Shown: piece after piece, positions 1-23,533 of the stretch | Position numbering within the stretch: the stretch's first letter is position 1 | Layout: every line of letters starts with the position of its first letter | IMG/VR virus record: IMGVR_UViG_3300025301_000120 | Span: 1 to 23,533 of that record | Strand: one strand, 5' to 3' | Length of the DNA: 23,533 bases | Origin: a virus | Made by a program: the position numbers and the translations under genes | The notes under the pieces: model-generated | What the model saw: the letters and a program-made list of their open reading frames with translations, nothing else | Databases searched by the model: none | Told to the model about the DNA's origin: nothing

Positions 1-513
1 CAATTAACTGCTTCTGATCTTTTAGCTGATATTAAGATTGAAGAGGCAATGACACGGGAAAGGAGCAGGGCTGCGGTAGAAACAAGTAATAGTAGACAAC
101 TTGAATCTGCCCTTGGGCAAATCAATCAATATATTGATATAGCCCCTAGTCTTGGAACTCATCAGCATCCTAGATTCGGTGAGATATCTAAAGAGTTCAC
201 CAAGCTAGTAGGTGAAGGATATGCTAGCAGTCCTCAAACCGAGCTTCTTGCACTTCGTACTGTATTTGGACCGATAGATCGTTTTAAGCGGCAATCTGGT
301 TCGGGTGCTGAACGCCGCAATAGTAGCCATAGCGAATTAAATAGTGGGGGCATACATCAGACTGGAATCCAAAATGACAATCTTCTTCGTACCTCTAGGG
401 GCGAAGCGATTCCACAACGATATATCGACCACTGGCGTTCCCGTGGTTATTCGGCAGAAGAGATGAAAAGAGAGGCTGAATATCTAAGTAAGGATCAGAT
501 TACAAGAAAATGA
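1..513 (+). CDS. Unrecognised phage protein, 5' end cut by window
   Basis: The frame is open from the first base of the window, so this is the C-terminal 170 residues of a longer protein. An internal ATG at 49 exists but there is no reason to prefer it. The visible part is hydrophilic, rich in Q, S, R and E, with no signal peptide or membrane segment. It ends in a charged helical stretch (YIDHWRSRGYSAEEMKREAEYL, last 30 residues). Its stop overlaps the next start as ATGA at 510-513, so the two genes are translationally coupled. Lying three genes upstream of the major capsid protein, it could be a scaffold-type, portal-associated or other head-assembly protein. This is inference from position only; I recognise no family. 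Confidence 0.75.
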   Translation, partial: QLTASDLLADIKIEEAMTRERSRAAVETSNSRQLESALGQINQYIDIAPSLGTHQHPRFGEISKEFTKLVGEGYASSPQTELLALRTVFGPIDRFKRQSGSGAERRNSSHSELNSGGIHQTGIQNDNLLRTSRGEAIPQRYIDHWRSRGYSAEEMKREAEYLSKDQITRK

Positions 514-1022
514 ATAGCCCAATAGTAGTCGTTCCGAAATATCATAGGCTAGGCGAGGGTTTTTCTAAGCAAGAAAAACTCAAGGCTCTTGAGCATAAAG
601 GGCGACAGACTAATCCTAAACGTGGCTATTTAAGTCCTGCTGGATGGATAACTGAACTTGCCGACTCAAGACACGCAATACTGCTTTGTAGTTGGTGTAG
701 ACAGAAGTTCAATCCTAGAAGGAATAAATATCGAAGGCGGTATGTACCTGATCCTACAGGAAAGACAAGTGGGTATATGGCTAATGGAGTATGTGATGGC
801 TGTAACGAGAGAACCGAACGGATGGGTGGCGGTACTATATTTGTAGCCGAGGAATACTGGTTGCAAGTTGGAATTGATCCAGCAGAAGCAAAGCGAAGAT
901 GGAAACAAAGATGGAAAATGGCACAGGAAGTTTCTCTCTTGCAGAAGATCATAGCGTCAAACCCAAGCAGGAAAGAACATAGTGGTTTTAAAATTAACGA
1001 TAATAGGAGAATAAGAATATGA
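510..1022 (+). CDS. Zinc-ribbon head-module protein
   Basis: 170 aa, beginning inside the preceding stop codon (ATGA) and ending in the same way on the next gene, so it is locked into a coupled operon. The sequence shows two CxxC knuckles, C60-S-W-C63 and C95-D-G-C98, separated by a basic stretch (RRNKYRRRY, about 71-78). This is the layout of a four-cysteine zinc ribbon. The N- and C-terminal regions are basic, and there is no membrane segment. A role in nucleic-acid or protein binding during head assembly or packaging is plausible from the zinc ribbon and location, but it is not established. The antisense and alternate-frame open stretches inside it have no start-site support. Confidence 0.8.
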   Translation: MNSPIVVVPKYHRLGEGFSKQEKLKALEHKGRQTNPKRGYLSPAGWITELADSRHAILLCSWCRQKFNPRRNKYRRRYVPDPTGKTSGYMANGVCDGCNERTERMGGGTIFVAEEYWLQVGIDPAEAKRRWKQRWKMAQEVSLLQKIIASNPSRKEHSGFKINDNRRIRI

Positions 1023-1750
1023 AAGTTTCAGGAACATTATATGGCGGGGCAGAAGTAATGCGCCGCTACCATATTGGGGCTACTTTTTCTAACCCAGGAA
1101 TTATAGCCATTGATGCAGGAAATGATCCTAATGGGGTTATTCCCTCTACTGCAACCGACTTTGCGGATTGCCTTGGCCTTGCCCTTACTTCGGGAACCTA
1201 TAGCGCAACCCCTTCGGCTGGTTCGCTAGGAACGGTCGAAGTATCAATTAGGCCAGATAACATTATCAACGCAACGATGTCTGGTAGTTCTACTGAGGGA
1301 ACTGCGCTTACGGTTATGACCAATACGGCTGCTGATACAAGTACGCCTGATGTGATTACTTCAACCGATGCACAGTCTAATTCGATGATCGGTGGAACCG
1401 TTTGGCGTAGACAGAGACATGGAAATATCGCTGGACTATCAGAGTGGCGTATTATCAGCGCACATTCAGCCAGTGCAACGGTAACTATCCCTGTTGATTT
1501 GGAATACGGAATTGCCGTTAATGACCAATTCTTGATGTGTCCTTGGACGATGATCCCTGGGGATGGAACGGACACTACTGATGGAAACGGTAATGTGCAA
1601 GCATCTGCTGCTTTCTATCAGGCTGATGCGTCAATCGCTTCTGGTACTGGTGGTCTATGTGCGGTTTATAACTTGATACTGCGTGATAGCAATAATAGTG
1701 AAGTTGAGTTTGTCTTGACAGACCATGCTCACGCATTTGCTACTACATAA
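1019..1750 (+). CDS. Putative capsid accessory (decoration-type) protein
   Basis: 243 aa. The start is set by an ATGA overlap with the preceding gene and an AGGAG motif about nine bases upstream. The protein is rich in S, T, G, A and V with few charged residues, giving many short beta strands, which is typical of small beta-sandwich virion proteins. It has no signal peptide. It sits immediately before the major capsid gene, where many tailed phages encode a decoration, cement or head-fibre protein. I do not recognise a specific family, so the decoration role is inferred from composition and synteny. A minor structural protein would fit equally well. Confidence 0.7.
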   Translation: MKVSGTLYGGAEVMRRYHIGATFSNPGIIAIDAGNDPNGVIPSTATDFADCLGLALTSGTYSATPSAGSLGTVEVSIRPDNIINATMSGSSTEGTALTVMTNTAADTSTPDVITSTDAQSNSMIGGTVWRRQRHGNIAGLSEWRIISAHSASATVTIPVDLEYGIAVNDQFLMCPWTMIPGDGTDTTDGNGNVQASAAFYQADASIASGTGGLCAVYNLILRDSNNSEVEFVLTDHAHAFATT

Positions 1751-1788
1751 TAAATAAGGGCAAGTATAACTGCCTATGAGGGTTGTAC

Positions 1789-1806
1789 ATAATTTATAGA
1801 AATTAT
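1789..1806 (+). promoter_or_regulatory. AT-rich hairpin ahead of capsid gene
   Basis: A perfect 7-bp inverted repeat, ATAATTT-atag-AAATTAT, lies just before the AGGAG Shine-Dalgarno of the major capsid gene in a 75-base gap (1751-1825). It is not followed by a T tract and is unlikely to be a terminator. It might shield the 5' end of a processed capsid mRNA. The stem is all A/T and weak, so chance is a real alternative. Confidence 0.25.
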
Positions 1807-1825
1807 GAAAATAGGAGATTAGATA

Positions 1826-2740
1826 ATGGCACTTAAATCAGAAAATTTTGCTGACGTACTTGATCCGAGATTCAAGCGTATATTTGATGATGAGTATACG
1901 CAAGTTCCAGATCGAGTCGGCACTTTCTACAACGTGATGCCTGGTAGACTACAAACCGAGCGTTTTAGTTCCGTTGGAACCTTGGGGGATATTCCACAGT
2001 TCACGGGTAATCTGAACTATGATGATGTATTTCAAGGATACGATGTGGCTATTACGCCGCTTGAGTTTGCGGCTGGTATCCAGATTGAGAGAAGGCTATT
2101 TGATGATGACCTTTTTAATGTCATAGATCAGAAGCCAAAGGCTTTGTCACAGGCACTTTTTCGCTTGAGACAATCCCATGCGGTTCGTCCGTTTACCAAT
2201 GCTTTCAGCCAGGATAGTTTCTTCTACAGCCATAGTGAAGGCGTTGCACTTTGTTCTAACTCGCACACGACAACCTCTAGCTCATCTACTGCTACTGGTT
2301 TTGATAACCTGGTAACAACCGGATTGTCTGCTGTAGCGTTAGCTTCAGCTAGAATCCAGATGGTTGGGTTCCGTGGCGATAGAGCAGAAGTAATTGGCGT
2401 AATGCCATCCATGCTACTGGTTCCACCTGATCTTTACGAAACTGCGTATGAGATCGTAGGTTCACAGGGCAAGGTGGATACTGCCAATAACAACGCAAAC
2501 GTGCATTATGGACAGTATAACGTAGAAGAGTGGGTATACCTCTCTGATAGCAATGATTGGTTTCTATGTGATGCCAACATGATGAAGAGTGGTCGTGGAT
2601 TGGTGTGGATGGATAGGAATAAGGGCGAGTTCTCATTTGTTGAGGACTTCGACACCTTTAACGGCAAATGGCGTGTGTATGCTCGTTGGGGTAATGCTTA
2701 CGTTGATTGGCGTTGGGTACTTGGCGCACAGGTAAGCTGA
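1826..2740 (+). CDS. Major capsid protein, HK97 fold
   Basis: 304 aa with a strong AGGAG site eight bases before the ATG. The pattern is that of an HK97-fold major head protein close to the Mu gpT-like group. The N-terminal arm (residues about 8-30) is charged. A middle region has an IERRLFDDD helix and a run of hydrophilic turns (SHTTTSSSSTAT, about 148-159). It is followed by MLLVPPDLYETAYEI (about 197-211), very typical of the axial domain, and an aromatic C-terminus with WRVYARWGNAYVDWRW. The length is normal for capsid proteins without a cleaved delta domain. It forms the icosahedral shell, and the neighbouring small genes are probably head accessories. A GC-rich hairpin follows the stop. 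Confidence 0.88.
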   Translation: MALKSENFADVLDPRFKRIFDDEYTQVPDRVGTFYNVMPGRLQTERFSSVGTLGDIPQFTGNLNYDDVFQGYDVAITPLEFAAGIQIERRLFDDDLFNVIDQKPKALSQALFRLRQSHAVRPFTNAFSQDSFFYSHSEGVALCSNSHTTTSSSSTATGFDNLVTTGLSAVALASARIQMVGFRGDRAEVIGVMPSMLLVPPDLYETAYEIVGSQGKVDTANNNANVHYGQYNVEEWVYLSDSNDWFLCDANMMKSGRGLVWMDRNKGEFSFVEDFDTFNGKWRVYARWGNAYVDWRWVLGAQVS

Positions 2741-2758
2741 TTCATGGAAGTGTTCATT

Positions 2759-2789
2759 GGGTGGGGGTAAGTACACTGTTCCCCCGCCC
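2759..2789 (+). terminator. GC-rich hairpin after capsid gene
   Basis: GGGTGGGGG (2759-2767) pairs with CCCCCGCCC (2781-2789) over nine base pairs with one G-U wobble and a 13-base loop. It begins 18 bases after the capsid stop codon. The downstream sequence (gatgctttatc) lacks a proper T tract. It is therefore either a weak or partial terminator that lowers expression of downstream genes relative to capsid, or a 3' stabiliser of the capsid mRNA. Confidence 0.5.
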
Positions 2790-2833
2790 GATGCTTTATC
2801 TGAGACAAGAATACTTGAGTGAAGGCGAAGAAT

Positions 2834-3085
2834 ATGAAAAAAGAATCATTTTTAGGTCGTCCTGTTAAACACCATTCACCAGCCAGGGATTATCCTCGCA
2901 GTACATCTAGGAATTATCCTATATGGAAACACCGTCCAGATAATTTAACACCCGAAGAACAAAGATTGTTAGAACGAAAAAGGCTGGAAATAGAGCGAGA
3001 AAGACTATTGCGTGAAAAAATAGAACAGGACAGGAAATATCGGGAAAGACTAGAGCAGCATAAGTTGGGAATGCAAGGCACTTAG
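2834..3085 (+). CDS. Small charged protein A with shared N-terminal block
   Basis: 83 aa from the ATG at 2834. An in-frame GTG at 2819 would add five residues, but GAAGGCGAAG just before 2834 makes a reasonable Shine-Dalgarno. Residues 1-21 (MKKESFLGRPVKHHSPARDY plus P) are repeated with few changes at the start of the next gene. Residues about 40-77 are a long highly charged helix (alternating E, R, K) that could be a single alpha-helix or coiled coil. There is no membrane segment. It lies directly downstream of the capsid gene, so a head accessory or internal head protein is plausible. No family is recognised. Confidence 0.7.
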   Translation: MKKESFLGRPVKHHSPARDYPRSTSRNYPIWKHRPDNLTPEEQRLLERKRLEIERERLLREKIEQDRKYRERLEQHKLGMQGT

Positions 3086-3149
3086 CGTGAAAAAAGAAAC
3101 ATTCTTAGGACGTACAGTTAAGCACCATTCACCCGCTAAAGATTATCCT
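2834..3149 (+). repeat. Duplicated 63-base coding block (2834-2896 and 3087-3149)
   Basis: The first 63 bases of the two tandem genes align without gaps, with 52 of 63 bases identical by hand count. Most differences are synonymous. Similarity stops abruptly after the shared DYP residues. The pattern is a partial tandem duplication, or fusion of a common N-terminal module to different tails, maintained by selection on the peptide. Confidence 0.85.
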
Positions 3150-3341
3150 CAAACTGAGGATAAGGTTGAATCCGCTTCTAAGGACAAAGAAGGGGAGCGT
3201 GAGCGAGATCGTCCTTTGACAAGAGAGGAAAGGCAAGAACTATTAGATCAGGGAATAATTCCAGGACAACGATCTTATTTCCGTTCTAAAAAACCATCTA
3301 AACAAGAGGACAAAAAAGACCCGTGGTGGAAGGTGTGGTAA
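3087..3341 (+). CDS. Small charged protein B, paralogue of A at its N-terminus
   Basis: 84 aa starting with GTG one base after the stop of the preceding gene; an AAGG lies about nine bases upstream. Residues 1-21 (MKKETFLGRTVKHHSPAKDY plus P) match protein A, with the GTG aligning exactly with A's ATG. This supports both start choices. The rest differs: a charged KEGERERDRPLTREERQELL stretch (about 35-53), then a lysine-rich tail ending KKDPWWKVW. The two genes thus share an N-terminal tag and have unrelated C-termini. Its function is unknown; position suggests a capsid-associated protein. Confidence 0.7.
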   Translation: MKKETFLGRTVKHHSPAKDYPQTEDKVESASKDKEGERERDRPLTREERQELLDQGIIPGQRSYFRSKKPSKQEDKKDPWWKVW

Positions 3342-3364
3342 TAATTATTTAAAGGAGAGGTGTT

Positions 3365-3439
3365 ATGCCTAAAAAGAAAAGTACAAAGAAAGTTAAACAA
3401 GTTAAGAAAGGTAAAAAGAAGAAATCTTCTAAATACTAA
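3365..3439 (+). CDS. 24-aa lysine-rich micro-protein
   Basis: ATG at 3365 and TAA at 3437-3439 encode 24 residues, of which 13 are lysine (K at 3,4,5,8,9,11,14,15,17-20,23), plus S, T, V and one C-terminal Y. One of the strongest Shine-Dalgarno sites in the window, AAAGGAGAGG, precedes it at ideal spacing, and it fills an otherwise empty gap between two genes. Such a polycationic peptide could neutralise DNA charge in the capsid, bind nucleic acid, or be a translation by-product. The ribosome binding site argues that it is really made. Confidence 0.65.
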   Translation: MPKKKSTKKVKQVKKGKKKKSSKY

Positions 3440-3450
3440 AGGGGGTAATG

Positions 3451-3654
3451 ATGGCAAGTCGTTATCAATCTAAAACTAAAGAGAGGTCTGTTGGGCCGTC
3501 AGGGTCACGCCCAAGCCCAGGCACAGGGTCGCAGACAGTATCAGACGTACCCGTTAAGACAGTCTCATGGCCTAGTCTTTCGCCTAAGTCTGGTAGTAAT
3601 ATGAACAAGGTTGGGTTTTCAAAAGTCAGGATACATCCTGCTGGTGATATTTAA
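3451..3654 (+). CDS. Small S/P/G-rich hypothetical protein
   Basis: 67 aa. Two adjacent in-frame ATGs occur at 3448 and 3451. GGGGGT at 3441-3446 is better spaced for the second. The protein is basic, low in complexity and rich in S, P, G and K, with no hydrophobic segment, and is predicted to be disordered until a short VGFSKVRIHPAG end. It is the last of four tiny genes between the capsid and beta-helix genes and begins 11 bases after the lysine-rich micro-protein stop. Its function is unknown. Confidence 0.55.
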   Translation: MASRYQSKTKERSVGPSGSRPSPGTGSQTVSDVPVKTVSWPSLSPKSGSNMNKVGFSKVRIHPAGDI

Positions 3655-3765
3655 CGTAGTTAAAGTGAATCATATATTTACTTTGATGAATAATTATGGG
3701 TAAGACTGAGTGCAAATCTCAGTAGCAACGGTATTAACCGATGTTCCTAGTATGAGGAAATAGCA
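3655..3765 (+). promoter_or_regulatory. Non-coding leader with three consecutive hairpins
   Basis: This 111-base gap is one of the longest non-coding stretches in the late region. It contains three inverted repeats in a row. The first is AAAGTGAAT/ATTTACTTT (3662-3670 with 3676-3684, one G-U). The second is ACTGAG/CTCAGT (3705-3710 with 3718-3723, 7-base loop). The third is CGGT/ACCG (3729-3732 with 3737-3740, 4-base loop). A GAGGAAA Shine-Dalgarno for the next gene follows. No T tract and no convincing promoter were seen. A structured mRNA leader, a processing site or a small regulatory RNA are possible; I match it to no known riboswitch. Confidence 0.4.
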
Positions 3766-4701
3766 ATGGGTTTAACAAATTTTCCGAATGGTATAACAAG
3801 TTTTGGCGTACCAGTTCTAGGTTCTGGACCAGTTTTTACGACAGGGGATACATACTTCGTAAATAGTGCTGGAACTTTTGCTAACGATAGCAACCCTGGA
3901 ACTTCTCCTACAAAGCCAATGGCAACTCTTGATGCTGCTATTGGTAGAACTACCGCTAATCAGGGCGATCATATTATTGTAATGCCTAACCATGCAGAAA
4001 CCATTACAGGTGCAAGCGGTATTACCTTTGATGTTGCTGGTGTCACGATTATCGGGCTTGGCGTATACAACCAACGTCCTCGTTTCTTGATGGATGGTGG
4101 TACAGCAGTTACGGCAGTTATTTCTGCGGCTGACGTTAGAATCAAAAACTTGGTTTTTGCGGCTGGTCATGCTGATATCGTTGCTTGCTTGGATCTTACT
4201 GCCAAAGGCACAGTCTTAGAAGAGATCGAGTTTGCCGACAATACTACTAATGAAAACTGGCTGACCCCTATTAAGGCAACTAGCACAACCAACAATGATT
4301 CTGACGGACTGAAGGTTATTGACTGTCGATGGACCTCACCTGATGCCGCTTGCGTAGAATTTATTGAGATAAATGCTGACTTAGATGACCTTATTGTATC
4401 TGGCAACGCTGTTCTTACCCCAGGGGCTACGGCAGGAAGAGTAATTCTGGTTGCAACGGGTAAAGATTTAAGACGATGCTTTGTTACATGGAATTATAAT
4501 GTATGTAAAAACACTTCGGGGGCTGTATTGATTACTAGTGATACCTCTGACAATGAAGGTGTTGTAGCACACAACCGTAGTGGTCATCTGGATACTGCCG
4601 GTGAAGCCCTAGCTACCCTTGTTGGTGTATATCAATTTGATAATCTTGGTAGCGGTGCTATTGCCGCATCAGGCTATGTACTGCCAGCAATAGATTCATA
4701 A
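3766..4701 (+). CDS. Right-handed beta-helix virion protein
   Basis: 311 aa with a GAGGAAA site upstream. The N-terminus LTNFPNGITSFGVPVLGSG is a short particle-attachment-like segment. It is followed by a pectate-lyase-like pattern: VNSAGTFANDSNPGTSPTKPMATLDAAI, then regularly spaced short beta coils (IIVMPNHAETI, GVTIIGLG, VRIKNLVFAAG, DGLKVIDCRW, DLIVSGNAVL) to about residue 285. No catalytic residues of a known polysaccharide lyase are evident. Similar proteins are often encoded near capsid genes of environmental phages and may be head fibres or spikes that bind surface glycans. The fold assignment is fairly secure; the exact location on the virion is inference. Confidence 0.7.
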   Translation: MGLTNFPNGITSFGVPVLGSGPVFTTGDTYFVNSAGTFANDSNPGTSPTKPMATLDAAIGRTTANQGDHIIVMPNHAETITGASGITFDVAGVTIIGLGVYNQRPRFLMDGGTAVTAVISAADVRIKNLVFAAGHADIVACLDLTAKGTVLEEIEFADNTTNENWLTPIKATSTTNNDSDGLKVIDCRWTSPDAACVEFIEINADLDDLIVSGNAVLTPGATAGRVILVATGKDLRRCFVTWNYNVCKNTSGAVLITSDTSDNEGVVAHNRSGHLDTAGEALATLVGVYQFDNLGSGAIAASGYVLPAIDS

Positions 4702-4727
4702 TGTCTGACTAACTAGAAAGGAAGTAT

Positions 4728-5576
4728 ATGAGTAGTACCGAAGCAGAAGTAATACTAAACAAAGTCAAAGCAACTAGAAATAGATTTGACAAAGAGAACG
4801 GAACAGTAACGCCTGCCTTTCGTTATTTACGAACAAACGAGAAGCAGTCTGCTGAAGAAGAGTTAGGTCGTATTGAAAGGCGATTAAGCGCACCTGAATG
4901 GGTACAAAGTGGAATGTCTGACGAGGGGCGAAGAACCCTCGCCAGGCGTTCCCATATGCTACAAAGACAGTTAAAGGATTATTCCCCGCCGACTGATTTA
5001 TCGGGGGAAACTAAGGATGCTCTGGAAACCCGTAGAAAGCATTTGGAAGAAAAAATAACGAACAAGATGCCTCCAAGGGAAGTCATGCGGCGTAATCCAC
5101 CAGGGGCAGTAGATTGGAATCGAAATTGGGAAGCTGCGAATAAAGATTATGTACTTGAGTGGAAGAATATAAAGCGAGTACAGAATCCTGATTCTGATGC
5201 TAGGGATCTAGCTAACATTGAAGTATTAAGGCCATCAATTATGCGTCCAGGTGAAACAACATTTATGGCAGACGCACAGATTCCTGGTCATTTTGCCTTT
5301 AGCAATGTGCCAGCAGAAAATTGGCAACGTACCTTTGGGGAAACTAAAGTAGATACGCCATTAAAGCAAGCCGAAAGAGTAGAGGCTGAAGAGGATGTAG
5401 TAGCTAAATTAATGGCAGAGATTAATGACCTCAAGAATCAAGTAGACAGGGCAACTGCAACGCAGCCTAAAAGAGTTTCGTCACCAGAGGCAAGAGAAAA
5501 AAGACTGGTTAATATCAAGAAGGCACAAGACGCACTAAAGGCTAAAAGAGAAGCGCAGAAACAACAAGATACATAA
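4728..5576 (+). CDS. Charged helical/coiled-coil phage protein
   Basis: 282 aa with GAAAGGAAG close to the ATG. It is very hydrophilic and largely helical. Segments at about 38-52, 68-86 and 96-112 are rich in E, R and K, and the C-terminal third (about 215-282) has heptad-like EEDVVAKLMAEINDLKNQVDRA followed by a lysine-rich tail. A middle domain (about 150-205) contains a conserved-looking SIMRPGETTFMADAQIPGHFAF segment, which may be a small folded domain. It lies between the beta-helix protein and the small membrane protein. The role is unknown; a structural or assembly protein is the simplest guess. Confidence 0.65.
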   Translation: MSSTEAEVILNKVKATRNRFDKENGTVTPAFRYLRTNEKQSAEEELGRIERRLSAPEWVQSGMSDEGRRTLARRSHMLQRQLKDYSPPTDLSGETKDALETRRKHLEEKITNKMPPREVMRRNPPGAVDWNRNWEAANKDYVLEWKNIKRVQNPDSDARDLANIEVLRPSIMRPGETTFMADAQIPGHFAFSNVPAENWQRTFGETKVDTPLKQAERVEAEEDVVAKLMAEINDLKNQVDRATATQPKRVSSPEAREKRLVNIKKAQDALKAKREAQKQQDT

Positions 5577-5587
5577 GGGGGTAGGCT

Positions 5588-5749
5588 ATGAAGGGATGGA
5601 AAACTTGGACTTCAGCAGGAATAGCAATGGTAGTAGCGTTGCTGGAATTTCTAGGCTATGGGAGTATCGTTGGCCCATTGTATGCTATAGCGGCTGCGTT
5701 TGGGGTAGTTGGGTTAGGCCATAAATTAGAGAAAGCGAGCAAGGATTAG
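5588..5749 (+). CDS. 53-aa two-helix membrane protein, holin-like
   Basis: ATG at 5588 with AAGGGGG six bases upstream; stop TAG at 5747-5749. After a short basic N-terminus (MKGWKTW), two hydrophobic stretches (about residues 9-25 and 28-44) are separated by a glycine/serine turn. The protein ends in a charged tail, HKLEKASKD. Size, topology and the MKGWKTW-type start resemble small phage holins. The following overlapping gene pair looks like a spanin system, which supports a lysis role. No endolysin is adjacent, and other small membrane roles remain possible. Confidence 0.55.
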   Translation: MKGWKTWTSAGIAMVVALLEFLGYGSIVGPLYAIAAAFGVVGLGHKLEKASKD

Positions 5750-5767
5750 GTAGAAGGACATTGCTAG

Positions 5768-5995
5768 ATGCTTGGATGGCTTGGTCCGGTTGCGACATTA
5801 TTTACTCGAATATGGGATGCCATTGCTAAATATAATACTAAAAGCGCAAAGCTAGACCGTGAAATCAAACGTATTGAACAACTTGCACTCAAGGCTCACC
5901 GTGAAGGTGACATTACTAATTTGCGTATTTTGCATATTCAGCTTAAACGGTTGCGCCGCCAATATGACGATGCCAATCGAGACAGTAGAAAGTGA
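5768..5995 (+). CDS. Short helical protein, candidate inner-membrane spanin
   Basis: 75 aa with AAGGA nine bases before the ATG. Residues 1-21 (MLGWLGPVATLFTRIWDAIA) are moderately hydrophobic but interrupted by R14, so a true membrane segment is uncertain. Residues 24-72 are a charged, coiled-coil-prone helix (REIKRIEQLALKAHREGD, LRILHIQLKRLRRQYDDA). A lipoprotein gene begins inside it in the +1 frame, the classical Rz/Rz1 arrangement. That context, with the upstream holin-like gene, suggests an i-spanin. The weak membrane anchor argues against it; a structural peptide is the alternative. Confidence 0.5.
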   Translation: MLGWLGPVATLFTRIWDAIAKYNTKSAKLDREIKRIEQLALKAHREGDITNLRILHIQLKRLRRQYDDANRDSRK

Positions 5996-6119
5996 GTGTG
6001 AAAGGCATATCGTGAGCAATAGCACGCTAGATACGGTTAGAGGAATAGTGCCAACGGCAAAGGTTGGTGATGTTCTGATAAGTGGTGCTTGCTATCAGGA
6101 TATGCTCTTGCGCCGCTAA
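5901..6119 (+). CDS. Small lipoprotein overlapping upstream gene, candidate o-spanin
   Basis: 72 aa from GTG at 5901, chosen because AAGG stands six bases upstream and because it yields a compact signal peptide. The signal peptide is MKV, a hydrophobic core TLLICVFCIFSL, and lipobox L-N-G-C with cysteine at residue 18. A longer in-frame opening from GTG 5859 would place basic residues before the same core. The first 95 bases overlap the preceding gene in another frame; the last 124 are unique. The mature chain is about 55 residues with two further cysteines and no large domain. Outer-membrane lipoproteins nested in a helical protein gene are the hallmark of Rz1-type spanins, which fuse membranes at lysis. 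Asn at lipobox position -2 is slightly unusual. Confidence 0.55.
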   Translation: MKVTLLICVFCIFSLNGCAANMTMPIETVESECERHIVSNSTLDTVRGIVPTAKVGDVLISGACYQDMLLRR

Positions 6120-6140
6120 TCTGGTATAGGGGGTTTATAA

Positions 6141-7148
6141 ATGGCTTTTCCTTGGACATTTTACGAAAACTTTGATGATGGTACTAGAGGTAATTTTAAT
6201 AGTGCAAACGATTCGGGTAGTTCCTTGTTGGACTTTCCCGACTATAAGACTTTAGCTGGTAGCGGGCTTTCCCCTTGGCAGGGTTCACACGCTTGTAGAA
6301 TTCAGCTAAATGGTACTGCTACATCTGATATACAAGAAGATGATGGGCTTGATATTGGTGCTGATGCAAGCTTACATATTTGGTTCCCCATTCTAGTAGC
6401 AGAAAACTTTACGTTAAGTGATACAAATAAAGTTATCGTACTAGCCTTACGGGCTTCATCCACTGATGAGGTTGTTTTTGGAATAGAAAGAGATGGCGAT
6501 GACTACAAATTCTTTGCTGGCGAAACTACTTCAACTAACTCTATTGCATTTAACAGGTCAAATGGGATATGGCATCAAATCGAGTTAAGTATAAAAATTG
6601 ATGATGGTGGAAGTAACGATGGCACGATTGACTTCTATGTTGATGGGGCGCAAGTAGGATCACAAATAGCATCCCTAGACCAAGGGGCGATTACGGTAGC
6701 TCGCTTTGGGGCAGTCAGTGGAACTGCTTCTGGAAATACTGGAACAATGCTTCTAGGTGGGATTATTGCTGATGATGCAAGGGTTTATCCACGGGAAAGA
6801 TTTGGAGTAGATACATTTTGGGTTACTGGTGACATTAACGCTTTCGTTGGTCCTTGCACGATTGATAGTGTTAGCCTGACGGGAACCGGCACTGATACGG
6901 TAATGACAATTTTAGATACTGATGTTTATTCATCTACAGGAATATCGTTTAGCAGAGAACCAGTTGTTTATGTCAGGAATGTTGTAGCAAACGACCTAGC
7001 ACCAGGACAGAACCTTCCTGTGCAGGTCAAAAAAGGTGTGTATGTCCAGTTGGCCGGAACCAATCCGCAAGCGTGGGTTTCACTTAAACGTCCAAGCTCT
7101 CCTATAATGAGTAGTGGACATTATGTTGATAGGGGAATTCGTGGTTAG
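6141..7148 (+). CDS. LamG/concanavalin A-like lectin virion protein
   Basis: 335 aa with a G-rich ribosome site (AGGGGG) upstream. Residues about 5-215 have the jelly-roll lectin pattern: FYENFDDGTRGNF at the start, VIVLALRASSTDEVVFGIE, IWHQIELSIKIDDGGSNDGTIDFYVDGAQVGS, then LGGIIADDARVY. The motif of a strand WHxIEL followed by YVDGxxVGS is typical of LamG-like domains. Residues about 225-335 form a second beta-rich domain ending GVYVQLAGTNPQAWVSLK and GHYVDRGIRG, a C-terminus I associate with phage structural proteins. It is probably a virion component that binds host surface sugars. It precedes the adaptor-like gene by 14 bases. Confidence 0.65.
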   Translation: MAFPWTFYENFDDGTRGNFNSANDSGSSLLDFPDYKTLAGSGLSPWQGSHACRIQLNGTATSDIQEDDGLDIGADASLHIWFPILVAENFTLSDTNKVIVLALRASSTDEVVFGIERDGDDYKFFAGETTSTNSIAFNRSNGIWHQIELSIKIDDGGSNDGTIDFYVDGAQVGSQIASLDQGAITVARFGAVSGTASGNTGTMLLGGIIADDARVYPRERFGVDTFWVTGDINAFVGPCTIDSVSLTGTGTDTVMTILDTDVYSSTGISFSREPVVYVRNVVANDLAPGQNLPVQVKKGVYVQLAGTNPQAWVSLKRPSSPIMSSGHYVDRGIRG

Positions 7149-7162
7149 GAAAGGTACAACAA

Positions 7163-8194
7163 ATGGGGGCAGCAACACAAGTTACAACACTAGCAGACTT
7201 GCGAAGAGATTTTTTATTTCGTTTGCGTGAAGCTACCAGCGTTACCGACACTAATAATGCGGCTGATAGGTTTTTAAATACTGCGCTTCACGATATTCAC
7301 GTTGCACCAGGGAATTATGTTCCGTGGGCAATTAGGCGTAATTACCTAGAAACCCATGATGACTATACCACTGGTACTGTAGCGATTGATATTTCAGTAT
7401 CTCGCACAGCCGTAACTGGTTCTAGTACAGCATGGAACACAGCCGTTGATGGCATGGGATTTAACAATGCCCGTGTTGGTGGAAAGGTTAGATTTGCTGG
7501 CGAAACAGATGTCTACCTTGTAAGCGCAGTTGGTAGTGATACAAGTATTACATTAGCCCATAGATATGTGGGTGATTCCGACCTATCGGGCGATTCCTAT
7601 ACATATTTCGAGGACGAGTATCCCCTAGAATCCGATTTCTTTAGACCTGTAGACTTACGCAGTTTTAGTAAGGAATTCAATATTCCTCTTATTGGTCCAC
7701 AGGAATTTCGTAGGCGATACCCAGGTAATTATACTATTGGCAGGCCATCGGTTGCTACGATAATTCAGCTTGATTTTTCCAGTAACACTACGCCTCGATA
7801 TAGAGTGGTAGTACACCCGCCACCGGATAATATTTATGTTATTCCCTATGAGTATATAACATCCAATTTAGCGGTAACATCGTCAGGAACAGAACAAGCA
7901 CAATTAGTAAATGATACAGATGAGCCTATAATTCCATTACGTTATAGGCATTTAATTGTCCTAAATGCTCTATATCATTGGTATAGGGACAGGAAGGACG
8001 ATACACGCTCGCAGGAAACCAAGGCAGAATACAACGAACTGATGCAGCGTGTACAGTCAGATAATGTAGCGAGTTCAATTCACGATAGGCCACGATTTAG
8101 TCCACGCAGTTACTTTGGTCGTGGAAATTCCGACTCGTTCAGAAAGAGGCGTTTTAGCACTGGCAATGAGTTTGAAAGTTTTAGGATGCCATGA
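7163..8194 (+). CDS. Head-tail adaptor / tail tubular A-like protein
   Basis: 343 aa with AAAGG upstream. The N-terminus TLADLRRDFLFRLREATSVTDTNNAADRFLNTALHDIH is the helical signature of short-tailed phage adaptor proteins (T7 gp11-like). An inserted small beta domain (about 70-150) carries the recurring VTGSSTAWNTAV...GGKVRFAGE...YLVSAVGSDTSITLAHRY pattern. The region LRYRHLIVLNALYHWYRDRKDDTRSQETKAEYNELMQRV (about 255-300) is a long helix common to this group. It would form the ring between the portal and the propeller-like protein encoded next but one downstream. The C-terminus is basic. Confidence 0.7.
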   Translation: MGAATQVTTLADLRRDFLFRLREATSVTDTNNAADRFLNTALHDIHVAPGNYVPWAIRRNYLETHDDYTTGTVAIDISVSRTAVTGSSTAWNTAVDGMGFNNARVGGKVRFAGETDVYLVSAVGSDTSITLAHRYVGDSDLSGDSYTYFEDEYPLESDFFRPVDLRSFSKEFNIPLIGPQEFRRRYPGNYTIGRPSVATIIQLDFSSNTTPRYRVVVHPPPDNIYVIPYEYITSNLAVTSSGTEQAQLVNDTDEPIIPLRYRHLIVLNALYHWYRDRKDDTRSQETKAEYNELMQRVQSDNVASSIHDRPRFSPRSYFGRGNSDSFRKRRFSTGNEFESFRMP

Positions 8195-8399
8195 CGAAAA
8201 TAATCATCTAAAGTTTATATCAGACATGGAATGTGGTAGCTGCCACGATGTGCCATATCAACTGTTTGGTAGAAGGGATGAGCTATTCCCTGAAGTCTAC
8301 CAATCTATATTATGGCCTACACGATTGAATGTTCCAATTCCATCAAGCGAGTATCGTATCGAATGTGAGATTTGTGGTGGAGATATAAGACGTGCCTGA
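8166..8399 (+). CDS. Small zinc-ribbon protein nested between tail genes
   Basis: Using ATG 8166 the protein is 77 aa. ATG 8226 would give a 57-aa form, and neither has a clear Shine-Dalgarno, so the start is uncertain. Two CxxC pairs are visible (C23-C26 and C67-C70 in the longer form), spaced as in a four-cysteine zinc ribbon. The 5' end overlaps the adaptor gene by 29 bases and the 3' end overlaps the next gene by eight, so most of the sequence is compressed between two structural genes. Its role is unknown. It could be a small regulatory or assembly factor. Confidence 0.6.
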   Translation: MSLKVLGCHDENNHLKFISDMECGSCHDVPYQLFGRRDELFPEVYQSILWPTRLNVPIPSSEYRIECEICGGDIRRA

Positions 8400-9972
8400 A
8401 AAGATACAAGCAACACGAATTTTTAACTTTCAAGGTGGTTATGCAACCGATCTGGCCCCGCAAGTGCGTGAGGTTTCGCACTTACAACGAGCCGAGAATA
8501 CGATATACAGCGTAGGCGGTTCGGCTCTAAAGGTCGGTGGTAGTGTTCGAGTTAATTCGTCTGCCATATCGAGCACCCCTAATATCACAGGGATGCGTGA
8601 TTTCTGGATTACTGGCACATCGGGTACATATACTCAAAAGTATGTATTGATGACTAGCAACCAGAAAATCTACAAGGAAGACATGGATGGAACATTTGAT
8701 GAGATAACTGGTTCAGCTTCTATTACAGCAGATGCTATTCCAGTATTTTGTCAGGCTGGCGATTTATTATTAATCTTTACCGACAAGAATGATACGCCAC
8801 TTAAATGGTCGGGAAGCGGTAACGTGGCAACTCTTGGGGGATCACCTCCTGCTGGACGAGGGGCGGTATTGCATCTTAACCGTGTTTGGACCTGGGGGGT
8901 AAATGCTAATCCATCACGGATAACCTATGGGGCTGGCGGCGATCCTGAAGATTACACAGGTAGCGATACTGGATCAATAGACATATCAGATGATGATGGT
9001 GATAGAATTATTGGGGTAGTATCTCACAAGGATCGTCTATTTATATTTAAAGGTCCAAACATAGGTAGCGTCCACGTTATCTCAGGGCGTACCACGGCGG
9101 CCTTCGCAGTTACTAAGTTGGTAGGTGGCATAGCCTTGCAGTCTCATAACTCCATTGTAGAGGTTGGAAACGATGTGTGGTTTATGAGCGATAGGGGTAT
9201 TCATAGCCTAAGTGCAACGGAGAAGTTTGGAGATTTTGTAGAAGCTGATTTAACTAGGTTTCTTCGGGGCTTCTTTACTAATGAGGTTAAGCGATCTCAG
9301 TTAAATGCTGTTTGGGGTACGAACTACACAAGAAAGAGTTGTGTAGTATGGACAGCGACTAGTGCTGCATCTTCGGAGCCAGATATGATTTTTGGATTAT
9401 CTTATATTCTAAGTCAAGAACAAGGATTAAAGGCGTTTACTTGGCCTGGTCGCAGCTGTCATTCGGCAGCGATAAGAATAAACCCTAGCACTAGCGTGCC
9501 TGAGTTATGCTTTGGAACTACAGGTGGGTTTGTTGAAAGACATGACACTGGAACCAACTATAGTCTGAATAATGGTTCAGATGCTTATACCTTTAGGATT
9601 ACTACGCCTCAAATTATATTACCACCGCCACAGCCAAGAGGTGATCAGCCAGTTGGTTTGTATTCGATGTACATGAAGTCTCGTCCCGTAGGTAATTGGG
9701 ATATTACTGTCAGTTTACAGCGAGATCAGGAAACAGCAGAAAGCTACACTTTTAATCAGGGAACAGCAGGGTTTCTACTTGATACTAGCGAATTAGATAC
9801 TGGTATTCTAGGTGGTAATCCATTGCAGACGGTGGTCAATAATACCCTTGGGGAAGCAAGATCTATCCAGCTTGACATTACACAGGGTGGGCTAAATCAA
9901 AGCGCAGAGATATATGAGATGGGGGTAGACTACGATGTGGTTGCCACATCGGTAGCAGCAGATTTAACGTAA
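8392..9972 (+). CDS. Tail nozzle-like beta-propeller protein
   Basis: 526 aa starting with GTG, with GGAG nine bases upstream, overlapping the zinc-ribbon stop. It is beta-rich throughout, with an N-terminal FNFQGGYATDLAPQ typical of phage nozzle/stabilisation proteins. It has propeller-like blades: YVLMTSNQKIYKED, LLLIFTDKNDTPLKWSGSG, AVLHLNRVWTWGV, IIGVVSHKDRLFIFKG, NDVWFMSDRGIHSLS. The phrase HKDRLFIFKGPNIG followed by SDRGIHSL is characteristic of these tail proteins. It likely extends the tail below the adaptor ring, as P22 gp10 or T7 gp12 do. The specific family is inferred from pattern and position. Confidence 0.65.
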   Translation: MPEKIQATRIFNFQGGYATDLAPQVREVSHLQRAENTIYSVGGSALKVGGSVRVNSSAISSTPNITGMRDFWITGTSGTYTQKYVLMTSNQKIYKEDMDGTFDEITGSASITADAIPVFCQAGDLLLIFTDKNDTPLKWSGSGNVATLGGSPPAGRGAVLHLNRVWTWGVNANPSRITYGAGGDPEDYTGSDTGSIDISDDDGDRIIGVVSHKDRLFIFKGPNIGSVHVISGRTTAAFAVTKLVGGIALQSHNSIVEVGNDVWFMSDRGIHSLSATEKFGDFVEADLTRFLRGFFTNEVKRSQLNAVWGTNYTRKSCVVWTATSAASSEPDMIFGLSYILSQEQGLKAFTWPGRSCHSAAIRINPSTSVPELCFGTTGGFVERHDTGTNYSLNNGSDAYTFRITTPQIILPPPQPRGDQPVGLYSMYMKSRPVGNWDITVSLQRDQETAESYTFNQGTAGFLLDTSELDTGILGGNPLQTVVNNTLGEARSIQLDITQGGLNQSAEIYEMGVDYDVVATSVAADLT

Positions 9973-9981
9973 GGAACAATT

Positions 9982-11514
9982 ATGGCTTTAAGTCGGGTAA
10001 AAACATGGACTGCGGAAGTCCTTACAGCTAGTGATCTTAACGCAGAATTTAATAACATTATTAACAATGGATTGTCGTTGGTTTCACCTCTAACTGGCAC
10101 TCTTGATCTTGATAATAATCGTGTAGACGATATTAATGCCGGTTCGGTAAGTGATCCTTCCATTAATCCAAACGGTGACAGCAATACTGGAATATATTTC
10201 AGTGGGGCCGATACGCTGAACATTACTACAGGCGGTTCAATGGCTGCTGAATTTGGCGCACAAGCAGTTATTGCAGCAGCACCAGAAGATAGCCGTACCA
10301 ATACAGTAGATATAGCAGCAATCTTGAGGTCCACTACGAGTGGCACACCCGCTGATGGGATTGGAACTGGATTACAATTTGATGCAGAATCGGCAAACGA
10401 AAATCCATCAGTTCTTGGTTCATTGCAATTCCTGTTTACCGATAAGGGGGCCGGTGCGGAAGATTCTGATTTTCTAGTGTTCTTACGGGAAGGCGGTGCT
10501 ACTGCTGCCGAGAGATTCAGGATTGCATCTGACGGTACAACCACAATTACTGGTTCGCAATTAATAGTAAGCGAAACTGATAGTAGGACAGATGCCGTGG
10601 ACATAGCAGCTATTCTACGCTCGGTTACATCTGGCACGCCAGATACGGGTATAGGTACTGGAATCCAGTTTGATGCCGAGAGCGCAGATGAAAATCCGTC
10701 TGTGCTAGGTAGTTTACAATTTTCATTTTCAGACAAAGGGGCTGGTGCAGAGGATTCGGATTTTAAGATATTCCTTCGAGAAGCTGGTGCAACAGCAGCA
10801 GAACGATTCAAGGTAGCATCAGACGGTACTACTACAATCACTGGTTCACAGCTAATCGTGAGCGAAACAGATTCACGCACCGATGCAGTAGATGTTGCTG
10901 CTATTCTACGAAGCGTAACCAGTGGAACCCCTGCTGCTGGTATTGGCACGGGTATTCAGTTCGATGCTGAAAGTGCTGATGAGAATCCCTGCGTACTTGG
11001 TCGTCTTGATTTTGCTGCCACAGACATTGGCTCTGGTTCAGAAGATACCTATGTGGACCTTTTACTGCGTGTAGCTGGTAGAGCAGCAGAAACAAAATAT
11101 AGATTTGCCTCTACTGCTGGTAGCGGATTCCAAGGCACGTTTACCCACGCTGCATCGGCAGATAGAACGTGGACACTACCAGATGAGACAGGAACTTTAT
11201 CAGTTGGTACGGCTGGCGAGAGTGGTACTTGGGCGGTGTACTCGATCAATGCTGGCACGGTTTATCAAGTTGGTAGTAAGTGGAGAAGGATCAACGTCCG
11301 TATCGCCGGTGCTAGTACGGGCGAAAATCAATATTCCGTTACTGCCGGAGCAAGTAGTCCACCTGGTACCACTTTGCTAAACCCGTTTATTGACGTAGCC
11401 GCAAATTCTGCGGCTCACCAAGTGCCGTGCTTTTTTATAATACCCGGCGATTGGTATTTTAAGGTGACAGTCACCACTGGCGCACTCGATAGCGCAACAT
11501 ATATGGATGAATAA
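9982..11514 (+). CDS. Tail fibre protein with three 97-residue repeats
   Basis: 510 aa with AAGGA six bases upstream. Residues 1-90 are an N-terminal attachment region (RVKTWTAEVLTASDLNAEFNNI is a common fibre start). Residues 104-200, 201-297 and 298 to about 377 are tandem repeats beginning SRTDAVDIAAILRSVTSGTP; the third diverges in its second half. Residues about 380-405 contain TFTHAASADRTWTLPDETGTL, a widespread fibre motif, followed by a C-terminal beta domain (about 415-510) that probably contacts the receptor or trimerises. Repeat number could set fibre length. A 339-codon antisense open frame over this gene is a by-product of its codon composition. Confidence 0.75.
   Translation: MALSRVKTWTAEVLTASDLNAEFNNIINNGLSLVSPLTGTLDLDNNRVDDINAGSVSDPSINPNGDSNTGIYFSGADTLNITTGGSMAAEFGAQAVIAAAPEDSRTNTVDIAAILRSTTSGTPADGIGTGLQFDAESANENPSVLGSLQFLFTDKGAGAEDSDFLVFLREGGATAAERFRIASDGTTTITGSQLIVSETDSRTDAVDIAAILRSVTSGTPDTGIGTGIQFDAESADENPSVLGSLQFSFSDKGAGAEDSDFKIFLREAGATAAERFKVASDGTTTITGSQLIVSETDSRTDAVDVAAILRSVTSGTPAAGIGTGIQFDAESADENPCVLGRLDFAATDIGSGSEDTYVDLLLRVAGRAAETKYRFASTAGSGFQGTFTHAASADRTWTLPDETGTLSVGTAGESGTWAVYSINAGTVYQVGSKWRRINVRIAGASTGENQYSVTAGASSPPGTTLLNPFIDVAANSAAHQVPCFFIIPGDWYFKVTVTTGALDSATYMDE
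10291..11112 (+). repeat. Three 291-base tandem coding repeats in the fibre gene
   Basis: Units are 10291-10581, 10582-10872 and 10873-11112 (partial). At protein level units 2 and 3 share 39 of the first 44 residues, yet only 10 of these 44 codons are identical; 29 conserved residues use different synonymous codons. Unit 1 shows the same behaviour. The repeats are clear in protein but weak in DNA. Confidence 0.9.
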
Positions 11515-11539
11515 TCAATAACTTAGCGAGGGATACTTA

Positions 11540-12037
11540 ATGTGGATTCGATATAACAAAAGTACACGCAGAATAATACACCGTAGTGTTCCTGGGTTTA
11601 CTGTTCCAGTTACGCCAGAAGAAGCCGATGCGGAAGTAGCAGACGATTCACCTTTGCACAATGAAAATCCTGATTATCTACGTTTAACAGAAGATTTGTC
11701 TAAAGTTGAATACGATCCAGAACTAAAACCTAAAGAGTTCAAGTGGACAGGGCCAGACAAGGCTGGAACAGAGAAGGTAACAAGCGCAGAGAAGGTTGAT
11801 AAAGTTACCGCAATGCGAATAAGAAAGTTTATAGGTAGTTCCAGCCCTATGGATGAACAGCTAAAACAATTACGTTTATCCGCATTTGCTCAAGATGTTA
11901 AACGTGACCCATCTGCATATAGTGCTGAAGAGATAACACAGGCGGATGCAATTATTAACGAGTCTAGGGAATTAAATAGTAAGGTTGAGGAAATTCGTAA
12001 ACAAGGCCGAGGTTTCAAAATAAAGGTAGGATGGTAA
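11540..12037 (+). CDS. Hypothetical protein downstream of the fibre
   Basis: 165 aa with GAGGGA upstream. It is mostly charged. The first 20 residues (MWIRYNKSTRRIIHRSVPG) form a short beta start, residues about 25-85 are acidic and probably disordered, and residues about 100-155 form a helical region (MDEQLKQLRLSAFAQDV, ITQADAIINESRELNSKVEEIRKQ). No signal peptide. Genes in this position often encode fibre chaperones or small tail accessories, but nothing in the sequence proves this. Confidence 0.6.
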   Translation: MWIRYNKSTRRIIHRSVPGFTVPVTPEEADAEVADDSPLHNENPDYLRLTEDLSKVEYDPELKPKEFKWTGPDKAGTEKVTSAEKVDKVTAMRIRKFIGSSSPMDEQLKQLRLSAFAQDVKRDPSAYSAEEITQADAIINESRELNSKVEEIRKQGRGFKIKVGW

Positions 12038-12040
12038 TTT

Positions 12041-12232
12041 ATGACTATTGACGAACGTATTAAGAAAGTGCTGGCTGACATTGTGATGAATAATATAGTG
12101 CTTCAGCAAAAACTAGATTCAACAGTTGAGGGGCTGTGTCCTGACTGCAAGGGTAAACTTAATAGTACGCCTAAACAGCCGTCAGCAATAGTAGTTGAAG
12201 AACCCTATAAAGGGCCTGATGGTGGGGGTTAA
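12041..12232 (+). CDS. Small protein with one CxxC knuckle
   Basis: 63 aa, starting three bases after the previous stop, with AGGATGG upstream. An N-terminal helix (DERIKKVLADIVMNNIVLQQKLD) is followed by a single C-P-D-C pair at residues 33-36, a basic linker and a GPDGGG end. One knuckle alone would need a partner or a dimer to bind zinc. The stop overlaps the next ATG by one base (TAATG), so it is coupled to the membrane protein gene that follows. The role is unknown. Confidence 0.6.
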   Translation: MTIDERIKKVLADIVMNNIVLQQKLDSTVEGLCPDCKGKLNSTPKQPSAIVVEEPYKGPDGGG

Positions 12233-12441
12233 TGGAGATGGATGTTTCTGAAAAATTAGGTTCCATTGAAACCGAATTGAAATCACTTAATCAACGATTT
12301 GACCGCTTGCTAGATGGCTTGTATGGGTCTAACGGTATCGAAAAGCGGTTAAGGGGCGTGGAGAACAAATCTTATATGATATGGGGGGCGATAGGCGTAC
12401 TATCATGTGCCGCTATGCTAGTAATTGCCTATCTAAAATAA
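12232..12441 (+). CDS. XhlA-like small membrane protein
   Basis: 69 aa overlapping the preceding stop by one base; ATG 12238 is an alternative start. Residues 4-46 form an amphipathic coiled coil (EKLGSIETELKSLNQRFDRLLDGL, GIEKRLRGVENK). Residues about 49-67 form a single membrane helix (MIWGAIGVLSCAAMLVIAY) ending in K. A cytoplasmic coiled coil plus C-terminal transmembrane helix is the plan of XhlA/holin-associated proteins. It may take part in lysis or in membrane attachment of the DNA ejection apparatus encoded next. Confidence 0.5.
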   Translation: MEMDVSEKLGSIETELKSLNQRFDRLLDGLYGSNGIEKRLRGVENKSYMIWGAIGVLSCAAMLVIAYLK

Positions 12442-12442
12442 T

Positions 12443-14584
12443 ATGGCAAATGGATTTCTCAATCTTTTATCGGCAGGTGCTCTTGGGGCTATTGGTGGTG
12501 GAAGAATCGCTACTGCTGCAACGGACCCAGGAAGCGTTAAAACCGAACAGCAACTCACTCCTTCACCATCTCCGGGTGAATTAGCCCTACAGAGTGCTGC
12601 TGCCCGATTTGCTCTTGGCACACAATCCCCGGGGGTATCAAAAGTTATTGACCCTTCGGTAGATCATTTAGCAAGGCTATTAAGTTCTGGTTTAGCAACT
12701 CAATACAATGTTCCACTGTCATCGCAAGATAGAGGTGGATTAATAGAGAAACTAAAAACCATGTTCGGCGGATCTAGTCTGCCAGATAGTTTTGGATTAG
12801 GTGGTAGATTTAGCGGTACAGGCGCAGGGGGTGGGTGGGATTATTATGGCACTGGTGGTGGTGGTAGCCCTGGTTTAACTCAAGGGCTGCCATCTAATTG
12901 GGTTCCTAGAGAGGGGGACCCTGGGGGAGGGTACTACGATAATTCACTTACCCAAGGGTTAGGCCCATCAGCCTTTGTGCCTGGCGCAGTTCCGGCAATG
13001 GGTGGTAAGGGTGCTCCCTTCGAGATACCAGGTGGGGGTGGTCTAGGATTGGCTGCTCCAATCGCTGGTGGTGCAGCCGCAATGCTATTGGGAACCAAAC
13101 AAGGGCGAGATCTTATAGGTAAACTGTTTGGTGGTGGTGATGCTGTGTCAGGTGATCTTTTTTCAATTAGTGATGATCCGCTAGGTGGTAGCACTGTGTC
13201 AGGTGGTGGTGTAGGTGTGGCTCCTTTGAGGCATCCGATCGGCCAATCTAAAATAACGGTTGAAAACATTGGAGGTCCAGACACCCTCTCAGATAGGAGA
13301 GCAGAACTGGATATAATCGTAGGGAATGCAAGGCGGCGATTGCTAGAAAGACAGTTAAGATTAACGCCACCAATGATATTGGACCCTGAGACTGGTGATT
13401 ATGTACCAAGTGTGGGCGTACCTGGCATGCCACCTTTTGAGATACCAGGCGGGGGTGTGCCTGTAGTTGACCCCAAAGCCTACGAGATACCAGGTGGGGG
13501 ATATGATCCAACTTTTGGGGTGGCTTCTAGTTCACCCCCTGGTGGTGCAGGGGTGGCTCCTGCAGCGACTGCCTCAATCGATGCAGGAGCGGGTGCGGCT
13601 CCTTGGTATCCGACTGACGAATACGATTTGTGGAACGCTGGTGGTGGTGGTGGTGCAGGGGTGGCTCCTGCAACGGGTGCTTGGGGTTCGTTCACTAAAC
13701 CGCTTGGCTCAGTTAATATACCGGGTATCGGACAGGTAAATCTGCCTTCAGGTTTAGGTTTGACAGGTATGGGATTGGGACTTGCTTCAGGGCTTGTTGA
13801 CGACCGAGGCACAAAAGCTGCGCTTCAAGCTGGCGGTGGCCTTATGTCGCTGTTGGGAGCATCAGCAGCAAGCCCTCTAGGTTTTATCACAGGGCCATTA
13901 TCACTGGGTATGGCAGCCTATACTGCATTGGATGACCCTAAATCTATTAAGGGTATGTATGAAAGACGAGAAGGCGCATACAATATTGGAAAGGATAAGG
14001 CTAAAACTATCGGTATTACCGTATCTGATGAAGAAAATAAGAAACTTTTAAGTGCTGCACAAACGCAAGAGGGAACTGATGCTTTCCATCGAGACATTGG
14101 TCAATTCTCTAATGATGCGTTAATTACACGAATTTTGAACTTGAAACAAAAAGGCGGTAGGGCATTGCCAGGTATCGCACCTGTGGAAGCCGAACTGCAA
14201 AGACGAGGAGTACTCGACCAAGCAAGAGTAATGCTTCAACAGGCAGAGGATATTGAAACAGCAAAAATAGCCCGACAAACAGTAGAGAAGCAGGCTACTG
14301 AGACACGCTTGCAGTCTATTACTAGGGACGAAGATGGCAGTTTGACATTAACGCCCGCTAGTAGGCGTGCCTTGCAGAGATTTACAGGTGATGATGATGT
14401 CGATTTCAACACGTTCCGCAAGTTATCCAAAGATAAGCAACTAAAAATACTTGTTAACACGAGGAAAATTGCAGAAGATGAATATGATGGCCAGGTATCG
14501 CCAGAATTGCTTAGTATTATACGAAACCCTGCCACATGGACACCAGGCTGGACACCTGGAAGCGGGAAACCGACACCGTATTAA
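12443..14584 (+). CDS. Glycine-rich large virion protein, candidate ejection protein
   Basis: 713 aa, starting one base after the preceding TAA with no Shine-Dalgarno, so probably translated by re-initiation. Residues about 110-430 are low-complexity, rich in G, P and A. They carry three EIPGGG motifs (194, 333, 348) and GVAP motifs near 258, 370 and 406. Hydrophobic segments occur near 200-218 and 440-500, and a charged helical C-terminal part runs from about 505 to 690. It lies downstream of the fibre and is first in a run of four large genes. This pattern resembles internal core/ejection genes of podoviruses that cross the envelope after adsorption. There is no detectable enzymatic motif. 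Confidence 0.55.
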   Translation: MANGFLNLLSAGALGAIGGGRIATAATDPGSVKTEQQLTPSPSPGELALQSAAARFALGTQSPGVSKVIDPSVDHLARLLSSGLATQYNVPLSSQDRGGLIEKLKTMFGGSSLPDSFGLGGRFSGTGAGGGWDYYGTGGGGSPGLTQGLPSNWVPREGDPGGGYYDNSLTQGLGPSAFVPGAVPAMGGKGAPFEIPGGGGLGLAAPIAGGAAAMLLGTKQGRDLIGKLFGGGDAVSGDLFSISDDPLGGSTVSGGGVGVAPLRHPIGQSKITVENIGGPDTLSDRRAELDIIVGNARRRLLERQLRLTPPMILDPETGDYVPSVGVPGMPPFEIPGGGVPVVDPKAYEIPGGGYDPTFGVASSSPPGGAGVAPAATASIDAGAGAAPWYPTDEYDLWNAGGGGGAGVAPATGAWGSFTKPLGSVNIPGIGQVNLPSGLGLTGMGLGLASGLVDDRGTKAALQAGGGLMSLLGASAASPLGFITGPLSLGMAAYTALDDPKSIKGMYERREGAYNIGKDKAKTIGITVSDEENKKLLSAAQTQEGTDAFHRDIGQFSNDALITRILNLKQKGGRALPGIAPVEAELQRRGVLDQARVMLQQAEDIETAKIARQTVEKQATETRLQSITRDEDGSLTLTPASRRALQRFTGDDDVDFNTFRKLSKDKQLKILVNTRKIAEDEYDGQVSPELLSIIRNPATWTPGWTPGSGKPTPY

Positions 14585-14606
14585 TCAATAGCTAGGAGAA
14601 GGGTAG

Positions 14607-15449
14607 ATGGCAATAGACATAAACACACTATCAGATCCGCAATTACAGAGGTTGGCTGCACAGTTTGGTATTAGTCAACCAAGTTATAATCCTCTTCCTG
14701 GGTTGGTGCAATTTGGTCAAGCACCGTATGGTGCGGCTCCAATACAGGCGGCTCCTACTATATCGCCATTAGGATTAACGGTTGGCGCACCACCCGTTAC
14801 CGTTCCAGCAGGAATTCGTACTATGGTAAGAGAAGCATATGAGCCAGCAACACAGCAGGCATTAGAGGATTTGCGAATGGCTGCCCAAAGTGAAGCTGAT
14901 CGAAGGGGTATGGATATAGCCGATACGCCTATTGGTCAATCATATCTACGACAGGTATCTCGACTGAGGTCTGGTATAGCCGGACAGGAAGCGCAATCCG
15001 TATTGGGATTAATCGGACAACGTGAAAAATTATTACAACAACAAGCCGAAGCGCAAGAAAGAGCAAGGCAAGTCAGATTTGGATTAGAATCGGGGGATAT
15101 TTTAAACAGAGCTAGGCTTCAACAAGAAGGTGGGCAATTCGCTGAGAGATCATTGCAAGCCAGGTCAGGATTAGCACAGAAGATGCAAGAGCAGGCAAAG
15201 TCTCAACAGATAGCTGCCCAACAGTTCCAAGAGGGGTTAAGGCAACAAGCCTTTCAAAATAGAATGGCACTAGGGGGAATGGCTGGTGACTTGGGGTTGG
15301 GTCTAGGCAGGCTAAGACAACCAGCCGGTACAATCACTACTGCTGCTCCCTCCCTGACGGAGAGATTTGGTGGCGTGGCTGGTGGACTGATTCCATTATC
15401 TCTTGGTTTATCTGGTGTGAATCTAAAAAATATATTAGGGATAAAATAG
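14607..15449 (+). CDS. Glutamine-rich helical virion protein, candidate ejection protein
   Basis: 280 aa with AGGAGAAGGG upstream. Residues 1-70 are P/A/G-rich with GAAPIQAAPTISPLG. Residues about 75-215 are a long helix rich in Q, A, E and R (EAQSVLGLIGQREKLLQQ, QQIAAQQFQEGLRQQ). The C-terminus (about 218-277) is glycine-rich and hydrophobic (GGMAGDLGLGLGRL, GGVAGGLIPLSLGLSG). This amphipathic, Q/A-rich composition is common among internal virion proteins. The second of four consecutive large genes; function is inferred from neighbours. Confidence 0.55.
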   Translation: MAIDINTLSDPQLQRLAAQFGISQPSYNPLPGLVQFGQAPYGAAPIQAAPTISPLGLTVGAPPVTVPAGIRTMVREAYEPATQQALEDLRMAAQSEADRRGMDIADTPIGQSYLRQVSRLRSGIAGQEAQSVLGLIGQREKLLQQQAEAQERARQVRFGLESGDILNRARLQQEGGQFAERSLQARSGLAQKMQEQAKSQQIAAQQFQEGLRQQAFQNRMALGGMAGDLGLGLGRLRQPAGTITTAAPSLTERFGGVAGGLIPLSLGLSGVNLKNILGIK

Positions 15450-15461
15450 CAGGAGAGTCGA

Positions 15462-16577
15462 ATGGCAAATAGTTTACTTGGGTTAGGGCTAGGACTTCCT
15501 AGTCTCGATACTTCTTCCAATCAAATGCCGGAAGGCTTCATCGACCCCGTTAGTCAATTACCAGAAGGGGCGCAAACGGCTCTAGGACTCGCCAGGGTGC
15601 TGAAGTGGGCAGGATTAACACAAGGCGATCCTGCCGCAGAGTTGAGGCAGGAAGCGCAGAAACAACAGTTAGCAGGGTTGCGGGTAAGGGGACTACAGCA
15701 GGGACTTGAAGAAGGTGAAAGAGCAAAATTGACTTGGCATTTAGGTGGTGCAGGGCGAACGCTACTTAGTAGTATGGATGATGACCAAAGAGAACGGTAT
15801 ATAAATGCGAAATTTCCTAAGATGGGTGAGTATTTAAAAGGTAAACTTGCATACCAACCAGAGCTATTTCAATCCAAGCCTTCATGGTATGCAAAAGCAT
15901 CAGAGTTAGACCAGCATGTGTACGATAAAGCTCTCAGAGAGGGTGATTTTGCTACAATGGTAAGGGTACAACAACGTAATAGGTCCAAACCGGATAAACC
16001 TCTTACTCTGCCACAAAAGAGTACCCTGAGACAACGCTACCGGAGTACGGCAACGAAGAACGTGGAAAGGCAGTATAAAGACGCAGTAGGTAGATATCTG
16101 GACCTTGACAAGCTCGCCGGTGGAGATATGACGGTAGCATCAGCAATCTTGAATATAAGAATCCAAAATCAAGCACGATTTTTGGCAAAGCAAAGTAATC
16201 AGGAAGATCTGTTTGAGAACATGCCTGTTGCATTGGATCCCGATACGGTTCAAGAAGTAGTCAGGAGGATCGTTTTGAACCTTAGCAAGTGGCCAGTACC
16301 ACCAGAACTACAACGGATAATTTCGAGTACAGAGAACCACAAGGCTATAGTCAAAAGTATGGTAGAAGTCTTTAAAAAAACTACAGGAAACTATGATGGT
16401 GTAGATTCGTTCAAAGAAGTGATCATACCCCGCCTTAAACAATTAGGAGTCCATGACTATGACATGCAAAATAAGTTAATAAATGAAATTATGAAGCCTT
16501 TCTTGGAAGTAAAGAAAAAAAAGAAAAAAAAGGAAAAGCCTTGGTGGAATCCTTTTCCATTCATGTTTAGTCCATGA
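15462..16577 (+). CDS. Virion protein with lysine-rich C-terminus
   Basis: 371 aa with AGGAGAG upstream. It begins LLGLGLGLPSL, then becomes mainly helical and charged; there is no enzymatic motif. The C-terminus has seven consecutive lysines (about 351-357) followed by EKPWWNPFPFMFSP. The lysines are encoded by an A-rich tract (16511-16531). The stop TGA overlaps the next ATG (ATGA at 16574-16577). The lysine-rich-PWW ending resembles that of the small protein at 3087-3341 (KKDPWWKVW). Third member of the putative ejection set. Confidence 0.55.
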   Translation: MANSLLGLGLGLPSLDTSSNQMPEGFIDPVSQLPEGAQTALGLARVLKWAGLTQGDPAAELRQEAQKQQLAGLRVRGLQQGLEEGERAKLTWHLGGAGRTLLSSMDDDQRERYINAKFPKMGEYLKGKLAYQPELFQSKPSWYAKASELDQHVYDKALREGDFATMVRVQQRNRSKPDKPLTLPQKSTLRQRYRSTATKNVERQYKDAVGRYLDLDKLAGGDMTVASAILNIRIQNQARFLAKQSNQEDLFENMPVALDPDTVQEVVRRIVLNLSKWPVPPELQRIISSTENHKAIVKSMVEVFKKTTGNYDGVDSFKEVIIPRLKQLGVHDYDMQNKLINEIMKPFLEVKKKKKKKEKPWWNPFPFMFSP

Positions 16578-19500
16578 TTAAAATTTTTGTTGACAAACTA
16601 CCCCTTGAAGAATCTAAGGAAGGTTTTTCCAGGGAACGAGGGGTGGAAGGATCATGGGAATATGACCAAAAGATAGACCCATCTTCTTTCGAAACCCCAA
16701 TTGTTGAGCTTTTACCCCCGCCAGAGGACGAGGCTTACGAACCCTTTGCTACTACTGATTTTTGGGAAACAACTAAACATGAATGGAAAGAGGGATTAAA
16801 GGAAATAGAAGGAGCCTATACTGGAAAGGAATCTTTTTTACAGAGATTTTTTGACCCCCGACCAAAAGTACAAGCTGGCTTTGGTGCTATACGGGCAGCA
16901 TTTTCGCCCGCTATGGGGTTAGTTCGTGCAACAGGAATCGGACCAGGAGCGAGAGATGTAAGTGAGAAACTTGGTGCATCTCCTGAAACTGCGGCACAAA
17001 TAGGGGAAGCAATAGAGTTGGCTGCAATAATGTATCCCAAAGTTCCCTATACGATAGCAAGAAATGTATTAAGGGATATATCGCATAGCACAAGTCTTTA
17101 TAAAGTTGCTGGACTAAGCCCCAAATGGGAAAAAGCAGTCGATCGGCTTGGGCAACATATTCTGTCTAAAACACCAAGATGGCTTAGGGCTGGTGGTGGA
17201 ACACCTAAAGAATTTCGTGAAATGAAGGCTAATTTAGCGGCTGCTCTCAATAATGAAATTGAAATTGCTATCGAGTTGGGAAGTAAATTGGCCTTGGGTC
17301 TTTCACATGCAGAGAGGCTTAGAGCCGATCAAATACTTCGTGGTAGCATTGTGACGGCAAAAACACCCCCCAAAATAGTTGGTCCTACTATTGATGCTAG
17401 AGCGCATATAGATAGACTACAGGAAGAATTAGTTAAACTTGGTCATCTTTCACCTGAAACCGTTGAACGCGCTAGTCGAAACTTTGGACCATATTTTGCT
17501 CGACTATATGAGTTCAGGAAGACTAGAAAAAGCCCTATCATAGCCACAGGTAAACTAAGACTAGGAACGTCACGCCTAAAGGCAAGAGGCGAGAGAATCA
17601 CGGTTAATATTCCAGAAAGAAATCCTGGCGTTTCTTCCCCATTAGGCCAAGATAAGGGTTATACCACTGTTAACATAGATGGCGATATAGTTCCCGTTAG
17701 TGCTGTGCAAAATATAGAAAAAACTACAGATAGAGCTGATGCCTTAAAAGATGTTTTAGCTTATGGTTTTAGAGTCGAATCGAGAGCAGCAAGCCCTCTA
17801 GGTCCAGGTAGAAAGGTAACTTTATTTAGAGACATACCTGAACGCCTTAGAGCAGCACCGGCGGGGAAACAGGTTTATAGAACTAAAGATTCTACGGCTG
17901 AAGCTGTTCACTTTGCTAAAAGCGAAAAATTACCAGACGATGTTGGGGCGGTATTGGCTGAGAAAACTAAAATTTCCCCCGAACAGATAGATGACATTGT
18001 AAATAGGTTGCGTGAAGTTACAATGGAGGGTGGGCGTGTCGCACCCAATGATGTTACCCGTGTTATTCGAGCTGTGGCTCCTACGGAAGAAGTATATATC
18101 GGCACGGGCTTGGGCGAACTGAGGTCAGAGCCAGCCTATGTATTTACAAAGACTAGTCACGAAATGTCCCGTCAGGCTAAAGTAAGTGAGTTTTTTACTA
18201 AAGTCGCAAATACTCCCGAATGGGTTTCTGCAACAGAACAACCTGGATTTATTCGGCTAGGGGATGACGTAAAAACCCTTGGTGCGCTTGCCAAGAAATA
18301 TGTTCGTGCTGATGTGGCTGACGAAATTAATTACATGAGTAAGATGCCTGGTGATTTTCTAAAAATTTTAGAACGACTAACAAATATGTGGAAAGTCGGC
18401 AAGGTTACGAATCCCGCTACTATGGCTCGGAATATTATTTCAAGCACAATAATTGCAGATTGGGGTGGGCTATCACCTTTTCGTCCAAGCGGAATTGCTG
18501 CATACACTAGGACTTTAAAGGGTTTTCTTGGTTACGACCCAATATCAGTCGATTGGCTTAAACAAGCAAAGGAGGGTGGTCTTTACCGTGCCACATTCAA
18601 CAAACAGGAAATAAATGCAATGTACACTGGAATGCACACTGGATGGATGAAATCCCCCGATAGCAATGCGATCATTAGAGGGTTAGATGCCGTGCAAGCA
18701 CTAAGTTATAAAATTGGAAAGCCCGTAGGGCATCCAACACGGATTTATGGGGCCATTGACCACTTCTTTAAGAGTGCGCTTTATGTGCATCAAAGAATGC
18801 ATGGAAAGGATCACGCAATAGCTTTAAGGCACGCTAAAAAATTCGGCATTGATTATCAGGACATTAGTCCGATAGTAAGAGAAATGCGGAAAGCCCCCCT
18901 TGGTATGCCATTCGCCACCTTTGCAAGCAAGGCCATCCCTCTTTCGATTGAAGCAGCAGTAAAACATCCGATTCGTTTTTGGAAATGGCCCATTGCCTTT
19001 GCTGGTATGGAAGAAATATCCAAACGCTCATTGGAAGGTGATTTTCCAGAAACAACAGGGAAACACATTGCCGCTACAAAACGAGCAGGGAATCTTAATC
19101 TACCACGCCATGTGCTTTTGCCAACAAAAGACAAAGATGGAAGATATCAGTTTCTTGACTTAGGGTATATGCTTCCATTTGGTGACTTGGTAGAATTAGT
19201 AGATGCCGGTTTATTCGGTGGAACGGCATCGGAGATATCCTTTAAAGTTCCTGGTGGTCCGGCGGCGGCAGTTCTTGAGCTAGGGTTTAATCGCAGCTTA
19301 TTTACTGGTAGGGATATTTTTAAGCGCACAGACACATGGCCTGAAGCGTTCGGTAAGATGACAGATCACTTACTCAAGGCTTGGTTCCCATCATTGACTC
19401 CCCCCATTCCAGGTACTGGTTTTACTGGTGGTCATGGAGTCACGGCACTTCGGAAGGCGATAGCTCCAGAAGTACACATTCGAGGGGAACAGCCGTTAAA

Positions 19501-19780
19501 ATCTAAAGATTTCTTTGGAAGGCAAAAGACGGTAGGTACGGTAATAGCATCTAAGTTGTTGGGTATAAATATCAAGAGTGTCTCATTGAATGATTTAAGA
19601 AAATTGGGCCTTTTAAAGCGTGACCAGGATCTCCGAGAATTAATTCGGAAGAGGCGTGACATAGAGCTTAGTGCTTTGCCTAAACCTAAAAAAAGACGCT
19701 TAATTGAATCCATTCAAAAAGAAATACAAAAGGTTCTCGAAGACTTTTCGGAAAAATACAGAGCTGGTTATGACTATTGA
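16574..19780 (+). CDS. 1068-aa internal virion protein with LPD-like region
   Basis: The largest gene in the window, coupled by ATGA and lacking its own Shine-Dalgarno. Residues 1-75 are acidic. Residues about 100-200 are helical and partly hydrophobic. A mixed region (about 290-560) has short beta segments. From about 600 to 810 there is a distinctive stretch, TNPATMARNIISSTIIADWG, AIDHFFKSALYVHQRMHG, ALRHAKKFGIDY, then PFATFASKAIPLSIEAAVKHPIRFWKWP. This resembles large-polyvalent-protein associated regions (LPD38-type) found in big phage virion proteins that enter the host. The last 60 residues are basic and helical. Likely the main DNA-ejection protein, in the position of T7 gp16. Confidence 0.6.
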   Translation: MIKIFVDKLPLEESKEGFSRERGVEGSWEYDQKIDPSSFETPIVELLPPPEDEAYEPFATTDFWETTKHEWKEGLKEIEGAYTGKESFLQRFFDPRPKVQAGFGAIRAAFSPAMGLVRATGIGPGARDVSEKLGASPETAAQIGEAIELAAIMYPKVPYTIARNVLRDISHSTSLYKVAGLSPKWEKAVDRLGQHILSKTPRWLRAGGGTPKEFREMKANLAAALNNEIEIAIELGSKLALGLSHAERLRADQILRGSIVTAKTPPKIVGPTIDARAHIDRLQEELVKLGHLSPETVERASRNFGPYFARLYEFRKTRKSPIIATGKLRLGTSRLKARGERITVNIPERNPGVSSPLGQDKGYTTVNIDGDIVPVSAVQNIEKTTDRADALKDVLAYGFRVESRAASPLGPGRKVTLFRDIPERLRAAPAGKQVYRTKDSTAEAVHFAKSEKLPDDVGAVLAEKTKISPEQIDDIVNRLREVTMEGGRVAPNDVTRVIRAVAPTEEVYIGTGLGELRSEPAYVFTKTSHEMSRQAKVSEFFTKVANTPEWVSATEQPGFIRLGDDVKTLGALAKKYVRADVADEINYMSKMPGDFLKILERLTNMWKVGKVTNPATMARNIISSTIIADWGGLSPFRPSGIAAYTRTLKGFLGYDPISVDWLKQAKEGGLYRATFNKQEINAMYTGMHTGWMKSPDSNAIIRGLDAVQALSYKIGKPVGHPTRIYGAIDHFFKSALYVHQRMHGKDHAIALRHAKKFGIDYQDISPIVREMRKAPLGMPFATFASKAIPLSIEAAVKHPIRFWKWPIAFAGMEEISKRSLEGDFPETTGKHIAATKRAGNLNLPRHVLLPTKDKDGRYQFLDLGYMLPFGDLVELVDAGLFGGTASEISFKVPGGPAAAVLELGFNRSLFTGRDIFKRTDTWPEAFGKMTDHLLKAWFPSLTPPIPGTGFTGGHGVTALRKAIAPEVHIRGEQPLKSKDFFGRQKTVGTVIASKLLGINIKSVSLNDLRKLGLLKRDQDLRELIRKRRDIELSALPKPKKRRLIESIQKEIQKVLEDFSEKYRAGYDY

Positions 19781-20210
19781 TTTAAACAAACATGGTGAAA
19801 TTCTAAACTCGGTGTGTGAGATGGGTTATATACTCGATGACGAATTTGCGCCCATTAAATCTCATTGTCTGGCTCGCATGGAAATGGGTAAGAAAACCTA
19901 TGCTAATTTTGACGAACAACAAAGAGATTATATTGACGAAGCTAATGAAGAACTGCTAGACGCAATCAATTATTTGTGTATGCAATACAGTAGATCCCCT
20001 GATGTCTATCTATTGCGTATTGCTAGTGATATAATGACAACACTAACTCAACTACAGGTGTGGCAAAGAAATAATATCAAAGAGACCGTGATGACTGATG
20101 ACCGTATGTTTCGTTTTTTAGATAGACCGCTTGACCGTATGTCTGATGCCTTCAAAAGAGTACGCAGAAGGGTATTGGATATATGTACGGCAACCTACTA
20201 TTTGCGCTAA
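19770..20210 (+). CDS. MazG-like NTP pyrophosphohydrolase candidate
   Basis: 146 aa from ATG 19770, which overlaps the previous gene by 11 bases. An upstream in-frame start at 19704 would overlap by 77 and add a basic, unlikely N-terminus. Residues about 36-70 (ARMEMGKKTYANFDEQQ, then YIDEANEELLDAINYL) fit the helix pattern ExxEE..D of phage MazG-like all-alpha nucleotide hydrolases, which require Mg2+. The C-terminal region is basic. The complete metal-binding set cannot be confirmed by eye, so a non-enzymatic helical protein is possible. Confidence 0.5.
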   Translation: MTIDLNKHGEILNSVCEMGYILDDEFAPIKSHCLARMEMGKKTYANFDEQQRDYIDEANEELLDAINYLCMQYSRSPDVYLLRIASDIMTTLTQLQVWQRNNIKETVMTDDRMFRFLDRPLDRMSDAFKRVRRRVLDICTATYYLR

Positions 20211-20575
20211 CGCTGTTAATCTTCCTTGCTGGATGCGTTAAGCCTATCGCCCCACGAAATATTGTCGCAGAACATGTTGGCGTAATTGACGATATTGATG
20301 CAACCTCTAAGGCCAACTCACAAAAACTAGCTCAACTATTCTATTACTATCCACATTTATTGGATGCGGATGGTATGGAAAAAATAACCACTACATCGAA
20401 TACAGCGTTTGTTTATTACATGGCTGCACATGTGGCCTTAGCTCAGGGTGACACTGAGCGGTTTCAAGAATTAATTAAACTGGCTACCGATATACTCGCA
20501 GAAGTAGCACCACTACTGCCAGAATTTCCGAGCCATGAAAGCGAAAGCGTAGTCCCCCCGTCTAGTAGTTTATAA
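20183..20575 (+). CDS. Phage lipoprotein
   Basis: 130 aa beginning 28 bases before the stop of the preceding gene, with GAAGGG about ten bases upstream. Residues 1-17 form a signal peptide (MYGNLLFALTLLIFLAG) with a perfect L-A-G-C lipobox, cysteine at 18. The mature protein is mainly helical (about 30-105) and ends in a P/S-rich tail. No spanin-like proline-rich short form and no enzymatic motif. It could be a second outer-membrane lipoprotein, for example acting in superinfection exclusion or lysis. This is speculation; only export and lipidation are supported by sequence. Confidence 0.7.
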   Translation: MYGNLLFALTLLIFLAGCVKPIAPRNIVAEHVGVIDDIDATSKANSQKLAQLFYYYPHLLDADGMEKITTTSNTAFVYYMAAHVALAQGDTERFQELIKLATDILAEVAPLLPEFPSHESESVVPPSSSL

Positions 20576-20578
20576 TTT

Positions 20579-21418
20579 ATGGTTCCGTTTGAAAGACAGA
20601 TCACGCTTAAAAAGGGCCAGAAATGTGTGCTTGTTTTATTGGGCGACATCCATTGGAATTTAGACGCATGTAACCACCAATTATTTGATGACCTTATCTA
20701 TATGCTGGCCGACCACCGTAAGCATAAAGATTTGGTTAGGGTAATTGGAATGGGCGATTATGTTGATTGTTTCAGCACGTCAGAGCGTGCTGCGCTGGCT
20801 GGCATCCACGACTCATCGCTGGAACAGCTTGACAAGTGGGTAATGGAGTTAATGCAAAAGCTAGCTCGAAAATTGGAACCATTAAAAGGCTGTGTTGACG
20901 GGTTACTGGAAGGACATCATTGGCATAAATTTGAAGGGCCAGATACTAGAGATAGTGAGGGTAAACGCCTATACGGTGTAAGCTCGACTGAATATTTTTG
21001 TAAATTATTAGACGCTCAGTATCTAGGCTTGATGACGATGGGAACTTGGCATATCAACGGTTATCCTCTCCGACTATTAGCGCATCACGGTTACGGGTTT
21101 GCCAGAAGCAAGCCTGGAAAAATTAGAAAACGTACTGCTCTTGCAGACGAATGGATCTCCGACATTTATGCGCTAGGCCACGAACACGCTTTGTTTATAG
21201 AGGAAGACGACCAGATTGCACAGGCGGGAAAGGGAATCAAATCCCATAATAGATACTTCGTTGGTACAGGAAGTTACCCAAGGGGATACAGTATCGGCAC
21301 ACCCTATGGTGGATATGTCGAAGCTAGGTTGCTACCGCCTAACGATTTAGGTTCCCCGATTTTCGAAATCTCTGCCGAAAGCAAGGGATTAAAAATAAAA
21401 GCATGGCCGTTTAAATAA
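20579..21418 (+). CDS. Metallophosphoesterase
   Basis: 279 aa. The motifs of the calcineurin-like phosphoesterase superfamily are in order: G22-D-I-H25 (GDxH), G59-D60-Y-V-D63 (GDxxD), L-E-G-H-H-W-H (about 110-116, where GNH[E/D] is expected), AHHG (about 168-171) and G200-H-E-H203. The Asn of the GNH motif is replaced by His, an unusual change at a metal-bridging position. It would hydrolyse a phosphoester; the substrate is unknown. No Shine-Dalgarno precedes the ATG, which lies three bases after the previous stop, so translation may be coupled. Phages carry such enzymes for nucleotide or nucleic-acid processing. Confidence 0.85.
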   Translation: MVPFERQITLKKGQKCVLVLLGDIHWNLDACNHQLFDDLIYMLADHRKHKDLVRVIGMGDYVDCFSTSERAALAGIHDSSLEQLDKWVMELMQKLARKLEPLKGCVDGLLEGHHWHKFEGPDTRDSEGKRLYGVSSTEYFCKLLDAQYLGLMTMGTWHINGYPLRLLAHHGYGFARSKPGKIRKRTALADEWISDIYALGHEHALFIEEDDQIAQAGKGIKSHNRYFVGTGSYPRGYSIGTPYGGYVEARLLPPNDLGSPIFEISAESKGLKIKAWPFK

Positions 21419-21419
21419 T

Positions 21420-21707
21420 ATGGCGTATAAATCTATTGTAGCTAAACGAGCCTATGAGTCTAGGCGGATAAGGCGTGGACTATGCCACGACTGTAGCCGA
21501 CCAGCCGTAAATGCATCTAGGTGTGCAAGACATATACAGATGCGTATGGCTGTCGATAGGAGATATAAATTGAAAAATCCAGTCAGAGCTTTAAATACAA
21601 ATATCATTACTGGCGTGATCAGACGCATTAGGCAGGACTCACTTATTAGGGAACAACCTACGTACTGTTTTTCTCATGGTGTAGTTAGTACCGCCACGCC
21701 AATCTAA
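21420..21707 (+). CDS. Small basic zinc-finger protein
   Basis: 95 aa starting one base after the phosphoesterase stop (TAA-T-ATG), with no Shine-Dalgarno. The motif C22-H-D-C25 and C35-A-R-H38 gives a compact C-x2-C-x9-C-x2-H zinc site flanked by basic residues (RRIRRG before it). It is strongly basic and likely to bind nucleic acid. It resembles the zinc-knuckle part of HNH-type phage proteins, but I see no HNH catalytic core, so nuclease activity is not supported. Last gene of the rightward late block. Confidence 0.65.
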   Translation: MAYKSIVAKRAYESRRIRRGLCHDCSRPAVNASRCARHIQMRMAVDRRYKLKNPVRALNTNIITGVIRRIRQDSLIREQPTYCFSHGVVSTATPI

Positions 21708-21737
21708 TTTAGCTACATCATGTGGACTAACTAAATT
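21706..21737. terminator. Weak hairpin between convergent genes
   Basis: AATTTAGCTA (21706-21715) and TAACTAAATT (21728-21737) form a 10-position stem with one C-A mismatch and a 12-base loop, in the 64-base gap between convergent genes. The stop of the + gene lies in the left arm. There is no clear T tract on either strand, so it would be a weak bidirectional terminator at best. Confidence 0.3.
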
Positions 21738-21771
21738 GTAAAGAAATAATTGCACTTGATATACCCACCTA

Positions 21772-22212
21772 CTAATTGTTTTCATTTTTTACCAGACTGC
21801 CAGATAGGATATGAGCTAACTCGTCAAGTTTTTCGATATCAGTTTTCGAATGCAATGCAATATTTTGTGTAGCCTCGCCAGCATCAAGTCGCTCTTTGTC
21901 TCGTAAAATACCATAGACAGTAGCCGCCTGAAGCGAACTAGCATCCCCTAGTTTAGATTCGATCTGGCTTAGTGCTTTTTTGGACAACTCAGTACTAGCA
22001 GCTTGCATTACCCGTTTTTGTTTGAGTCTATACTCGGCAAAAACCTCATCATCGTATATCTCTCGCCAACCATGCGAGCCGTTAAGGATATGTTTGACCG
22101 TATCAAGGTTAATCGCAGTTGTGCCAGAGATTTGTCCAGGGCTGAAACCTAAATCCGACATCGCCTTTATCCGGCCTGCCGTGGGTAAGTCTGTTCGCCT
22201 TCCTTTCGCCAT
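21772..22212 (-). CDS. HTH protein, candidate small terminase subunit
   Basis: 146 aa from ATG at 22212-22210. A longer form would begin with TTG at 22248 and add 12 residues with no better ribosome site. Residues 12-45 (AGRIKAMSDLGFSPGQISG, then TTAINLDTVKHILNG) have the spacing of a helix-turn-helix. Residues about 60-120 are helical, including YRLKQKRVMQAASTELSKKA and AATVYGILRDKERLDAGEAT. The latter pattern recurs in phage small terminase/HTH proteins that recognise packaging sites. It is the only minus-strand gene here. A transcriptional regulator is the main alternative. Confidence 0.6.
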   Translation of the reverse strand: MAKGRRTDLPTAGRIKAMSDLGFSPGQISGTTAINLDTVKHILNGSHGWREIYDDEVFAEYRLKQKRVMQAASTELSKKALSQIESKLGDASSLQAATVYGILRDKERLDAGEATQNIALHSKTDIEKLDELAHILSGSLVKNENN

Positions 22213-22250
22213 ATAAATAGAGTACCATAGCGGTGTGAACCGAGGCAAGC

Positions 22251-22433
22251 ATGGATACGTTTACAGATTGCGGATTTTGCAACAATCCGACACGGGATGG
22301 TGAGATTAGATTTTATTGCCTGAACTGTGAAAGCGTTATGTGCCAAAATTGTGAAACACACTGTCTAAATTGCGAAGCCGAACACGACCCTGACCCGTCA
22401 AAAAGACAGTGCGCCACCTGCCAGTGTAGATAA
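22251..22433 (+). CDS. Cysteine-rich zinc-binding mini-protein
   Basis: 60 aa with 11 cysteines and two histidines. CxxC pairs fall at 7/10, 23/26, 31/34, 38/41 and 54/57, plus C59. This could bind two to three zinc ions, for example as a ribbon pair or treble-clef. GAGG at 22242-22245 gives a well-placed Shine-Dalgarno. Its start is 38 bases from the start of the divergent minus-strand gene, and a strong hairpin plus T tract follows, so it may be a separate transcription unit. The function is unknown; many such proteins bind host transcription or translation factors. Confidence 0.7.
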   Translation: MDTFTDCGFCNNPTRDGEIRFYCLNCESVMCQNCETHCLNCEAEHDPDPSKRQCATCQCR

Positions 22434-22438
22434 ACCCT

Positions 22439-22475
22439 AATAATATCACACAGTTAGTGACTATTATTTTTTTTT
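22439..22475 (+). terminator. Rho-independent terminator
   Basis: AATAATATCAC (22439-22449) pairs with GTGA-C-TATTATT (22457-22468) over 11 bp with a single bulged C. The loop is 7 bases (ACAGTTA), and a run of nine T (22467-22475) follows directly. The stem is AT-rich, but the hairpin plus T-tract form is clear. It ends the cysteine-rich protein gene and separates it from the next promoter. Confidence 0.65.
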
Positions 22476-22495
22476 AAAAAAAGTTCTTTTTTCTA

Positions 22496-22529
22496 TTGTA
22501 TTTTGATTTTGATTGTGATAATCATAATC
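22496..22529 (+). promoter_or_regulatory. Promoter with overlapping operator-like dyad
   Basis: An extended -10, TGT-GATAAT (22514-22522), lies 15 bases after TTGTAT (22496-22501) and downstream of an A/T tract (T9A7, 22467-22482) that could act as an UP element. Overlapping the -10 is the dyad GATTGTGAT-A-ATCATAATC (22511-22529, one mismatched pair), the form of a repressor binding site. The expected transcription start would be within a few bases of ATG 22532. Confidence 0.5.
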
Positions 22530-22531
22530 TC

Positions 22532-22705
22532 ATGAAGAAACTAACGAGGTATCATCTTACCTGTAGGCGATGCTCTTGGTCGTGGCTGCCAAGAGTGTTG
22601 CACCCACTGGAATGTCCAAAGTGCAAGCAGCGCAACTGGAACTCTAAGCCAAAAAAGAAAGGCGGTATAAATGAAGCAGTCTCAGAGTCTCTGGACCGAG
22701 TATGA
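22532..22705 (+). CDS. Zinc-ribbon mini-protein
   Basis: 57 aa from ATG 22532; an upstream in-frame TTG at 22496 lies in the promoter region. C11-R-R-C14 and C28-P-K-C31 form a compact zinc ribbon with the aromatic W-S-W and R-N-W-N around it, similar to rubredoxin-type or nucleic-acid-binding ribbons. The second half is lysine-rich. There is no Shine-Dalgarno and the promoter lies very close, so the message could be almost leaderless. It overlaps the next gene by 35 bases. The role is unknown. Confidence 0.6.
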   Translation: MKKLTRYHLTCRRCSWSWLPRVLHPLECPKCKQRNWNSKPKKKGGINEAVSESLDRV

Positions 22706-23348
22706 CGTTTCGTGGCGGTTTGCCACGAAACTATGTGGGTCCACGCCTGGACGAGCCGATATAGTCAAGCCGTGGCTCGATGCTCGTAAGCCTAAAGCGA
22801 GACCCCCTGGCGGAAAAAGCATCGAGGAAACCCAAGAGGAGGTTATGGCAACGCTGGCAGAGCCAGAGCCAGAATTCTCGTCGACCATTTTCCAACGGCA
22901 AAACGGTGGACTCGTTGTTAGGGGGCATACGGTGCGAGCGCATTTAAAAGAGTGTGCCAGGGTCTTGTCTTGGCACTATATCGGACGAGTCCAGGGTGAG
23001 CGCAGTTTGCAGACAAAAGTCAAAAACTGTCTCTATCCTGACGAGTATTGGATACCGATATTGCGACCAGATGGTGAGCCGATAAAAAATCCCGATGGGG
23101 AAATAGACAAGCCCATCCACGTTAATGGTCCTAGAGGTGAGGTCAGTGCGCTAAAGCGTTTCGAATTCATCGAGCCGTCACGAATCGACTTCACCCTGCG
23201 AGTGTTGGGTGGGGCAGTCAAGCACTCGGACCTGGAGCATATGATGACGTATGGCGGCACGCACGGGTATGGGGGCGAACGGTCGGCGGGTGAGGGGAAA
23301 TATCTATATACAATAACAGAAAGGAAAAATGGAAATGGCAAGACCTAA
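22671..23348 (+). CDS. Unrecognised phage protein with Gly-rich C-terminal loop
   Basis: 225 aa with AAAGGCGG before the ATG, overlapping the preceding gene. N-terminal residues 1-75 are charged. From about 75 the sequence looks like one compact domain with many positions of the type seen in conserved proteins: GLVVRGHTVRAHLKECARVL, YIGRVQGERSL, IHVNGPRGEVSALKRFEFIEPSRIDF, and GTHGYGGERSAGEGKY near the end. The glycine-rich GERSAGEG segment is reminiscent of loops in RAMP-fold proteins, but this likeness is weak and no CRISPR genes are nearby. I do not assign a function. It overlaps the next gene and looks like the second gene of a new operon. Confidence 0.7.
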   Translation: MKQSQSLWTEYDVSWRFATKLCGSTPGRADIVKPWLDARKPKARPPGGKSIEETQEEVMATLAEPEPEFSSTIFQRQNGGLVVRGHTVRAHLKECARVLSWHYIGRVQGERSLQTKVKNCLYPDEYWIPILRPDGEPIKNPDGEIDKPIHVNGPRGEVSALKRFEFIEPSRIDFTLRVLGGAVKHSDLEHMMTYGGTHGYGGERSAGEGKYLYTITERKNGNGKT

Positions 23349-23533
23349 AAAGTTTTCTTTGCGCACTCCGTCAGAAATCTCTGAGGGATACGAGAGAGTT
23401 TTCAATGATATGATCGCTGGCAAAATAGATGCGAGGGCAGGGCGGGCTCTAGGTACTGTGCTAAACGGCGCAGGATACCTAAATGGCAAGCTAAAACTTG
23501 AGGCCGCCAAACTGTACGTCCAAGCGTCCAATA
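23335..23533 (+). CDS. Unrecognised protein, 3' end cut by window
   Basis: ATG 23335 has AAGGA nine bases upstream; ATG 23329, two codons earlier, is too close to that site. The frame stays open to the window end. The visible 66 residues begin MARPKKFSLRTPSEISEGYE and contain RVFNDMIAGKIDARAGRALGTVLNGAGYLNGKLKLE, a basic to mixed helical sequence that could be DNA-binding. It overlaps the previous gene by 14 bases and so belongs to the same operon. Confidence 0.65.
   Translation, partial: MARPKKFSLRTPSEISEGYERVFNDMIAGKIDARAGRALGTVLNGAGYLNGKLKLEAAKLYVQASN

Follow-up and report, generated by a model that had tools for sequence, protein, structure and literature searches.

Two adjacent genes situated directly behind the major capsid protein (MCP) gene of a 23.5-kb IMG/VR virus record, the whole of which is called the window in the following, open with a common peptide of 21 residues that is under strong purifying selection and of which the two copies are old. 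A core of this peptide, [LC]-G-R-x-V-x-x-x-S-P-A, recurs just 3' of the MCP gene in two further lineages from the same MCP clade, and it is this recurrence beside the MCP that is new here. With a probability that falls slightly short of even, the common start might act as a disordered head-docking peptide on small basic capsid-neighbour proteins, bringing their tails to the particle. To our knowledge, few phage packaging or docking tags have been defined by sequence (T4, P1). The features of the window are the following:

1-513: probable scaffold, 3' end only
510-1022: cysteine-containing protein
1019-1750: beta-rich protein of 243 aa, before the MCP
1826-2740, plus strand: MCP, 304 aa, Mu gpT-like with HK97 fold (Pfam, PHROG, AlphaFold2 with Foldseek)
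2834-3085, plus strand: tag gene 1, 83 aa, ATG start, pI 10.2 (open reading frame, composition, AlphaFold2), predicted by AlphaFold2 to consist of a disordered tag and then a charged helical tail
2834-2896, plus strand: tag copy 1, MKKESFLGRPVKHHSPARDYP (sequence, comparison with copy 2, core motif in the related loci L022 and L023)
2951-3079, plus strand: single long charged alpha-helix predicted for residues 40-82 of gene 1 (AlphaFold2 pLDDT)
3087-3341, plus strand: tag gene 2, 84 aa, GTG start, pI 9.4 (open reading frame; tail unalignable with that of gene 1 in a shuffle test)
3087-3149, plus strand: tag copy 2, MKKETFLGRTVKHHSPAKDYP, GTG start, sharing 52 of 63 bases with copy 1
3365-3439, plus strand: lysine-rich peptide of 24 aa, MPKKKSTKKVKQVKKGKKKKSSKY, in the same cassette as the tag genes
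3448-3654, plus strand: small 'WP' protein (profile search of the relatives' loci)
downstream of the WP protein: a 311-aa protein, then a 282-aa protein
7163-8194: SU10-type adaptor
8392-9972: virion/stabiliser-like protein

The gene upstream of the pair codes for an HK97-fold, Mu gpT-like MCP, and this assignment is firm. The protein matches the Pfam families Phage_capsid_4 (PF25209, E 1e-10) and Mu-like_gpT (PF10124, E 1e-8) as well as a PHROG profile for the major head protein, and its AlphaFold2 model matches HK97-fold capsids in Foldseek, the match list also holding encapsulins. Equally, portal, adaptor and stabiliser-like phage genes are found in the window or in its relatives. A preliminary description of the window had reported tandem genes with a common 21-residue start right after the capsid gene, and both open reading frames are indeed located there, the start of gene 2 being separated by one base from the stop codon TAG of gene 1. 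The lysine-rich peptide has 13 lysines and a net charge of +13, with a strong ribosome-binding site, AAAGGAGAGG, ahead of its coding sequence.

Over their first 21 codons, the two genes are identical at 52 of 63 bases, and with the start codon excluded approximately seven synonymous and three non-synonymous changes are distributed over approximately 13 and 47 sites, respectively (Fisher p = 4e-4). This imbalance and the NG86 estimates for the block (dN 0.067 versus dS 0.925) are the reason why the peptide is regarded as kept by selection and its copies as old, and the previous statement that most changes are synonymous holds accordingly. A dN/dS of ~0.07 at a dS of ~0.9 therefore marks the pair as the product of neither a recent copy nor gene conversion. 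The tag proteins have no credible match in Pfam, PHROG, NCBIfam or the PDB, and a tblastn search of the INPHARED phages returned only matches with E of at least 0.5, that is, no close relatives there.

Past residue 21, the similarity of the tails is not above that of shuffled sequences (p = 0.70 for protein, 0.86 for DNA). A looser alignment extending to residue 55 reflects low-complexity charge, and a candidate second shared block, LT.EE...LL, does not rise above shuffles either. The C-termini had been called unrelated; the lack of detectable similarity stands, but drifted duplicates can reproduce it, as in simulations with unconstrained tails at dS 0.93 and 4-12 indels a global score as low as the observed one was reached in ~15-46% of the runs. 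Since drifted tails at a dS of ~0.9 could look unrelated, the pair alone does not prove a tag with swapped cargo, and its sequences appear compatible both with a tag on different cargoes and with an old duplication followed by drifting of the tails.

An ordinary old tandem duplication, in which an N-terminal functional motif is retained and the charged tails drift without any swap, would not require a location in the virion; we consider it unlikely, at a level that still demands attention. The genes are adjacent and alike in length (83 and 84 aa) and in their content of charged residues (43 and 45%), and a dS of ~0.93 predicts tails that become hard to align as indels build up. What duplication leaves unexplained is that the core is carried by another protein in L022 and by an extension of the WP protein in L023, although these copies could be further-drifted relatives of one gene and the product of one gene fusion.

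The related loci support the docking reading, because there the core lies beside the MCP and is attached to different polypeptides, N-terminally in one lineage and in a C-terminal extension in the other, as expected of a portable docking tag. By searches with the MCP and the 282-aa protein, 76 non-redundant related neighbourhoods were gathered. Five near-identical IMG/VR contigs of the window lineage carry both genes with zero substitutions inside either, and the full 21-residue block is found in these five only. Most relatives are without the tag, and in the nearest one (L045/L119, 77% MCP identity) the MCP is followed by the WP protein without tag genes. In L022, the core occurs as MAEILCGRKVVRNSPARVSK and opens a different basic protein of 66 aa, with a start codon that overlaps the stop codon of the MCP gene. 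In L023 (= L046, L131), the core, GGDTLLGRRVVRRSPALIMP, lies 510 nt behind the MCP, within a segment by which the WP protein is extended at its C-terminus. Every occurrence of the core regarded as genuine is located downstream of an MCP gene, at a distance of at most ~0.6 kb. This distribution supports the view of the core as a putative short linear motif that is portable, restricted to one clade and borne by small capsid-neighbour proteins. The union of WP protein and tag in a single chain in L023 would suggest a functional link of the two. Of the preceding proposal of a targeting or docking tag with variable cargo, to be sought on other C-termini in related genomes, the core on different polypeptides in L022 and L023 has been recovered, but the 21-residue block was found nowhere beyond the window lineage; with respect to a loss of similarity in close relatives, the closest one is without both genes, whereas two more distant lineages carry the core.

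In a BLOSUM scan of 1.23 million residues with the window tag alone, the L023 copy lies within the background and the L022 copy below listing, and as L023 is left in the background, the core was judged by the shared motif, its position and its database-wide rarity. Two degenerate DNA patterns for the core, 14 bases of each being fixed, were applied to the whole of IMG/VR (2.9 million contigs). They matched L022, L023, the five contigs of the window lineage, each of them with two copies, and one additional contig, L146; the recovery of L022 and L023 is not itself evidence, because the patterns were designed with both already seen. What counts as evidence is that chance matches amount to about one across the collection, whereas the MCP family comprises about a hundred contigs. 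The match in L146 lies out of frame inside a DnaC-like gene and is due to chance, and a looser match in L125, GRSVQGRSPA, in an open frame of high GC content that is situated ~2 kb upstream of the MCP, was treated likewise. A motif model built from four copies scores these, its own training set, at 41-49 bits and nothing else above 10 bits across 77 neighbourhoods. A literature search for the core motif string gave no match.

The three carriers share one clade of six tips (support 0.905) in a 70-tip tree of the MCP, and random triplets were as clustered in 6 of 2000 permutation draws. The phages with the tag slot are one clade of podovirus-like phages in which the slot is variable and accessory. 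The remaining three members of the 6-tip clade are without the motif, which is thus dispensable or replaceable, as L119/L045 and two other clade members do without it.

The predicted structure supports a disordered tag, followed in gene 1 by a helical tail. In an AlphaFold2 test, an MCP-linker-gene 1 read-through was folded as one chain; the tag has a pLDDT of ~35-38 and is predicted to be disordered, and residues 40-82 of gene 1 (fusion residues 376-418) are modelled as one helix with a pLDDT of 84-98. The tag stays undocked on the MCP monomer, a weak test with a single tag-bearing sequence, as the site may need several subunits or scaffold. In the proposed process, the docking peptide would be produced alongside the MCP and would attach to the head during assembly, possibly through the MCP lattice or the scaffold. 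It would then carry its tail, which is a long charged helix in gene 1 or a charged chain in gene 2, to the interior or the surface of the particle. As the four carriers are without exception basic (pI 9.4-11.5), we lean towards the inside of the head, where the basic tails would be near the DNA.

An anchor for external decoration, with the tag on the outer capsid surface and the tail projecting outward like T5 pb10 or T4 Hoc, appears improbable. The position behind the MCP and the variable tail fit such an anchor, and pb10 and Hoc, in which a capsid-binding segment is conserved and the rest varies more, resemble the tag proteins in this pattern, the N-terminal part of pb10 being the conserved, capsid-binding part (PMC5292684). 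Their anchors, however, are folded helical domains on the outer surface, whereas the 21-mer is predicted to be disordered, and no sequence similarity is established. Furthermore, the beta-rich protein of 243 aa encoded at 1019-1750 is, on a weak Foldseek match, the likelier decoration protein. It is kept in 55 relatives and modelled by AlphaFold2 at a pLDDT of 86, and some of its weak Foldseek matches are capsid proteins of Sf11, TW1 and HFTV1.

There is little probability that the genes code for early-acting or host-directed small proteins which share a host-binding motif and reside in the head operon by chance. Their absence from most relatives marks them as accessory and would agree with such a role, but all accepted occurrences lie within the same short distance downstream of the MCP, and one copy forms part of the same chain as the conserved WP protein of the head region. 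Chance or regulatory conservation at the nucleotide level instead of a conserved peptide, for which nothing but the small number of independent copies speaks, is hardly credible in view of the strong divergence at synonymous sites, in contrast to the preserved residues (Fisher p = 4e-4), and of the rarity of the core across the database.

Among known systems, docking by the tag would most likely work like the capsid-targeting sequences of T4 and P1 or the cargo-loading peptides of encapsulins, by analogy and without detected homology. In T4, the internal proteins IPI, IPII and IPIII are small, otherwise diverse proteins with a short conserved N-terminal peptide, the capsid-targeting sequence (PMC3012670). 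The T4 proteins are taken up into the head and injected. The likeness consists in the conserved N-terminal peptide on otherwise different proteins, with the reservation that the tails of the window pair may be drifted duplicates; the difference is that the window motif is also found in a C-terminal extension and that packaging is here putative. The preliminary description had compared the tag in idea with these T4 sequences. The T4-specific pathway, in which the capsid-targeting sequence is cleaved by a prohead protease encoded with the head genes, finds no support: among the proteins examined from the interval that separates portal and MCP in L023 and L030, two relatives with longer contigs (incomplete genomes, in which a divergent protease is possible), no match to a prohead protease family was recognised, which argues against T4-style cleavage. 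In phage P1, the N-terminal 30 residues of DarB are enough to carry a reporter into the head (PMC9024508). No consensus is reported among the Dar N-termini (PMC9024508), whereas the window motif is common to several proteins, and a prohead protease is predicted in P1. Encapsulin cargo-loading peptides are located at either end of cargo encoded next to an HK97-fold shell gene (PMC7355545), and the tag similarly is a short peptide beside such a gene, N-terminal in the window and L022 and in a C-terminal extension in L023. Encapsulins are, however, host nanocompartments, whereas here the surrounding genes are those of a phage head (portal, adaptor, stabiliser-like); the peptide is another one, it is found on small basic proteins rather than enzymes, and its loading is putative. 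The encapsulin peptides bind in a pocket of the shell's luminal face; for the tag, the weak monomer test described above left the peptide at a pLDDT of ~35-38. The tag is not placed in any known system, because it has no match in family libraries or solved structures and because key features of these systems are lacking or putative here.

Taken together, the motif [LC]-G-R-x-V-x-x-x-S-P-A could tentatively be described, at clearly less than even probability, as a hitherto undescribed portable head-docking motif of a podovirus clade without a prohead protease. At either end of a protein, it would load small basic cargo of variable kind into the capsid or onto its surface, as a viral parallel to the encapsulin cargo-loading peptides that arose independently of the T4 capsid-targeting sequence. 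A searchable motif with natural N- and C-terminal copies and two tagged proteins in one genome offers a direct test of the recruitment of small proteins to HK97-fold shells, and the motif might become a new tool with which proteins are loaded into phage-like particles.

The region 3' of the MCP differs among the relatives and often codes for other small basic proteins. In L057, L120 and L123, a small basic protein of the type VMHEFK-x-G-x-LHSGSK-x-G is encoded at the position of the tag genes, directly 3' of the MCP, and in L051 and L053 the slot behind the MCP codes for lysine-rich chains. By profile search, 58 of 77 loci, window included, have the WP protein 3' of the MCP; it is characterised by W-P-G-x-P-G and an end of the form K-[VI]-K...[ST]-x-G-[ILV] and has no match in Pfam, PHROG or NCBIfam. 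A derivation of the tag from its conserved C-terminal peptide V-K-x-H-P was discarded, because the tag obtains no score from a model built on that peptide. In L022, the WP protein (5426-5956) carries a Pro/Met/Gly-rich extension, in which DLYGRDPAILGLPLGE looks, as judged by eye, like a decayed form of TLLGRRVVRRSPALIMPGE of L023. Finally, a relative of the MCP at 48% is encoded in L113 on a long bacterial contig (290 kb, gammaproteobacterial MAG), a possible prophage that might give a clue to the host of the phage group of the window.
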